Source: Mariprofundus aestuarium (GTDB lineage: Bacteria; Pseudomonadota; Zetaproteobacteria; Mariprofundales; Mariprofundaceae). Taken from it: a DNA stretch of 64,000 bases. This document shows positions 1-64,000 of this stretch, in pieces. Positions within the stretch are counted from its first letter, which is position 1. Each line of letters opens with the position of its first letter. The translations under genes and the position numbers were made by a program. The notes beneath the pieces were generated by a model. That model did not search any database. It had not been told where the DNA came from and saw only the letters and a program-made list of their open reading frames with translations. The DNA is taken from the NCBI RefSeq assembly GCF_002795805.1, contig NZ_CP018799.1:1481001-1545000 (forward strand), written 5' to 3'.

Positions 1-594
1 CTACACAATGAGGTCACGCATATCGTCTACATGGGCATGGGCGAACCCTTGGCCAACGAGGCAGGGCTGCATGAGAGCCTGATCATGCTATTATCGGATG
101 ATGGGCTGAAACTCTCACGCCGCAGAATCACCGTATCGACCTCCGGACTGGTACCCCAGATCAACCGTCTTGGCGAAACATTCAATGTTAACCTTGCCAT
201 TTCGCTGCACTCGGCGATTGATACGCTTCGCGATGTGCTTGTGCCGATTAACAAGAAGCACCCGCTGAAACAGCTGCGCGACTGCCTGAATCGCTACTCC
301 CTGGGCAAACAGCGACACATCACACTTGAATATGTATTACTCAAAGAGACCAATGACAGGGAGGAGGATCTCCAGGCTCTGATTGATTTCGTTAACCCGG
401 AGCGTGAGCGCGTCAACCTCATCCAGTTCAACACCTACCCCGGTAGCCCCTACGAAGGAAGCTCAAAGGAACACATGAGCAAGTTTGCGCAACGCTTGAT
501 TTCAAAAGGAATTCGTGCCACTGTGAGGCGCTCGCGCGGACAGGATATTATGGCTGCCTGCGGACAACTGAAGGCGGAGACCTCAGTAGAGTAA
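1..594 (+). CDS. rlmN: 23S rRNA/tRNA adenine-C2 methyltransferase RlmN, C-terminal part (gene truncated by window start)
   Basis: Radical-SAM methyltransferase that methylates C2 of A2503 in 23S rRNA and A37 in some tRNAs. The reading frame is open from base 1 and shows the family stretch THIVYMGMGEPLANE, followed by a block around VSTSGLVPQINRL and the conserved end RRSRGQDIMAACGQL. The CxxxCxxC radical-SAM cluster and the N-terminus lie upstream of the window. The next gene follows directly. In gamma-proteobacteria rlmN precedes pilF-rodZ; the same order is seen here with mtnP inserted between. Identity is secure from the conserved C-terminal motifs. Confidence 0.95.
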   Translation, partial: LHNEVTHIVYMGMGEPLANEAGLHESLIMLLSDDGLKLSRRRITVSTSGLVPQINRLGETFNVNLAISLHSAIDTLRDVLVPINKKHPLKQLRDCLNRYSLGKQRHITLEYVLLKETNDREEDLQALIDFVNPERERVNLIQFNTYPGSPYEGSSKEHMSKFAQRLISKGIRATVRRSRGQDIMAACGQLKAETSVE

Positions 595-605
595 TGGGAG
601 ATCAG

Positions 606-1469
606 ATGCAAGCGCGCACGGGCATTATCGGCGGCAGCGGGTTATATGACATTCAGGGAATCGAGGTAATCGACACCCTTGAGATTGAAACGCCATACGG
701 AAAGCCCTCTGATCAACTGCTTCTGGCAACTATCAACGGCCACGAGGTTGTTTTCCTCCCCCGCCATGGGCGCGACCACAGCACTCCTCCTCACAAGATT
801 AATTATCGCGCCAATATCTATGCCATGAAACTTGCCGGTGTGAATCGTATTATCTCCATCTCTGCCGTTGGCTCACTGCGTCAGGAGATCGAACCGGGCC
901 ACTTTGTCCTTGTCGATCAGTTTGTAGACCGCACCCATGGCAGAGAGAATACTTTTTTTGACGGCCCGATTGTTGCCCATGTCTCGATGGCCGACCCGGT
1001 CTGCTCCTGCCTGAAAAAAGAGCTATTAACCGCCTGTAGCGGTGCGTCCATCACCACTCATGCTTCGGGCAGCTACCTGGTGATGCAGGGGCCGCAATTC
1101 TCCAGCCGCGCTGAGTCAGAACTCTACCGGAACTGGGGCATGGACGTGATCGGCATGACCAACATGCCGGAAGCAAAACTCGCCCGAGAAGCCGAGATTT
1201 GCTACGCAACAGTTGCCATGAGCACTGATTACGACTGCTGGCATGAAGAGGAAGAGGATGTTTCCGTACAGTCGATTGTCGCAGTCATGCATGGCAATGT
1301 GGCTAAAGCACAGGCCATGCTGCAGTGCTTTTTCAAGGACTCTTCAGATAAACACGTCTGCAGCTGTGGCTGCTCAACTGCGCTTGAAAATGGCGTTTTT
1401 GCTGACCTTAAGAAACAGAGCGACGATGCCCTCAGGCCCATTCATGCACTGGTAGAGAGGCTTTTGTGA
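606..1469 (+). CDS. mtnP: S-methyl-5'-thioadenosine phosphorylase
   Basis: Cleaves methylthioadenosine with phosphate to adenine and methylthioribose-1-phosphate (methionine salvage, polyamine by-product recycling). It begins with the phosphate-binding IIGGSGLYD motif. It also has RHGRDHSTPPHKINYRANI, the substrate-pocket stretch VMQGPQFSSRAESELYR and MSTDYDCWHEEEE near the end, all typical of the MTAP/PNP family. About 287 residues is normal for the family. A GGGAG five bases upstream favours the ATG at 606. An in-frame ATG at 594 overlaps the rlmN stop and is the alternative. The GTG start of the next gene overlaps its stop codon. Confidence 0.93.
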   Translation: MQARTGIIGGSGLYDIQGIEVIDTLEIETPYGKPSDQLLLATINGHEVVFLPRHGRDHSTPPHKINYRANIYAMKLAGVNRIISISAVGSLRQEIEPGHFVLVDQFVDRTHGRENTFFDGPIVAHVSMADPVCSCLKKELLTACSGASITTHASGSYLVMQGPQFSSRAESELYRNWGMDVIGMTNMPEAKLAREAEICYATVAMSTDYDCWHEEEEDVSVQSIVAVMHGNVAKAQAMLQCFFKDSSDKHVCSCGCSTALENGVFADLKKQSDDALRPIHALVERLL

Positions 1470-2245
1470 TCCGCTACATGCACATACGCAAAGGGTTCAC
1501 CACCACCCTGCTCATTCTTCTGGTTATAGCTCTTACAGGGTGCGCCGGAAATCAGAAGCAACGGGATCAAGACCATAAACTTGCCGACACCCACTACAGG
1601 CTTGGACTGGATGCACTTCAAAAGGAGGGTATGCTGCCCAAGGCGTTTGAGGAGCTGATGAAATCCAACAAACTCCGCCCGAATCAACCTGTGGTTCTCG
1701 ATGCACTTGCTTATGCCTGGTTGCTGCGCGGCAATCTGGATAAATCCGAGTTATATTATAAACGCGCCTTGAAATATGGCGCCGCTTCAGCCACAAAAAA
1801 CAACTATGCCAACCTGCTGAATAAACTTGAACGCTTTGAGGAGGCTGAAAAGATGGCCCGCAGTGCGCTTGATGACCCACGCTACCCCAATCAGGATTTG
1901 GCTTTCATCAATCTTGGCGATGCATTGCTCGGTCAGAAAAAGAGTGCCGATGCTATTCAAGCCTATCGTCAGGCTCAGGTTTTCAGCCCAGACAGCATGC
2001 TGCCCGAAATGAAGATGGCCAACGCCTATGCCCGCGATAACCGTCTGAATGAAGCGCGCCTACTTTATCAAGCTCTATACAGCAAGAACAATAGCAACCG
2101 CTCTATTGTCGAAGGCCTAGTTGAGGTTCTAAAAAAACAGCGAGCCACAGCGCATGCGCGCCAACTACTGCAGGAGTTCAGTCAGAGCGCCAACTCCGTA
2201 CTGGACAAAGCGTGGGCAATTGATGAACTTGAACGGTTGAATTAA
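1466..2245 (+). CDS. pilF: TPR lipoprotein, PilF/PilW-like type IV pilus secretin pilotin
   Basis: Outer-membrane lipoprotein with tetratricopeptide repeats; family members help the PilQ secretin multimerise. A signal peptide ends in a lipobox (ALTGC, Cys about residue 27), and TPR-like helices run from about residue 40 to 215 (for example DALAYAWLLRGNLDKSELYY). The position between rlmN and rodZ matches pilF/pilW in gamma-proteobacteria, and this drives the functional call. The GTG start at 1466 overlaps the mtnP TGA and has AGAGAGG five bases upstream; the ATG at 1478 has no such site. The exact role is inferred from synteny plus TPR architecture. Confidence 0.75.
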   Translation: MIRYMHIRKGFTTTLLILLVIALTGCAGNQKQRDQDHKLADTHYRLGLDALQKEGMLPKAFEELMKSNKLRPNQPVVLDALAYAWLLRGNLDKSELYYKRALKYGAASATKNNYANLLNKLERFEEAEKMARSALDDPRYPNQDLAFINLGDALLGQKKSADAIQAYRQAQVFSPDSMLPEMKMANAYARDNRLNEARLLYQALYSKNNSNRSIVEGLVEVLKKQRATAHARQLLQEFSQSANSVLDKAWAIDELERLN

Positions 2246-2247
2246 TC

Positions 2248-3171
2248 ATGGAGGAGAAGACAGAAACCCCCACTGAAGAAAACAGCACATCTCAGCGACA
2301 GGCTCTACTCAACGAGATTGGCAGAAAACTTTGTGAGGCACGCGAACTTCGCGGTGAAACCGTTGATAGCCCGGCTCGAATGCTGAAGCTGAGCAAGTCC
2401 AACCTGCTGGCTCTAGAGTCAGGCAACTGGGACGCACTTCCCGACGAGGTCTATGCACTTGGCTTCCTGCGCCAGTATAGTAAATACCTGCAAATAGATA
2501 TTGACCCTGAACTCGAGCTATTTAAAAGCGATCAACATAAGCTGACAAAACCACTTACCTTTCCCGATCCAGCAGTTGCCCCTTCACGAAACTGGGCGTG
2601 GATTGCAGGCCTCGCATTCATCCTTCTTATGATTCTGTTCAACATTCTAAACAGCAACAACACCGAATACGAATTCTCCAATGACACGCCGACCTCCTCC
2701 GAGCTAGGCATGGATCATGCCATTGAAACCCCTCAGCAGACTGACGCGGAGAGCATGTCAGATGACACTCCCATGATTGATCCTGCTAAAACAGAGGAGG
2801 CAGTAAATTCGACTGAAAAAGTCGAAAAAACTGCTGGAAACAGATCGACAGGAAGAGAGAGCAAGAAGCAGTCTGCCCCAGCATCCAAGACACACACCTA
2901 TCGTTTTGAAGCCGTAGGCGGCGATGTATGGCTACAGGTTTACGTAGCTGATGGGAGCGGCCTGAGCAAAGGAAAGCTTCATAAAGAAGCGCTGCTAAAA
3001 GATGGTCATTATGCCATTGTAACTGTTGCATCGGAGTCGCTATGGATCACCTGTGGCAATGCTCCTGCACTACAGATTAAAGTAGACGGAAAAACAGTCG
3101 CTGAAACCGGCTCTCTCAGCAGTGGAAAGAAGATTCTGCGTGACTACCGATTCACCATCAAAGGACGATAA
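2248..3171 (+). CDS. rodZ: Cytoskeletal/cell-shape protein RodZ
   Basis: Membrane protein linking MreB to the cell-elongation machinery. A cytoplasmic Xre-type helix-turn-helix domain (residues about 20-90) contains LGFLRQYSKYLQID. A single membrane helix follows at about 113-132 (WAWIAGLAFILLMILFNIL). Then comes a low-complexity periplasmic linker and a C-terminal DUF4115 beta domain (about 212-305, WLQVYVADG...). This order is the RodZ signature. The gene starts two bases after the pilF stop, so the two are probably co-transcribed. Length (307 aa) is normal. Confidence 0.9.
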   Translation: MEEKTETPTEENSTSQRQALLNEIGRKLCEARELRGETVDSPARMLKLSKSNLLALESGNWDALPDEVYALGFLRQYSKYLQIDIDPELELFKSDQHKLTKPLTFPDPAVAPSRNWAWIAGLAFILLMILFNILNSNNTEYEFSNDTPTSSELGMDHAIETPQQTDAESMSDDTPMIDPAKTEEAVNSTEKVEKTAGNRSTGRESKKQSAPASKTHTYRFEAVGGDVWLQVYVADGSGLSKGKLHKEALLKDGHYAIVTVASESLWITCGNAPALQIKVDGKTVAETGSLSSGKKILRDYRFTIKGR

Positions 3172-3252
3172 ACAGGCAAAACAACCTTGCCATTTTCACC
3201 TCTCTGCTGCATATTGCTGGACCTCTGATAAACGCTTACGAGGGGAGCTTTT

Positions 3253-3930
3253 ATGACCACCATCAACTTTCAGTCCGCACGACACAATATGGTCGAGTAC
3301 CAGATTCGTTGTTGCAAGGTTCTGGATCCGACAACACTTGACCTTATTGAGTCCATGCCTCGCGAAAACTTCGTGCCCGAGCATGTGCGCAGCCTTGCCT
3401 ATATGGAAGGTCACGTCCCCCTACCCTGCAATCAGGAGATGCTCACACCACTGCAGGAGGCAATGATTCTGCAGACGCTGATGCTTGATGGTAGCGAACG
3501 CGTACTCGTAATTGGAACAGGCACCGGCTTCCTGACCACGATGCTGGCCATGCAGGCAGCTGAGGTTGTTGGCTGTGAGGTTCACGCAACACTTGCTGAT
3601 CTCTCCCGTGAAAACATCAGCAATCACGGTGTCAACAATGTTAACATACTTCAAGTGAACGCGATGGATGCTGACGCAATGGCCTCTCTTGCAGACATGC
3701 AACAGCCGTTCGACACCATCGTGCTGACAGCTGCAGCTAAGAAAATCCCTGCTCATATTGAAGCGCTTCTGGCAGACAACGGCCAAATGATGGCCTTTGT
3801 CGGAAGCAATCCTGTTGTATCACTGGTGCACCGCCGCAAAGTAGGCAATGCATGGCAGGAAACCACCATGTTCGAAACCCTGCTGCAGGACATGGAAGGC
3901 GTTCCGGAGAAACGTGAATTCGTTTTCTAA
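3253..3930 (+). CDS. pcm: Protein-L-isoaspartate O-methyltransferase family protein
   Basis: SAM-dependent methyltransferase of the PCMT family, which repairs isoaspartyl residues in aged proteins. Seen: the N-terminal ARHNMVEYQIR and PRENFVP stretch, the QEAMILQTL block, the SAM-binding loop VIGTGTGFLT, and the family post-motif TIVLTAAAKKIP. The usual GSGY of the SAM loop is GTGF here. Many alpha-proteobacterial and zeta-like homologues of this size (225 aa) sit in envelope operons and may have other substrates. GAGGGGAG lies just upstream of the ATG. Confidence 0.85.
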   Translation: MTTINFQSARHNMVEYQIRCCKVLDPTTLDLIESMPRENFVPEHVRSLAYMEGHVPLPCNQEMLTPLQEAMILQTLMLDGSERVLVIGTGTGFLTTMLAMQAAEVVGCEVHATLADLSRENISNHGVNNVNILQVNAMDADAMASLADMQQPFDTIVLTAAAKKIPAHIEALLADNGQMMAFVGSNPVVSLVHRRKVGNAWQETTMFETLLQDMEGVPEKREFVF

Positions 3931-4096
3931 ATCTGAGCTGGGCGTAAGAACTCGACACAGTACCGAAACTTTACCAACAACTGTTTGAAATTTTAGCACT
4001 ACGAGCGGTTTTCGCTCTGGTTTAGCCCCTTTACGGGATGATCGCCTAGCTGGATTAGCGCTACCTGTTGCCATCATTCAACGCTAACATTCAGGC

Positions 4097-5167
4097 ATGA
4101 ACCCCCTCTTGCCTGCTCCAGAACCACTAAAAATGCTGTTTCAGCGCTTGGCCTGCTCTGCCCTGCTTCTTTGTGGCATGGCTCTCCTGCTTCCTCTAGC
4201 TGTGAATGCAGCGAACCATGAACCAGACGGCACACAGTATATCAGCCGGGAAGAGCTGGTCATCAAACTGGCCACAGAAACCGGCATTGCCGCCACTGAA
4301 ATTCGCACCATTCTGAACAAAGCCACTTTTCTCCCGAAAGTCATCAAACAGATGAACGGGCAGTGGGAAGCAGCACCCTACGTGAAATACCGTCCGCTCT
4401 TTATAAAACAGAGCATGCTGGAGAAGGGGGATGCCTATCTTAAAGAGAATCAGGGCGACTTTTCCGCTATAGAGAAAAAATACCGGGTTGATTCGGCCAT
4501 TGTCGGCGCCATTCTCGGAATTGAGACCAAGTTCGGTCAACTACATGGCAACAAACCTATTCTGGATTCACTTTATACGCTCTCGACCGGTTTTCCACGA
4601 CGCGCAGATTTTTTTCGCAAACAGCTGGGGGCAATCATTATAATCAGCCGCCAGGACAAGCTCAGGCTGAATGAACTAAAGGGATCATATGCCGGTGCCT
4701 TTGGCGCCATTCAGTTTATACCAACATCATTTCGTGACTTTGCAGTTGATGAAGATGGTGACGGCATCCGTGATGTGTTCAATTCGCAGCAGGATATTAT
4801 TGCCAGTGTTGCCAATTATTTTCAGAAACATGAATGGCAGTATGGACGTCCATCCGCCTACTGGCTGCCTGCTGGCACTAAACTAAACAGCAAATGGAAC
4901 AAATGGGCTACAGGAAAGCTGGAGCACTGGGTCACACTAGGCGAACTGCGCCAATCCATGCCAAACGTTTTCAACCCGATCCCTCGGCCATGGCAGAATG
5001 CAGACAAAGTCAGCATCATCGAAATGGAAACGAAAAACGGTAAGCAGTTTGCGCTGGTGCATTATAATTTTCGGGTCATCATGCGCTACAATTCATCCTA
5101 CAATTATGCCATGGCAGTCACTGAAATTGCAGCCATGCTGGAGAGAAAGACATTCGCCGTCGATTAA
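4097..5167 (+). CDS. mltB: Lytic murein transglycosylase B
   Basis: Periplasmic enzyme that cleaves the MurNAc-GlcNAc bond with formation of 1,6-anhydroMurNAc. The catalytic Glu is in GAILGIETKFG (Glu about residue 143). Family blocks GAFGAIQFIPTSF, DEDGDGIRDVFN and DIIASVANYF are present. A Sec signal peptide is visible (LACSALLLCGMALLLPLAVNA). If the start is the in-frame ATG at 4133, the signal peptide would have a classical length. It heads a long operon with rlpA, dacA and relatives, the usual company of mltB in proteobacteria. The rlpA start overlaps its 3' end. Confidence 0.93.
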   Translation: MNPLLPAPEPLKMLFQRLACSALLLCGMALLLPLAVNAANHEPDGTQYISREELVIKLATETGIAATEIRTILNKATFLPKVIKQMNGQWEAAPYVKYRPLFIKQSMLEKGDAYLKENQGDFSAIEKKYRVDSAIVGAILGIETKFGQLHGNKPILDSLYTLSTGFPRRADFFRKQLGAIIIISRQDKLRLNELKGSYAGAFGAIQFIPTSFRDFAVDEDGDGIRDVFNSQQDIIASVANYFQKHEWQYGRPSAYWLPAGTKLNSKWNKWATGKLEHWVTLGELRQSMPNVFNPIPRPWQNADKVSIIEMETKNGKQFALVHYNFRVIMRYNSSYNYAMAVTEIAAMLERKTFAVD

Positions 5168-6036
5168 CTATTACTGCCCTGTCGCTTTTGCTGGTCGCGG
5201 GTTTCTCGGGCTGTTCGAAAAAAGCAGCTGACACCCCTCCTGACTCGCACAACGCCAACAGCACCAGCATGCCCAGCCTGCCTGACGGCAAAGGAGGCGT
5301 GCACAAAACCGGCAACCCCTACAAGGTGTCAGGACGCTGGTATACGCCCATGAAAAGCGTGGCGGCCTACGACGAGACCGGCATGGCCTCATGGTACGGG
5401 GATGCCTTCCACGGCAAGCTCACAGCCAATGGCGAACGTTATGATATGTATACGCTCTCAGCGGCCCACAAAACACTGCCCCTGCCGACGCTGGTCAGAG
5501 TTACCAACCTGAGCAACGGTCGCAGCGTCATCGTACGGGTTAACGATCGCGGTCCGTTTGTAAAAGAGCGCCTGATTGACCTCTCCTATGCAGCTGCCAA
5601 TGCACTGGGTTACATGCATCAGGGCACGGCAAGGGTGCGTGTGCAGACACTGGACCAGGAACCTATAATAGAGGCGAAAGCCGTACCTGCGCCTGTTATA
5701 GCTGAAGCTGCAACCACCCCTGCACCTGCAATCATTGAAGCTGTAGCCGCCCCTTCCCCCACTCCATCCACGCATACTCCGGCTGTCAAAACAGATAAGG
5801 CTGTTGCAGGTATATTTGTCCAGCTTGGCGCCTTCGGTTCTGAGGCCAATGCCAATCGCATGCGCCTGTCACTACTGGCAGATTATCCATCTGTATCCTT
5901 GCACCCCAAGCAGGTGGCAGACCAGAGGCTCTACCGAGTCCGCATCGGCCCCTTCACAAACATGCAACAGATCGAAGAGACGATGATAACACTGCAAAAA
6001 AACGGCTACCGTCAGGCAGTCGTCGTCATTGAATAA
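5152..6036 (+). CDS. rlpA: Septal ring lytic transglycosylase RlpA (lipoprotein, DPBB + SPOR), apparent ATT start
   Basis: Outer-membrane lipoprotein that cleaves denuded glycan strands at the septum. A double-psi beta-barrel domain (GMASWYGDAFHGKLTANGE to LIDLSYAAANALGY) is followed by an Ala/Pro-rich linker and a C-terminal SPOR domain (IFVQLGAFGSEANANRMR). The lipobox is LVAGFSGC. The first ordinary start, TTG at 5188, would leave only a few residues before the lipobox Cys and has no ribosome site. Reading from ATT at 5152 gives a complete signal (RRRLTITALSLLLVAGFSGC) with GGAG at 5140-5143, eight bases upstream. The start therefore overlaps mltB by 16 bases. The domain call is firm; the AUU start is inference. 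Confidence 0.9.
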   Translation: MRRRLTITALSLLLVAGFSGCSKKAADTPPDSHNANSTSMPSLPDGKGGVHKTGNPYKVSGRWYTPMKSVAAYDETGMASWYGDAFHGKLTANGERYDMYTLSAAHKTLPLPTLVRVTNLSNGRSVIVRVNDRGPFVKERLIDLSYAAANALGYMHQGTARVRVQTLDQEPIIEAKAVPAPVIAEAATTPAPAIIEAVAAPSPTPSTHTPAVKTDKAVAGIFVQLGAFGSEANANRMRLSLLADYPSVSLHPKQVADQRLYRVRIGPFTNMQQIEETMITLQKNGYRQAVVVIE

Positions 6037-6577
6037 AGTGAACAATATCCAGCGCCCGCGTCTGACAGCATTTGGTTCATCGAGGCTTGGTCCTGAAAAG
6101 CCTGAATATGGTGATGTATTCGCCCTTTCCAAGTCCATTGCCGAAGCGGGCTGGGACGGCATGACCGGTGGCCACCAGGGCATGATGGCAGCCTTTTCCG
6201 AGGGTATTTATGCCGGTGGCGGCCATATTCGTGGCATCACACTCGAGCGCTTTCCCACCCCTCCGAACAACACCCTGAGTGAAGAGATTCGGTCACGGGA
6301 TTTTTTCACCCGCATGGGAACCCTGATTGAGGAGGCGCAGGCTTGGCTGGTGCTACCGGGCGGACTCGGCACGCTGGCTGAAGTGGCCATGACCTGGGAC
6401 CTGCTTGCCATCCGTGTACTTGAACCCCGCCCCCTGCTGCTCTACGGAGAGATGTGGGAGCCGGTCATTGAAACCCTTTCTGAACAACTGGTTCTCTCAG
6501 CCGACAGTGCTTTTGAATCCATTCAAATCTGCCACAACCATGAGGATGTGCTGCAAGCACTAAAGGTTCACAATTGA
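6029..6577 (+). CDS. LOG family protein (TIGR00725/TIGR00730-like; possible nucleotide 5'-monophosphate phosphoribohydrolase)
   Basis: Rossmann-type LOG-family protein. Plant and bacterial members release free cytokinins or hydrolyse nucleotide monophosphates. Diagnostic motif PGGLGTLAE is present (residues about 111-119), with TGGHQGMM near residue 47 and an Arg-containing RSRDFFTRM. It starts with TTG at 6029, or GTG at 6038, overlapping the rlpA stop. Its end overlaps the start of the next gene (TTGA), so it is translationally coupled. The substrate is not predictable from the sequence. Confidence 0.8.
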   Translation: MNKVNNIQRPRLTAFGSSRLGPEKPEYGDVFALSKSIAEAGWDGMTGGHQGMMAAFSEGIYAGGGHIRGITLERFPTPPNNTLSEEIRSRDFFTRMGTLIEEAQAWLVLPGGLGTLAEVAMTWDLLAIRVLEPRPLLLYGEMWEPVIETLSEQLVLSADSAFESIQICHNHEDVLQALKVHN

Positions 6578-7455
6578 GCATTCCGAAACCATCTGACTAC
6601 AAGGACCTGCGCAGCACCATAACCGGTGAATCCCACGGCATGCGGCTGGACCTGGCACTGGCTTCATGTTTCTCTCTCTCCCGTCGCAGGCTACGCAAAG
6701 CCATTGATGAGGGGGGTGTTTACCTCAATCGCAAACGCTGCCGCACTGCCGGCCGTATCCTGAAAACTGGCGATACCCTGCGCCTTGTTTTGCTAGAGAA
6801 TGAGAGGCTCACGCCCTTTGATCCTAGCCAGCTGATCTGGCAGCAGCCACCGCTCTACCTGATCAACAAACGGTGCGGACAATATTCACAGGAGGCGCTG
6901 CACCGCAGCCGCGGCACCCTGCCAGATGAACTAGCCCGCCATCTCAAGCTACTGCCGCAACAGGCTGAAAGCTTAAGGCCCGTTCACCGCCTTGACCGGG
7001 GCACCTCCGGCCTGATGCTCTTTTCTTCCGATGCCCGAGTGCTTAATCATATTCAGGCACATTGGAAACAGGCCGCTTTCAAACGTTACCTTGCAGTAAC
7101 CGAGCCGGCACCTGAGTGGGATAAAAAAATGATCACCCTCGCAATAGACAAAACGCGGGATAGCAAAGGCTGTTATCACGTCTCTGACTCAGGTCGCCCT
7201 TGCGAGAGCGAAGCGAGGGTTATCGAGAGGCGTGGCAACCGGGCATTGCTGGAGATGATCCCCCACACAGGCAGAACTCACCAATTGCGTGTACACCTTT
7301 CGTCATTAGGATGCCCCATTCTTGGTGACACACGCTACGGTGGTAAGACACACACACGTCTAATGTTGCATGCACAATATTTACGGCTGGACACACCGGC
7401 TCTAACCACCGGTAAAGAATGGGAAGCTCAACCTGAGGAGAATTGGCAATGGTAA
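6574..7455 (+). CDS. RluA-family RNA pseudouridine synthase
   Basis: Isomerises specific uridines in rRNA or tRNA. An N-terminal S4-like RNA-binding segment (residues about 20-75, SLSRRRLRKAIDEGGVYLNRK) is followed by the catalytic domain with HRLDRGTSGL (catalytic Asp about residue 141). The C-terminal TGRTHQLRVHLSSLG motif is typical of RluA/RluC/RluD. Length (293 aa) is normal. TTG start overlaps the stop of the LOG gene. The conserved DKPxG stretch before the catalytic site is altered to NKRCGQ. Which U is modified cannot be told. Confidence 0.88.
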   Translation: MSIPKPSDYKDLRSTITGESHGMRLDLALASCFSLSRRRLRKAIDEGGVYLNRKRCRTAGRILKTGDTLRLVLLENERLTPFDPSQLIWQQPPLYLINKRCGQYSQEALHRSRGTLPDELARHLKLLPQQAESLRPVHRLDRGTSGLMLFSSDARVLNHIQAHWKQAAFKRYLAVTEPAPEWDKKMITLAIDKTRDSKGCYHVSDSGRPCESEARVIERRGNRALLEMIPHTGRTHQLRVHLSSLGCPILGDTRYGGKTHTRLMLHAQYLRLDTPALTTGKEWEAQPEENWQW

Positions 7456-8669
7456 ACAACAAAATATTTCGCAGCACAGGGGTGCGCAAACTTTTCGGCA
7501 TATTCGCTGCAGCGTTACTATTAATCTCATCTGCTAATGCAAATGCGGTTTCATGGCCAAAATCACCGCATGTCGATGCCACTTCATGGGCCGTAGTTGA
7601 TGCTCGCTCAGGGCAGGTCGTTGCCGTGCATAATGCAGACCAGGAACTTCCTCCTGCCAGCCTGACCAAAATGATGACGCTCTATCTCGCCTTTGAAGAG
7701 ATTAAACTTGGACGTCTGGACCTGAATGCGCGCGTCACAGTGAGTAACAAAGCGTGGAAAATCGGCGGCAGCACGATGTTCCTTGAGCCACGCATAAAGC
7801 CAACGGTAAAGGAGATACTGCACGGTATTGCCACCCTCTCCGGCAATGATGCCTGCATCGCACTGGCTGAGCATATTGATGGCTCTGAAGGTGCATTTGC
7901 CCAGCGCATGAATGCTAAGGCTAAACAGCTTGGCCTTGAGAACAGCCACTTCGCCAACGCAACCGGCTTTCCTCAGGAGGGGCACTACAGCTCAGCCATG
8001 GATATGGCCAAACTTGGCGCAGCACTATGGCGCGACTTCCCGGATATGTACGAACTCTTCGGCGAGAAGAGCTATACCTTCGATGGCCGGACTCAGCCCA
8101 ATCGCAACCGCCTCCTCTGGAGCTATCCAGATGCAGATGGTATCAAAACCGGCCATACCGAAGAGGCGGGTTACTGCCTTGTCGGCTCTGCCGAGAAGAA
8201 CACCACCCGTTTTGTTGCCTCCGTTTTTGGTGCCAGCTCGGATCGCTCACGCGCCCAGCAGACCAAAGCGCTGCTTACATTCAGCTTCCGCAATTTTGTA
8301 ACGATGCGTCCATCGGAGCGTGAAATCCGCCGTCAGGTCGAGGTATTCGAGGGTACAGAAGGGCAAATCTGGCTGAAACCGACCGACCCAATCTGGGTTA
8401 CTGTTCCTAAAGGCAATGAGTCGGCTCTCTCCTTCCGCCTGCGTTACGATGCACCGCTAAAAGCACCGATTCGTGAAGGCGAAAAACTGGGAACTATCGA
8501 AGCCCTGTTCGGAGACAGCCGTGAAACAGCCGAGGTCCTTAAATCGGTTGATATGGTCTCCACCCGTCAGGTTGACCGTGCCTCATGGGTCAGCCGACAG
8601 TGGGATGGTATCCGCTTATGGTGGCGCGATGACAGCAGTGATGAAGGCTCCGTTTCGGAAAGCCAGTAA
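7449..8669 (+). CDS. dacA: D-alanyl-D-alanine carboxypeptidase (PBP5/6-type)
   Basis: Low-molecular-weight penicillin-binding protein trimming the terminal D-Ala of peptidoglycan stem peptides. An N-terminal signal peptide (FAAALLLISSANANA) is followed by the three active-site motifs: SLTK (Ser71-Lys74), SGN (131-133) and KTG (233-235). A C-terminal PBP5-type beta domain follows, with a basic/amphipathic end for membrane anchoring (around RQWDGIRLWWRD). GAGGAG eight bases upstream selects the ATG at 7449 over the TTG at 7443. It overlaps the pseudouridine synthase by seven bases. The neighbour aminotransferase supplies D-amino acids, consistent with a cell-wall operon. Confidence 0.95.
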   Translation: MVNNKIFRSTGVRKLFGIFAAALLLISSANANAVSWPKSPHVDATSWAVVDARSGQVVAVHNADQELPPASLTKMMTLYLAFEEIKLGRLDLNARVTVSNKAWKIGGSTMFLEPRIKPTVKEILHGIATLSGNDACIALAEHIDGSEGAFAQRMNAKAKQLGLENSHFANATGFPQEGHYSSAMDMAKLGAALWRDFPDMYELFGEKSYTFDGRTQPNRNRLLWSYPDADGIKTGHTEEAGYCLVGSAEKNTTRFVASVFGASSDRSRAQQTKALLTFSFRNFVTMRPSEREIRRQVEVFEGTEGQIWLKPTDPIWVTVPKGNESALSFRLRYDAPLKAPIREGEKLGTIEALFGDSRETAEVLKSVDMVSTRQVDRASWVSRQWDGIRLWWRDDSSDEGSVSESQ

Positions 8670-8671
8670 CT

Positions 8672-9523
8672 GTGTCGCTGACGGCCTGGGTTAACGGCCG
8701 CTTTCTTCCACTGGAAGAGGCAACCGTCCACATTGAGGATCGCGGCTTTCAGTTTGCTGACGGCGTTTATGAGGTCATCGCCTGCTTTGGTGGCAAATTC
8801 CTTGAACTGGATGCGCATCTCGATCGCCTTGAGCAGTCGTGCGAGGCGATCAACATCTCTCTGCTTAAGTCGCGCCCGGAACTTATTGAATTGATCCATG
8901 AGACCTACCGCCGCAACCCCTTTGATCATGCCATGATCTACATTCAGGCAACCCGTGGTGTGGCACCACGCAGTCACCTTTTGCAGCAGGAGATTGTACC
9001 AACCCTAGTCATTACTTCACGTGAGCTCCCCACTCCATCGGCTAATAAGCTGGCGATGGGTGCCTCCGCCATCACGCTCCCTGATATCCGCTGGCAGCGC
9101 TGTGATATCAAGTCGATCGCACTGTTGGCCAGCGTTATCGGCAAACAGGAGGCTGCCCGAAAAGGCGTGGATGAAGCATTCTGGCTCGATAACGAAGGGC
9201 ATATTCTTGAAGGGTGTGCCACCAACTGTTTTGCGGTGATTGATGGTGAACTGGTCACCCACCCGCTCGATCATCAGGTTCTCGGCGGCATTACTCGCCA
9301 CCTGACGCTGAAAATCGCACGTCAGCATGGCATTACGGTTACCGAACGTCCATGGAAGCTTGATGAACCGGGACTGACTGAATGTATGATGAGCAGTACC
9401 ACCAATGCTGTAATTGCGGTCAGTCATATCAACGACAAAACCATCGGTGATGGCACAGCTGGTCCTATCAGCAGCAACCTTCGCCAATGGATGATTGATG
9501 AATTCGAGGCAATGAAACAGTGA
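8672..9523 (+). CDS. dat: D-amino acid aminotransferase (class IV, PLP)
   Basis: Fold-type IV PLP aminotransferase; DAAT interconverts D-alanine and D-glutamate with their keto acids. Seen: VNGRFLPLEEATVHIEDRGFQFADGVYE at the N-terminus (read as two adjacent blocks), the PLP lysine in RCDIKSIALL (Lys about residue 147), and the C-terminal EGCATNCFAV and MSSTTNAVI blocks. 283 aa is normal. The GTG start lies two bases after dacA. Branched-chain or aminodeoxychorismate specificity is possible, but the DAAT-type sequence and the dacA neighbour favour D-amino acid metabolism. Confidence 0.88.
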   Translation: MSLTAWVNGRFLPLEEATVHIEDRGFQFADGVYEVIACFGGKFLELDAHLDRLEQSCEAINISLLKSRPELIELIHETYRRNPFDHAMIYIQATRGVAPRSHLLQQEIVPTLVITSRELPTPSANKLAMGASAITLPDIRWQRCDIKSIALLASVIGKQEAARKGVDEAFWLDNEGHILEGCATNCFAVIDGELVTHPLDHQVLGGITRHLTLKIARQHGITVTERPWKLDEPGLTECMMSSTTNAVIAVSHINDKTIGDGTAGPISSNLRQWMIDEFEAMKQ

Positions 9524-10161
9524 ACAAAATAGAAGCGGTACTGCTGGATATGGATGGCACCATCGTGGATGCCTTTCCTCCGATCATCCGTGCACTAAAC
9601 CAGACATTTGTCGAATACGGACTACCTCAAATGACGGCGCAGGAGGTCAAGCGCCACACAGGCCGCGGCGACTGCAGCATGATTTCACTCTTTGGTGACA
9701 GGCGGGAAGAAGCCGGCAAACGTTTCCTTGAAATCCACGACGAGGACTACCTCGATCATATTAACCCCTTGGCCGGTGCCGAATCACTCTTCCAGTGGCT
9801 TAATGAACAGGGTATTCCATGCGCCATTGTCACCAGCAAAAGTCAGTCGCGTGCTGAAGCACAGTTTGAAGCGCTGGGCTGGAGCCATCATGTCGAAGTA
9901 ATCATCGGCAAGATAGATGGCCGCCCGGAAAAACCGGACCCAACGCCTGTTCTGTTGGCCTGTGAGGCGCTGAAGATAAAACCGGAAAGGTCCGTCATGA
10001 TTGGTGATGGTATCGCCGATATGAAGGCGGCGTCGAGAGCAGGAAGCCGTGGCCTTGGCCTGTGCGATTCCTTCTCAATTGCCGAACTAACTGAAGCTGG
10101 TGCAAGCCGATGTTTCAACTCATTAAGTGAGATCCATCAATGGCTAATAAAAGAGATATGA
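9520..10161 (+). CDS. HAD-family hydrolase, phosphoglycolate phosphatase-like
   Basis: Haloacid dehalogenase-type phosphatase. Motif I is DMDGTIVDAF (nucleophile Asp about residue 10), motif II the Thr/Ser in AIVTSKSQSR, motif III Lys in KPDPTPV, and motif IV MIGDGIADMKAA. The cap domain between motifs I and II is alpha-helical. A phosphoglycolate phosphatase would be useful in a RuBisCO-containing cell, but the substrate is inference only. The GTG start overlaps the dat stop (GTGA), and the end overlaps the start of hslO. Confidence 0.82.
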   Translation: MNKIEAVLLDMDGTIVDAFPPIIRALNQTFVEYGLPQMTAQEVKRHTGRGDCSMISLFGDRREEAGKRFLEIHDEDYLDHINPLAGAESLFQWLNEQGIPCAIVTSKSQSRAEAQFEALGWSHHVEVIIGKIDGRPEKPDPTPVLLACEALKIKPERSVMIGDGIADMKAASRAGSRGLGLCDSFSIAELTEAGASRCFNSLSEIHQWLIKEI

Positions 10162-11003
10162 CAAACCCTGCTGTAGAGTCTGACGTACTGACCCGCTTTC
10201 TTCTACCTGATGCATTTACCCGTGGTGCCATCATTCGCGGTAGCGCTATCAATAAAGAGGCGAAGCGTATTCATGGCCTTAATGGCCCTGTTGCAGCGCT
10301 TTTCGGGCAGACGCTGCTGGCCTCTATTCTACTACTCAGCATCAGCAAGGGCGGCATGCGGCAGGTGCTGCAGCTGGATGCGGCAACAGGCTCCTTTGCC
10401 CCCCTGCAACGCATGATGGCAGAAACACGGCCGGGAGCTGTTCGAGGGTATGTGAACTGGCAGGAGCAGCAGACCGCCCTACGTTATGAAGAGCATGCAG
10501 GCCTAAGCAGTTGGATGGGTAGCCCTGTCCGCCTCTCTACTGTTCGCGATATGGGCGTAGGTGAGCCCTATATTTCATCCATTGAGCATAACTCGGAATT
10601 TCTAGCTGACTTTATCATTCACTACCTGCATCAATCGGTGCAGATCAGGGCTGATATCATTCTGCATGGCGATCTCGCCATCATGATTGAGGCGATGCCA
10701 GGTTGTGAAGAGGAGCACTGGTTTAAGGCTGTGGAGGCCATGGCAAAGATTCCAAACAGTGTACTGGAATCTGCTTCAGAAGAAGCTATTCTTGCTTACT
10801 TTAGTGAGCTTAGCTGTAAAGCGGTTGGTACAGATCATTACGCCTATCGTTGCAGTTGCAGTCAGGAGAAGATGAAAGCAGCCCTGCAGGGAATCTCATC
10901 GGAGCAGCTACTTCAGATGGCAGATGAAAAGGGTAAAGTCACCCTCTCCTGCCAGTACTGCGACAATGTTTACGAGCTTGAGATTGGTGCGGCCGGGAAC
11001 TGA
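10140..11003 (+). CDS. hslO: Redox-regulated chaperone Hsp33
   Basis: Holdase chaperone activated by oxidation and unfolding. The N-terminal domain has TRGAIIRG and AALFGQTLLASILL blocks. The C-terminal zinc switch has the CxC + CxxC pattern: Cys238, Cys240, Cys271, Cys274. 287 aa is normal. Alternative start ATG at 10158 would avoid the overlap with the HAD gene. It is the last gene of the overlapping envelope run; the next gene starts 14 bases on. Confidence 0.95.
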   Translation: MANKRDMTNPAVESDVLTRFLLPDAFTRGAIIRGSAINKEAKRIHGLNGPVAALFGQTLLASILLLSISKGGMRQVLQLDAATGSFAPLQRMMAETRPGAVRGYVNWQEQQTALRYEEHAGLSSWMGSPVRLSTVRDMGVGEPYISSIEHNSEFLADFIIHYLHQSVQIRADIILHGDLAIMIEAMPGCEEEHWFKAVEAMAKIPNSVLESASEEAILAYFSELSCKAVGTDHYAYRCSCSQEKMKAALQGISSEQLLQMADEKGKVTLSCQYCDNVYELEIGAAGN

Positions 11004-11017
11004 CCAAGGCCTGCCTG

Positions 11018-11716
11018 ATGGAGAGCGACTTTTCATATAACCTTATCCGTAGACCAAAACGGAAAACACTCAGCATAATCATTCGCTCCAACAACGATGT
11101 CGATGTCCTGGTTCCCGCCAGAACTCCAGTTGCATTTGTCGACCAGTTTGTCAGCAGTAAGTCGGCCTGGATAAAGCAAAAGCTACATTTCAACAGCCAG
11201 ATTAAGTCACCTCATAAGGCGAAAGCGTTCAAGCCGGGTGAACTGTTCCAGCTGATGGGAGCGGAGCTGATCCTTGAAATACGCATGGGAAAAAGAGCCG
11301 TTAAAAACGATAGTGAGAAATTAATCGTTTCCCTTCCCCTATCCACAAGAAATGATAAAAAAACAGATATTATTCGCAGCCTGATTGAAAAATGGTATCG
11401 CGATCAGGCTGAAATACATCTGGATCAGCGAAGCAAGCAACTGGCGGAGATTATCGGAAAATCACCAACCCATATCGGAGTAAAGGGCTACAAAAGCCGC
11501 TGGGGAAGTTGCCATATTGATGGACGCATCTTCTTTAACTGGCGACTGATCATGGCGCCTGCCTGGGTGATTGATTATGTCGTACTGCATGAGCTCTGCC
11601 ATCTGATTCACCACAACCACTCCCGCAACTACTGGAATCTTGTTGAATCAATCATGCCCGACTATCGCAATGCACAAAGCTGGCTGAAGGTGAATGGCGC
11701 AACGCTTGAGCTTTAA
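11018..11716 (+). CDS. YgjP-like (SprT/DUF45) zinc metallopeptidase
   Basis: M48-like metallopeptidase domain protein with the zinc motif HELCH (residues 191-195), followed by HHNHSRNYW and the typical C-terminal helix with SWLK. The N-terminal region has beta-strands plus KGYKSRWGSC, a conserved DUF45 block in front of the active site. 232 aa is standard for YgjP. Family members are broadly conserved but their substrate is unsettled. It starts 14 bases after hslO and is probably the operon's last gene. Confidence 0.88.
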   Translation: MESDFSYNLIRRPKRKTLSIIIRSNNDVDVLVPARTPVAFVDQFVSSKSAWIKQKLHFNSQIKSPHKAKAFKPGELFQLMGAELILEIRMGKRAVKNDSEKLIVSLPLSTRNDKKTDIIRSLIEKWYRDQAEIHLDQRSKQLAEIIGKSPTHIGVKGYKSRWGSCHIDGRIFFNWRLIMAPAWVIDYVVLHELCHLIHHNHSRNYWNLVESIMPDYRNAQSWLKVNGATLEL

Positions 11717-11848
11717 ATCCACGTCCCCGCGACATTAGAATTCTTATCGATCGCCAACAGCCCGGGCAGCATGAGTCTGTTGGGTAAGAACTACCTATGA
11801 CTTTTTTCTGCTATACTATACATATGAAGTGACTTTCGAGGTGCTGAT

Positions 11849-12169
11849 ATGGTGAAGATGCATTTATCTGAACTTAGCAACCATTGGACACGACGCTTTC
11901 CCAAGCCTGGACACTCAGTGCAGGACTCAGGATGGGATATCGATTCGTTGGATGCCCCTTTTGATTACATCTTTGTACACACTTCACATAAAGGAGAGGT
12001 CAACAAGGTCAACTCCATCGACGAGATTGCAGCACGATTCATTGCGTCCGGCGGGCATATCATTCGCCCCATACTGAGAATCCCGGGCGTTGGATCACTG
12101 ATTGCCTGTGAAGATGCAGCGGGTCACCTCTTCTCCTTCATCGAAGAGGAGCTTTCGCAGGGCTTGTGA
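11849..12169 (+). CDS. Small VOC/glyoxalase-like protein, partial fold
   Basis: 106-residue protein with a GAGGTG ribosome site before the ATG. Its second half (GGHIIRPILRIPGVGSLIA followed by CEDAAGHLFSFIEE) resembles the last beta-alpha-beta-beta module of glyoxalase/bleomycin-resistance (VOC) proteins, where a terminal Glu binds metal. The first half (KMHLSELSNHWTRRF) does not show the matching VOC module, so it may be a shortened, rearranged or diverged member. Function unknown. It is convergent with the methyltransferase gene at 12191. Confidence 0.6.
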   Translation: MVKMHLSELSNHWTRRFPKPGHSVQDSGWDIDSLDAPFDYIFVHTSHKGEVNKVNSIDEIAARFIASGGHIIRPILRIPGVGSLIACEDAAGHLFSFIEEELSQGL

Positions 12170-12190
12170 ACACAGCCTCGTAACACTCAG

Positions 12191-12790
12191 TCAGCGGCGC
12201 ATATATATCGTAAAATCGTTGGCGAGATATTCGTCATGAAGCTCGCAATTGGGACAGAGAGATTTGCAGTACTCCAGCATCTGAAACGGATCAACGCTCT
12301 GCAGATCATGGGCCTTGAGATGCCGTGCATCCAGCATGTTAAAAGCGACACCCTTACTGCACAGCGCGTACATCTTCGCAATCTGCCCTCGCGCATAGGC
12401 ACCCTCATCATGCAGCTGCTCATTCATCGCACCTGAAAGAACCACCCAGTTGAACGCCCCCTCCTCCAGTTCAAAATCGCTCAACTCACCACATAGAAGC
12501 TCACAATCAGGATGCCGCTCGCGTGCCGTGTAGATCAAATCAGGAGAGATATCTATTCCGGTAAAATGAACCGGAATCCCCTGCCCCTCAATCCAAGTTT
12601 TAAAATCAGCAAATCCACAACCGATATCAAGCACCGAATCACCGCACTGGATGCCAATCTCTGCCAGCACCTTAAAACGAACCTCCTGAATCTCCCTGCT
12701 GCTCCAGTAAAGTGCATTGGGGTGATAACCATGCCGTGTCAGGCTATCGCGATGTTTATCGACAATACGTTTACGCTGATCTTTCTTCAT
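12191..12790 (-). CDS. Class I SAM-dependent methyltransferase, substrate unknown
   Basis: 199-residue Rossmann methyltransferase with motif I SVLDIGCGFADFKTWI, a motif II acidic residue in FTGIDISPDLI and an internal VVLSGAMNEQ block. I chose the ATG at 12790 (MKKDQRKRIVDKH); the longer frame upstream reads through unrelated, cysteine-containing sequence. A stand-alone gene on the minus strand, convergent with the VOC-like gene. No neighbour suggests a substrate. Confidence 0.8.
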   Translation of the reverse strand: MKKDQRKRIVDKHRDSLTRHGYHPNALYWSSREIQEVRFKVLAEIGIQCGDSVLDIGCGFADFKTWIEGQGIPVHFTGIDISPDLIYTARERHPDCELLCGELSDFELEEGAFNWVVLSGAMNEQLHDEGAYARGQIAKMYALCSKGVAFNMLDARHLKAHDLQSVDPFQMLEYCKSLCPNCELHDEYLANDFTIYMRR

Positions 12791-13018
12791 GTGCGAAAAG
12801 TACCACAAAACCGATGCAACACAGAAGCCAGCAGACGAAATTCGCGTAATCTTTAAACAAGAACCATACCCCCTGATAACCGTCACCACTTCCTATGGGA
12901 GGATAGATAAATTCAATATTCAAGAGCGCCCGACCAAGCCCCCCTTTGAGATGGAATTAAGCAGGCTATAATTATCTGTTTTTTGTTAAAAAAACATCAA
13001 ACCGGTGGCTTATCGACC

Positions 13019-13047
13019 TTTAATTCAGGGCATGTTTTATGTATAAT
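13019..13047 (+). promoter_or_regulatory. Candidate sigma-70 promoter for the opine-oxidase-like operon
   Basis: A perfect TATAAT at 13042-13047 lies about 70 bases before the first gene of the operon. The -35 region 17 bases upstream (TTTAAT) is poor, so this may need an activator. A second TATAAT at 12967 has TTGAGA 15 bases upstream, a short spacer. Either could start the transcript. Confidence 0.4.
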
Positions 13048-13056
13048 CTTTTGCCG

Positions 13057-13085
13057 CAAAACCTTCCCGGAGAATCCGGGTTTTG
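13057..13085 (+). other. Stem-loop in the 5' leader of the opine-oxidase-like operon
   Basis: CAAAA, a CCTT bulge, then CCCGGA, loop GAA, TCCGGG, TTTTG. This bulged hairpin would begin a few bases after the transcription start predicted from the TATAAT at 13042. No long U-run follows, so it is not an obvious terminator; it may stabilise the message or act as a protein site. Confidence 0.4.
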
Positions 13086-13117
13086 GATCAAATAGAGATC
13101 ATCAAAAGAAGGACGTC

Positions 13118-14176
13118 ATGAGTCATCACGAAGTAGATTTTAACTATTATTCTCAGGAGCATCTGCTTAATGCAGGCTGTTTTGATATGCGCCTGATTAT
13201 CGAGGTGGTGGAGAAAACCCTGCTCGATTTTGAGAAGGGTTCGATCATGTTCCCTGAAAAAATTGTACAGATTTTCGACGAGAAGACTCAGAACCGAATC
13301 AACTGCCTGCCGGCAACGATGCTTGATGAAAAGATATGCGGTGTAAAATGGGTGTCGGTGTTCCCTGAGAATCCACGTAAATTTGATGTGCAGAATCTCT
13401 CCGCCATCTTTGTGCTGTCAGAGATTGAGCGCGGTTTCCCTGTCGCGGTGATGGATGGAACGCTCGCCTCCAATATGCGGGTAGGCGCTGTTGGTGCAGT
13501 TGCTGCGAAGCATCTTGCAATTAAGGATGCGGAAACCATCGGTTTTATCGGTGCCGGAGAGCAGGCGAAGATGCACCTTTTGGCGATGAAGGTGGTGCGT
13601 CCTACGCTGAAGGTCTGCCGTGTTACGGCACTAACCGCTGCTGAGGAGCAGGGATTTATCGATCAGCTCTCTCCGATTTTGCCCGATATGGAATTCATCG
13701 CTGCAAACGGTGATATCCGCTTAGCGATGGAAGGGGCCGATATTCTGGTCACGGCAACAGGTGCTCAGGCACCACTGCTTAAAGCTGAATGGGTCAAGCC
13801 AGGTGCCTTTTACAGCCATGTTGGTGGCTGGGAGGATGAGTATGCTGTGGCCTCCCTCTGCGACAAGATTGTCTGCGACGATTGGGAGACGGTAAAGCAT
13901 CGTACGCAGACAGTGAGCCGGATGTATAAAGAGGGACTGATTGATGATCGCGATGTTCATGCAGATCTGCATGAGCTGGTATCGGGCGATAAACCGGGTC
14001 GTGAGTCAGATGATGAGCGCATATATTTCGATGCAGTGGGACTCTCATTCCTTGATGTCGCCATTGCACTAACCATGTTTAAGCGTGCCAAGGAAGCGGG
14101 AGAAGGAATCTCACTGGAGCTGCAGCACGAGATGATTTTTGAGCACGCAGATATCGCCAGCAAGGTGCGCCTGTAG
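13118..14176 (+). CDS. Ornithine cyclodeaminase / mu-crystallin family NAD(P)-dependent enzyme
   Basis: NAD(P)-binding protein of the OCD/mu-crystallin family, whose members include ornithine cyclodeaminase, alanine dehydrogenase, ketimine reductases and opine-type synthases (SbnB). Seen: VKWVSVFPENP, MDGTLASNMRVGAVGAVA, dinucleotide-binding GFIGAGEQAKMHL, and VTATGAQAPLL. AAGGAC is placed before the ATG at 13118; the frame open further upstream lacks support. First gene of a five-gene run with a two-FAD oxidase and RidA, so imino-acid chemistry is likely. The exact reaction is not predictable. Confidence 0.85.
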   Translation: MSHHEVDFNYYSQEHLLNAGCFDMRLIIEVVEKTLLDFEKGSIMFPEKIVQIFDEKTQNRINCLPATMLDEKICGVKWVSVFPENPRKFDVQNLSAIFVLSEIERGFPVAVMDGTLASNMRVGAVGAVAAKHLAIKDAETIGFIGAGEQAKMHLLAMKVVRPTLKVCRVTALTAAEEQGFIDQLSPILPDMEFIAANGDIRLAMEGADILVTATGAQAPLLKAEWVKPGAFYSHVGGWEDEYAVASLCDKIVCDDWETVKHRTQTVSRMYKEGLIDDRDVHADLHELVSGDKPGRESDDERIYFDAVGLSFLDVAIALTMFKRAKEAGEGISLELQHEMIFEHADIASKVRL

Positions 14177-14180
14177 TTCG

Positions 14181-14483
14181 ATGCCTGTTTTCCGTCGTTT
14201 AGATGAGCCTGAGAGTCGATGGGTTGAGATCCATATTGATGGCCAGCCCACACAAGCCCGTGAGGGTGATTCGGTGGCTGCCGCACTGCTTGCTGCCGGG
14301 CTTCGCTCCTGTCGTACCACCCCCATATCGGGAGCAGCGCGTGCCCCGTTCTGCATGATGGGCGTCTGTTATGAGTGTCTGGTGGAGATTGATGGTGTGC
14401 CAAACCGGCAATCCTGCCAGATCACTGTGCAGGAAGGCATGCAGGTTCGCCGCCAGATCGGCGCCTCTGAAGGTTACAGCTAA
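14181..14483 (+). CDS. Small [2Fe-2S] ferredoxin-like subunit of an opine oxidase / HcnA-type complex
   Basis: 100-residue protein of the HcnA / opine oxidase small subunit type. Cys-rich core FCMMGVCYECLVEIDG plus a later Cys in RQSCQ gives the plant-ferredoxin-like C-x4-C-x2-C-xn-C pattern. N-terminal beta-grasp strands (IHIDGQPTQAREGDSVAAAL) fit the fold. It probably passes electrons from the flavin subunits. Start is ATG at 14181, four bases after the OCD stop; its TAA overlaps the ATG of the next gene. Confidence 0.85.
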   Translation: MPVFRRLDEPESRWVEIHIDGQPTQAREGDSVAAALLAAGLRSCRTTPISGAARAPFCMMGVCYECLVEIDGVPNRQSCQITVQEGMQVRRQIGASEGYS

Positions 14484-15877
14484 TGGAAAAACATGAGCTG
14501 GTCGTCATTGGTGGTGGCCCGGCTGGTTTGGCTGCTGCAACCACTGCGGCAAATGCAGGTATTGAATGCCTGCTTATAGACGAACAGGCCAACCCCGGCG
14601 GCCAGATCTATCGCGCCGTAGGAACAATTCCTGAGCAGCGCGCCACACTGCTCGGCCCTGATTATAACTATGGCCGGAAACTGGTTGATCAGTTTAACCA
14701 GAGTAGTGCCAGCTATCTGCCCTCCACCACACTATGGAACCTGAATAGCCAGCTGGAGATTGGCATCCTCCGCGATGGCAAGGCCTCACTGATCTCTGCT
14801 GATCGCATTATTATTGCAACCGGTGCCATGGAGCGCCCGGTCCCCTTCCCCGGCTGGACACTGCCGGGTGTGATGAGTGCAGGTGCAGGACAGATCTTGT
14901 TAAAATCCTCCGGGCTGGTGCCCGCACAGGGTGTGGTTCTGGCAGGTGTAGGCCCCCTTCTTCTTCTGCTTGCCTGGCAATACCTACATGCGGGTGTGAA
15001 GATTCACGCCATTCTGGATATGTCTCCAGCCGGTAATATCTGGCGTGCTCTGCCACATCTGCCAGGCGCACTGCTTGCCCACCACTACATCCTTAAAGGG
15101 TTGCGATATCAGTTGCAGCTCAAGCTTGCAGGGGTGAAGTTTTTCAACGGTGTTACTGAATTCCATGCAGTTGGCGGCGATGCACTGGAGGCGGTTGAGT
15201 TTACCCATAGGGGCGGCAGGCAGCGTATTGATTCCCAGCTGCTGTTAAGCCACTTTGGCGTCATCCCTGACAGCCATCTGAGCCGTTGTGCCGGTTGCGA
15301 TCACAGTTGGGATGCCAATCAGCTCTGCTGGCGTCCTGTGGCCGACAAGTGGGATAACAGTTCAGTTGATGGTATTGCTATTGTTGGTGACGGCTCTGGC
15401 ATCGGTGGTGCAGTTGCTGCACGACATGCCGGTCGCATTGCCGGTTTTGAAGCAGCACGTGCCCTTGGTTACATCAGTGAACAGGAGAGAAATGAGGCAG
15501 CCAGAAACGATCAGCGCTGGATGCGAGATGATCTGCGTGTACGCCCCTTTTTAGAGGCCCGCTTCCATCCTCCGGCTGAGTTATTGAGTGCGCCGCCTGA
15601 TGAAACCGTGGTTTGTCGTTGTGAAGAGATCAATGCCGGAGCCATCCGCACGGCCATTCATGCAGGCCATAAGGATGCCAATCAGGTCAAGTTTCTAACC
15701 CGCTGTGGCATGGGGCCTTGTCAGGGTCGCCAGTGCGATAATGCAGTCAGCCAAATTGTCGCCCGTGAACTGGGTGATAAAAAGATGATTTCCGGCGGAT
15801 ATCGCATTCGCCCACCGATTCGACCGTTAACGATTGAGCAGCTTGCTGCACTGAATGAGGGAGCAGACCCTAAATGA
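14483..15877 (+). CDS. FAD/NAD(P)-binding oxidoreductase with BFD [2Fe-2S] domain, HcnB / opine oxidase subunit A type
   Basis: 464 residues. N-terminal FAD motif VVIGGGPAGLAAATTA, active pyridine-nucleotide disulfide oxidoreductase fold (ATGAMERPVPFPGW, IVGDGSGIGGAVAARHAG), and a C-terminal bacterioferritin-associated-ferredoxin domain with CRCEE and CGMGPCQGRQC, four cysteines for a second [2Fe-2S]. The size matches HcnB. It is one flavin subunit of a hetero-oligomeric amine/imino-acid dehydrogenase. It overlaps both neighbours (1 and 4 bases), which points to a stoichiometric complex. Confidence 0.87.
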   Translation: MEKHELVVIGGGPAGLAAATTAANAGIECLLIDEQANPGGQIYRAVGTIPEQRATLLGPDYNYGRKLVDQFNQSSASYLPSTTLWNLNSQLEIGILRDGKASLISADRIIIATGAMERPVPFPGWTLPGVMSAGAGQILLKSSGLVPAQGVVLAGVGPLLLLLAWQYLHAGVKIHAILDMSPAGNIWRALPHLPGALLAHHYILKGLRYQLQLKLAGVKFFNGVTEFHAVGGDALEAVEFTHRGGRQRIDSQLLLSHFGVIPDSHLSRCAGCDHSWDANQLCWRPVADKWDNSSVDGIAIVGDGSGIGGAVAARHAGRIAGFEAARALGYISEQERNEAARNDQRWMRDDLRVRPFLEARFHPPAELLSAPPDETVVCRCEEINAGAIRTAIHAGHKDANQVKFLTRCGMGPCQGRQCDNAVSQIVARELGDKKMISGGYRIRPPIRPLTIEQLAALNEGADPK

Positions 15878-16995
15878 TGGCGAAAGCAGATGTGATCATC
15901 ATCGGTGGTGGATTGCAGGGCCTCTCCACTGCCCTCCATCTTGGCCGTCGCGGCATCAAAGCGATCGTACTCGAAAAGGAGAGCCCCGGCCGCCACGCAT
16001 CCGGGGTCAATGCCGGTGGCTTGCGCCAGCTTAATCGCCACATGGCCGAGATTCCGCTTACAGTTGCTGCGGCAGAGATTTGGAGAAACATCCGCGAATT
16101 GGTGGATGATGATTGTGATGTAGTGCTCAATGGTCAGGTCAGGATTGCCGAAACGGATGCGACACTGCAGAAACTACAGTCGCGTGTGGATGCACTGAAG
16201 GCGCGGGGTTATGAGCATGAGCAGATCATCGATAGCGAGACGCTCTACAGGCTTGTGCCAAGACTCGTCGGCGGTTGTGTCGGCGCGCTCTACAATCCCG
16301 ATGACGGCTCTGCCAGGCCTTTCCATGCAGCCACGGCGTTTCGCCACAAGGCGATCACACTGGGTGCTGACATCCACAGCGGTGTTGAAGTGCTGGGCAT
16401 CGAAGAGATCAGTGATGGCTGGAAGGTTGCTACCAATCAGGGGATGTTCTGCGCTGCAAACGTAGTGAACTGTGCCGGAGCATGGGCAAACCGTTTTGCC
16501 GCTATGCTGGGAGAGTCGGTGCCGCTCACCCCGAAAGCGCCGACGTTGATGGTAACAGAGAGGCTACCGCCATTTCTTGATCTGACCGTAGGGGCGGAGG
16601 GCTACCAGCTCTCCTTCAAGCAGATGCAGAACGGTACGGTGATTATCGGCGGTGCCCACCTAGCGAAGCTCGATTTTGAGCGTGAGCAGTCAGTGATCGA
16701 CTTTGCCACGCTGAAAACCAGCGCCCAAACCGTGACCCGCTTCTTTCCTCATATGGCACAGGTTCGCATTGTACGCACATGGGCTGGAATCGAAGGGTTT
16801 ATGCCCGACAATATTCCTGTGATAGGGGCCAGCTCGAAAGCAGCAGGTATCTTTCACGCTTTCGGTTTTTCTGCGCATGGATTCCAGCTCTCGCCGATTG
16901 TTGGCCGCATTTTGAGCGAACTGATTCTCGATGGAAAAACAGATCTGCCGATCGAACCATTCGATATCCGCCGATTCAATGAGTCGGAGTCATAA
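15874..16995 (+). CDS. DAO-type FAD oxidoreductase, HcnC / opine oxidase subunit B type
   Basis: 373 residues of the D-amino acid/glycine oxidase (DAO) superfamily. N-terminal FAD motif VIIIGGGLQGLSTALHLG, ASGVNAGGLRQLNRH and C-terminal GIEGFMPDNIPVIG and GFSAHGFQLSP typical of sarcosine/glycine/opine dehydrogenases. It would carry the amine-oxidising active site of the complex with the two preceding genes. The length is nearer opine oxidase subunit B than HcnC (about 417), so I prefer an opine or N-substituted amino acid substrate, with low certainty. Confidence 0.87.
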   Translation: MMAKADVIIIGGGLQGLSTALHLGRRGIKAIVLEKESPGRHASGVNAGGLRQLNRHMAEIPLTVAAAEIWRNIRELVDDDCDVVLNGQVRIAETDATLQKLQSRVDALKARGYEHEQIIDSETLYRLVPRLVGGCVGALYNPDDGSARPFHAATAFRHKAITLGADIHSGVEVLGIEEISDGWKVATNQGMFCAANVVNCAGAWANRFAAMLGESVPLTPKAPTLMVTERLPPFLDLTVGAEGYQLSFKQMQNGTVIIGGAHLAKLDFEREQSVIDFATLKTSAQTVTRFFPHMAQVRIVRTWAGIEGFMPDNIPVIGASSKAAGIFHAFGFSAHGFQLSPIVGRILSELILDGKTDLPIEPFDIRRFNESES

Positions 16996-17023
16996 GAACA
17001 ATTAACATTTAAAGGTGTAGACA

Positions 17024-17386
17024 ATGATTGAACGCATGGAAACAAAACAAAGGATGAGCAGGATCGTCAAACACAACGGCACAATCTACCTGTGTGGGCA
17101 GGTCTGCAAGGATGCCGAGCAAGGTATCAAAGAGCAGACAGAGACCATGCTGGAGAAGGTCGATGAGCTACTGCAACAGGCTGGTAGTGACAGAGAGCAT
17201 ATTCTCTCTGCCACGATCTACATCAAGGATATGCAATATTTTGCCGAAATGAATGAAGTTTGGGATAACTGGGTACCAGAGGGTCATGCGCCAGCTCGCG
17301 CCTGTGTCACAGCCAGTATGGCTCGGGAAGCGCTATTGGTGGAGATCTCCGTGGTCGCTGCCGAAATAAACCCAGCGTCACATTAA
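17024..17386 (+). CDS. RidA family reactive imine/enamine deaminase
   Basis: 120-residue RidA/YjgF/Rid protein that hydrolyses 2-imino acids to keto acids and ammonia. It has [21 protein letters not shown], the conserved [13 protein letters not shown] with the substrate-binding Arg, and LLVEI near the end. It follows the oxidase genes by 28 bases on the same strand and is probably in the same operon, where it could clear imines released by the OCD-like or DAO-like enzymes. The rare subgroup (Rid1-Rid7) is not resolved by eye. Confidence 0.87.
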
Positions 17387-17523
17387 GACGAAACCGAATA
17401 CCGGGGCCAAGTCTATCATTGTACCGCCACATAGCCGTTATTTTGTTTTACTGATTCTAAGGGCAGAGTTCTCTATATAAAAATATATTCAGCAGATTTA
17501 AGGCTGACGAAAGGAAGTTAGCC

Positions 17524-18198
17524 ATGATCCCCTTTAGACTCATTGATGAAGCCACCGAACACGGTACAACCATGCGCTTGTATAAGCGTGGTATCGATTA
17601 TTCGATTCGCGTGGATAAAGCCGGTGACCTGATGAACAGCCGCCTGCACTACTCCGAAGATATGCTGGCAGAACTGGCCTGCAAAGCGATTGCCGGACGC
17701 AAAAAACCGCACATGCTGGTGGGCGGCCTTGGTATGGGTTACACACTGGCTGCGGTACTTGCCAACACTACCGACTGTGCACAGGTCACCGTCTCTGAAC
17801 TGATGTCGGCCGTGGTTCGCTGGAACCGGGAGTATCTGGGAATTCTTGCTGGCTGCCCGATTGAAGATGAACGCGTTCATATTCTGGAGCAGGACGTCGG
17901 AAAAGTAATGAAAGAAAATAAAAATGGCTTCGATGCCATTATGCTCGATGTCGACAATGGCCCGGATGGCTTCACCCGTGATGATAATGATGCGCTGTAT
18001 GGCCTGCGTGGACTGAACAACGCCTATGATGCACTTAAACCCGGTGGTGTGCTTACTGTCTGGTCTGCCTCCAAAGATCAGGCATTTACCCAGCGCATGA
18101 TGAAGGTTGGTTTCAAGGTGGATCAGAAGCAGGTGCGCTCGCTCTCAGAAAAATCTGGCGTACAGCACACCATCTGGATCGGCATCCGTCCGGGTTAA
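17524..18198 (+). CDS. Spermidine synthase-like methyltransferase-fold protein
   Basis: 224-residue protein with the spermidine synthase fold: LVGGLGMGYTLAAVL (SAM/dcSAM loop), VTVSELMSAVVRWNREYLG and IMLDVDNGPDGF (catalytic-loop Asp), and GGVLTVWSA. The N-terminal beta-hairpin domain is short. These truncated spermidine-synthase-like proteins often have unknown substrate. AGGAAG before ATG. Separated from ridA by 137 bases, so it may be an independent unit. Confidence 0.78.
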   Translation: MIPFRLIDEATEHGTTMRLYKRGIDYSIRVDKAGDLMNSRLHYSEDMLAELACKAIAGRKKPHMLVGGLGMGYTLAAVLANTTDCAQVTVSELMSAVVRWNREYLGILAGCPIEDERVHILEQDVGKVMKENKNGFDAIMLDVDNGPDGFTRDDNDALYGLRGLNNAYDALKPGGVLTVWSASKDQAFTQRMMKVGFKVDQKQVRSLSEKSGVQHTIWIGIRPG

Positions 18199-18320
18199 GG
18201 TAGATGGCGACTTTCCAGTTCTGGCATTACAAGACTTGCTGCTGTTTGTTCGTATACTTGGCATGCAAGCCAGTGCAGCCACGATAACAGCAACGTCTAT
18301 GGCAGGAGAGAGTCCGGTTT

Positions 18321-18590
18321 ATGAATGAACAACCCAATAACCCAATGCATGGCATAACCCTGGAGAATATTCTCAATGCGCTGGTTGAACACTATGGCTG
18401 GGGTGAATTGGGCATCTACGTCAGGATCAAATGTTTTAACAACGACCCATCCGTGAAATCCAGCCTAAAATTTCTGCGAAGAAATCCGTGGGCAAGAACC
18501 AAGGTGGAGAATCTCTATCTCGATATGCTTAAAGAGATCGAGGACAAAGACAAACCCAAATGGCCCTATACAAACAGCCCGAAGAGCTGA
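18321..18590 (+). CDS. VF530 (DUF2132) family DNA-binding protein
   Basis: 89-residue protein of the VF530 family: [21 protein letters not shown] and [19 protein letters not shown] with YLDM near the end. Vibrio VF530 binds double-stranded DNA in a helical fold; the cellular role is unsettled. AGGAGAG lies ten bases before the ATG. The start is about 120 bases after the spermidine-synthase-like gene. Confidence 0.87.
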
Positions 18591-18604
18591 TGCAACTGAC
18601 TGCT

Positions 18605-18656
18605 GTTGTAATCAGCAGCAAGCCATATTCATTCAAAATTCATCCGTTGTAATCAG
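18605..18656 (+). repeat. Two direct copies of GTTGTAATCAG in the leader region of the PEPCK gene
   Basis: GTTGTAATCAG occurs at 18605-18615 and 18646-18656, 41 bases apart (about four helical turns), in the 230-base gap before the PEPCK-like gene. Phased direct repeats can be regulator sites; nothing else supports this. The rest of the gap shows no clear promoter. Confidence 0.4.
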
Positions 18657-18830
18657 ACTGAAACACCTATCGACTTTCACTACACTGTTGCAACTTCTTT
18701 ACAGTGAGGAAGAGTAAAGATTCGCCATCACACAGCATCAATTCAGGTAAAATGTAGATGGTATATGGACTCTCAGGTGGATAGAATAAGACGGCAAGAA
18801 TCAGAACATGAATAGTACCGGATGTGTTTG

Positions 18831-21800
18831 ATGAGTGAGACTGTATCTATTAATGACAACGACAAAAGTGCGGCACCACCGCATGTCTGGCACCAGCATA
18901 TCAATCTCAAGCTGGCCGCTCTTGGTCAACCGACCTGCAAGCTGCAGGGAGGCGATCACTCCTACCTGACCATCGCTGACAGCTTACTCAAACACTACGC
19001 ACGCCAGCGCCGCCTCCTGTCGGCCTACCGCTGCCCTGCCGATCAGCGTATTCAGAACTTCCTCAATGCCTATCTGGCCGAGAATGGCGTAGAGCAACAG
19101 GTAGAGCTGCCCGGCACCACCTTTGTTCTTGATCGTCCCGGCATGGCTCGCGAGGTGTCACTGCCGCTCAACGGCACCCATTTTCACTCCGATCTGGTCG
19201 ACTCCTACCGCCTACTACAGGGGGTGCTGCACAATCCGAAAAGTGACCGCCGCACCACCAAAGGTGTATTTCACATTGCATCAGGTGGACTGCCAGTACC
19301 GGCAGACAAACTTGAGGTGCCGGTTGCCACCTATGGCGCCCTGCTCAAAGAGGCACTGAATCCCCCCCGCCCCCTGCTAGAACTGCCTGCAACCAGTGAG
19401 GAAGAGAAAAAAGCAGAGGTTTGGGTCTCCCTGCTGCTGCGTCCGAAGGTGCGCCCGGGCGTGCCCGGTGTTGTCGGTGTTGCCGGACTACTGTCTGACA
19501 AGAGTCTTGAGGTGCGCATGTTTGCCCCCGGCGGTCTGGTCTCTAATCTCGATTTCGTAGAGTCGATCTTCGGCAATGCCGGCGATCCGTTTCTGACTGA
19601 AAATGATGCCGCAGCCGATATCGAGCACTGGACCGGCCAAAGCGGCTGCATCATTCTCGCCCCGCATCTGGTGAATCTGAAGAAGAAGGATCTGGGTCTA
19701 CCGCATGTTGCTGATGCCAGTGATCGACAGCGCCGTGACGGCATGTGCTGGCAGCATGAAGATGATCTGTATAATGATGGCCAGGCATTTAAAGTGGTCT
19801 GCCGTGACAAACGCGGTGTCATCGTCACCATCATTGCCGACAACTATTTCGGTTACAGCAAGAAAGAGATTAAATCCCAGATCAGTTATTCAGCCAACCT
19901 CTTCGGAGGCTGTGAAGAGGAGCATGCCGGCGGTGCGCTGGCATTTCCACGCTACAACCTCGGTGAGGTTTATATCCCACGTGCCAGTGATATGCTCGAC
20001 AATCACACCTTTGCCGACCTCTGCCAGCGACTGGCTGACAAGATAGAGCTCAAATCAGAAGGTTATGCGATTGACAGGGTCTATCCCGACATCATCTATC
20101 TGCCTGAAGATGCACAGATCAGCATGCATGACCTGCAGGTTTGCTGGCAAGGGCCTAGCGGGCCATCGCAGATCAAACTACTGGCCTCTAACACCTTTAT
20201 CTACCCCAGTGGTTTCAGGGTGCATATGGCCCGCCATGCCCACTCGCCAAGCTGGCGACTGATCGGCACCATCGGTGAGGGCACCTTCTGTCATAAGCCA
20301 AGCACCGTATCCGGTGGTGGTAAATCGGAGATATCCAAATCTATTGCTGGTGCAGTCATTTCAGGGCCGACCTATGTAGACAACTTTGAACAGGACCTCA
20401 AACAGGTGCGGGCCATTTTTGAACGCAACTATAGCGACCGCTTCCGCCATCCCGAATCTGAGAAGCATGATTCGCGAACACTGCTGAGCAAGGAGCGCAG
20501 TCTAGGCTCCGTGATCAAACTGTTAACCCCTTCTGCTATCGACTACACAGATGAGTACAACCACTGGCTGAAAAGCATTCCAAGCCACATTCTCGCACTG
20601 GTTTTCATGATCAAGCGCTTTTACAGAACTGCATGGGGAGAGAACTGGCACGAGCACTTCTCCGTTGATACAGTCAATGGCAGCCCGGGCCATGAACTGA
20701 GATACAATGGCCGCAAACTAATGGCCAGCTATCTGCGTGTCGGTTTTGCCGATGATGGCAGCTGGCGCCTGTTCAAGCTCAGGCAGGACTTTATCGCATC
20801 GGATAAAATCCAGATGGAGGATGATATCAGTGCCTCGATTGTTATCCCTACAAGCTATGTGAGCGGGCTCAACCCTGAGTATGATCACCCCTGCATCAAA
20901 TTTGTGGATAACTGCGAAAAGAGACTCTTCCAGCGCCCCGATGAAGCGGTCAATCGCGGTTCGGACACTCAGACTGAGTCCGACCTCTCCAGCGGCAACA
21001 GTTTTATCTCCAACTTTCAGCCCATGCAGCGGGGCGATGCCCGTGAACTGATGGAAAATGTTATGCAGTTTGAGGAGTTCAGCGAGCCTATGCAGACACT
21101 GATCCGCAACGCATCAGAGATGGATGAGTCGCTCTACTTCATCTCCTCAGCACACCCCAGAATTGTGGATGGTAAACCAAGCCTAAACGTACGCTACCTG
21201 CAGGATCGCCCAGATCTAGCCGACCCGCGCTCGAAACACTTGGCTAAAGTCAGCACCCATCTGCACCGGGGGCTTAAGCCTGAACAGCCGGTCTACTTCC
21301 CAGTCAATGCAGTACTGACCGGGCGTCGAAATAACCCTGCGGAGCCGGGCATCCGGCCACTGGCAGTCTACAACCCGATTCATTATCAGGAGTTGCCGGA
21401 GCTGTTTATGGACTTCATCTGCAGCCTGACAGGCAAATCACCATCCACCACCGGTGCCGGTTCAGAGGGTGCGCTCACCAAGGGGCCCTTCAATCCACTT
21501 ACTGCCACAGCTGATCTTAACACGGCCATAGTCTCCTTTATTCTCTGTGGGTATGACGGCTTCTCCACTGCTGCCGGTTTTATCGGCTCAAAGCGTCGTA
21601 TTGATCACGATATAAGCATGTTAATACCTGAGATTTGGTGCCGCCTTCCAGCCAAGGTTCAGAAACCCGCCTATATGATCAAATGGGGTTATCTGAAAAA
21701 ACTGGAGGATTTTGAATACAATGGCAAAACCGTGCTTGCCAGCCGACTCGGTTACCGCATCACCAAGCGTTTCGTACGCAACCATTTCGGCAAGGTGTTT

Positions 21801-22304
21801 GATACGCCGGTAGCCGTATTTGATAAAGCAATGCTGAAACCGGAAACGCAGGATATAGAGAGCTTTGTCGATGGCATCAATAACATCTGCGAAGCCCACC
21901 AGCGTGTTGCCCTCTCCTATTTCGAGGATGGCTCTATTGTTAATGCCTGCCCGCCACTTCAGGCGCTTCTGCATATCATGGCACATGGTCATTATCAGGG
22001 CCGTGATATTCATGATCCATCCATCCGCCAGATGTTCAGCCGCGAGGAGCTGCTGCAGAGTGACTGGTACAATGAGCGCCTGCATATCAAACAGGCTCGT
22101 GACACTCAGGTTTGGCTGCAGCACCGCGAGAACCTCAATGGTCAGATCAATGCGCTTGATGAAGATGAGCATGAGAGACGCACCCATCTTGCCGAACGTA
22201 TCAGCAAGACTGATCGCATGATTGAAAGGGTGACAAGTGATGACTATCTGCAACGGCTGCAAGGTACGCTTGGCGCTGACTGGATTCACCGCGAAACGAA
22301 ATAA
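18831..22304 (+). CDS. Phosphoenolpyruvate carboxykinase, diphosphate (PPi) type
   Basis: 1157-residue cytoplasmic enzyme, about twice the size of GTP-PEPCK; PPi-type PEPCK is known for this length and catalyses PEP + CO2 + Pi = oxaloacetate + PPi. The PEPCK metal/substrate site is visible: GYSKKEIKSQ with Lys345, then His365 exactly 20 residues later, as Lys244/His264 in GTP-PEPCK. A P-loop follows (SGGGKSEISKS, Lys498), then Asp517 in YVDNFEQD and TGRRNNPAEPGIRPLAVY (831-), matching the GGRRPxGVPLVYE oxaloacetate-binding loop. Large insertions separate these motifs. I see no guanine-stacking phenylalanine block, consistent with loss of the nucleotide. ATG at 18822 is an alternative start. 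The PPi-type call is inference from length and motifs. Confidence 0.78.
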   Translation: MSETVSINDNDKSAAPPHVWHQHINLKLAALGQPTCKLQGGDHSYLTIADSLLKHYARQRRLLSAYRCPADQRIQNFLNAYLAENGVEQQVELPGTTFVLDRPGMAREVSLPLNGTHFHSDLVDSYRLLQGVLHNPKSDRRTTKGVFHIASGGLPVPADKLEVPVATYGALLKEALNPPRPLLELPATSEEEKKAEVWVSLLLRPKVRPGVPGVVGVAGLLSDKSLEVRMFAPGGLVSNLDFVESIFGNAGDPFLTENDAAADIEHWTGQSGCIILAPHLVNLKKKDLGLPHVADASDRQRRDGMCWQHEDDLYNDGQAFKVVCRDKRGVIVTIIADNYFGYSKKEIKSQISYSANLFGGCEEEHAGGALAFPRYNLGEVYIPRASDMLDNHTFADLCQRLADKIELKSEGYAIDRVYPDIIYLPEDAQISMHDLQVCWQGPSGPSQIKLLASNTFIYPSGFRVHMARHAHSPSWRLIGTIGEGTFCHKPSTVSGGGKSEISKSIAGAVISGPTYVDNFEQDLKQVRAIFERNYSDRFRHPESEKHDSRTLLSKERSLGSVIKLLTPSAIDYTDEYNHWLKSIPSHILALVFMIKRFYRTAWGENWHEHFSVDTVNGSPGHELRYNGRKLMASYLRVGFADDGSWRLFKLRQDFIASDKIQMEDDISASIVIPTSYVSGLNPEYDHPCIKFVDNCEKRLFQRPDEAVNRGSDTQTESDLSSGNSFISNFQPMQRGDARELMENVMQFEEFSEPMQTLIRNASEMDESLYFISSAHPRIVDGKPSLNVRYLQDRPDLADPRSKHLAKVSTHLHRGLKPEQPVYFPVNAVLTGRRNNPAEPGIRPLAVYNPIHYQELPELFMDFICSLTGKSPSTTGAGSEGALTKGPFNPLTATADLNTAIVSFILCGYDGFSTAAGFIGSKRRIDHDISMLIPEIWCRLPAKVQKPAYMIKWGYLKKLEDFEYNGKTVLASRLGYRITKRFVRNHFGKVFDTPVAVFDKAMLKPETQDIESFVDGINNICEAHQRVALSYFEDGSIVNACPPLQALLHIMAHGHYQGRDIHDPSIRQMFSREELLQSDWYNERLHIKQARDTQVWLQHRENLNGQINALDEDEHERRTHLAERISKTDRMIERVTSDDYLQRLQGTLGADWIHRETK

Positions 22305-22332
22305 AAAAAGGCCGCTATCCAGCGGCCTTTTT
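22303..22332. terminator. Bidirectional rho-independent terminator between PEPCK and glnN
   Basis: GGCCGCT (22310-22316), loop ATCC, AGCGGCC (22321-22327), with an A-run on the left and T-run on the right. It therefore ends both the plus-strand PEPCK gene and the minus-strand glnN gene. Confidence 0.92.
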
Positions 22333-22353
22333 CCATCCACCTGTTGATCAGTA

Positions 22354-24528
22354 TTATTTGATAAACAGCATCTCGCGGTATTTAGGCAGAGGCCAGAGCT
22401 CATCAGAGACCTCAGCCTCGAGCGTATCGGCGTGCTCTCGCACCTCATCCATCAGAGCGCGCACATCTTTGGCAAGGAACTGCATATGTTCTTCAGTCGA
22501 TGCAAAATCGTGCTGTTCAAGTGCTGCGCTGAGTTTTGCAACAGCAGCCATCATTGCATTGGTTTCAGCAGCAACTGTTTTAGCAATAGAGCTATCCAGA
22601 TCTATGCTCATCTCAGCCATACTTACATTGGCTGCTGCCAGCTCGGAGAGATAGGAGATTGCGGCTGGATAGATGATTGATTTTGCCATCTCCACAACCA
22701 GATTGGCCTCCAGTTCAATAGCCAGAACATACTGCTCAGAGTAGACCTCAAAACGACTCTCCAGCTCAACAGGTGAGAGTACACCAGTCGATGAAAAGAG
22801 CTGTTTAACAGACGCTTCACGCAGTGCAGGCAGTGCATCAGCGGTGGTCGGAATATTTTTCAGACCACGCTCATCAACAGCCGCATTGTGCCAGTCGGAT
22901 GAGTAACCATCGCCACCAAATACGGCATTGCCATGTTCATTAATAAGATCTTTAAGCACAGCAAGCACAGCCGTCGCCTGATCACTGCCGGATGCCAGTT
23001 CAGCTTCAAGCTTACCGGCAACCCACTCAAGGGAGTCAGCCAGCATGGTATTCATCACCACCAGTGGACCGGAAACCGATTGCGCCGAACCCACTGCACG
23101 GAATTCAAAACGGTTACCGGTGAAAGCAAATGGAGAGGTTCTGTTACGGTCGCCCGGGTCGCGTTTAAAGTTGAGGATCTGTGAAAGACCAAGATCCATC
23201 TCACCACCGGCTTCAGTCACGCTGAGATTGCCCTCTTTAATATCCATAAACAGTTTTTCAAGCTGATCACCGAGGTAGACAGACATAATAGCAGGTGGAG
23301 CCTCATTGGCACCCAGACGATGATCATTGGAGGCGGTAGCAATCGCAGCACGCAGCAGCGGCCCATGCAGATGCACACCACGCACCACAGCACCACAGAA
23401 GAGCAGGAAGTTGAGGTTATCATGCGGGGTATCACCTGGATCAAGCAGGTTACCCTGAGTGGCATTGCCGACTGACCAGTTTACATGTTTACCCGAACCA
23501 TTGATGCCCGCAAATGGCTTTTCATGCAGCAGACATAGGAATCCATGTTTCTTTGCACTGTTTTTCAACACAGTCATCAGCAGCTGCTGGTGATCGGCAG
23601 CGACATTGGCCGCTTCAAAATAGGGTGCGATCTCAAACTGACCCGGTGCAACCTCGTTGTGATGCGTTTTTGCTGGGATACCGAGTCTGTATAGCTGCTC
23701 TTCAAAATCCTGCATAAAGATCTGAACGCGCTGAGGGATAGCACCGAAATAGTGATCGTCAAACTGCTGCCCTTTTGCCGATGGAGCACCAAATAGGGTG
23801 CGGCCAGCCAGCAGCAGGTCAGGACGGGCATTGGCAAAGTTGGCATCGACCAGGAAATACTCCTGCTCTGCACCACAACTGGAGTTCAGAGGCGCAATCT
23901 CACTCTCCCCCATCAATTTCAGTACTTTTTGCGCAGCCTTGTTCATCGCGGCATTGGAGCGTAGCAGCGGAATCTTCTTATCCAGAGCTTCACCAGTCCA
24001 GGACATAAAGACACTCGGAATAGTCAGGGTAGCACCATTCTCGGTCTGCATAATATAGGCCGGGCTGGTTGGGTCCCAGGCAGTATAACCACGTGCAGCA
24101 TTGGTCATGCGGATGCTGCCGTTGGGGAATGATGAACCATCCGGTTCACCCTTGATCAACAGGCTGCCGCAAAACTCAGTGATCGCATTGCCTTCTGAAT
24201 TTGTAACGATGAAGCCATCGTGCTTTTCAGCAGAGGCATTGGTCATCGGATAGAAGATGTGAGAGAAGAATTTGGCACCTTTGCCCATCGCCCACTCTTT
24301 CATGGCTGCAGCAACAACTTCGGCTGTGGCCGGATCAAGTGGTGCACCGGTCTGCACGGTTTTCTTGATTGATTTGAAGGCGTTCTTGGAGAGGCACTCC
24401 TCCATCTTTGCCAGATTAAATACATCAGTTGCCCAGATTTTGCTCAAAGGCTCAGGCTGATCTACAGGTGTCGCTTGACGATTGGTGATCTGATGAATTG
24501 CTTGAAGTCGGGATTCGTTTCCACTCAT
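22354..24528 (-). CDS. glnN: Glutamine synthetase type III
   Basis: 724-residue GSIII, which makes glutamine from glutamate, ammonia and ATP in a dodecamer. GSIII-type N-terminus (KIWATDVFNLAKMEECL), then TGEALDKKIPLLRS, AEQEYFLVD, HHNEVAPGQFEIAPYFE, GINGSGKHVNWS and FTGNRFEFRAVGSAQSV. Length matches GSIII (about 700-730), not GSI. AGAGGAAA is just before the ATG. A sigma-54 promoter sits about 45-60 bases upstream (24573-24588), so nitrogen-limitation control by NtrC is likely. Ends at a strong bidirectional terminator. Confidence 0.96.
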   Translation of the reverse strand: MSGNESRLQAIHQITNRQATPVDQPEPLSKIWATDVFNLAKMEECLSKNAFKSIKKTVQTGAPLDPATAEVVAAAMKEWAMGKGAKFFSHIFYPMTNASAEKHDGFIVTNSEGNAITEFCGSLLIKGEPDGSSFPNGSIRMTNAARGYTAWDPTSPAYIMQTENGATLTIPSVFMSWTGEALDKKIPLLRSNAAMNKAAQKVLKLMGESEIAPLNSSCGAEQEYFLVDANFANARPDLLLAGRTLFGAPSAKGQQFDDHYFGAIPQRVQIFMQDFEEQLYRLGIPAKTHHNEVAPGQFEIAPYFEAANVAADHQQLLMTVLKNSAKKHGFLCLLHEKPFAGINGSGKHVNWSVGNATQGNLLDPGDTPHDNLNFLLFCGAVVRGVHLHGPLLRAAIATASNDHRLGANEAPPAIMSVYLGDQLEKLFMDIKEGNLSVTEAGGEMDLGLSQILNFKRDPGDRNRTSPFAFTGNRFEFRAVGSAQSVSGPLVVMNTMLADSLEWVAGKLEAELASGSDQATAVLAVLKDLINEHGNAVFGGDGYSSDWHNAAVDERGLKNIPTTADALPALREASVKQLFSSTGVLSPVELESRFEVYSEQYVLAIELEANLVVEMAKSIIYPAAISYLSELAAANVSMAEMSIDLDSSIAKTVAAETNAMMAAVAKLSAALEQHDFASTEEHMQFLAKDVRALMDEVREHADTLEAEVSDELWPLPKYREMLFIK

Positions 24529-24572
24529 TGGTGATTTCCTCTAGTTATTGGTTTTACTAATCAAACAGACAA

Positions 24573-24588
24573 AGCAATTGCAGTGCCA
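24573..24588 (-). promoter_or_regulatory. Sigma-54 (-24/-12) promoter of glnN
   Basis: Read on the minus strand the element is TGGCACTGCAATTGCT: TGGCAC, five bases, TTGCT, giving GG and GC separated by exactly 10 bases. That is almost the sigma-54 consensus. The predicted start is about 34 bases before the glnN ATG. No perfect NtrC palindrome was found upstream; GGTGC at about 24660 is at best a half site. Confidence 0.85.
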
Positions 24589-24765
24589 TATTGATATCCT
24601 ATATTTTACAACGTTTTTCAGGTCGATCTGGAAGGAATTTGATTATGCTTTAATCACTCGGTGCCTAATTTATAGACAACGGATAAAGATCATCTTATCC
24701 GAGCCAACAACGCAACTTCTCAACCTCAAACGGTGGATCACTCCCTGTTCTCAGAAGCAGCAAAC

Positions 24766-24797
24766 AAAGAGGCCCCTTGTGAGGGCCTCTTTACATA
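24766..24797 (-). terminator. Rho-independent terminator of cbbQ-cbbO
   Basis: AAAGAGGCCC (24766-24775), 7-base loop, GGGCCTCTTT (24783-24792), ten base pairs. It lies just past the cbbO stop on the minus strand, with T-rich sequence following on that strand. The rest of the 24529-24765 gap holds only the glnN promoter. Confidence 0.85.
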
Positions 24798-24798
24798 T

Positions 24799-27069
24799 CT
24801 ATTTTGTTAGTGAGATAAACAGCTCAGGCAACTTCTCAGGCAGACGATCGACATGATCGACAATGGTGTACTGCTTGCCAAAGATATCAGCCACATACTC
24901 ATCCGCCTTGGGATCAAGGTTGATGCAATAGCTATAAATGCCATCACCACCCAGCTCTTTCACTGCCTGCTTGGCGTCCTGAATCAATAGTTGATCATCA
25001 TCGACATCGATATCTGCAGGTTCACCATCGGTGAGAATGAGCATTAGCTTTTTATCTGCCTGCTGCGCTTTCAGGTAATGGCCTGCATGACGCATCGCAC
25101 CACCCATACGTGTTGAAAAACCCGCTTCCATCGCCGCCAGTCGTGATTTCACCTCATCATTCCAAGGCTCGTTGTACCCTTTCATATGAAAGTAACGAAC
25201 ATTATGACGCGTATCAGAGTGGAATCCGGCTATCGAGAATTTATCACCCACCTGATCCACGGCCCAGGAGAGCAGTGAAACCGCCTCCTGAGATAGCTCC
25301 AGAATCGTCTGATTACAACCTTCCGCTTTCTCATTGAGCGACTGCGACAGATCAAGCAGCAGCATCACCGCAACATCACGGCCATCAGTTTTATGGCTCA
25401 TATTGATACGTGTATCGGGTTGAGAGCCCCCTTTGAAATCAATCAATGAGCGAATCGCTACATCCAGATCGAGTTCAGAACCCTCTTCCTGATAACGAAT
25501 ACGCACCTTATCCTGAGGCTTGAGCATATCGAGCATCGCTTTCAAACGTTTGGCCAGCGCACTGTGCTTGGCAAGAAGATTGTCAATTTTCGCTGCATTG
25601 CCACGCGGGTGTAGTGACTCATAGACGCTTACCCAGTCAGGACGATAGTGAGCGGCGTTGTAATCCCACTCGTGATAGTGACGCGGCGGCAGACCTTTCA
25701 GCTCTTCATTATCCTGCTGTTTCTGATCAAGATGTTCAAAGGTGGTCTCTTCATCATCACCCTGCTCAATATAGATCCACAGATGACGGTTATCATCACG
25801 ATAATCGACCTCTGTGTTGTCGAAATAGGTGTTTGGAAGCGCATCGGACTGCTTGCGAGTTCGGCCAATAAAAGAGAGTGCAATCATAGCCATATCTTCA
25901 CTCTTGGAGCCATTGCTCTCCATCTCGGCAAAGAAACGACCGACGAACTCACGCACATCTGCATTCTCATACTGGTAATCGGGGTCAAGAATCGCCCTTG
26001 AAACCATCGCCAGACGCAGATTAATCAGAGATGTATCTTCCAGCTGCAGCGCCTTCTCATCCGGAATTGGATGCAGGGCAAGGAAGATCTTTCTCAAACC
26101 GGGAAAGCGCTGCATGGCCAAATATTCAACACGGGAGTCTTCAAAGGTTTCAACCGAGAGGCGCTGGAACGGACTCCAGTTATCCACCACCATCTTCTGA
26201 CTCCAGCGGCGATGCGCTGCCATATGAGCCAGTGCGGCTCGATAACGATCAATACCTTTTACACCACGATCATCATCATAGACATCAGGAATGCGAATAC
26301 CCAGATCATCATAATAGGGCGTCGGTTTGCGCAGCTCATCAAAGGCCAGCGAATATGGCACAAGATAATCGTGATCACCCCACAGGCCACGCATGTATGA
26401 ATCAAGCTTACGCTCATGATCCATCAACAGCGTGCCATGACGCTCACGCTGCATCACTGCATGCGCATCCGGTGACTGGAAACTGAAGTAGTCAATTTGG
26501 CGCCCTGGATGAGTGCTATAGTAGTTGATGCCGTACTCAACCCAGTTTTTAAACCCTTCTAGAGAGAGCTCAATCAACAGCCTTGGTGCCTGCTTAAGCA
26601 GGTCAGGCAAGCCGGGGCTTGGAAATGTAGTGTGGTGACCAAGAACAGATACGGAGGTTTTCTCCACCATATCACGCAGCACTTCGATATATTGGCGAAA
26701 CAGCTTATAGGTTTTCAGACGTCGTGCTACAGCGCTACTGGTCTGCAGAAACGGCACCATCGCTTTGAAGTTGGTATGGGTCGAGAGGTAATGGGCAAAC
26801 TCGCGCAGATCCGCCAGCGCCTCTTCACCCACTTCAGAAGCAACAACAGGCGCCTCTTCCAGATAGACCAGAACAGGTTCAGGACCACGCCCCAGCTTGC
26901 CAAGGAAGCCCGCATGTTCGATGTAGCTGACCAACCCTTGACTCGAAAGTCTAGCCTTAGCTTCCACCATGCAATCATCAAAGACCCGCTCAACCTGAGC
27001 AAACCTGCAGTTCAGGCGCTGCCAGTGCATCTCGATGTCCATCTTTCTTCTTGTGACTGTTTCAACCAT
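24799..27069 (-). CDS. cbbO: RuBisCO activation protein CbbO (VWA domain)
   Basis: 756-residue subunit of the CbbQO RuBisCO activase, which removes inhibitory sugar phosphates from RuBisCO. A long helical N-terminal part is followed by a C-terminal von Willebrand A domain with the MIDAS motif DLSQS in LLLDLSQSLNE and ILTDGEPADIDVDD. Related to NorD, but the length and the cbbQ neighbour identify CbbO. It lies 52 bases after cbbQ and the pair ends in a strong hairpin. In many autotrophs cbbQO follow cbbM directly; here cbbM is 25.6 kb away on the same strand. Confidence 0.93.
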   Translation of the reverse strand: MVETVTRRKMDIEMHWQRLNCRFAQVERVFDDCMVEAKARLSSQGLVSYIEHAGFLGKLGRGPEPVLVYLEEAPVVASEVGEEALADLREFAHYLSTHTNFKAMVPFLQTSSAVARRLKTYKLFRQYIEVLRDMVEKTSVSVLGHHTTFPSPGLPDLLKQAPRLLIELSLEGFKNWVEYGINYYSTHPGRQIDYFSFQSPDAHAVMQRERHGTLLMDHERKLDSYMRGLWGDHDYLVPYSLAFDELRKPTPYYDDLGIRIPDVYDDDRGVKGIDRYRAALAHMAAHRRWSQKMVVDNWSPFQRLSVETFEDSRVEYLAMQRFPGLRKIFLALHPIPDEKALQLEDTSLINLRLAMVSRAILDPDYQYENADVREFVGRFFAEMESNGSKSEDMAMIALSFIGRTRKQSDALPNTYFDNTEVDYRDDNRHLWIYIEQGDDEETTFEHLDQKQQDNEELKGLPPRHYHEWDYNAAHYRPDWVSVYESLHPRGNAAKIDNLLAKHSALAKRLKAMLDMLKPQDKVRIRYQEEGSELDLDVAIRSLIDFKGGSQPDTRINMSHKTDGRDVAVMLLLDLSQSLNEKAEGCNQTILELSQEAVSLLSWAVDQVGDKFSIAGFHSDTRHNVRYFHMKGYNEPWNDEVKSRLAAMEAGFSTRMGGAMRHAGHYLKAQQADKKLMLILTDGEPADIDVDDDQLLIQDAKQAVKELGGDGIYSYCINLDPKADEYVADIFGKQYTIVDHVDRLPEKLPELFISLTK

Positions 27070-27121
27070 AGGAATACCTTAACCTCTCAGCAGAGTCGTA
27101 AGCCTGTGTGAAATCACGCTA

Positions 27122-27925
27122 TTAACCGAACACCGCATCAATAGCGTGATCGAGTGTATCGCGGATATCTTCGTCATCAGTAATAGGACGCACCAGTGCC
27201 ATACGGCATGCAGCCTTGGGCTCAACGCCCCCCTTAATCAGAGCTGCCGCATAAGTCAGCAAACGGGTAGAGATACCTTCATCCAGTCCATGACCTTTCA
27301 GATTACGGGCCGTGCCACCGATAGAGACCAGCTTAGCAGCCAGCTCAGTATCAATACCGGTCTCAGTAGCAACAATACCTGTTTCAACTGCAGCGGTTGG
27401 ATAATCGAATTCAAAGCCGGCAAAACGCTGTTTGGTCGACTGTTTCAGGTCTTTCATCAGGCTCTGGTAGCCTGGGTTATAAGAGATCACCAACTGGAAA
27501 TCAGGATGCGCTTCAATCAACTCGCCCTTTTTATCCAGCGGTAGTGTACGACGATGATCCGTCAGAGGGTGAATCACAACGGTCGTATCCTGGCGCGCTT
27601 CAACCACTTCATCGAGATAGCAGATAGCACCAATGCGTGCGGCGGTGGTCAACGGGCCATCCAGCCAACGCGTACCATTGGCATCAAGCAGGTAACGCCC
27701 CACCAGATCAGATGCCGTCATATCCTCATTACAGGCAACGGTAATCAGTGGCTTATTGAGCTTCCATGCCATGTATTCAATAAAACGAGACTTACCACAT
27801 CCAGTCGGCCCTTTCACCATCACTGGCAAACGGGCGGCATATGCAGCCTCGTAGAGCTCAACCTCATCAGTCTGTGGCTGGTAAAACGGCTCTTCGTGAA
27901 TTTTATATTGATCTTTATCGGTCAT
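27122..27925 (-). CDS. cbbQ: RuBisCO activation AAA+ ATPase CbbQ
   Basis: 267-residue MoxR-type AAA+ ATPase that works as a hexamer with CbbO to remodel RuBisCO. Walker A GPTGCGKS (39-46), Walker B region [11 protein letters not shown], sensor/arginine-finger region [15 protein letters not shown]-terminal ATPase lid with [26 protein letters not shown] stretch precedes the ATG. NorQ is the close alternative, but no nor genes are near and cbbM is in the window. Confidence 0.93.
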
Positions 27926-27956
27926 GGCTTGCCCCCAGAAGAAATCTTGTGCGGGT

Positions 27957-27985
27957 ATTATAGCTCATACACACAAGATGGCGAA
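27957..27985 (-). promoter_or_regulatory. Candidate sigma-70 promoter for cbbQ-cbbO
   Basis: On the minus strand TTCGCC (27985-27980), 17 bases, TATAAT (27962-27957), about 30 bases before the cbbQ start. The -10 is perfect and the -35 weak. It shows that cbbQO need not depend on a cbbM transcript. Confidence 0.5.
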
Positions 27986-28117
27986 CTTATTATGGTTATG
28001 AATAATATCAGTATTTCTTATGAATAAACCTTGTTTTTGACCATGAATACGCATCCCGCTTGTACGTTGCGACAGCCAACCCTTGAAGAAAAATAGTGAT
28101 ACCTTTGTGCCCACGAC

Positions 28118-29668
28118 CTACTGCCTAAAATTTGCAATGATCTCTGCATAACGGGGTGCCTCTTTAACCAGAACTGAGTTTTTTTCATCATCATAAACAA
28201 GCCTGAAGTCACCACGAAGCATCAACAACTGTCGAATGGGAGCATCCCGCTCGCAAACTACATAATCAATGGCAAATTTTTCGAACACCTTTTCCCAACC
28301 GATCTCCCCGTAATAAATCTTCCTGTACTCCTTGAGAAACGCATCACCATACATATCAGCCCTTCCATCAATGAAAACCCGCTGATCTGGATAAAGCCGA
28401 TAGATCAGGTACCCCCCAAAATGATACGTATTAAACATTCGGCCACTTAAACCTGCCTTGATAATAAACTCCGTTGCTTTTACAGGAATGAGAGAATCGC
28501 GCTCTTTTTGGTGCCTTTGTTCCAGGATCGGATAAGAGAGAAGCAAGAGTGCAGTAATGATTAGTGTTAGCACCCAGTTCAAAATATACTCTGCGTTCCC
28601 GAGCTGTCTGCCGCCAGACATATATTTTTTATATATCACGCCCACTGGGCCTTCTGACAGCGTGGCTGCTGCTCCCTTTGCAAAGGCAACGCCTGCAAAT
28701 GGTATGATCGTTAATATGGCCAAAGGCATGTGCCTATAAGCAACAAAGCCCGCAGCGATAAAAAAAACAGGTAAAACCACTTCCGTCAGGTCTGGTTTTA
28801 TCTCTCTATATGCATAGGCGATAAAAAAACCAAAAATAAGAAGCAGGTTGTATTGCCCGGAAAGCGAATGAAAGTCAGGGCTTCTCCACTCACTGATAAA
28901 GCTTCGTGACGCCTCCATAGACATGACATTAATCGGATAGAGCCAGTGACTAATAAAATCAGGGTTGAGCGCGGAACTTAAGAACGTAATCAATGTAATG
29001 AAAGCCAATTTTGAGAGTTGCTTCCGGTATGCTTTGTCGAGCCTATCACCCAGCCAGAATGAAATGAATTCGCACATGGTGAACAGCATCAGCAAAGCGA
29101 TACCTACGACATATCCTCCGTGCATATTGACCCACAAAATCATCATTGCCGGGAGTGCAACGAGGTATCGCGTGCGCTTTAAATATTTAAATTGCACAAG
29201 GATAAGCATCGTAAGCGAAAACAGTACGAAACTGACCAGCTGAGGACGAGGGGAAATGAATGGGTCCATTGGAACAATACAAGCAAGGATCAGCAAAGCT
29301 GGTAAAACACGGCTGTGATTGATATGGCTGGCTGCCAGATATGTGAAATAGAGAGCAAGCATCCCCAGAAATGCGGCCATCACTTTGATGCCAAGAGGTC
29401 CAAGCGAGTGATAAATCGTGAAAACCAGCACCTGGAAGAGCCACTCATGCAGCACCCATGGGTGTTCAAAATAAGTGTAAGAAAATATGTCTGCACTCGG
29501 CAGGGAGCCATGCATCAGAATCTGTTCGCCGGTTTTGATGTGCCAGAAATAATCAGGGTCTGACAGATCGAGACTAACCACCAGTGTAAGGAATAGAATC
29601 AGAAACAGAATCCTTGGTAGGTCAAGAAACTTGAGGGTGGCCATGGATATACGATTGATATTAACCAT
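28118..29668 (-). CDS. Polytopic membrane protein, GT-C glycosyltransferase-like
   Basis: 516 residues with about ten predicted membrane helices. N-terminal LDLSDPDYFWHIKTGEQIL and HEWLFQVLVF resemble the first loop of GT-C lipid-linked-sugar transferases, where acidic residues (DPD) bind metal. The C-terminal soluble part has YHFGGYLIYRLYPDQRVFIDGR and a late YVVCERDAPI block, common to a family of uncharacterised bacterial membrane proteins. Next to GT2 and GtrA genes (8-base overlap with GT2), so envelope glycan or lipid modification is likely; the substrate is unknown. Confidence 0.7.
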   Translation of the reverse strand: MVNINRISMATLKFLDLPRILFLILFLTLVVSLDLSDPDYFWHIKTGEQILMHGSLPSADIFSYTYFEHPWVLHEWLFQVLVFTIYHSLGPLGIKVMAAFLGMLALYFTYLAASHINHSRVLPALLILACIVPMDPFISPRPQLVSFVLFSLTMLILVQFKYLKRTRYLVALPAMMILWVNMHGGYVVGIALLMLFTMCEFISFWLGDRLDKAYRKQLSKLAFITLITFLSSALNPDFISHWLYPINVMSMEASRSFISEWRSPDFHSLSGQYNLLLIFGFFIAYAYREIKPDLTEVVLPVFFIAAGFVAYRHMPLAILTIIPFAGVAFAKGAAATLSEGPVGVIYKKYMSGGRQLGNAEYILNWVLTLIITALLLLSYPILEQRHQKERDSLIPVKATEFIIKAGLSGRMFNTYHFGGYLIYRLYPDQRVFIDGRADMYGDAFLKEYRKIYYGEIGWEKVFEKFAIDYVVCERDAPIRQLLMLRGDFRLVYDDEKNSVLVKEAPRYAEIIANFRQ

Positions 29669-30662
29669 CTGGTTTAATGTTTTCTGCCGGTTGGTAGGTC
29701 TTTACCAGATACAGTGGCCTTTTTTTGCTCTCATCAAATATCCGAGCCATGTACTCGCCAAGGACACCTATCGATAACAGCTGAACACCACCAATAAACA
29801 GTACGGTTACCATCAGGGTCGGGTAACCGGCTACCGGGTCGCCATATATAAGTGTTGTACCAATAATTTTAATTCCATACAGAAATGCTAGCGTTGCGGT
29901 GATGGCACCTACATAGCTTGCCACCTTCAGTGGCACTGTCGTAAAAGAGGTCAGGCCTTCCAGTGCAAAGTTCCATAACTGCCAGTAATTCCATTTGCTG
30001 CAACCGGCACCACGTGGCTCTCTCTGGTAAGGGATTCCCGTTTGTGGGTACCCTATCCAGGAGAAAAGTCCTTTCATAAAACGATGCTGCTCTCGTAGCC
30101 GCAGCAAAGCATTTGTAGCTCGACGGCTAAGCAGGCGGTAGTCCCCCGTATCCTGTGGTATCTGAACGGATGCACTCCAGTGAATCAAGCGGTAAAAAAT
30201 GGATGCTGAGAGCTTGCGCAGCCCGCTTTCACCCCTGCGCTCAGTACGGGTCGCATAAACCACGTCATAGCCTTCCTGCCACTTCTTAACGAGCTGAGGG
30301 ATAAGTTCCGGAGGATCTTGCAAATCGGCATCAATGTTGATGACTGCATCCCCCCGCGCATGATCAAGCCCTGCGGTAAGGGCGATTTCCTTGCCAAAAT
30401 TGCGGGTGAGATCAACGACTGCAATGTTAGCATCGGCACAACGAAGGCTCTCGATAATGCTTAACGTGTTATCAACACTGCCATCGTTGACGAACACAAC
30501 TTCATGCCGCATTTCAATGTCGCTCAGCACTGACGATAAGCGGGAATAAAACTCTGATAGAACGTCATCTTCATTAAATACAGGGACAACCACAGAAAGA
30601 AGCAGTTGAGTCTTTGGCTCTACCAATCTATCTCCCTGTTCAACTCCAGTCTCCATGCCCAC
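29661..30662 (-). CDS. Family 2 glycosyltransferase, polyprenyl-phosphate sugar synthase (GtrB/DPM-like)
   Basis: 333-residue membrane-anchored GT2. Seen: VVVPVFNEDDVLSEFYSRL, FVNDGSVDNTL, NIDADLQDPPELI (metal-binding DxD region) and ATRTERRGESGLRK. Two C-terminal membrane helices (around SYVGAITATLAFLYGI and LMVTVLFIGGVQLL). Such enzymes transfer a sugar from NDP-sugar to undecaprenyl phosphate on the cytoplasmic face. Works with the GtrA-type flippase encoded upstream and the GT-C protein downstream. Confidence 0.88.
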   Translation of the reverse strand: MGMETGVEQGDRLVEPKTQLLLSVVVPVFNEDDVLSEFYSRLSSVLSDIEMRHEVVFVNDGSVDNTLSIIESLRCADANIAVVDLTRNFGKEIALTAGLDHARGDAVINIDADLQDPPELIPQLVKKWQEGYDVVYATRTERRGESGLRKLSASIFYRLIHWSASVQIPQDTGDYRLLSRRATNALLRLREQHRFMKGLFSWIGYPQTGIPYQREPRGAGCSKWNYWQLWNFALEGLTSFTTVPLKVASYVGAITATLAFLYGIKIIGTTLIYGDPVAGYPTLMVTVLFIGGVQLLSIGVLGEYMARIFDESKKRPLYLVKTYQPAENIKPDG

Positions 30663-30757
30663 CCCACAACATCAGAAAACGCCTTCCGGCAACTATTTTA
30701 AGTATAGTTGAAAGCCGTTAAAGATCATAGTCACACTCTTACCCAACAATAAAAAAG

Positions 30758-31174
30758 TTACCGATGGGCCGGCTGAAAGGCCCAAAATCTACTGGCCAGA
30801 AATGTGATGGCTGGCACCACCATGATAACCGCCGCCAGACCAAGGCGGTAATCCCAGCCCAATAGATTGACCAGAGAAAACATAATGGCCTGATTAAGAC
30901 CCAATCCCAGCAAGGCGATTGTGAAAAATTTTGGGAACGCTGTTGCGTAAGGCGTTGAGGCGTTAAAGGTCCAGTGATAGTGGCCAATGAAAGAGACAAA
31001 CACCGCCAATGAGAAAGCAACGAAGTTGGCCCACAATGGCCCCCAGCCTCCCCACTCCACCAGAAACAGAACCGTGATGACGTGGGTAACAGTGGCCATA
31101 ATCCCAACCAATCCAAAACGCAGAACCTGTCCGACCTCTTTTCTTAGGGTAAATTTCATAGTAGAGAAAACCAT
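30758..31174 (-). CDS. GtrA family membrane protein
   Basis: 138 residues with four membrane helices and the GtrA N-terminus RFGLVGIMATVTHVITVLFL, plus HYHWTFNAS and FLASRFWAFQ. GtrA proteins are thought to flip polyprenyl-phosphate sugars across the inner membrane. Ordered gtrA-GT2-GT-C on the minus strand, like O-antigen glucosylation gene sets. An internal ATG at 31159 (MKFTLRKE) is an alternative start. Confidence 0.85.
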   Translation of the reverse strand: MVFSTMKFTLRKEVGQVLRFGLVGIMATVTHVITVLFLVEWGGWGPLWANFVAFSLAVFVSFIGHYHWTFNASTPYATAFPKFFTIALLGLGLNQAIMFSLVNLLGWDYRLGLAAVIMVVPAITFLASRFWAFQPAHR

Positions 31175-31357
31175 AACACCGCAACCATCTCTTTTTAAGC
31201 ATAAGTCTTTTCCCGTGAAAAACCAGCCTGATTTCCCTCAATAAGAGTGAGGGCTATTGTCGGCCACCATCAAGGAACAATCCCGGCAGGCCACAGGCAA
31301 ATTGCAGAGAGCAACCTTCATCCACGCTGTAATTTGAGGTATACTAGGGGAAGTCGT

Positions 31358-33070
31358 GTGACACAAACGGGGGAGCTAAGTCTGACTCAATCTCGAGCAA
31401 TAAAGATGATTACGGGTAAACGCAGTGTCTGGTGGGCTGGATTATGGGCTGCGATACTGGTGCATTTTACTTTTTTCCTCATTATTGGAATGAGCCACCA
31501 CTGGGGCTATCTGAGCAGCATTAATGATTTGGGCACATTTGATCAACTGGTGTGGAGCACGCTGCATGGCAACTTCCTTCAAACCACCATTAACCCCTTT
31601 GAGACACCGATGATCAGACTGGGGATTCATTTTGACCCCATTCTTCTCTTGTTTGTCCCACTTTATGCGCTCAGTGCCAGCATTGAATGGCTCATCATTG
31701 CCCAGGCAGCGGCTCTGGCCCTTGCTGCATGGCCTGTTTTCTTGCTGGCTAGGCACACCTTTCAGTCTGAAAAATCAGGGTTTATCTGGACCATTGTCTA
31801 TTTGATGAACCCCTTTCTATTAAGTGCAGGAAGCTGGGATTTTCACCCAGTTACTCTGACGGTTCCTTTCATAGCCCTGGGGCTTCTGGCGGTGGTAAAA
31901 CAGAACATCAGGATGCTGATCTTGTCATGTCTATTTATCCTGATGTGCAAAGAGCACATGGGGCTGACCGTCATCGGTTTTGGACTCCTTTGGTGGTTTC
32001 ACAACCGAGACTGGAAAACAGCTTTTCTTGTTGCTGCACTAGGTGCAACCCATCTGCTTCTCGTACTATATTTTATCATGCCTCTGCTATCGCCTATTGG
32101 GACACCTGTCATGCTTGGCGAACAACTGGGGCAAATGAGCAGGTATAATTGGCTCGGAAATTCCCTAACAGAAGTGATCCATACCATGATGACACAACCC
32201 GATGTTGTGTGGGCACGTGTAGTGAAGATGGGTGGAATAATCTATTGGTGGCTCCTTTCGATACCTTTCTTTTTTGTATTTCCATTTATTGGACTGCAGT
32301 TTTTATTGCCGGGATTGGGCGACCTGGTGGCAAACACTCTCTCCTCAAATCCAATGCCCAAGGGCATATGGTCCTATCACTCTGCGGGGCTGATTCCAGT
32401 CATCACAGCTGCAGCCATGCACGGGGTTGAACGCATAACACGATGGCAGACAACATTTTCAGCTCAAGGATTAGCAGGACTGATAGTGGCCTCCAGTCTG
32501 GTGACCGGTTATTTTTTCCTGCCTCTCCCTCTTACAGGGGCAATTAATTATTGGGCCCCCAATCACGTCTTGAGTTGGCCTAACCCAAATGTGCAAATGG
32601 TCCGCTCCGCACTAGGCAGCAGCACCTCCCTCTCCATCCAGGCCAATATTGGAGCCCATTTCACCCAACGCCAAAGTATATATTTATATCCTGCCAAGGT
32701 TGGTGAGGTGGATGCCATTGTTTTACATTTGGCAAGCCCCACAACCAACATAAATTTCCCACCCGAACAACGACCGGACACGCTCAAAAACCACCATATC
32801 ACTTGGCTCGATGGCCACCTGCAAATGGACCGTACAGAATATCTCGCCTCTATTGAGTCTCTTTTGGATAACAAGGAGTATGGAATATTACTTTGGAATG
32901 ACCCATGGCTTGTTTTGTCAAAAACAGCAACGTCTCATCAACCAGAGGGTGTGAAGAGCAAAATCAGGCAGTTGCGTGAGGAGTGGGATATTGAGCCTAC
33001 CGAATACCGGAATACTTTGGATAAACATTGGCAGGACGATTACTCCATCTCTAAGAAAAAAATGAGGTGA
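31358..33070 (+). CDS. DUF2079 family membrane protein
   Basis: 570-residue polytopic membrane protein. DUF2079 motif block DLGTFDQLVWSTLHGNFL with NPFETPMIRLGIHFDPILL, then KEHMGLTVIGFGLLWWFHNR and many hydrophobic helices, with a soluble C-terminus (WLDGHLQMDRTEYLA). DUF2079 proteins resemble GT-C enzymes and are often near glycan genes. GTG at 31358 has AGGGG seven bases upstream; ATG at 31406 (MITGKRSVWW) is an alternative. Divergent from gtrA. Confidence 0.75.
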   Translation: MTQTGELSLTQSRAIKMITGKRSVWWAGLWAAILVHFTFFLIIGMSHHWGYLSSINDLGTFDQLVWSTLHGNFLQTTINPFETPMIRLGIHFDPILLLFVPLYALSASIEWLIIAQAAALALAAWPVFLLARHTFQSEKSGFIWTIVYLMNPFLLSAGSWDFHPVTLTVPFIALGLLAVVKQNIRMLILSCLFILMCKEHMGLTVIGFGLLWWFHNRDWKTAFLVAALGATHLLLVLYFIMPLLSPIGTPVMLGEQLGQMSRYNWLGNSLTEVIHTMMTQPDVVWARVVKMGGIIYWWLLSIPFFFVFPFIGLQFLLPGLGDLVANTLSSNPMPKGIWSYHSAGLIPVITAAAMHGVERITRWQTTFSAQGLAGLIVASSLVTGYFFLPLPLTGAINYWAPNHVLSWPNPNVQMVRSALGSSTSLSIQANIGAHFTQRQSIYLYPAKVGEVDAIVLHLASPTTNINFPPEQRPDTLKNHHITWLDGHLQMDRTEYLASIESLLDNKEYGILLWNDPWLVLSKTATSHQPEGVKSKIRQLREEWDIEPTEYRNTLDKHWQDDYSISKKKMR

Positions 33071-33234
33071 GTGGCGGCTAGCGCTAAGTGATTTGAGACT
33101 CGCCCCTTCTGACCCAGTCTTCCCCAAACAACAGCGATAAACCTCTCGCCCTGAGAAGCAGAGTAGTTCAGGCACACAAAATTCGGCCATTTCCACCTCT
33201 GAAGCTAGTCGATAAATATATTTCCGAACTTTCT

Positions 33235-33263
33235 TTGCACATTCACAAAGCATGGATTATAAT
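33235..33263 (+). promoter_or_regulatory. Strong sigma-70 promoter of the Flp pilin gene
   Basis: TTGCAC (33235-33240), 17 bases, TATAAT (33258-33263), about 45 bases before the flp ATG. Strong -10 and five-of-six -35, fitting an abundant structural pilin. Confidence 0.8.
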
Positions 33264-33309
33264 AAAAGTAAAGGAACAAGTCGGAAGACTAATAACACAG
33301 GAGGCAACC

Positions 33310-33501
33310 ATGCGTAAATTATACACTAAACTATTGAGCTTCATCCCAGATGTTTATGTCCGGAAAGAACGCGGTGCAACCATGGTTGAATATGCCATTC
33401 TTGTAGCGCTAATTTCAATCGCTGCCATTACAGTTATTATTGTAGTCGGCGAGCAGGTTAATAATGCATTCAACGCAGTCGCTGATGCGATTAACCAATA
33501 G
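33310..33501 (+). CDS. flp: Flp family type IVb pilin (major pilin)
   Basis: 63-residue Flp/Fap pilin. A leader of 22 residues ends at Gly22, then ATMVEYAILVALISI with Glu at +5 and the Glu-Tyr pair typical of Flp, and a short C-terminal tail. GGAGG lies just before the ATG at 33310. First gene of the Tad locus. The processing peptidase (TadV/CpaA) is not encoded in this window. Confidence 0.95.
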   Translation: MRKLYTKLLSFIPDVYVRKERGATMVEYAILVALISIAAITVIIVVGEQVNNAFNAVADAINQ

Positions 33502-33801
33502 CTAGGCAGATCATCCTGCCTGGCTATATGTAAATCAGGCAACTGCTCAAGCCTGCTTTTCGTACTCTCAAAGGCTCAGGGTAAACATTTAACTGGCTGA
33601 TGAGGTTTGTTTAGATATCGAAATGGAGATATCCAGCCACCCATGCGTTGAAAAACGCATGGGTGGGTTCGGCCGCAAGACTAGTTAGCCTATCGGGCGA
33701 TACAGTTACAGTTCACAAGAAGTGAAGCAAACTTTCATCATTTTTAAATTTATCTAAAGCCTTCCAGCGATATTGACCGTTATATCTTGAGGAGGTCTAT
33801 T
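33502..33801 (+). other. 300-base structured spacer between flp and cpaB
   Basis: No gene. Contains a hairpin with GATATC arms (33613-33632 region) followed at once by a 13-bp perfect hairpin with a GAAA tetraloop (33637-33666), then a G/C-rich stretch ending near 33705. No T-run follows the hairpin, so it is not a simple terminator. It may protect the 3' end of the flp message or be a regulated leader of cpaB. The region just before cpaB carries GAGGAGG. Confidence 0.6.
33637..33666 (+). ncRNA. Perfect 13-bp stem with GAAA tetraloop (structured RNA element)
   Basis: CCACCCATGCGTT (33637-33649), GAAA (33650-33653), AACGCATGGGTGG (33654-33666). All 13 pairs are Watson-Crick. GNRA tetraloops are typical of structured RNAs. 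No known riboswitch consensus fits by eye. Confidence 0.5.
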
Positions 33802-34689
33802 ATGCAAAAACGAGCGATAATCATGTTACTTGTCGCGCTAATCATGGGCGGCATCGCCGTGTCGCTGGTGAACACCGCAATCGATCAGAAAGAACAGGAG
33901 CCCGGCGTTGCTGCGCTGACCGTTACACCGGTTGTTGTTGCATCTGTAAACCTTGAGATTGGAACTCGACTGAGCGATGTCATGTTGAAGGTAGTTGACT
34001 GGCCTAAAGAGGCGGCGCCAGAAGGTCTCTACACGTCAATTGAAACAGTCCTCGGTGAAGAGCCACCTGTAGTCGTCAAGGAAATCCGAAAAGGAGAGGC
34101 ACTCCTCCCTTACAAACTCTCCGGACAGGGCGCCCGAGGCGGGCTGACTCCAAGAATCGAGAATGAGATGAGGGCAATGACGATCTCTGTCAACGAAGTT
34201 CGCGGCGTTGCGGGATTTGTGCTTCCAGGCGATCGCGTTGATATCCTCTACACCTCCGCTGTGCCAGACAAGAAGAATGCATATATTACCAAATCTCTTC
34301 TTCAGAACATGCTAGTACTCGGTGTGGATCAATCATCCTCAGAAAAAGAGGACAAGCCTCAGATCGTGAATGCCGTCACCCTGCTGGTATCACCACAACA
34401 GGGAAAGATTCTTACTCTGGCTGGAAAAGCAGGTGATTTAACGCTACTGCTCAGAAATGAGGCTGACGTCTCACTTTCCACTGATGGCAACCTGAGTACC
34501 TCTGATATCGACAAGATGGGGAAAAAAGCATCCTTAGCCAAATCCGGAAAAGGAACCGGTAATTATACCAACGTTCAAGTGATTCGTGGCCTTAGCACCA
34601 GGAACTATACGGTGAAACTGGCTACTCCGGTCAAAACTCCAACAAGCAATAATCCTGGGACTGTACAACAGGAAAGGGGTGGAAAATGA
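33802..34689 (+). CDS. cpaB: Tad pilus assembly protein CpaB/RcpC
   Basis: 295-residue inner-membrane-anchored periplasmic Tad protein. N-terminal membrane helix (IIMLLVALIMGGIAVSLV), SAF domain (ASVNLEIGTRLSDVMLKVVDW and VVVKEIRKGEALLPYKL), then the CpaB-specific RAMTISVNEVRGVAGFVLPGDRVDILYTS. GAGGAGG just before the ATG at 33802. Its TGA overlaps the ATG of the secretin gene (ATGA). Confidence 0.93.
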   Translation: MQKRAIIMLLVALIMGGIAVSLVNTAIDQKEQEPGVAALTVTPVVVASVNLEIGTRLSDVMLKVVDWPKEAAPEGLYTSIETVLGEEPPVVVKEIRKGEALLPYKLSGQGARGGLTPRIENEMRAMTISVNEVRGVAGFVLPGDRVDILYTSAVPDKKNAYITKSLLQNMLVLGVDQSSSEKEDKPQIVNAVTLLVSPQQGKILTLAGKAGDLTLLLRNEADVSLSTDGNLSTSDIDKMGKKASLAKSGKGTGNYTNVQVIRGLSTRNYTVKLATPVKTPTSNNPGTVQQERGGK

Positions 34690-36089
34690 TGACACCAACG
34701 ACTGAAAAACATGGAACCAAAACAATAACCAGTTGTTTGCTACTTCTGATTTTTGCCTTGGTCGCTCTTCCGGCCAATGCCGCTGATGGGTTCAGCCTTG
34801 ATCTTAATGATGCGATGAAAGCAGGCGAGTTGAATCTGGCGGTTGGAAAATCAAAGGTCATCAACTCACCTGTACATATCAAGGAGATTGTTATCGGCAG
34901 TGCTTCTATTGCTGATGTGAAACTACTAAACTCCAGAAAGGTACTGATTGTGGGTAAAGCCGCGGGGTATACAAACGTGGCATTCCGTGACCGCAACAAA
35001 AACCTGATCGCCCTGCTGGACGTCACTGTGGGTTACGATATTGAAGCAGTAAAATTCAAACTGCATCAACTGCTCCCTCATGAGAAGGACATTCAAGTGC
35101 GCAACGTGAATGGCTTGGTGATCCTATCAGGTAAAGTCAGCAATGCGCTGGCCATGGACACGGCGCTGGTTGTTGCCAGAAGCTTTGCACCGACCGGCGT
35201 AACTAATCTCCTGCAGGTAGATGGTAATGGCCAGCAGGTGATGCTGGAGGTGCGTATTGCCGAAGTTGAAAGGACCTCCCTCAAACAACTGGGTGTTAAC
35301 GGAACACTTACCGGTAACATCGGCCCAACCAACCTTTCAAGTGCCCTCAATGGTGCTGTAGCCAATGCATTCGGAAGCCTTGGTGTGGTTTACCGTGGTC
35401 TTAACCTGACACTGTCAGCACTGGAGACTCAGGGATTGGCAAAGGTTCTGGCTGAACCGAACCTTGTAGCCCTTTCCGGTCATGAAGGAAGCTTCCTTGT
35501 TGGTGGTGAATTCCCCATAGACGTTGCTCAATCCGGCGCCGTTGCGGGAGCGATCACGGTTGAATACAAAGAGTTTGGTGTAGGTCTTAAATTTACACCA
35601 ACTGTACTTGACAGCACCAAGATCAATCTGGAGTTGCAGGCTGAGGTCTCCTCTATCGCAGCTGCAGCAACATTGTCCAACGCCCCGACCCTGAGAACAC
35701 GTCGTGCAAGCACTACGGTTGAAGTGGCGGATGGCCAAAGCTTCGCCATTGCTGGGCTGATCCAGAACGATGTGAACAATAACATCGATAAGGTTCCCGG
35801 CCTTGGTGACGTGCCAGTACTAGGTGCATTGTTCAGAAGCACCGACTTCCAGCGCAATGAAACCGAGCTGGTTATCATGATCACTCCACGTTTGGTTAAA
35901 CCGATGGCTGCAGGGCCTGTCGCACTGCCGACAGATAACTTTGTACAGCCAAGTGATGTTGACCAGTACTTGATGGGTCGCCTGCAGGGTACGTCTGAAC
36001 AGGCGCCTGCTGCTGAAGCTGCTCCATCAGGGCGAGCTTCTGAAGCCGCCCCAGGTGGCGTAGACGGTGCATTCGGTCACCAGTTATAA
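34686..36089 (+). CDS. cpaC: Tad pilus secretin CpaC/RcpA
   Basis: 467-residue outer-membrane secretin. Signal peptide (LLLLIFALVALPANA), N-terminal pilus assembly/BON-like domains (AVGKSKVINSPVHIKEIVIG, NVNGLVILSGKVSNALAM), then the type II/III secretin domain ending in ELVIMITPRLVKP. An Ala/Pro/Gly-rich tail follows. Forms the outer-membrane channel for the Flp pilus. Overlaps cpaB by four bases. Confidence 0.94.
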   Translation: MMTPTTEKHGTKTITSCLLLLIFALVALPANAADGFSLDLNDAMKAGELNLAVGKSKVINSPVHIKEIVIGSASIADVKLLNSRKVLIVGKAAGYTNVAFRDRNKNLIALLDVTVGYDIEAVKFKLHQLLPHEKDIQVRNVNGLVILSGKVSNALAMDTALVVARSFAPTGVTNLLQVDGNGQQVMLEVRIAEVERTSLKQLGVNGTLTGNIGPTNLSSALNGAVANAFGSLGVVYRGLNLTLSALETQGLAKVLAEPNLVALSGHEGSFLVGGEFPIDVAQSGAVAGAITVEYKEFGVGLKFTPTVLDSTKINLELQAEVSSIAAAATLSNAPTLRTRRASTTVEVADGQSFAIAGLIQNDVNNNIDKVPGLGDVPVLGALFRSTDFQRNETELVIMITPRLVKPMAAGPVALPTDNFVQPSDVDQYLMGRLQGTSEQAPAAEAAPSGRASEAAPGGVDGAFGHQL

Positions 36090-36102
36090 AAGGAGTCTTA
36101 TT

Positions 36103-36372
36103 ATGGCAATCAAACAATTATTTCTGATTACCGCCGCAATGGCTCTATTAGTTGCTGGCTGTGCACACACCGGGCCCGAGCCCATGCAGAGTGACTTTGG
36201 CAATTCAGTAAAAACGAATATTGCCAGACAGACCATCAATCCTGATGCAGGAAGAGAGCAGATGCCTCCCGCCACTCTGGATGGGCAGGCGGCTGAGAAG
36301 GCACTTCAAGCGACTCGGGAGAGTGCAGCTGAAGCATCCACCGAGAGCCTCCTTGATGACGTAGCACAATAG
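36103..36372 (+). CDS. Small Tad-locus lipoprotein
   Basis: 89-residue lipoprotein, lipobox LLVAGC about residue 19. The stretch FGNSVKTNIARQTINPDAG resembles small lipoproteins commonly seen beside Tad secretin genes, which have a conserved GxxVR/K..xAxQ..NP motif. AAGGAG-like site before ATG at 36103. Possibly a pilotin or OM partner of the secretin, replacing RcpB/CpaD, which is not otherwise seen. Confidence 0.72.
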   Translation: MAIKQLFLITAAMALLVAGCAHTGPEPMQSDFGNSVKTNIARQTINPDAGREQMPPATLDGQAAEKALQATRESAAEASTESLLDDVAQ

Positions 36373-36397
36373 AGAACAGCCTATAAGGAGACTGATA

Positions 36398-37969
36398 ATG
36401 TGCATGCAATCCAATAAAGAACGTGGCGCAGTACTTGTCATGGCCGCAATTTTCAGCGTGGTCCTTATTGGAATTGCTGCACTGGCTGTTGATGTGGGGC
36501 GTCTGTTTGTCCTCCATAGCGAAATGCATAATGCCGCTGATGCTGCTGCACTTGCTGGTGCAGCAGAACTGGATGGACAACCAGGGGCACAAGCAAGAGC
36601 CAGGGCAGCCGCCAGAACACTTTTATCCCATCAGGGAAGCTTTGCAACTAATCAAGAACTCCTTAACGACGCGACAGCCCTGCCAGACAGTGCAATCACA
36701 TTTTACTGCGCCATCGGCAGTGAATACGACTTCGAATCAGGCGTGGCCTGTGCAGAAGATGCAGATCCTGCAGGCAGTCAATATTTCCCTGCTTCCGGGG
36801 ATGCCGACTCCCACTACGTCAAGGTCACCTTGCAGAGTGATGATGCTGACACTTTCTACGTGATCGACCTCTTCTTCTTTCCCGTGCTCAGCCTGCTCCC
36901 CACTGTTGACGCCACACTCACGGCTTCTGCCCATGCCGAAGCCATTGCCGGCAAGCATGACATGATCTGCAACTACCCTCCCCTGATGATCTGTGATCCC
37001 TTTGAATTTAGTGGCGGATTTAAGAACGTCATGGTTCCAGGCCATATGATCCAGCTTAAACTGCAACAAAGTGGTGTCTGGTGGGCCCCTGGCGACTTCG
37101 GATTCCTCCAAACCTCAACAGGCCCTGGTGCAATGAATCTGGCCGATTACATCGCCGATGAACAACTTACGGGCTGCACCCCTGCAATTGTCACCTCAGA
37201 ACCTGGTGGCAACACCGGCCCCACCACAAGGGCGATCAGCACCCGCTTCGATGAATATATCAACACATCCCATTACGACTGGCCCGAATACCCTCCAGCT
37301 CCGGTTGTCATCGACTACCCGCGTGATGCGGTCATCGTCGACAGGATTGGTGATGGCAACTGGGATAGAGCCACTTACTGGGCCAATTTCCACGCCAGCC
37401 AAGGGCATGGTGCCATGCCTGGCACTGAGACCCTCGAAGACGGCACCACCTTTGACTTTGCGAGTGCAACCAGGTGGCAGGTCTACAACTGGGAGATCGA
37501 GCAGACGCTGGCAGGCACTGATAGGCTGCCCTGCTATCATGGTTATCCATTCCTAGATAAATTTGGCAACCCTACCGGCGACACTCTGGACTGCACGGCA
37601 GATGACCCATCAGCATCGATTCCCTCAGATGCGAGGGTATGGATCGATGGAAGCATTTATAAATTAGATGATCATCATGGGCCCGTCGTGGACGGCAAAC
37701 CTGATCCGACCCACCTGAATGCGGGTGCTTACCCGCCACCACGATCCATTCCAAAACGGCGCGAACTTCATATTGCCACCCTCAGCTGCGATGCACTTGG
37801 CATGAAGGGTAAGATGACAGTGCCCGTCACAACACCAGACGGCTTCGCCAAGATCTTCCTTACCGAACACACCGTGGGCCCACCAAGTGCGGATCTGACC
37901 GGTGAATATATCGGTTGGTCGAAAAACACGGATTCGGACTACTATGTTGAAATCCAACTCTACGAATGA
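36398..37969 (+). CDS. TadG-like pilus assembly protein
   Basis: 523 residues. N-terminal Tad-type pseudopilin helix (RGAVLVMAAIFSVVLIGIAALAVDVGRL read in two parts) followed by HNAADAAALAGAAELDG, the classic TadE/TadG N-terminal domain, then a long exported part without a clear domain. No Glu at +5 of the pseudopilin cleavage site, as in TadG. The large C-terminal region may be surface-exposed; it carries several short aromatic/acidic stretches. The next TadE gene overlaps its end by 26 bases. Confidence 0.85.
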   Translation: MCMQSNKERGAVLVMAAIFSVVLIGIAALAVDVGRLFVLHSEMHNAADAAALAGAAELDGQPGAQARARAAARTLLSHQGSFATNQELLNDATALPDSAITFYCAIGSEYDFESGVACAEDADPAGSQYFPASGDADSHYVKVTLQSDDADTFYVIDLFFFPVLSLLPTVDATLTASAHAEAIAGKHDMICNYPPLMICDPFEFSGGFKNVMVPGHMIQLKLQQSGVWWAPGDFGFLQTSTGPGAMNLADYIADEQLTGCTPAIVTSEPGGNTGPTTRAISTRFDEYINTSHYDWPEYPPAPVVIDYPRDAVIVDRIGDGNWDRATYWANFHASQGHGAMPGTETLEDGTTFDFASATRWQVYNWEIEQTLAGTDRLPCYHGYPFLDKFGNPTGDTLDCTADDPSASIPSDARVWIDGSIYKLDDHHGPVVDGKPDPTHLNAGAYPPPRSIPKRRELHIATLSCDALGMKGKMTVPVTTPDGFAKIFLTEHTVGPPSADLTGEYIGWSKNTDSDYYVEIQLYE

Positions 37970-38507
37970 TCGCCGGCACGATCGCAGTCGCGGTGCCGTG
38001 ATGGTGGAATTTGCCATCATTATGCCGTTTCTTATCCTGCTGTTTCTGGGTGTCACTGAGCTCGGTCGCTCTCTCTATCAGCAGAATATTCTGACACAGG
38101 CTGTTCAGGCCGGTGCCCGCTACATGACCAGAGCACAGGGTGTCATAGATACTGATGCCTGCGCTGCTGGTGCTGCGGTATGCTGCGTAACAGATGCGAC
38201 TGCATGGGGTGCTGCTGAAGCCAAAGCAAAAGAGTTGGTCGTCTACGGCAACCAGGCTGCGGCTGCAGGCAATGAAATACTTCCCAACCTGACCACAAGC
38301 GACATCACCATTACCATCGCAGAGGACCCAAATGCAGCTTCGATTGACGCATGTGTTATCACAGTGAGCGCAGATGTTGATTTTGTAGGGATATTCGGAT
38401 CTGAATATACCATCCCTCCTATCCCGTTTGTTGGTAGCCCCATCATAGGAGGAATCGATCTGTTAACACTGGGTGCCACCACGCAAGAGAGGTACATCGG
38501 TGAATAG
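37944..38507 (+). CDS. TadE-like pseudopilin 1
   Basis: 187-residue TadE family protein. Prepilin-like site RGAVMVEFAIIMPFLILLFL with Glu at +5, then GRSLYQQNILTQAVQAGARYMTRA, the TadE-conserved post-helix block. Start ATG at 37944 lies inside the end of the TadG-like gene. Processed by the Tad prepilin peptidase and needed for pilus assembly in other species. Confidence 0.88.
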   Translation: MLKSNSTNDRRHDRSRGAVMVEFAIIMPFLILLFLGVTELGRSLYQQNILTQAVQAGARYMTRAQGVIDTDACAAGAAVCCVTDATAWGAAEAKAKELVVYGNQAAAAGNEILPNLTTSDITITIAEDPNAASIDACVITVSADVDFVGIFGSEYTIPPIPFVGSPIIGGIDLLTLGATTQERYIGE

Positions 38508-39051
38508 GTTATTAATGAACAGGCCACATGAGCATGGCGCAGCGATGGTCGAAATGGCCATTGTATTAGCGATCTTTCTGGCACTGGTGTTTGCTATCCT
38601 TGAGTTCTCACTGCTGATATTTAACTGGTCTAGGGTTATCGAGAGTACACGGGCAGGCGCAAGGTATGCTATAGTAAATAGTGTAGAGACATACGGAGGA
38701 TGTAATACAAATGTTGAGGCTTTATCTTGCCCTGGCACCGACTCTGTGACCTGCACACTTGATGATTCTGGTACAAATTCAGCAATCCTCACGGAGATGC
38801 GGACGAAGGTGCAACCTGGAGTGCTAACAGGAGGCTCTGTACCCCCAGGCAATGTAGAGATTACCTATGCCTGTGCTGAAGAGACAGAGCTTACTGAACG
38901 CGTTAACCCCCTACTGCGGGTAACAGTAACGGTTAGCGGCATTCAGTACCCCTTTGTTGTGCCGGGGCTACTGGGTATGAATGCGACTTTGGATATGCCT
39001 GACCATTCAACGACCCTTACAAGTGAAGACTTGTACACATATTCGCCGTGA
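38500..39051 (+). CDS. TadE/TadF-like pseudopilin 2
   Basis: 183-residue TadE/TadF family protein. HGAAMVEMAIVLAIFLALVF with Glu at +5, then VIESTRAGARYAIVNS. GTG at 38500 has GAGAGG about eight bases upstream; ATG at 38515 is the alternative. Overlaps the first TadE gene by eight bases. Confidence 0.85.
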   Translation: MNRLLMNRPHEHGAAMVEMAIVLAIFLALVFAILEFSLLIFNWSRVIESTRAGARYAIVNSVETYGGCNTNVEALSCPGTDSVTCTLDDSGTNSAILTEMRTKVQPGVLTGGSVPPGNVEITYACAEETELTERVNPLLRVTVTVSGIQYPFVVPGLLGMNATLDMPDHSTTLTSEDLYTYSP

Positions 39052-39088
39052 ATATAGTTTATAGAAAAGTTACTGAGTGAGGTAAGCT

Positions 39089-40282
39089 ATGAACCTGAAA
39101 GTAATCGCTGAACTGATGAATGAAGAGGCCTCCGAGCAACTGAAAGCGGCTCTTTCTCACATCAAAGGTATCAGCCTGACCGTACGGTTACCAAGAATCG
39201 AGGCTGACCTGACAAGGATTGGCAAGGCTGAAATGCCTGATGTCCTGATCATCGAGATTACGGATAACTCACCGGAAGATATCGACAATATCGTGAAGGT
39301 GGTTACGTCCAATCAGGATCATATGGTTGTTTATGTCATTTATCGCGACTGTTCATCGGAAACAATGCGTCGCCTTGTCAAAGCCGGTGTAAAAGAGTTC
39401 ATGCCACTGCCACTCCAAGCACAGGAACTTGCACTCAGCCTACTTGAAAACATCTCCGACAAACGCGTCAGGGTACAGGCTCACAAGGAGAGTGGTGGCG
39501 TAACAGCATTCATCAATGCCAAGGGCGGTGGCGGATCGACCCTTCTTGCAACCAATGTTGCGCACATGCTCGCCTCCGAATACAAGGTTTCAACAGCACT
39601 GATCGATTTTGACATCCAGTTTGGCACGGCCGCCATATATCTGGATCTGAATCCACGCAGCAACATTATGGATGCACTGGTCGATGTTGACCGTATTGAC
39701 CCGGTATTTGTGCAAGCGTTGATGACCAAACACAAAAGCGGTCTTGATGTGCTCGCCTCACCTAGCGATATCGAACCAATCAACGGCATCATTACTATTG
39801 AGGGAGTGACCCGCCTTCTTGACGTGGTCACGGAGCTTTACGATTTTGTTATTCTCGATATTCCGCGCCTGTTCACGCCGTGGACGATTGAGGCATTGAA
39901 ACATGCCAATCCAATCATGCTGGTCACTCACCACGACCTGACCACCATTCGTGATGCCAGACTTATTTTGGATGCGCTACCGAAAATGGATATTTCCACA
40001 AGCAGGGTTGAAATCATCAACAATCGTGCAATGACCAAGGTAGAAGAAACTTCCATCGATAGCCTGAAAGATACCTTGCACAAAGCTCAAATACACAGGG
40101 TACGCAATGACTACAAGACTGCCATACATGCCGAAGAGAACGGTGTGGCACTTTCAGAGATTTCCAGTCGTTCCGACTTAACAAAAGATGTTAAGGCTCT
40201 GGCGCATTATCTGGTCGAGAATCATCTTGGAAAACAGGAAAAAGAGAAAGGATTCTTAGGTTCCCTGTTTGGAAAAAAATGA
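39089..40282 (+). CDS. cpaE: Tad pilus localisation ATPase-like protein CpaE/TadZ
   Basis: 397 residues: receiver-like N-terminal domain (1-125, VLIIEITDNSPEDIDNIV) then a ParA/MinD-like domain with KGGGGSTLLATN (145-). The usual second P-loop Lys is a Ser (Ser150), a deviation known in TadZ proteins, so ATP binding may be present without normal hydrolysis. TadZ places the Tad machinery at the pole. Ends in a charged linker and RSDLTKDVKAL. Confidence 0.92.
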   Translation: MNLKVIAELMNEEASEQLKAALSHIKGISLTVRLPRIEADLTRIGKAEMPDVLIIEITDNSPEDIDNIVKVVTSNQDHMVVYVIYRDCSSETMRRLVKAGVKEFMPLPLQAQELALSLLENISDKRVRVQAHKESGGVTAFINAKGGGGSTLLATNVAHMLASEYKVSTALIDFDIQFGTAAIYLDLNPRSNIMDALVDVDRIDPVFVQALMTKHKSGLDVLASPSDIEPINGIITIEGVTRLLDVVTELYDFVILDIPRLFTPWTIEALKHANPIMLVTHHDLTTIRDARLILDALPKMDISTSRVEIINNRAMTKVEETSIDSLKDTLHKAQIHRVRNDYKTAIHAEENGVALSEISSRSDLTKDVKALAHYLVENHLGKQEKEKGFLGSLFGKK

Positions 40283-40304
40283 GAAAAAAATGAGGTAAAT
40301 GCTC

Positions 40305-41654
40305 ATGACCACTATATCTGACTCTCCCCATGACCACTGGGATGAATATCATGCTTCCAGTGCTGATAGATCGACAGACCAGACGAAATTCCAGGCATTT
40401 AAACAGCGAGTCCACCGGCGTCTGCTGGAGAGAATGAACCTGAAAATCATTGATCAGGTCGATGAAGCCTCAGTTCGCAAACAGATTGCGCAGGAAGTTC
40501 GCGATATTATTGCAGAAGAGCCAACGCCTCTGAATGCTAAAGAACGCGCCCGCCTGGAGTCTGAAATTCAGGATGAAGTACTTGGTCTGGGCCCCTTGGA
40601 GACATTGCTGGCCGACCCCACCGTCAACGATATTCTGGTAAACACCTTTAACCAGATCTATGTCGAACGGCGAGGCATACTGGAAAGAACTGATATCCGG
40701 TTCCAGAACAATGAACACCTGCAACGCATCATCGATAAAATTGCCAGTAGTGTAGGCCGCCGAGTCGATGAATCATCTCCGATGGTTGATGCCCGTCTTG
40801 CAGATGGCTCCCGTGTCAATGCGATCATTCCCCCCGCAGCACTGGATGGCCCAATTCTCTCCATCCGTAAATTCAGCGTGGATCCCTTCCAGATCAGCGA
40901 TCTGGTAGAGTTCAAGGCGATGACACCAAGAATGGCCACATTTCTGGCTGCAGCTGTGAAGGCCCGTATCAACATTCTCATCTCGGGCGGAACAGGTAGT
41001 GGTAAAACCACCCTTCTCAATGCCCTTTCCGGGTTTGTTCCTGAAAAAGAGCGAATTGTTACGATTGAAGACTCGGCCGAACTGCAACTGCAGCAGCCTC
41101 ATGTTGTCAGGCTTGAGGTACGGCCACCCAATATCGAAGGCAAAGGCGAAATCACCCAGCGTGATCTAGTTCGCAACTGTCTGCGCATGCGTCCAGACCG
41201 CATCGTGGTCGGTGAGGTGCGTGGTGCCGAATCACTCGACATGCTTCAGGCCATGAATACAGGCCATGACGGATCTCTGACAACAATTCATGCCAACACC
41301 CCCAGGGATGCCCTGACAAGGCTTGAGCACATGGTAGGTATGAGTGGTGTTCCGATTCCTACCAATGTAGTACGGCAGCAGATTGCCGCTGCTATCAATC
41401 TGCTAATTTCTGCCGAACGCATGCTCGATGGCCGCCGTGTCGTTACCAGCATTCAGGAAATCACCGGTATGGAAGGCGAAATCGTCAATATGCAGGAGAT
41501 ATACAAGTTCGACCGTAAAACAGTGGACGAAAGTGGCCATGTAGTAGGCGAATTCAGGGCCACAGGAATCAGACCTCGAATGATCAGCAGGTTCATCGAG
41601 CGTGGCATCACCCTCAGTGATGACCTCTTTGATCCTAAATATGTTTATGAATAG
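40305..41654 (+). CDS. cpaF: Tad pilus assembly/secretion ATPase CpaF/TadA
   Basis: 449-residue type II/IV secretion ATPase. Walker [16 protein letters not shown], Walker B-side [19 protein letters not shown], His box [20 protein letters not shown]-terminal helical domain with [22 protein letters not shown] at 40305 has GAGG nine bases upstream; ATG at 40299 is too close. The motor that powers Flp extension. Confidence 0.96.
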
Positions 41655-41662
41655 GTGATAAC

Positions 41663-42631
41663 ATGATTGAATTTATCGTACCGCTAATCACATTTATCTC
41701 GATCGTATCGCTGGTAGCAGGAATATACTATTTGTGGGATATGATTGGTGAAACCGGTGCCTCGAAGGTTGAGCGAAGATTAAGAATTCTCTCAGCCGGT
41801 GGTGCGCATGGTGGCGATCTGATCAAGAGAAAACAGCTGAGTACCAACCCCGCTCTGGACAAAATCCTTCATGACATTCCCCGCGTTCATGCTATTGATC
41901 GCCTGCTCACTGAAGCAGACCTTGATCTTTCAGTGATGAAGTTCATTGGCCTGCAATTTGGCACCAGTATTATTTTCACCGCTATTCTGTACTTTAGTGC
42001 CGATCTGTTTCCTCTGCTGGTACTGATACTCGGAGTGACCGCCGGATTCATGGCCCCTTACATCTTTGTCTCAAAACGCGCCACTAAAAGACGCAAACGC
42101 TTTATTGAAATGCTGCCCGACACGCTCGACTTTATGGCTCGCAGCCTGCGCGCCGGCAATCCATATTTAGCCACACTGAAAATGGTTGCTGATGAAGTGC
42201 CCGATCCAATCGGAACAGAGTTCGGCATTGTATTCGATGAGATCAACTACGGCCTTGAGACCAAAGATGCACTGCTTAACTTCACCGATCGTATCCACTG
42301 TGAAGAGGTACAGTATTTCGCTGCAGCTGTGATTATTCAGAAGGTTACAGGTGGTAATCTGGCGGATGTACTCAATAAAATCGCAGAGGTAATGAGAGCG
42401 CGGGTTAACGCCTACCGGGAGATAGCGATTCAGGCCGCTGAGATGAAGCTCTCAGCCAATGTATTGATCGGGCTTCCGTTCTTTGTAGCAGGTGCTATCG
42501 CTCTCACCAATCCGACATATTTCGACCCTCTGTTTGAACATCCGCTTGGACAAGTAATTATCGCCCTTCAACTGTTCCTGATGGTCATCGGTTACTATGT
42601 AGTCAAACGCATGATCAGTTTCCGGGTATAG
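41663..42631 (+). CDS. tadB: Tad inner-membrane platform protein TadB
   Basis: 322-residue T2SSF-type membrane protein. N-terminal helices, ALLNFTDRIHCEEVQYFAAAVI and the T2SSF block MLPDTLDFMARSLRAGNP, then C-terminal helices (ALQLFLMVIGYYVVKRMI). The GGTGAT before ATG. Forms a platform with TadC. Confidence 0.93.
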   Translation: MIEFIVPLITFISIVSLVAGIYYLWDMIGETGASKVERRLRILSAGGAHGGDLIKRKQLSTNPALDKILHDIPRVHAIDRLLTEADLDLSVMKFIGLQFGTSIIFTAILYFSADLFPLLVLILGVTAGFMAPYIFVSKRATKRRKRFIEMLPDTLDFMARSLRAGNPYLATLKMVADEVPDPIGTEFGIVFDEINYGLETKDALLNFTDRIHCEEVQYFAAAVIIQKVTGGNLADVLNKIAEVMRARVNAYREIAIQAAEMKLSANVLIGLPFFVAGAIALTNPTYFDPLFEHPLGQVIIALQLFLMVIGYYVVKRMISFRV

Positions 42632-42640
42632 GAGAGTAAG

Positions 42641-43630
42641 ATGAAAGAACTCACAGCAATCATCAGCTCTTTCTTCAATACAGCTAACGAGTTCACACTT
42701 CTTGGCTTGGTATTCATTGCAACGGCATTGCTCTTTTTTGGTCTTTTCACCTGGTTAATGGGCGGCATGACCCCCCTGCAGCGCCGTCTGAATGCGATTG
42801 AGCACCCTGAAGAGGTTGCTGCCCAAGAGGATCATGACCAGCGAGAGGGACGGTTTTTTGTTCGCATTGCTGAATCTGCTTCCAACATGGTGATTCCGGA
42901 CCAGGGATGGGCCGACTCCGCAATGAAAATGAAACTGGTCAGAGCCGGATATTATGCTCCCAGAGCCATGCGCATCTTTATCGGCAACAAGGTCATTCTG
43001 GGGCTGCTGATTCCCGCAGTTATTATCATTGTCGCCATAATGGTCGGCTATTCACCCGCAGCAGGTAACCTTTATGTCATTATGCTGTTGGTTCTGGCCG
43101 CTATTCTGGGCTACTACCTTCCCGACTTTATTGTGATCAGAAGAATTAACAAGCGGCGGCTGGACTTTGCTGAAAGCTTCCCGGATGCCATGGATATGTT
43201 TGTCGTCTGTGTAGAGGCGGGCCTTGGGCTTGATGCTGCTATCCAGCGAGTCAGTGAGGAGCTCCGCCATAGCCATGCAGTGCTGGCAGGCGAATTCTCG
43301 GTTGTAAGTCTTGAATTGCGTTCAGGTAAAAGCCGTGAGGAAGCCCTTCGTGCTCTGGCGGAAAGAACCGGGCTTGATGAAGTGCATGAATTGGTCACCC
43401 TACTGGTTCAGGCTGATCATTTCGGCACCAGTATTGCCGAGGCGCTGAGAACACATGCAAAAGAGATGCGGCAATTGAGAATGCAGAGAGCCCGCGAACG
43501 GGCTGCCAAGCTGCCCGTTAAAATGATTTTCCCAATTATCCTGTTTATTTTCCCAGCCCTGTTCCTGGTTATTCTGGGTCCGGCATTTATCCGAATCCTT
43601 GAAGGGTTCAAAGGCATGGGCGGTGGCTGA
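42641..43630 (+). CDS. tadC: Tad inner-membrane platform protein TadC
   Basis: 329-residue T2SSF-type membrane protein. Seen: SFPDAMDMFVVCVEAGLGLD, EEALRALAERTGLDEVHELV, and ALRTHAKEMRQLRMQRARER, then a C-terminal helix (MIFPIILFIFPALFLVIL). It begins nine bases after tadB. Typical Tad order. Confidence 0.93.
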   Translation: MKELTAIISSFFNTANEFTLLGLVFIATALLFFGLFTWLMGGMTPLQRRLNAIEHPEEVAAQEDHDQREGRFFVRIAESASNMVIPDQGWADSAMKMKLVRAGYYAPRAMRIFIGNKVILGLLIPAVIIIVAIMVGYSPAAGNLYVIMLLVLAAILGYYLPDFIVIRRINKRRLDFAESFPDAMDMFVVCVEAGLGLDAAIQRVSEELRHSHAVLAGEFSVVSLELRSGKSREEALRALAERTGLDEVHELVTLLVQADHFGTSIAEALRTHAKEMRQLRMQRARERAAKLPVKMIFPIILFIFPALFLVILGPAFIRILEGFKGMGGG

Positions 43631-43653
43631 GTCCACTATGTGAGAGGTGCATT

Positions 43654-45456
43654 ATGTCAGTTAAATATTCCCGTCCACTAAAACAGGGGACCATGATGGT
43701 CTACTGCCTCTTACTTCTTGCAGGATGCACTACCAGCTATGCTATGCTCGACACTATCCGCCCAGTATTTCAGGTAGGTGGCGAAGCAACCCAGTCAAAA
43801 GCTGTGAACAATTATGAAAAAGGTAAGCAGTTATTTGCCGCTGGTAAATACGGCCTGGCACTGGAGGCCTTCCGCCAAGCAAATGCGGAAAGCCCAAACT
43901 CTGTCAATGCATTGAATGGAATTGCCGCCTGTTATGATCAGATTAAACGCCATGATCTTGCAACCAGCTACTACCACAAAGCATTGAACATTCAGCCGGA
44001 TTCGGCAAAAACATTGAGTAATCTCGGTTACTCCTACATGATGCAGGGAAAATATGCCGACGCAGAGAAGGTTCTGCAGCTTGCACTAGTACATGATCCC
44101 AGTAACTCCCGGACTACACATAATCTAGAGATTACACATAACCGGCTAGCCGCAAATAAAGTAGAGCCAACAGTCAATGCCATCGTAATGGCTGAGCCTG
44201 CACCCGTAGCTTCTGCACCCGTAGCTTCTGCACCCGTAGCTTCTGCACCCGTAGCTTCTGCACCCGTAGCTTCTGCACCTGTAGCCGCTGCACCCGTAGC
44301 TTCTGCACCCGTAGCTTCTGCACCTGTAGCCGCTGCACCCGTAGCTTCTGCACCCGTAGCTTCTGCACCCGTAGCTTCTGCACCCGTAGCTTCTGCACCT
44401 GTAGCTTCTGCACCTGTAGCCGCTGCACCCGTAGCTTCTGCACCCGTAGCTTCTGCACCTGTAGCCGCTGCACCCGTAGCTTCTGCACCCGTAGCTTCTG
44501 CACCCGTAGCTTCTGCACCCGTAGCTCCTGCACCCGTAGCTTCTGCACCTGTAGCCGCTGCACCCGTAGCTTCTGCACCCGTAGCTCCTGCACCCGTAGC
44601 TTCTGCACCTGTAGCCGCTGCACCCGTAGCTTCTGCACCCGTAGCTCCTGCACCCGTAGCTTCTGCACCTGTAGCCGCTGCACCCGTAGCTTCTGCACCC
44701 GTAGCCGCTGCAGTACCTGCAAAAGTAGTTGAAGTAAAACCTACTCCTCAACAGCCAGTGAAGGTGGTTGTACTTTCCGTAGGTAACAGGATTGAAATCT
44801 CCAATGGTAATGGCCGCAATGGTATGGCCAAAGCACTGACCAACTTCCTGAAGAGCCGCAACGAATGGGTCTGGAAGATCAGTAACTCCCGTCCATTCAA
44901 TCAGGAAAAGACCACTCTCTATTACCTGTCCGGAAGACAGATTGAAGCTGAACAGCTGGCCATTAAAGTTCCCGCCCCTGTAACCCTTAGGGAAACAGCC
45001 TCCAATAAAAACGACAGCGACCTTCGTCTCGTAATTGGTCACGATTTCATTTACAAGACTGAAAAAGAGATTCATATGATGGCCAAAGTACAGGATAAGG
45101 TTTCGATGCTTTCAGCACACTTCAGCAACGTCCTCATGCCTGCCCGCCTGGAAATCGCCAACGGTAATGGTCGTGAAGGCATGGCTCGACTAATGACAAG
45201 CGTTCTCGCTAGACATGGGCAGACCATCCGCCGGGTTACCAATGCGGATAACTTCGACTATTCATCATCAGTCATCTACTATATGCCAGAACGACGCCAG
45301 GATGCAGAGAAGATCGCGTCCATGCTTCCCGTTAAAGTGGAGATGAAAGAGATGGATATTACACACCGCAGAGTTGATATTCGCATCGTGATCGGTAAAG
45401 ACCTGCTTGAAGCTGTAGATTATTTAACCCTCATCTCAACACTTGGGAATGCATAA
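43654..45456 (+). CDS. Tad-locus TPR lipoprotein-like protein with long Ala/Pro/Val repeat linker and two LytR_C domains
   Basis: 600 residues. An N-terminal hydrophobic stretch with LLLLAGC suggests a lipoprotein. TPR helices (about 50-165: NYEKGKQLFAAGKYGLALE, KHYHKALNIQPD-like repeat). Then 34 copies of APVA(S/A/P) (residues 183-352), encoded by a 15-bp tandem repeat. The C-terminus has two LytR_C (CpsA/Psr C-terminal) domains: one with RIEISNGNGRNGMAKALTNFL, the next with RLEIANGNGREGMARLM. LytR_C domains bind cell-wall glycan/teichoic-type polymers. Possibly spans periplasm to anchor the Tad complex at the wall. Repeat number may vary between strains. Confidence 0.82.
   Translation: MSVKYSRPLKQGTMMVYCLLLLAGCTTSYAMLDTIRPVFQVGGEATQSKAVNNYEKGKQLFAAGKYGLALEAFRQANAESPNSVNALNGIAACYDQIKRHDLATSYYHKALNIQPDSAKTLSNLGYSYMMQGKYADAEKVLQLALVHDPSNSRTTHNLEITHNRLAANKVEPTVNAIVMAEPAPVASAPVASAPVASAPVASAPVASAPVAAAPVASAPVASAPVAAAPVASAPVASAPVASAPVASAPVASAPVAAAPVASAPVASAPVAAAPVASAPVASAPVASAPVAPAPVASAPVAAAPVASAPVAPAPVASAPVAAAPVASAPVAPAPVASAPVAAAPVASAPVAAAVPAKVVEVKPTPQQPVKVVVLSVGNRIEISNGNGRNGMAKALTNFLKSRNEWVWKISNSRPFNQEKTTLYYLSGRQIEAEQLAIKVPAPVTLRETASNKNDSDLRLVIGHDFIYKTEKEIHMMAKVQDKVSMLSAHFSNVLMPARLEIANGNGREGMARLMTSVLARHGQTIRRVTNADNFDYSSSVIYYMPERRQDAEKIASMLPVKVEMKEMDITHRRVDIRIVIGKDLLEAVDYLTLISTLGNA
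44200..44709 (+). repeat. 34-copy 15-bp tandem repeat (minisatellite) in coding sequence
   Basis: Thirty-four back-to-back units of GCACCCGTAGCTTCT and variants (GCACCTGTAGCCGCT, GCACCCGTAGCTCCT) from 44200 to 44709. All units keep the frame. The 3' half shows a higher-order 60-bp period (APVAS APVAA APVAS APVAP), three times, suggesting recent block duplication. No stop codon in any antisense frame, which creates a long spurious reverse ORF. Confidence 0.97.
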
Positions 45457-46336
45457 TATCAGGAACCTGTTATCTCTCCTGATCCCCTTGCTCTTAGCTG
45501 GGTTACTGTCTGGCTGCGCGTCAAATCCGGCAACTTCTCCTGCGAAACAACAGGAGCCTCTGGATAAACTTGAGCAACAGGCTGCTGCTGCTTTTGAACA
45601 GGGTAACAGCAGTGATGCTCTCTATTATTATCAGCAGGTTCTTTCTCGTTCACCGGACAATAGGCTTGCGCTGATCAGAAGTGGTCAACTTTATCTGAAC
45701 AACGGTATTTACGAGCCAGCAGAAAAACATTTTGAAGAGGTGCTGAAACGAGATCCGCTTGATGTCGATGCCCTAGAAGGCGCAGCAATCAGCCAGGTTA
45801 ACCTGAGAAAGTTCTCCTCGGCTAAAATACATTTTGAAAAAGTAGTCTCTCTGGATGAAAGTCGCTGGAATACATGGAATGGTTTAGGAGTCTTGGCTGA
45901 CCTAGAAAGTGATTACGGTAAGGCTGTGAAATACTATCAGAAAGGATTGCAAATCCTTCCGAACTATCCGGTTCTCCTGAATAATCTCGGTTACTCGCTT
46001 ATCATGGCACATCAATATTTCGAAGCGGAGAAGGTGTTGCGAAGCGCCCTTTCTCAGACCCCCTATTTCGATAATCGCCTGCGCAACAATCTTGGAATTG
46101 CGCTTGCCTGGCAGGGAAACTATCAAGAGGCTATTAACACCGTCGGTTCCATCTATAACGAGGCTATAGCATATAATAATATCGGTTATATCGCCCTGCT
46201 TAACGGGAAATATGAAACAGCTATCGAATATTTTGAGACTGCAATGAAATTAAGCCCTACCTATTACCAGCGGGCAGCAACAAACCTAGAAAAAGCTCAA
46301 CAACTGTGGGCCTCGGAAGCAACCGAAACTAAATAA
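45449..46336 (+). CDS. tadD: Tad-locus TPR lipoprotein TadD
   Basis: 296-residue lipoprotein (lipobox LLSGC) with about six TPRs (ALYYYQQVLSRSPDN, YEPAEKHFEEVLKRDPLD, NIGYIALLNGKYETAIEYFE). TadD is a TPR pilotin/assembly factor of Tad systems. ATG at 45449 or TTG at 45443; the start overlaps the end of the LytR_C gene. Last plus-strand gene of the Tad locus. Confidence 0.88.
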   Translation: MHNIRNLLSLLIPLLLAGLLSGCASNPATSPAKQQEPLDKLEQQAAAAFEQGNSSDALYYYQQVLSRSPDNRLALIRSGQLYLNNGIYEPAEKHFEEVLKRDPLDVDALEGAAISQVNLRKFSSAKIHFEKVVSLDESRWNTWNGLGVLADLESDYGKAVKYYQKGLQILPNYPVLLNNLGYSLIMAHQYFEAEKVLRSALSQTPYFDNRLRNNLGIALAWQGNYQEAINTVGSIYNEAIAYNNIGYIALLNGKYETAIEYFETAMKLSPTYYQRAATNLEKAQQLWASEATETK

Positions 46337-46459
46337 TAGTTCATTAGAACAAACTCCAAGGGACAAAGAGCGTTGCGTTGTTGACAGAATATCATCAATG
46401 AGAAGACCCGCTAGTCATGTTACAATCTAAAAGAGAATCAGCTTAAGGTCACTGTTTGA

Positions 46460-46651
46460 TCAGTCAGGAAAGGCGTCTGAGGCGCCTTGGAAGGAGGTTT
46501 CAAGATAATCGCCAATGATTAGGATCACCGCAATAGCTGCAATGGCGATGATCGAAACTAGGATTCCGTACTCAACAACAGTGGCACCACGTTCATTCTT
46601 ATCCGAACGTTCAAATATGAAGCAAAAAATATACACATAAATCCATTGCAT
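46460..46651 (-). CDS. Second Flp family pilin, opposite strand
   Basis: 63-residue Flp pilin with the cleavage site at the same place as the first: Gly22, then ATVVEYGILVSIIAI (Glu at +5, Glu-Tyr). The leader differs (MQWIYVYIFCFIFE, hydrophobic). ATG at 46651 has GGAG six bases upstream. It has its own strong promoter and points away from the locus; minor pilin or alternative fibre subunit. Sequence identity to flp1 around the core is clear but the tail differs (EGASDAFPD-like versus AVADAINQ). Confidence 0.9.
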   Translation of the reverse strand: MQWIYVYIFCFIFERSDKNERGATVVEYGILVSIIAIAAIAVILIIGDYLETSFQGASDAFPD

Positions 46652-46675
46652 AGGCTGCTCCAAGCATCCATTCTA

Positions 46676-46704
46676 AGTATAGCAAATGAGTGTGATACTG
46701 CCAA
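46676..46704 (-). promoter_or_regulatory. Sigma-70 promoter of the second flp gene
   Basis: On the minus strand TTGGCA (46704-46699), 17 bases, TATACT (46681-46676), about 25 bases before the ATG at 46651. Both hexamers are five of six matches to consensus. Confidence 0.75.
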
Positions 46705-46750
46705 GTCTTTAGTGCATTATGTGATTATATATAGCTGTTTATTAGCCAGT

Positions 46751-47821
46751 CTAATTGCCAACCTCATAGCATTTCACCGGCGCCCCTCTGTTTTTGACCT
46801 TGATCTCACCCTTGAGTTTCATAGGCACATATGCCTTACAGTATTGATAGGTCTTCTCTCCGACAACAATGCCATGTCCTTCTGACATCTGCTGCAGCCT
46901 GGAGGCAACATTCACGGTATCTCCAATTACGGTATAGTCCATCCTGTTTTTCGATCCCACATTACCCATCACCACATCACCGGTATTGATACCGATACCA
47001 ATCTCAAACACAGGGTAGTTCTTCAAACGAAACTCAGACATCAGGCTTTTAACTCTGGCCTGCATGGCAACAGCCGCCTTCACGGCATTAAGAGGCCCAT
47101 CTTCAGGCTCCCCAATGACACCGAAGGTAGCCATCAACTCATCGCCAATAAATTTATCGAGAATGCCTTGATGTTTAAAAATGATTTTCACCATGGCATC
47201 AAAGTATTCATTGAGCATACCGATCACATCTTCCGGAGCCATATGTTCGGAAATCGTTGTGAATGAACGGATATCGGCAAAAAACATCGTTGCTTCCTGC
47301 TTTGCATTTTGCAGGGGGATATCCTCATCGGAATTAACAATCTTCTCGATTAGGCTTTTATCCACATAACGGCTTAAGCGATTTCGGGAAACCCCCTCCT
47401 CCCTGAGCTTCTGCTGGTAACGCTCAATATCACGGGTATAGACCACCATCTGGGCTGTCATCTCCCGGAAATTTCGGGATGCCAGCTCAGAGTCCGCCAG
47501 AACCGCATTAAAATGCTGAACAATACCTACCAGTTCATCGGGTGTGTTGTCATGAATTTCAATAGCGTATTTATGTTCTGACATCGCCGCTTTACCGGTA
47601 ATGTCTCGCACATTGGAAAGCTGCCTTCCAAACTTGCGAATGACTGAATAGCCAACCAGATGAGCAATCAACGCTATTAGCCCCATCAACAGTAGTTGCG
47701 GTGAAATCTCAACATCAAGGTGAAATACCAGATAGAATGCTAAAAGGTATGGAATAAAACCTATCAGACTGTAACTTGCCTGCTCAATATCTCTGAATCG
47801 AAGTGGCTTTTTTTTCTTCAT
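46751..47821 (-). CDS. Membrane-bound class III adenylate cyclase
   Basis: 356 residues. Two N-terminal membrane helices (GFIPYLLAFYLVFHL and LLLMGLIALIAHLVGYSV), a HAMP-like/coiled region, then a class III cyclase domain. Metal-binding Asp183 (FADIRSFT) and Asp227 (GDE), adenine-specifying Lys223 and Asp296 (DYTVIGDTVN), and transition-state Asn304 and Arg308 are all visible, so an active cAMP-making enzyme is likely. Its start overlaps the stop of the PilZ gene (ATGA), coupling it with a cyclic-di-GMP-binding protein. Confidence 0.88.
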   Translation of the reverse strand: MKKKKPLRFRDIEQASYSLIGFIPYLLAFYLVFHLDVEISPQLLLMGLIALIAHLVGYSVIRKFGRQLSNVRDITGKAAMSEHKYAIEIHDNTPDELVGIVQHFNAVLADSELASRNFREMTAQMVVYTRDIERYQQKLREEGVSRNRLSRYVDKSLIEKIVNSDEDIPLQNAKQEATMFFADIRSFTTISEHMAPEDVIGMLNEYFDAMVKIIFKHQGILDKFIGDELMATFGVIGEPEDGPLNAVKAAVAMQARVKSLMSEFRLKNYPVFEIGIGINTGDVVMGNVGSKNRMDYTVIGDTVNVASRLQQMSEGHGIVVGEKTYQYCKAYVPMKLKGEIKVKNRGAPVKCYEVGN

Positions 47822-48210
47822 CAGTTTCCAAGCTCGATTTCAGGGTTTTCAGATGGCCGCTGACGACTCTCAAATTTCATCTCGCTAATCAGGGATACGC
47901 CTATCAATGCCGCTTCAGCTTCAAACTCTGAAGGCTCAATCGAGCGCACCCATTCGACGACCACTTCACACAGCATAAACGCGTCCATTTTATCCAAGCT
48001 GGGCAGCTTGATTTGCAGATTAAGTTGTTGATCACATTTATAATGATCGGGATTATTTGTTAGGAAACCAACCCCACCACCGGAAATATCCCTTAACACA
48101 CCTCGGTCACAGAATGGTTCGCATGCCTGAGAGAAGCCACTAACCTCCACCTCAAAATCAATTGGCTGGCGATCAAACCCTCTCAATTCACTGAAATTTT
48201 CATCAGGCAT
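47821..48210 (-). CDS. PilZ domain protein (cyclic di-GMP binding)
   Basis: 129-residue single PilZ domain. The N-terminal RxxxR (R10, R14 in RGFDR) and D/NxSxxG motif (DISGGGVGFL) needed for c-di-GMP binding are both present. First gene of a two-gene unit with the adenylate cyclase. Possible link between c-di-GMP and cAMP in surface behaviour next to the Tad locus. Confidence 0.85.
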   Translation of the reverse strand: MPDENFSELRGFDRQPIDFEVEVSGFSQACEPFCDRGVLRDISGGGVGFLTNNPDHYKCDQQLNLQIKLPSLDKMDAFMLCEVVVEWVRSIEPSEFEAEAALIGVSLISEMKFESRQRPSENPEIELGN

Positions 48211-48800
48211 TTGCGATTTCGCCTCTTAGCATATCCGTCATGCGTTCATCTCCTCCATGGGGACAATCAGATTAGACACTCAATGGCTGAATAATTCAAA
48301 CACCCAAGTAGCCATAGAGTTCAACAGTTTGAACAACTATGCAATCTTATCTTATCGGCCGGCGTATCCCCTGTTCGCCGATTATTAGGTCGGGAACACC
48401 CTGAAGGTTATATTTGTTATAAGGAAAACACTATCCCTGCATATAAACGCATGATTGATGGGGGGCCATCAAACTTTCATCACCCCCACCCTGCATAAAG
48501 GCTGCAGAAAAAACCTTTATGCCCGACTCCATATATTCAGTTAATATACTGTGTAATCCCCCTACATATTACAGTAATTGGAACGGTATCGCATTCATAG
48601 CCCACACCTGCAATAAGACATTGAATATGATGCTTAGCATAGAGGTCAACCTGAAATCTCCCGAAAACAAATACACTCTTTTCACTAAGGGGAAACAGGC
48701 GTAGAATATTCGCGTTCGGCGTAAGCCAATTCTGACTTGCCCAATACACATAAAAACCATAGACACTCAAAGTGCTTCGTGGACTTCAGGGAAAGTAATA
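48211..48800. other. 590-base gap between the PilZ gene and ppdK
   Basis: No credible gene. It has an inverted repeat GCATAAAGG / CCTTTATGC (48493-48501 and 48514-48522, 12-base loop) not followed by T-run, and T/A-rich spans that may hold the ppdK promoter. I recognise no mobile-element remnant. A 61-codon open frame at 48519 has no ribosome site and no conserved look. Confidence 0.5.
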
Positions 48801-51560
48801 ATGACTAATGAGCAAAAGAAATACGTCTACTCCTTTACAGAGGGAGATGGCAAAGCGAGACAACTTTTAGGCGGTAAAGGCGCCAACCTGTGTGAGATGA
48901 CACAGATTGGCCTGAACGTCCCTCCGGGCTTCACCATTACAACTGAGGCATGCCTAAGCTACCTGGGAAATAACAATACCTATCCCGATGGTCTCATGCA
49001 GGAAGTAAAGGAGCAGATGACAGCGCTTGAAAAACTGACAGGCAAGGGATTCGGCGATGCGCATAATCCTTTACTGGTATCGGTTCGCTCAGGCTCAGCC
49101 ATGTCGATGCCCGGCATGATGGATACCATTCTCAATCTCGGCATGAACAGCGAGACGCTGCAGGGCGAAATCGAGCAGACTGGCGACGAGCGTTTTGCTT
49201 ATGATGCCTACCGCCGGTTCATTCAGCTGTTCGGAAAAGTAGCTCTTGGCATTGAAGATGAGTACTTTGATGAACCATTCGAAGCCATCAAAAAACGCGA
49301 AGGAGTCAAAGAAGATGTTGGTCTCTCCGCTGAAAACCTGAAAGAGATTGCCACACTTTTCCTTGAGGTCGTACATGCCCAGACAGGGCGCGCCTTCCCT
49401 GAAGACCCATATGAACAACTGGACCTGGCAATTAAGGCTGTACTCGGCTCATGGTCGGGAAAACGTGCAGTGGACTACCGTCGTGAATTCAATATCACAC
49501 CGGATCAGGCCAACGGTACTGCTGTAAACATCTGCACCATGGTATTCGGCAATCGCGGCGATGATTGCGCAACAGGCGTGGCCTTTACTCGCAATCCAGG
49601 CACTGGTGAAAATATCTTTTACGGTGAATATCTAGTTAATGCTCAGGGCGAAGATGTGGTTGCAGGTATTCGCACACCCAAACCGATTGCCCAGATGGCC
49701 GATGAAATGCCGGACCTCTATCGTCAGCTTGAAGAACTGCGTAGCAAACTTGAAACCCACTACTCCGAAATTCAGGATTTTGAGTTCACCATTGAGAAGG
49801 GCATTCTCTACTGCCTGCAGACCCGTAATGGCAAGATGAACACGCAGGCTATGGTTCGCACCTCGGTTGAGCTGGTAGCAGAAGGCTTGATCACCAAAGA
49901 GCAGGCCCTGATGCGTATCGCACCTGAATCACTTGAGCAGATGCTCTTCCCCCGCCTTGACCCCAACGCCAAAGTAACGGCTTTGGCAACCGGCCTCCCT
50001 GCCAGTCCGGGAGCGGCATGCGGCCACGTTGTCTTTGATGCTGATCGGGCCGTAGCACAGAAAGCCGCGCATGATCGGCCTCTGATCCTGCTGCGTGAAG
50101 AGACCAAACCGGAAGATATCCACGGCTTCTTTGTATCTGAGGCGATCCTGACCAGCCGTGGTGGCAAAACCAGCCATGCAGCAGTTGTGGCACGCGGCAT
50201 GGGAAAACCGTGCGTGGCCGGTGCTGATGGCATTGAAGTGGATGTTATGTCCCGTCGCGCCCATATCGGTGATGTTGTGATCAAAGAAGGTGACCTGATC
50301 ACCATCGACGGCACATCAGGCAATGTTTATCTAGGCGCGGTTGCAACCGTTGAGGCAGAGTTCTCCGAAGAGCTTAAAACCTTGCTGTCATGGGCTGATG
50401 AACGCGCACGTCTGAAGGTAATGGCCAATGCCGATATCCCGGAAGATGCAAAACGGGCACTGAAATATGGTGCTATGGGTATCGGACTGTGCCGTACAGA
50501 GCGCATGTTTAATGCTGCAGAGCGTCTGCCTATCGTACTGGAGATGATTGTCTCTGAGACACTCGAGCAGCGCCAGGCAGCCCTTGACAGGCTGTTGCCT
50601 ATCCAACGTCAGGATTTCGTTGAACTATTCACAACTATGTCGCCAAATCCTGTGACTGTGCGTCTGCTTGACCCGCCAATTCATGAGTTCCTGCCATCAG
50701 AGAACCAACTGATTGATGATCTGGTACAGCTGAAACATCTGAAAGATACCATGCGTGGTTCAGAGGTACTGACGGCAACACTGAGTCTGCTCTCCACCCG
50801 TAATGGTGCTCTGGCTCCTATACAGCAGTTAGCTGACTCATCTCTGGTAGATGAGGCGATTGAGAAGAAAGAGGCAATCCTTAAAAAAGTTCGCGCCCTG
50901 TTTGAAGTCAACCCGATGCTTGGTCATCGCGGTGTACGTCTGGGCATCACCTTCCCGGAAATCTACGCCATGCAGATTCGTGCGGTACTTGAAGCAGCCT
51001 GCGTATGCCAGAAAGCAGGCACCGAAGTTCATCCTGAGATTATGATTCCTCAGGTATGTACCTCTGCAGAGCTCATCGCGATCAAGGAAATCGTTGAAAC
51101 CGTTAGGAAAGAAGTTGAAGAGTCACAAGGTATCGCACCAATCTTCAAATTCGGCACCATGATGGAGGTCGTTCGAGCTTGCATGCGTGCTGAACAACTG
51201 GCCGAGGAGGCCGACTTCTTCAGCTTTGGCACCAATGATCTGACTCAGGCAACATTCTCCTTCTCACGCGAGGATGCAGAGAACAAATTCCTGCCAATGT
51301 ATAACGAAGCAGGAATCCTTCAGGACAATCCATTTGAAGTGCTCGATGCCAACGGTGTCGGCAAACTGATGGAGCTGGCTGTGAACTGGGGTCGTGGTGT
51401 TAAACCTGGCATGAAGATCGGTATCTGTGGTGAACATGGTGGCCATCCAGCCTCCATCCACTTCTGCCACAGCATCGGCCTGACCTATGTCTCATGTTCA
51501 GGCCCGCGTGTGCCGATTGCACGTCTTGCAGCTGCGCAGGCAGCACTGCTGGATTCCTGA
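48801..51560 (+). CDS. ppdK: Pyruvate, phosphate dikinase
   Basis: 919-residue PPDK: pyruvate + ATP + Pi = PEP + AMP + PPi. N-terminal ATP-grasp (LLGGKGANLCEMT, VRSGSAMSMPGMMDT), catalytic His in GGKTSHAAVVARGMGKPC, C-terminal PEP-utilising barrel (LGHRGVRLGITFPEIY, FFSFGTNDLTQATF) and the Cys in GICGEHGG. The length is typical of PPDK, not PEP synthase. Could run with the PPi-type PEPCK in this window. AGGGAAAG before the ATG; ends at a strong bidirectional terminator. Confidence 0.97.
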   Translation: MTNEQKKYVYSFTEGDGKARQLLGGKGANLCEMTQIGLNVPPGFTITTEACLSYLGNNNTYPDGLMQEVKEQMTALEKLTGKGFGDAHNPLLVSVRSGSAMSMPGMMDTILNLGMNSETLQGEIEQTGDERFAYDAYRRFIQLFGKVALGIEDEYFDEPFEAIKKREGVKEDVGLSAENLKEIATLFLEVVHAQTGRAFPEDPYEQLDLAIKAVLGSWSGKRAVDYRREFNITPDQANGTAVNICTMVFGNRGDDCATGVAFTRNPGTGENIFYGEYLVNAQGEDVVAGIRTPKPIAQMADEMPDLYRQLEELRSKLETHYSEIQDFEFTIEKGILYCLQTRNGKMNTQAMVRTSVELVAEGLITKEQALMRIAPESLEQMLFPRLDPNAKVTALATGLPASPGAACGHVVFDADRAVAQKAAHDRPLILLREETKPEDIHGFFVSEAILTSRGGKTSHAAVVARGMGKPCVAGADGIEVDVMSRRAHIGDVVIKEGDLITIDGTSGNVYLGAVATVEAEFSEELKTLLSWADERARLKVMANADIPEDAKRALKYGAMGIGLCRTERMFNAAERLPIVLEMIVSETLEQRQAALDRLLPIQRQDFVELFTTMSPNPVTVRLLDPPIHEFLPSENQLIDDLVQLKHLKDTMRGSEVLTATLSLLSTRNGALAPIQQLADSSLVDEAIEKKEAILKKVRALFEVNPMLGHRGVRLGITFPEIYAMQIRAVLEAACVCQKAGTEVHPEIMIPQVCTSAELIAIKEIVETVRKEVEESQGIAPIFKFGTMMEVVRACMRAEQLAEEADFFSFGTNDLTQATFSFSREDAENKFLPMYNEAGILQDNPFEVLDANGVGKLMELAVNWGRGVKPGMKIGICGEHGGHPASIHFCHSIGLTYVSCSGPRVPIARLAAAQAALLDS

Positions 51561-51580
51561 TTAGAAAAGGGTAAGAGCTA

Positions 51581-51616
51581 AAAAAAAGGGCAGCGAAATC
51601 GCTGCCCTTTTTCTTT
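51581..51616. terminator. Bidirectional terminator between ppdK and host-attachment-like gene
   Basis: GGGCAGCG (51588-51595), AAAT, CGCTGCCC (51600-51607), A-run on the left, T-run on the right. Confidence 0.92.
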
Positions 51617-51627
51617 GCCTGCAAACT

Positions 51628-52065
51628 TTATAAATACTCCGGCAACAGCGCACGAATCGCCTTTTCATCCTGCGCAACAAGGTTCTTATCAATACTGCCC
51701 TGCACAATGTGCTGTAAAGGAGATGAGAGATGCTCTCGTAATTGCCCTAGGAAGGCAGGAGATGCAATCAGATAAAGTTTTGTAAAGCTTCCAGCGTTAC
51801 GCCCTGCCTCAAGGTAATCCACAACTCGCTTGGAAAATTTAATCGCTTCATGCTTTTTAGGGTCAACGGAAGCCCCCATAGCATGTCGACCCTCTCCTCC
51901 ACTATCGAATGCCTTGCCCGGCAGGTCAGACGTCAACTCTTGTTCATGTAACCGCCCTTCGGGGTGCTCCAGCGAATCAATTTCCGAAAGCCCCATTCCC
52001 GGCTTTTCCGCCATTAGAATTCTCGCCTTGGAACTATCAGCAACCACCACCCAAGTTTTAGCCAT
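51628..52065 (-). CDS. Host attachment protein family (AtsA-like)
   Basis: 145-residue protein with the family start KTWVVVADSSKARIL, EHPEGRLHEQELTSDLPG, and FTKLYLIASPAFLGQLR. Related to the "host attachment protein" family of plant-associated and environmental bacteria; resembles archaeal eRF1/baeRF-type folds. The biochemical role is not settled. ATG at 52065 has GGAGG just upstream. Single gene between terminators. Confidence 0.8.
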   Translation of the reverse strand: MAKTWVVVADSSKARILMAEKPGMGLSEIDSLEHPEGRLHEQELTSDLPGKAFDSGGEGRHAMGASVDPKKHEAIKFSKRVVDYLEAGRNAGSFTKLYLIASPAFLGQLREHLSSPLQHIVQGSIDKNLVAQDEKAIRALLPEYL

Positions 52066-52242
52066 ATAAGCCTCCTGAAAATCCCTCGTCTTCACCTTCC
52101 CCTATATACATTTTATAGCCTAAAACCCCCTGTTTCACAACCAACACCAACAGCTTATTCATTATCGGAGTCTGCAGTCAGTGCCGCTATTACTGCTATA
52201 ATAACAGTGAAGAGCAACCACATTGAGAGGATATAAAACTAA

Positions 52243-53457
52243 ATGCCTGAACCTATCGAGCTTAAAAGGATCATTACCCTGCCGATGATTACGCTCTACG
52301 GCCTGGGAACCATTATCGGTGCAGGCATCTTTGTGCTTATAGGGAAGGTTGCCGGCATTGCAGGCGTCCATGCTCCACTTGCCTTCCTAGCCGCATCTAT
52401 CATTGCGGGTTTCACTGCCCTCTCTTATGCGGAACTCTCCTCCCGCTTTCCAAAAAGCGCCGGTGAAGCGGTCTACCTTGAAGAGACATTTCATCGTCAC
52501 TGGCTCTCCACCAGCACAGGTATCGCTGGGGTCGCCATTGGAACCATTTCAGCCGCCACAATCACCAACGGTTCGGTAGGTTATATCCAGATGTTTGTTG
52601 ATCTCCCCTCTTGGCTGATCATCACCCTTCTTGTCACAGCACTTGCACTGCTCGCAGGCTGGGGTATCAGCGAATCGGTTGGCGTCGCAGCACTTACGAC
52701 TATTGTTAGCATCATCGGCCTTATCGTGATTGTAGCAATCAATGCAAGCAATCTGGCCACCCTGCCGGAACGACTGCCGGAGATGATACCTCCGAATCTG
52801 GAGGTCTGGGGACTCATTGTGGCCGGTGCCTTTGTGGCCTTTTACGCATTTGTTGGTTTTGAGGACATGATCAATATCGCAGAGGAGGTGAATGACCCGC
52901 AACGCAACATGCCGCGCGCCATCATTCTGGCCCTAGTGATTACCACTCTACTCTATGCTCTGATCTCCCTTGTAGCCGTACTGACACTTCCAATCGAAAC
53001 TCTGGCCGCAAGCGATGCTCCGCTAGCTGACCTAATCGGAGATAATAGGCCGGTGATCAAATCAACAGTCGGTATCGTAAGCATCATCGCCATTGCCGAT
53101 GGCACACTCATCCAGATCATCAAAACTGCCCGCATCCTGTATGGAATGGGCAGCCAGAGACTCATCCCATCGCTTTTTTCTACTGTTCACTCGGGTACAA
53201 GAACACCGATTATTGCCACTATTACAGTTGCAATCACAATACTAATTCTCGCACTCTCCTTTCCCCTGCTTACGCTGGCGCAGTTTACGAGCTTCATTAC
53301 GCTTGTAGTTTTTGCTGCCATTAATTTTTCACTTTGGCGCCTGAAGGTTCGCTCGGACACCCTGAAAAATGAAGCTTTCAACCTGCCTGCCTGGGTTCCG
53401 TTGGTGGGGTTCATGCTATGTTCGTTGTTTACCCTGATACAATTCACACAAGGATAA
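52243..53457 (+). CDS. APC-family amino acid permease
   Basis: 404-residue permease with about 12 helices. YGLGTIIGAGIFVLIG is the APC helix-1 signature (unwound substrate site), and AFYAFVGFEDMINIAEEV is the helix-6 site. Functionally a proton-coupled amino acid or polyamine transporter; the substrate cannot be told. Shares a terminator with convergent cbbM. Confidence 0.88.
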   Translation: MPEPIELKRIITLPMITLYGLGTIIGAGIFVLIGKVAGIAGVHAPLAFLAASIIAGFTALSYAELSSRFPKSAGEAVYLEETFHRHWLSTSTGIAGVAIGTISAATITNGSVGYIQMFVDLPSWLIITLLVTALALLAGWGISESVGVAALTTIVSIIGLIVIVAINASNLATLPERLPEMIPPNLEVWGLIVAGAFVAFYAFVGFEDMINIAEEVNDPQRNMPRAIILALVITTLLYALISLVAVLTLPIETLAASDAPLADLIGDNRPVIKSTVGIVSIIAIADGTLIQIIKTARILYGMGSQRLIPSLFSTVHSGTRTPIIATITVAITILILALSFPLLTLAQFTSFITLVVFAAINFSLWRLKVRSDTLKNEAFNLPAWVPLVGFMLCSLFTLIQFTQG

Positions 53458-53489
53458 AAAAAAGGCCCCCGCTTTCGCGGAGGCCTTTT
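53457..53489. terminator. Bidirectional terminator between the permease and cbbM
   Basis: GGCC-C-CCGC (53464-53472), TTTC, GCGG-A-GGCC (53477-53485) with one mismatch, A-run left, T-run right. Confidence 0.9.
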
Positions 53490-53515
53490 CATTTTGTCGA
53501 CTGTGAAGTCGGAGC

Positions 53516-54931
53516 TTATTTATGAGCGCCGATTTTTTCACGCCAGTCAGCGCCGTAGATCTTGTCAGCGTCGGCTGGGAATGAATCGAATGCACGTGCG
53601 AACTCGTTATGAGTCTTAGCGTATTCGATTGGGTCAGTACCAGTAGTCCAGCACTCGTATGCCTGGCTAAGAGACTTAGCACCAGCAGCAGGGCTGTCGA
53701 TGTGGCCGAATGAACCACCACCACAAGTGTTGATCACGTTGCCATGGCCAAGGTTCTCGAAGAAACCTGGCAGACGCAGTGCGTTCATACCACCTGAGAT
53801 GATTGGAGCAGTAGGCTTCATGCCATACCATTTCTGGTTGAAGTAGTGACCCATGCACTCGTCACGCTCAAGCATGTATGCAAGAACAGTCTCGTTGCCG
53901 TGGCCTTCCATCTTACCGTAGCCCATGGTACCAGTGTGGATACCTGAAGCGCCGGAGAGACGAGAGATTTTCATGTAGCAGAGTGGATCCATACCCATTG
54001 GCGATTTGTAAGAAGTCAGAGCGCCATGACCAGCACGATGGAAGTGCAGGAATGTGTCTGGGAATGCGCGACGTGCAGTGGTAACACCAGCAGGACCAGT
54101 TACAAAGCCATCAATCAGGAATGCAACATGCTTTTCGTTACCGTATTTAGCGAATGATTCAAGAATGAAGTCACCACGTTTGATGCACTCAGTATGCCAG
54201 TCAGCTGTAGCATTTGCAGAGAAGATCTTGGCCTGGCCAGTCTCCTGCTGTACGCGATCCATGGTCTCAGCAACCATAGGAATAACAGTTTCCATTGGGC
54301 AGAACGGCTGGTTAGCCTGAGGCTCATCATTCTTGATGAAGTCGCCACCAAGCCAGAACTGGTAACATGCCTTAACAAATGGCTCAGGACGCAGACCAAG
54401 CTTAGGCTTGATGATGGTACCGGAGATGTAACCACCGTTCTCACGTGGACGACCCAGAACTTCCCACATATCAGCAATGCCGGTACTTGGACCATCGAAT
54501 TTCTTGATCATTACTTCTGGAACCATGAAGTCGAGCATACGCAGACCGTTGTGGTCACCCATGCCCTGGTTATTACCCAGAATCAGAGACCACATGTGTG
54601 AAACATTGAAGTGACCATCAGTCAGGTTCGGATCGAACAGGGGAACAGGGTATGCAATCTTCATCAAACCGCCACCAGTGACCGGATGATCACCAAATGC
54701 GGTTTCGTCAATTTCATATACCAGTGCATCTACGCCACGGGTAAAGTCATCAGTAGTAGAAACCTCAACGTTTGTACCTGTTGAAGATTCAGCTGCAACG
54801 TGAGCAGCCACTTCCAGGAAGCCATAGCCTTCGGCTGGAATAAGTTTATAAGCAACAAGCAGATGCTGGCCGCCTGCGATCAGATCTTCTTCTTTAAGAC
54901 TTAGATCGGCGTAACGATTCGATTGATCCAT
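53516..54931 (-). CDS. cbbM: Ribulose-bisphosphate carboxylase form II
   Basis: 471-residue form II RuBisCO; fixes CO2 onto RuBP to 3-phosphoglycerate. Catalytic Lys175 and neighbour in [12 protein letters not shown], carbamylated Lys200 in [27 protein letters not shown] (His296/298), and loop 6 Lys340 in GYGKMEG. No small subunit, as usual for form II. GGAGGG before ATG. Divergent from cbbR. Its activators cbbQO lie 25.6 kb downstream on the same strand. Confidence 0.99.
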
Positions 54932-55023
54932 TAGAGTGTACCCTCCAAAATTTTAGTAAAAAGGAAGCTTGCGCCCCCCTCCTTCGCGGTAGAGCACTTT
55001 AGTCCTCTTTGGCGACGATGTGA

Positions 55024-55077
55024 AGTATAGAAGTGGGTTCCATAATGTAAAATCAAAGGTTATGATGTGCTCCATAA
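55024..55077. promoter_or_regulatory. cbbM promoter and candidate CbbR operator
   Basis: On the minus strand TATACT (55029-55024) with a weak -35 (TTTTAC), about 95 bases before cbbM, fits an activator-dependent promoter. TCCATAA occurs at 55039-55045 and 55071-55077 (32 bases apart, three helical turns). TTATG...CATAA (55060-55064/55073-55077) is an inverted repeat over the second. These are candidate LysR-type sites near both cbbM and the cbbR start. Confidence 0.5.
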
Positions 55078-55099
55078 ATTTTACTTATAGGCAGGCTTT

Positions 55100-56038
55100 A
55101 TGAATATCACCCTGAAGCAGTTGAAAATTCTCGAAGCTGTTGTCGAATTTAACAGTTACACCGACGCCGCCAAAGCACTTTTCATGACCCAGCCCGCAGT
55201 CTCAATGCAGATCAAACAAATGGAGATGCAGATCGGACTACCGCTGTTTGAGCGTGAAGGAAAACAGATCAGCCTCGCGGAAGCGGGCAGCGAACTTCTC
55301 CACTACGCTCGCAATATTCGTCAGCAACTAGAGGAAGCAGCGCTGATGATTGAGGAGCTTAAGGGGCTCAAGCGCGGCAAACTGCATTTAACCATGGCTT
55401 CCACAGCTAACTATTTTGCACCACAACTGATCGCCGCATTCCACCATGAATATCCGGGTGCTCAAGTCACCCTTGATGTTGCCAACCGCACCGGGTTACT
55501 GGATGCGCTGGACAACAACACCACTGACATGGTGATTATGGGCAAGCCACCCAAAGGTCACAACGTAACTGCCATCCGCTTCATGGACAATCCACTGGTT
55601 GTGATTGCGTCTCCGTCCCACCCGCTGGCCACGCAAAAGAGGCTCATCCCTCTCAAGCAACTTGCCGATGAACCATTTATTGTACGTGAACGTGCTTCAG
55701 GAACACGTATTGCAGCTGAGAAATTTTTTGCTGTACACAATCTACAGTTAACAACGGGCATGGAGATGAACCGCTCTGAAGCGATCAAGCAGGCTGTTAT
55801 GGCTGAACTTGGTCTGGGAATTGTTTCACTGCACACGATTGAGATGGAGTTGGCACTAAAGCGCCTAGTGGTGCTCAAAATCGAAGATTTCCCCATCATG
55901 CGTCAGTGGCATATAGTTCACCGCAACGGCAAGCGTTTTGCGGCGATCCCTGAAGCCTTCAAGAATTATGTACTTGAACACGCTGAGTCATTAATCAATA
56001 TCGTGCCACTTGAAATCAACCATAAGGACACCCCATGA
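55100..56038 (+). CDS. cbbR: LysR-type regulator CbbR
   Basis: 312 residues. N-terminal HTH (TLKQLKILEAVVEFNSYTDA, MTQPAVSMQIKQME) and type 2 periplasmic-binding-like effector domain. Divergent from cbbM, the classical CbbR arrangement; activates Calvin-cycle genes in response to metabolites. Its stop overlaps the ATG of the following gene (ATGA). Confidence 0.93.
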   Translation: MNITLKQLKILEAVVEFNSYTDAAKALFMTQPAVSMQIKQMEMQIGLPLFEREGKQISLAEAGSELLHYARNIRQQLEEAALMIEELKGLKRGKLHLTMASTANYFAPQLIAAFHHEYPGAQVTLDVANRTGLLDALDNNTTDMVIMGKPPKGHNVTAIRFMDNPLVVIASPSHPLATQKRLIPLKQLADEPFIVRERASGTRIAAEKFFAVHNLQLTTGMEMNRSEAIKQAVMAELGLGIVSLHTIEMELALKRLVVLKIEDFPIMRQWHIVHRNGKRFAAIPEAFKNYVLEHAESLINIVPLEINHKDTP

Positions 56039-56442
56039 GAAACTCTATAAAGGCCAGTCTAGAGTTCGACTTTCGCGGCGAGCGGTTCTCTCCCTGCGTT
56101 ACTGTTGACCTAGACACACTCATGATTCGGCAGGATCACTTGGATAGACTTTATGACATGCTAGCCACATCTATCGGTCTGGATGTTTACCGCTATGAAT
56201 ACGATGTCATGATTTTGGAAGAGATCACCTTTTCAGAGCCCACAGGCATTGCCTGCGAATTTACATGTGATGGCAAATTTGATTTCGATGGCTTTTTAGT
56301 AAAATTGACGCGACAACATATCATAGAGTCCATCCAACCGATTGCAGAAAAACACATGAACATATCAGACATTTCAAAACATCCGGATATTCAAGAGGCA
56401 CTGATCGAGTGCTTCCAGAAGGGACAGAAAACCCGCTCATAA
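56035..56442 (+). CDS. Conserved-looking protein of unknown function coupled to cbbR
   Basis: 135 residues, mostly beta-strand and helix, no membrane segment, no motif I recognise. Begins with SLEFDFRGERFSPCVTVDL and has a central CEFTCDGKFDFDGF. Translationally coupled to cbbR (ATGA), so it may tune CbbR or RuBisCO. Convergent with the Na+/Pi transporter nine bases away. Confidence 0.75.
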   Translation: MRNSIKASLEFDFRGERFSPCVTVDLDTLMIRQDHLDRLYDMLATSIGLDVYRYEYDVMILEEITFSEPTGIACEFTCDGKFDFDGFLVKLTRQHIIESIQPIAEKHMNISDISKHPDIQEALIECFQKGQKTRS

Positions 56443-56450
56443 GTACAGAT

Positions 56451-58190
56451 TCAAACCTTTGTTGAACCTTCGGGCTCTTCCAACCCGTCGGCTTGGGCCT
56501 CTGCATCATCCTGAATGACCTCAGAAACTTCGCCCTGAACAATATTTTTACCTTCCGGTTGATGCCCATCAATCGTCTGGTGGGCAAACATCTGCAAACT
56601 TGACTGCCCCTTAACGCAGTGCGTGACCAACCGCTCAATATTTTTCATTAGTTCGATCAATGCCACCATATGTCTGGCACTTAATTTGCCTGTCGTTCCT
56701 GCCCTAAGGAGCTGCGATTTGATTACATTATAATTATGCGATAGTGCCTCGATTGCCCCTGACTCCCTGACTAGCACCTCTTCACTTTCGAAACAGTGCT
56801 TCTTCACATCTTCCAGAATGGCAATTGCCTGTCGCCTCATATCAACCAGTGCCAGCTCCAGCTCTTCATATACACCGATCACCTCTTTACTCTGAAGGTT
56901 GTCGATCTCTTCAGCTAACTCGGCAACATCAATAAAGTATCTGGTTGAAGCCAGTGCCACAGGCAAGGCATTAGCCACATCTTCCGGCAGGTTACTTTTA
57001 CGCAGCTTGGAACTGAATTCACCAACGGCATCGGCCAGTTTATGCAGAACATTCATTTCCACCTTCAATCGAGGACTGATGCTTGCCTCCGTACTGATCG
57101 CATCTTCTGCCATACGAATCGAAATTTCCTGCATACGCTCTATCTCTCTTATTAACGCTTTGGTCGCAAGTTCTGGCGTTCCTATCAAGGTGTGATCTAG
57201 GTATTTCGGCAGAGCCTCATTCTCCTCAGCCGCAACAAAGCGAAGCTTGAGGAAGGCGACCAGACGCCCTGTAAATGGCCAAAGCAGGGCTATGCCAAGC
57301 AGATTGAAAACAGTATGGAACAACGCCAGAAATGTTGCCGGGCCACCCTCCATACCACTCAGGTTCTGGAATGACTCAATGCTGAATAAAAGAAAGGGCA
57401 GTAGTAACAGGGCAGCAATCCCTGTCACCACATTAAAGATCACGTGGCCCGCAGCCATTCTTCGCGCATTCGGTGTTGCACCAATGGCAGCGACCACTGC
57501 CGTTGAGGTGGTTCCAACATTAGCCCCAATCACCATGCAGGCGGCTGAAGGAAGTGCAATCACACCGCCCGCTGCCGCAGTCAGTGTCATGGCTATCGCC
57601 GCACTGGAGGATTGCATGAGTACCGTCATAATAAAACCAACACCAGCAAATATCACTAGGCTGACCAAGCCGCCCTCCTCAATCGCATCCAGTGAGATAA
57701 CGCCTTCCAACCCTTCAAACCCTGACCTCATCATATCAATACCGAGGAAAAAAAGGCCAAATCCCGCAATCACCTTGCCGACTGCGGGGTAGCGTCCGTG
57801 CTTGATCAACAGTGCCATGAGCATACCGATACCAATGGCTGGTAGAGCAAATGCTTTCAGGTTGACGTTAAACCCTACAATGGCGACCAGCCAGCCGGTC
57901 ATTGTCGTGCCCAGGTTGCTTCCATAAACAACCCGAATTGCATCCTTAAGCTTCATCAACCCCGCATTGACAAAGCCGATTGTAGCAACAGTTACTGCTC
58001 CAGAAGCCTGAACCAGCGAAGTAATCAGTGCACCAGAGAGAACGCCCCGAAGCGGGGTTTTAGTTGATTTTTTGAGAATACGCTGCAGAGATTTACCGGC
58101 GGAAAGCTTCAGCCCATCAGTCATCAACTCCATTCCGAGAAGAAAGAGGCCGATACCACCAGTCAGTCCTGTAATAATCTGCCAGCTCAA
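56451..58190 (-). CDS. Na+/Pi cotransporter family protein with PhoU-like C-terminus
   Basis: 579 residues. Two inverted Na_Pi_cotrans repeats, one with SLVQASGAVTVATIGFVNAG and one with MQSSSAAIAMTLTAA, then a helical cytoplasmic PhoU-like domain. Imports phosphate with sodium or regulates phosphate efflux (YjbB-type). TTG start at 58190 preceded by CAGGAG. Sodium coupling would fit with the Na+-pumping OadB in the window. Confidence 0.9.
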   Translation of the reverse strand: MSWQIITGLTGGIGLFLLGMELMTDGLKLSAGKSLQRILKKSTKTPLRGVLSGALITSLVQASGAVTVATIGFVNAGLMKLKDAIRVVYGSNLGTTMTGWLVAIVGFNVNLKAFALPAIGIGMLMALLIKHGRYPAVGKVIAGFGLFFLGIDMMRSGFEGLEGVISLDAIEEGGLVSLVIFAGVGFIMTVLMQSSSAAIAMTLTAAAGGVIALPSAACMVIGANVGTTSTAVVAAIGATPNARRMAAGHVIFNVVTGIAALLLLPFLLFSIESFQNLSGMEGGPATFLALFHTVFNLLGIALLWPFTGRLVAFLKLRFVAAEENEALPKYLDHTLIGTPELATKALIREIERMQEISIRMAEDAISTEASISPRLKVEMNVLHKLADAVGEFSSKLRKSNLPEDVANALPVALASTRYFIDVAELAEEIDNLQSKEVIGVYEELELALVDMRRQAIAILEDVKKHCFESEEVLVRESGAIEALSHNYNVIKSQLLRAGTTGKLSARHMVALIELMKNIERLVTHCVKGQSSLQMFAHQTIDGHQPEGKNIVQGEVSEVIQDDAEAQADGLEEPEGSTKV

Positions 58191-58358
58191 TAGCCACTCC
58201 TGCTTTCGATGCTTAGACTACCCTAGTTTAGCACGACTCCGCACAGCATGCACAACTGGTGAGAGTGAACTATGCAGGTGCAAGTAAATCAGCGTTTTTT
58301 AGATGCTTTCTATACTGAACCAGGTACAGGAAGCAAAACCAGATTGGAGAAGAGGTAT

Positions 58359-58835
58359 TTAAACTAGCGCATGTTTTGCAATCACGATGCCATCCTCATC
58401 GGCATAGAGATAATCTCCGGGGTTAAAATTCACATCGGCAAAATGAAGAGGAATATCGATCACGCCCTGATTACGCTTGATGGTTTTGCGCGGTATAGTG
58501 GCCAATGCTTTGACTCCAATATTTACCTTGGCCACATCGGCAGAGTCGCGAATGCAGCCGTTAATCACCACTCCTTCCCAACCATTGGATGCGCCCAGTG
58601 CCGCCATCACATCACCCATCATCGCACAACGCATAGAGCCTGCGCCATCGACCACCAGCACTTTACCTCTGCCATCACTCTCGAATGAGGCTTTGAGATA
58701 GCTATTATCCTCCAGCGCTTTGAGTGTCACAATCTGTCCGCAGAACCTCTGCCTTCCACCATAGTCCCTGAATATCGGGGCCGCCACCTGCACCGCCTCC
58801 AGATATTCGTCATACAGATCCGTCGTTTTAAACAT
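58359..58835 (-). CDS. RraA family protein
   Basis: 158-residue RraA/HMG-aldolase family protein. Seen: FRDYGGRQRFCGQIVTL, VVDGAGSMRCAMMGDVMA, VVINGCIRDSADV and the C-terminal YADEDGIVIA. The RraA fold includes ribonuclease E regulators and 4-hydroxy-4-methyl-2-oxoglutarate/oxaloacetate decarboxylase enzymes. ATG at 58835 has GGGGAGAG upstream. Next to, but divergent from, oadGAB; whether it acts on oxaloacetate is open. Confidence 0.85.
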   Translation of the reverse strand: MFKTTDLYDEYLEAVQVAAPIFRDYGGRQRFCGQIVTLKALEDNSYLKASFESDGRGKVLVVDGAGSMRCAMMGDVMAALGASNGWEGVVINGCIRDSADVAKVNIGVKALATIPRKTIKRNQGVIDIPLHFADVNFNPGDYLYADEDGIVIAKHALV

Positions 58836-59011
58836 TCTCTCCCCTTGCATCATCGTATTGATATTCATTTATTCTGAAACATTAGTCGATTCCACAGTTT
58901 TTTGAATACTTCAGGGCCATGATCTTTCACAGCGCCAAACACCTTTTAATAATTCAATACATTCCCGTAACTTTCAAATTGGATATTTCAAAAGTGGCAT
59001 GCCTACGCGTT

Positions 59012-59040
59012 TTGACATAGTATATGCTGTTTTTTATAAA
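59012..59040 (+). promoter_or_regulatory. Consensus sigma-70 promoter of oadGAB
   Basis: TTGACA (59012-59017), 17 bases, TATAAA (59035-59040), about 40 bases before oadG. One of the strongest promoters in the window. Confidence 0.85.
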
Positions 59041-59078
59041 CGATTTTTGCCTCAAGAATGACGGGAGTATTGTTAGTG

Positions 59079-59303
59079 ATGAATGAACTATTGGCGGAAG
59101 GCCTTCAGTTAATGGGTGTGGGAATGGGAGTTGTTTTCCTTTTCCTTGGATTGCTAGTTGCCGTGATCACACTGGTTTCGCGTATCATTCAGAGTTTCGA
59201 AACAAAAGCAGCGGGTGCTGCTGTTACAACTACAAGTAATGACGAAGATTTGATCGAAGTGGTTACCGAAGCCATTAAGCGCTATCGCGCTGACCATAAC
59301 TGA
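59079..59303 (+). CDS. oadG: Oxaloacetate decarboxylase gamma subunit
   Basis: 74-residue small membrane subunit with one helix ([20 protein letters not shown]) and a polar C-terminal end. Start uncertain: ATG at 59079 (MNELLAEGL, a typical OadG N-terminus), GTG at 59076 or ATG at 59058. GGGAG lies at 59063-59067. First of oadG-oadA-oadB. Confidence 0.87.
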
Positions 59304-59337
59304 TCAACCGAATAGGATACTTAGGAGAAGTTTTCAG

Positions 59338-61125
59338 ATGAACAAACCGCTGGGAATCACAGAGCTCGTCCTGCGTGACGGCCATCAGTCACTGCTTGCA
59401 ACACGCATGCGAATCGAAGATATGCTACCGATTGCAGAAAAACTGGATCGGGTCGGCTTCTGGTCGCTGGAAATGTGGGGCGGTGCCACCTTTGACTCCT
59501 GCATCCGTTTTCTCGGTGAGGATCCATGGGAACGCCTTCGACTGCTGAGCAAGGCCATGCCAAATACCCGCAAGCAGATGCTGCTGCGTGGTCAGAATAT
59601 CCTTGGTTATCGACACTATGCTGACGATGTCGTCAACGCATTTGTCGAACGCGCCGCCAAAAATGGTATGGATGTATTCCGTATTTTTGATGCCATGAAC
59701 GATATGCGAAATCTTGAGACAGCGGTGAAGGCAACGCTGAATGTAGGCAAGCATGCACAGGGAACCATCTCCTACACCGTCAGCCCGGTACATACACCTG
59801 ACATGTGGATTGATATGGGCAAACAGCTTGAAGACATGGGCTGCCATTCGATCTGCATCAAAGACATGGCGGGGCTTCTCAAGCCATACGTAGCTGAGGA
59901 GATGGTCACCAGATTGAAGCAATCTGTTTCCATCCCGATTGCTATGCAATGCCATGCCACCACAGGCATGAGTACGGCAGCCATTGTGAAAGCCGTAGAG
60001 GCTGGTCTTGATATCGCTGACACCAGCATCTCATCCATGAGCCACACCTACGGTCACTCGGCTACAGAGTCAGTCGTTGCCATCCTAGAGGATGAAAAAC
60101 GCGCAACAGGACTGGACCTGAAACTGCTTGAAGAGATCGCCGCCTACTTTCGTGAAGTACGCAAAAAATATGAGAAATTTGAAGGCTCGCTGCGCGGCAT
60201 TGACTCGCGTATTCTGGTCGCACAAGTGCCCGGTGGCATGCTGACCAACCTTGAAAGCCAGCTGCAGCAACAAAATGCCACAGACCGCTTTGATGAGGTT
60301 CTTAAAGAGATCCCCAAGGTGCGCGAGGATCTCGGCTTCCTGCCACTGGTTACCCCTACCTCGCAGATTGTCGGCACTCAGGCAGTATTCAATGTGCTTA
60401 CCGGCGAACGTTACTCAACCATTACGAAGGAAACAGCAGGCGTTCTCAAGGGTGAATACGGCAAGACACCGGCAGATGTAAACAAAGAGTTGCAGATCCG
60501 GGTGCTTGATGGCGGCAAACCCATCACCTGTCGCCCCGCTGACCTGATCGAAGATGAAATGGATAAGCTGACCGTAGAACTGTGCGGCATTGCCAATGAA
60601 AAAGGCTTTGAGCTCTCCGACAAACTAATTGAAGATGTACTTATCTATGCACTGTTCCCTCAGGTTGGCCTGAAATATTTACGTAACCGTGATAATCCCG
60701 ATGCTTTTGAAACAGCGCCATGGTTGGAAGTAGAGGAATCAAAGCCTGCGGCTCCTGTAGTTTCTGAGCGCTACAACATTAGTGTCAACGGCAAAGATTA
60801 CGATGTTGTGGTTTCACCTGAAGGTGCCGTAACCTCAATGAGTCCGGCAACGGCCGGAGCAGCACCTGTTGCGCATGCGGCACCAGCTGCCACACCAGCT
60901 GTAAACACCCCAGCCACCTCAGTTGGTGCTCCTATGGCCGGTACCATCTTCAAGGTCAACGTCACACCAAACCAGCAGGTCAAAGATGGCGACGTTATCC
61001 TGATCATGGAAGCCATGAAGATGGAAACTGAAGTGCGCTCCACCCATAGCGGCACCATCGTCAGTATCGAGGTCAGAGAAGGCGATACCGTAGATGTTGG
61101 CCAGGCTCTGGTCACAATTGCCTGA
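59338..61125 (+). CDS. oadA: Oxaloacetate decarboxylase alpha subunit (carboxyltransferase + biotin carrier)
   Basis: 595 residues. Carboxyltransferase domain ([23 protein letters not shown], metal/biotin-binding Asp and His), an Ala/Pro-rich linker (about 505-530), and a biotinyl domain with EAMKMETEV (biotinyl Lys). With OadG/OadB it forms the Na+-exporting decarboxylase: oxaloacetate to pyruvate + CO2. A pyruvate carboxylase subunit B would have the same fold but not the oadG/oadB neighbours. Confidence 0.95.
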
Positions 61126-61157
61126 TAACTTTCCGATAAGCGAGATAAGAAGCCACT

Positions 61158-62297
61158 ATGCAGAATGAACTGTTAGACAAACTCTGGGTTACTACAGGTA
61201 TTGCCAATTTCGAGTGGGGGCAAGCGCTGATGATCGGCGTAGGCCTTTTGCTACTCTACCTTGCCATTGTCAAAAAATTCGAACCACTTCTGCTGGTTCC
61301 AATAGGCTTTGGTGCCATCCTGAGCAACATTCCGGTCGCCGCAATTTCCGGCCCTGAGGGCATGCTTGGCATGATTTACCATGTCGGCATTGAAACCGGC
61401 ATCTTCCCGCTGTTGATTTTCATGGGTGTAGGTGCCCTCACCGATTTTGGTGCACTTATCGCTATGCCGAGAACACTGATGCTTGGTGCTGCGGCCCAGT
61501 TTGGCATCTTCACCACACTGCTCGGTGCACTGGCACTGAATATGGTCCCGGGCTTTGAGTTCAGCCTCGCAGATGCTGCTGCCATCGGCATTATCGGTGG
61601 CGCGGATGGCCCTACAGCCATCTTCCTAGCCTCAAGGCTTGCCCCTGACCTACTGGGTGCGATTGCTGTTGCTGCCTACTCCTACATGGCACTGGTGCCA
61701 CTTATTCAGCCACCAATCATGAAACTTCTGACCACTGAAAAAGAGCGCAAGATTAAAATGACACAGTTGCGCCATGTCAGCCGCACAGAAAAGATCATTT
61801 TCCCGCTCACCGTTCTGCTGCTCTGCGTCATCTTCCTTCCGACTGCAGCACCGCTGATCGGCATGCTCACCTTCGGCAACCTGCTTCGTGAATGTGGCGT
61901 TGTGGACCGTCTCTCCAACGCCTCGCAGAACGAGATCATTAACATCACCACCATTTTCCTTGGTCTTGCCGTAGGCTCAAAACTCTCGGCCGAGAAGTTC
62001 CTCAATGTCGAAACACTGGGCATTCTGGTACTAGGCATGCTGGCCTTTGCTGTAGGCACCGCTGCAGGCCTGCTGATGGGTAAACTGATGTGTCGCTTAA
62101 GTGGCGGTAAAATCAATCCACTAATCGGTGCTGCAGGTGTATCCGCTGTACCAATGGCAGCACGTGTAGTAAATAAGGTGGGGCTGGAAGCAGATCATCA
62201 CAACTTCCTGCTTATGCATGCCATGGGCCCGAATGTGGCAGGAGTAATTGGTTCGGCTGTTGCAGCAGGTATCCTGCTCGCCATCGTCGGCGGCTAA
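61158..62297 (+). CDS. oadB: Oxaloacetate decarboxylase beta subunit, Na+ pump
   Basis: 379-residue membrane subunit with about nine helices. Family motifs [39 protein letters not shown] and [13 protein letters not shown]-like ([19 protein letters not shown]). Couples decarboxylation of carboxybiotin to Na+ export. Part of oadGAB. Confidence 0.95.
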
Positions 62298-62312
62298 CAC
62301 CTTCGCGTTAAC

Positions 62313-62765
62313 ATGCAGGTATCCGCAAACAAAGTTGTATCGATTCACTATACGCTAACGCGCCCGGGTGGTGACATTATCGAATCCTCCCGCAATGGAG
62401 ACGCCCTCACCTACATCCACGGTACCGATGCACTGGTTCCTGGACTAGAGAAAGAGATTGAGGGTAAATCTGCTGGGGACCGGATCAGTGTCAGCGTAAA
62501 ACCTGAAGAGGGTTACGGCCTCCGCAGTGATGAACTGATCCAGTCCGTACCACGGTCCATTTTCCATTTTGACGGCGAGATTGAACCCGGCATGCGTTTT
62601 CAGGCCGATACTGGCAGGGGCATTGAACTGGTGACTGTTGTTCAGGTGACTGAGGAGAATGTTGTCGTTGATGCCAACCACCCGATGGCCGGTGAAACAC
62701 TTAACTTTGATGTCGATGTAATAGCCGTTCGCGAGGCATCTGAGGAAGAACTTCCGCACGTTTAA
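62313..62765 (+). CDS. FKBP-type peptidyl-prolyl isomerase (SlyD/FkpB-like)
   Basis: 150-residue FKBP with an insert-in-flap domain. Seen: VSIHYTLTRPGGDIIESS, EKEIEGKSAGDRISV, PEEGYG, then DANHPMAGETLNFDVDVI. Cytoplasmic folding helper or metallochaperone-like; no His-rich tail as in SlyD. Follows oadB closely and may share its transcript. Confidence 0.9.
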   Translation: MQVSANKVVSIHYTLTRPGGDIIESSRNGDALTYIHGTDALVPGLEKEIEGKSAGDRISVSVKPEEGYGLRSDELIQSVPRSIFHFDGEIEPGMRFQADTGRGIELVTVVQVTEENVVVDANHPMAGETLNFDVDVIAVREASEEELPHV

Positions 62766-62849
62766 GTCAAAATCCGGTTGCGAAAAACAGCCTGTTCTGG
62801 TATAAATAATCCTGCTTGGAGAGCACATCTCACAAAAAGGAGAACGCTT

Positions 62850-63047
62850 ATGCTAGGTAGACACCAACGCACCTCACCTAAGGAGACCACACTGATCACT
62901 TTAGCGTGGAGACAGCTCCACCAGTGGCACACTCAGGAAAAAAGACGCTTAAAGAGAGCCATGAATAAGCGTATGAGGCGTGATGATAAGCTAGAGGTCA
63001 GGCAGGATCTCCTCCTAACATCCACATCCAGTTTACTTAACCGCTAA
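62850..63047 (+). CDS. Small basic protein, unknown function
   Basis: 65 residues, strongly basic (RRLKRAMNKRMRRDDKLEVR), no membrane helix and no known domain. AAGGAG is correctly placed before the ATG at 62850, and the gene is followed by a perfect 11-bp hairpin, so it is likely translated. Could bind nucleic acid or the ribosome; no further support. Confidence 0.65.
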   Translation: MLGRHQRTSPKETTLITLAWRQLHQWHTQEKRRLKRAMNKRMRRDDKLEVRQDLLLTSTSSLLNR

Positions 63048-63078
63048 AAAAGAAAGCCCTCCACTCGGAGGGCTTTCG
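63046..63078. terminator. Terminator between the small basic gene and the ASCH gene
   Basis: GAAAGCCCTCC (63052-63062), ACTC, GGAGGGCTTTC (63067-63077), 11 perfect pairs. The A-run on the left makes it a good terminator for the minus-strand ASCH gene; on the plus strand the T-run is short. Confidence 0.88.
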
Positions 63079-63109
63079 CTTGATACTTAAACTAATTGAC
63101 GTGAAACCT

Positions 63110-63439
63110 TTATCTCTTGCGTTCGAAACAGTGAACCCAGACCTTAGCATCGCCCTTCCACTCCATGCCTTTGTGCATGTTGAGGATCACTGATTTATAA
63201 GCTTCCATTGATGCATAACCTTCGGCCTGAGCATCCACATCACTCATATCACCGATATTTTGGCGTTTCAGTGCAGTCACGATAAACACTACTCCATCGA
63301 GCTCAAACTCTTCGTCCGGATAGGCATAAATGCCATCACGGCGCTGTTCGGTTTTATTACCCTCAAGGGCAGCAGAAACCAGCTTTGGGTGCCTAACAAG
63401 CCGGCTGATGTCACATGTTTTTTCAGGAAAGTTATTCAT
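63110..63439 (-). CDS. ASCH domain protein
   Basis: 109 residues. ASCH (PUA-like) core: VSAALEGNKTEQRRDGIYAYP with the G-K-T...R pattern, FELDGVVFIVTALKRQNIGDM, and C-terminal KVWVHCFER. ASCH proteins bind RNA or modified nucleobases; some are N4-acetylcytidine amidohydrolases. ATG at 63439 chosen; the longer frame has no support. Confidence 0.8.
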   Translation of the reverse strand: MNNFPEKTCDISRLVRHPKLVSAALEGNKTEQRRDGIYAYPDEEFELDGVVFIVTALKRQNIGDMSDVDAQAEGYASMEAYKSVILNMHKGMEWKGDAKVWVHCFERKR

Positions 63440-63558
63440 ATTACCGCCATGCTGTGAGATTGAATGTCGATTCATCAGCCGCTGTATCCGGAATATCTTC
63501 AAACAATTATTTATGCCATTTCCGTAGAGTCGAATACTCCGCTTAACGGTTCCTAGTT

Positions 63559-64000
63559 TTAATCAGACTGATCGGAAATAGCAGCCGTCTCCACCAGGTG
63601 GTTAGGCAACTCTTTCTTGGTTTTTCCAGCCAACTTGCCAAGGTCATGGATCTGATTGATAACATTACCGCGACCGGATGAGATACGATTGTGTGCAGTG
63701 CCATAGGCGGACTGTGCCTGATCAAGGCGCTGTCCCACCTCTTCAAACGCTGATACAAAATCAACCATCTTGTCATGCAGCTTGCTGGCACGGTCAACCA
63801 ACTTGACCACATTCTCGCTTTGCCGCTCATACCGCCAGAGCTGCTCAATTAGCTTCAGCGTAGCGTAAAGTGTTGAAGGCGTAACAACAGCCACGCGCTG
63901 CTCGAAAGCGCTTTCAAAGACACTCTGATCAGCTTCTATAGCCATAAGGTATGCACCCTCAATCGGCAGGAACATCAAAACATAGTCCGGCGTATTTACA
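63559..64000 (-). CDS. rmuC: DNA recombination protein RmuC, C-terminal part (gene truncated by window end)
   Basis: Minus-strand frame open to the last base. PDYVLMFLPIEGAYLMAI, ESAFEQRVAVVTPSTLYATLKLIEQLWRYERQ (typical RmuC nuclease-like core, read in parts), then LDQAQSAYGTAHNRISSGRGNVINQ. The N-terminal coiled coil lies beyond the window. RmuC limits DNA inversions at short repeats. Confidence 0.9.
   Translation of the reverse strand, partial: VNTPDYVLMFLPIEGAYLMAIEADQSVFESAFEQRVAVVTPSTLYATLKLIEQLWRYERQSENVVKLVDRASKLHDKMVDFVSAFEEVGQRLDQAQSAYGTAHNRISSGRGNVINQIHDLGKLAGKTKKELPNHLVETAAISDQSD

Follow-up and report, generated by a model that had tools for sequence, protein, structure and literature searches.

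Of 34 Escherichia coli operons whose upstream part is stabilised, 26 have a stable hairpin lacking a uridine tract immediately before the end of the stable RNA segment, and malEFG, puf (pufBALMX), cfaAB and papBA are named as earlier cases (excerpts of PMC5927463). A stem-loop of -25.4 kcal/mol together with an RNase E site raised the expression of an upstream reporter gene (excerpts of PMC10667835), and altering the stem-loop between cssB and cssC of the CS6 locus of ETEC changes expression (excerpts of PMC8923064). For the pilus locus considered here, excerpts of PMC5513912 report tadABCDEGZ, rcpAC and flp-1 in Mariprofundus aestuarium CP-5 and M. ferrinatatus CP-8, state that EKF-M39 also has a flp/tad cluster, and mention pilZ genes adjoining the cluster.

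Here we describe the spacer between flp and cpaB in such a locus. We propose, with a probability of roughly 0.6, that it is an intercistronic 3'-protective element which would make the message of the abundant pilin more stable than that of the assembly genes.

The flp-cpaB spacer and its surroundings

The genome is a single contig of 2,537,610 bases, of which a 64-kb stretch at 1481001-1545000 (hereafter the window) was analysed. After flp, one strand carries cpaB/rcpC, a secretin, TadE/G-like proteins, a TadZ-like ATPase, a TadA-like ATPase and two T2SSF proteins (see Table 1 for positions). Flp is known from the pilus field as an abundant product. The flp stop codon (TAG, 33499-33501) and the cpaB ATG (33802) enclose a spacer of 300 nt, exactly the length given in the first-pass annotation, which had also described it as structured. 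Indeed, the whole spacer folds with an MFE of -101.1 (z -4.75), matched by none of 200 shuffles, and its best local hairpin (-25.7 kcal/mol) was equalled by 1 of 500. The two genes lie 300 nt apart on the same strand, and no terminator-like site was found on the + strand between 33000 and 34000, which hints that flp and cpaB may share one transcript.

Table 1. Positions of the predicted features around the flp-cpaB spacer
Feature	Position in window	Strand	Remarks
Probable flp promoter, TTTGCA-18 nt-TATAAT	33234..33263	+	10/12 consensus positions
flp, 63-aa Flp/Fap pilin	33310..33501	+	Pfam PF04964, E 1.6e-11
H1, 12-bp hairpin, one G-U, loop ATCATC	33498-33509 / 33516-33527	+	-19.6 kcal/mol, 1/200 shuffles
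H2, 6-bp GATATC hairpin, loop GAAATGGA with AUGGA	33614-33619 / 33628-33633	+	weak alone
H3, perfect 13-bp hairpin, GAAA loop, proposed 3'-protective barrier	33637-33649 / 33654-33666	+	-24.3 kcal/mol, 0/200 shuffles
A+T-rich stretch (74% AT) with RN↓WUU-like words, proposed endonuclease entry region	33728..33766	+	downstream of H3
Pre-Shine-Dalgarno and ribosome-binding segment of cpaB (GCGATATTGA..GAGGAGGTC)	33767..33801	+	best conserved spacer part in the close relative G008
cpaB/rcpC	33802..34689	+	Pfam RcpC, E 1.5e-27, plus SAF

The flp stop codon sits in the 5' arm of H1, a hairpin absent from the first-pass annotation. A terminating ribosome should therefore open H1, and the folding of H1 would report flp translation. 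The perfect 13-bp stem with a GAAA loop and the second hairpin adjoining it had been pointed out before and were located as H3 and H2, the latter a weak stem of 6 bp; jointly (33608-33670) they reach a z of -7.87 (0/200 shuffles). Their reported lack of a T-run was likewise confirmed, as no such run stands behind H2 or H3 and the nearest T5 (33741-33745) is 75 nt further on. The T-tract of an intrinsic terminator is absent behind H1, H2 and H3 alike. Five distinct perfect stems of at least 10 bp with loops of 3-8 occur in the window, H3 being one of them; the other four resemble ordinary bidirectional terminators in their A/T arms, which H3 lacks. Downstream of H3, the RN↓WUU-like motif marked in the table is degenerate, and its words were counted without a chance baseline.

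PilZ and cyclase genes nearby had been put forward as a c-di-GMP context, for which the window gives no support. The gene at 46751-47821 (-), beside the tad cluster, encodes a class III adenylate/guanylate cyclase domain, not a diguanylate cyclase, so that cAMP or cGMP rather than c-di-GMP is likely made there. No PilZ domain was found in the 64-kb window at E<=1e-3, and six are encoded elsewhere in the genome. Also in the tad cluster, a 600-aa TPR/LytR_C protein (43654-45456, +) has its domains separated by near-identical hexapeptides of the ASAPVA type, repeated in a long tandem run that is likely to vary in length from strain to strain.

Recurrence of the hairpin in related loci

Within the class, cpaB was found in only 2 of 78 genomes, both of the same genus, which suggests that the Tad locus was gained by transfer or widely lost. 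Searches of genome contigs and viral contigs revealed no further close relatives with the locus. The sole other sampled genome of the class that has it (G008; 2,301,665 bases) keeps the flp promoter region, including the surroundings of the probable promoter at 33234..33263, as well as flp and the last 35-45 nt before cpaB; a stretch of 82% identity covers the segment at 33767..33801 and continues into cpaB. The mid-spacer of G008 has no confident alignment to that of the window. Its spacer folds with a z of -3.89 (0/200 shuffles) and contains a 10-bp hairpin about 17 nt past the flp stop and a strong G+C-rich hairpin mid-spacer, the best local hairpin (-28.7 kcal/mol) finding no equal in 500 shuffles. 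Hairpins are thus present in both genomes (n = 2), with different letters.

Covariation over related Tad loci, the check recommended in the first-pass annotation, was clear in genus g52, a different genus from the window's lineage, which itself offers two genomes. CpaB was matched in 81/81 g52 genomes, the best 30 of which formed the set; the nearest CpaB proteins on named plasmids were mostly from Sinorhizobium and Rhizobium, at <60% identity. Here flp directly precedes cpaB in 30/30 loci with spacers of 75-138 nt, and every one of the 30 has a hairpin of 11-17 pairs (-19.0 to -34.3 kcal/mol). The 300-nt spacer of the window is two to four times as long, and the equivalence is therefore one of position and kind. 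From a plain sequence alignment (n = 30), RNAalifold derived one 12-pair helix with both-side changes in 10/12 pairs and 93.8% of cells paired. In this helix, 56 cells were changed on both sides vs 17.1 in shuffles, and the covariation was 0.477 vs 0.228 in shuffles (0/500), dropping to <=0.146 when the partner was slid by one column; relatedness can lift sequences above such shuffles even in the absence of structure, and a helix has an advantage over its slid versions when it was drawn from the alignment on which it is scored. Because many independent pair types are involved and the gap is large, the alignment argues for real selection on the pairing of the g52 hairpin.

The loops and most of the outer stem letters of the g52 hairpins are variable, and a terminator-like T-tail was present in 1/30. 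The distance from hairpin to cpaB is 34-88 nt, which at the low end leaves little room for a separate promoter, so that transcription probably runs through. In several g52 spacers (e.g. L153, L157 and L165), the main hairpin is followed by another, shorter one (GCGGG..CCCGC) ahead of the ribosome-binding site of cpaB.

Across Pseudomonadota, 155 of 398 genomes had a CpaB match. We assembled a non-random set of 130 loci, namely the best CpaB matches (including the window's genome, G000, and G008) and 100 places chosen among the matches listed; it yielded 83 Flp genes in 66 loci, while 64 loci dropped out with no Flp gene at E<1e-5 within the stretch fetched. A hairpin was called unusually stable when the best hairpin was equalled by at most 5 of 100 shuffles. 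Such a hairpin was found within 80 nt behind the flp stop for 55/83 Flp genes among the matches listed, in a sample rendered non-independent by flp paralogs and related genomes. The same test was passed by 12/83 regions upstream of flp and by 4/83 at +350 nt downstream, a control intended as coding sequence without gene-by-gene confirmation; the median z was -2.4 behind flp, -0.5 upstream and -0.07 at the +350 nt control. Four g52 loci and one locus of the family f17 also form part of this sample. The window's own flp misses the 80-nt test (z 0.14, 51/100 shuffles) because H1 is truncated when the test begins after the stop codon, and H3, which starts 135 nt downstream, lies beyond its reach.

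T-tails were counted for the 75 of 83 flp hairpins that passed the hairpin filter (8 were dropped). They were terminator-like in 32/64 hairpins not tightly before cpaB vs 3/11 tight ones (Fisher p 0.20), and the idea that T-tails are fewer when cpaB follows flp tightly was accordingly set aside as merely a tendency in the phylum sample. In f17, flp was found upstream in 17/30 loci, 16 of these 17 passed the hairpin filter and 5/16 had a T-tail; an attempt to align the f17 spacers gave no usable common alignment.

Explanations for the hairpins

What is seen at the locus is a stable spacer hairpin behind flp that has no uridine tract, as expected of a 3'-protective hairpin. In the proposed sequence of events, RNA polymerase would transcribe from the flp promoter via flp into the tad genes, and the hairpins behind flp, above all H3, are computed to fold in the RNA, with H1 joining once the stop codon is free of the last ribosome. 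As in known systems, the polycistronic RNA may be cut in the unstructured A+U-rich part before cpaB or within the assembly genes, after which the hairpin would halt 3'-to-5' exonucleases. The short flp message would then outlive the assembly-gene RNA and provide the pilin excess needed for the fibre. No ligand would take part; pairing strength and position alone would matter. The first-pass annotation had offered two roles for the spacer, and its processing or stabilising element is favoured by the position, the missing T-tail, the recurrence behind flp genes of Pseudomonadota and pairing covariation without sequence conservation.

If this reading is true, it shows how a single promoter can supply an abundant fibre subunit as well as a scarce Tad assembly machine, and the long spacer is explained without a new riboswitch. 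It would also stand as a sequence-only prediction that can be tested in any culturable Tad-bearing species. More tentatively, at slightly less than even odds, a hairpin directly behind the pilin gene may belong generally to the Tad loci of Pseudomonadota and have arisen anew many times. A strong stem would be selected there while the letters, the loop and even the way it acts (as a terminator with a U-tail or as a decay barrier without one) would be exchanged, since the pilin-to-machine ratio must stay high.

The same ratio could arise from synthesis, not decay, if the hairpins acted as a partial terminator or attenuator that stops or pauses the polymerase (with Rho or NusA) so that a fraction reaches cpaB. 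The position does serve termination in other lineages, as the T-tails on 32/64 flp hairpins in other gene orders imply, and termination or attenuation therefore has a real role there; hairpins with a weak or absent T-tail can, moreover, still terminate in some bacteria. At this locus, however, H1, H2 and H3 have no T-tail, as is the case for 29/30 g52 hairpins, and the A/T arms of the other strong stems in the window mean that ordinary terminators are available to this genome. We consider attenuation unlikely here. Alternatively, flp could be transcribed as a separate unit with a U-less 3' end, and cpaB from a promoter of its own in the 3' part of the spacer. The 135 nt between H3 and cpaB give room for this, the tad locus of P. 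aeruginosa comprises several transcription units, and a sequence with weak resemblance to a promoter (TTCACA-18-CATCAT) is found at 33712-33741. That match has 9/12 positions, though, when shuffles give a mean of 1.6 such matches per region, and by eye it is not kept in G008; in g52 the room shrinks to as little as 34 nt. A separate cpaB promoter appears distinctly improbable.

Two rivals would have the spacer read by a regulator or a ligand. Binding of CsrA to the cpaB leader, with CsrA controlling decay or translation, would fit the AUGGA in the H2 loop, for which G008 has GUGAUGGAUCAC, and the three CsrA genes of the 2.5-Mb genome (loci L136-L138). The loop of H2 provides the one GGA in a loop of the spacer hairpins, a putative CsrA target; but GGA is a very common word, H2 is weak alone, and no similar shared feature was recognised by eye in the g52 loops, which leaves this reading very unlikely. 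The other role offered in the first-pass annotation was a small-molecule-sensing leader, for example a riboswitch for c-di-GMP, and this part of its proposal found no support. The spacer is indeed long and structured. As that annotation had itself noted, however, no known riboswitch consensus fits: no Rfam family, RF01051 included, reached the gathering score in the window, and near the spacer there was a chance-level match only. No conserved unpaired core is shared between G000 and G008, nor within g52, and, unlike those of an aptamer, the letters of loops and stems drift freely in the relatives. A genome-wide c-di-GMP-I search gave no match, but its controls were silent too and it says little. 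On the Rfam result and the missing core in G008 and g52, the riboswitch was rejected as scarcely credible.

Further candidates were discarded on other grounds. A repeat or mobile hairpin (REP, MITE) showed no sign of a family, a 500-base query matching only itself in its own genome. The open reading frames lying wholly in the spacer span just 21-29 aa, which speaks against a hidden small gene, and a tblastn search with 48 Flp seeds for a decayed second flp returned nothing meaningful (best E 0.082).

Comparison with described systems

A search of titles and abstracts found no published description of a hairpin between flp and cpaB; the classic Tad papers fall mostly outside this coverage, so it is weak evidence of absence. 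A protective hairpin is a mechanism known in kind; the new point is that it comes back behind Flp genes, with compensatory changes. The likeness to cases of selective RNA processing and stabilisation (SRPS; PMC8219983 and PMC10667835), namely malEFG, pufBALMX, cfaAB and the E. coli set (excerpts of PMC5927463), lies in a strong hairpin without a U-tract behind the gene needed in excess, where the gene cluster encodes a multi-part structure. H3, computed at -24.3 kcal/mol, has an energy of the same order as the -25.4 kcal/mol stem-loop in excerpts of PMC10667835. Unlike those cases, the flp-cpaB element is known from sequence alone, its single transcript and the stability of flp RNA being predictions, and it recurs at one kind of pilus locus with the pairing kept while the sequence is replaced. 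An intrinsic terminator also has a stable G+C-containing hairpin, but there is no T-tail here.

Two fimbrial systems come close in the kind of gene concerned. In papBA of E. coli, RNA structure likewise makes the pilin message the stable part of an operon's RNA; the protecting structures given in excerpts of PMC5927463 are a hairpin 5' of papA and a terminator 3' of it, whereas the hairpins described here lie 3' of the pilin gene and have no T-tail. The cssB-cssC junction of ETEC CS6 similarly places a stem-loop between fimbrial subunit and assembly genes, but this locus is not a Tad locus and its stem has 7 bp (excerpts of PMC8923064), compared with the stems of 12-13 bp in the flp-cpaB spacer.
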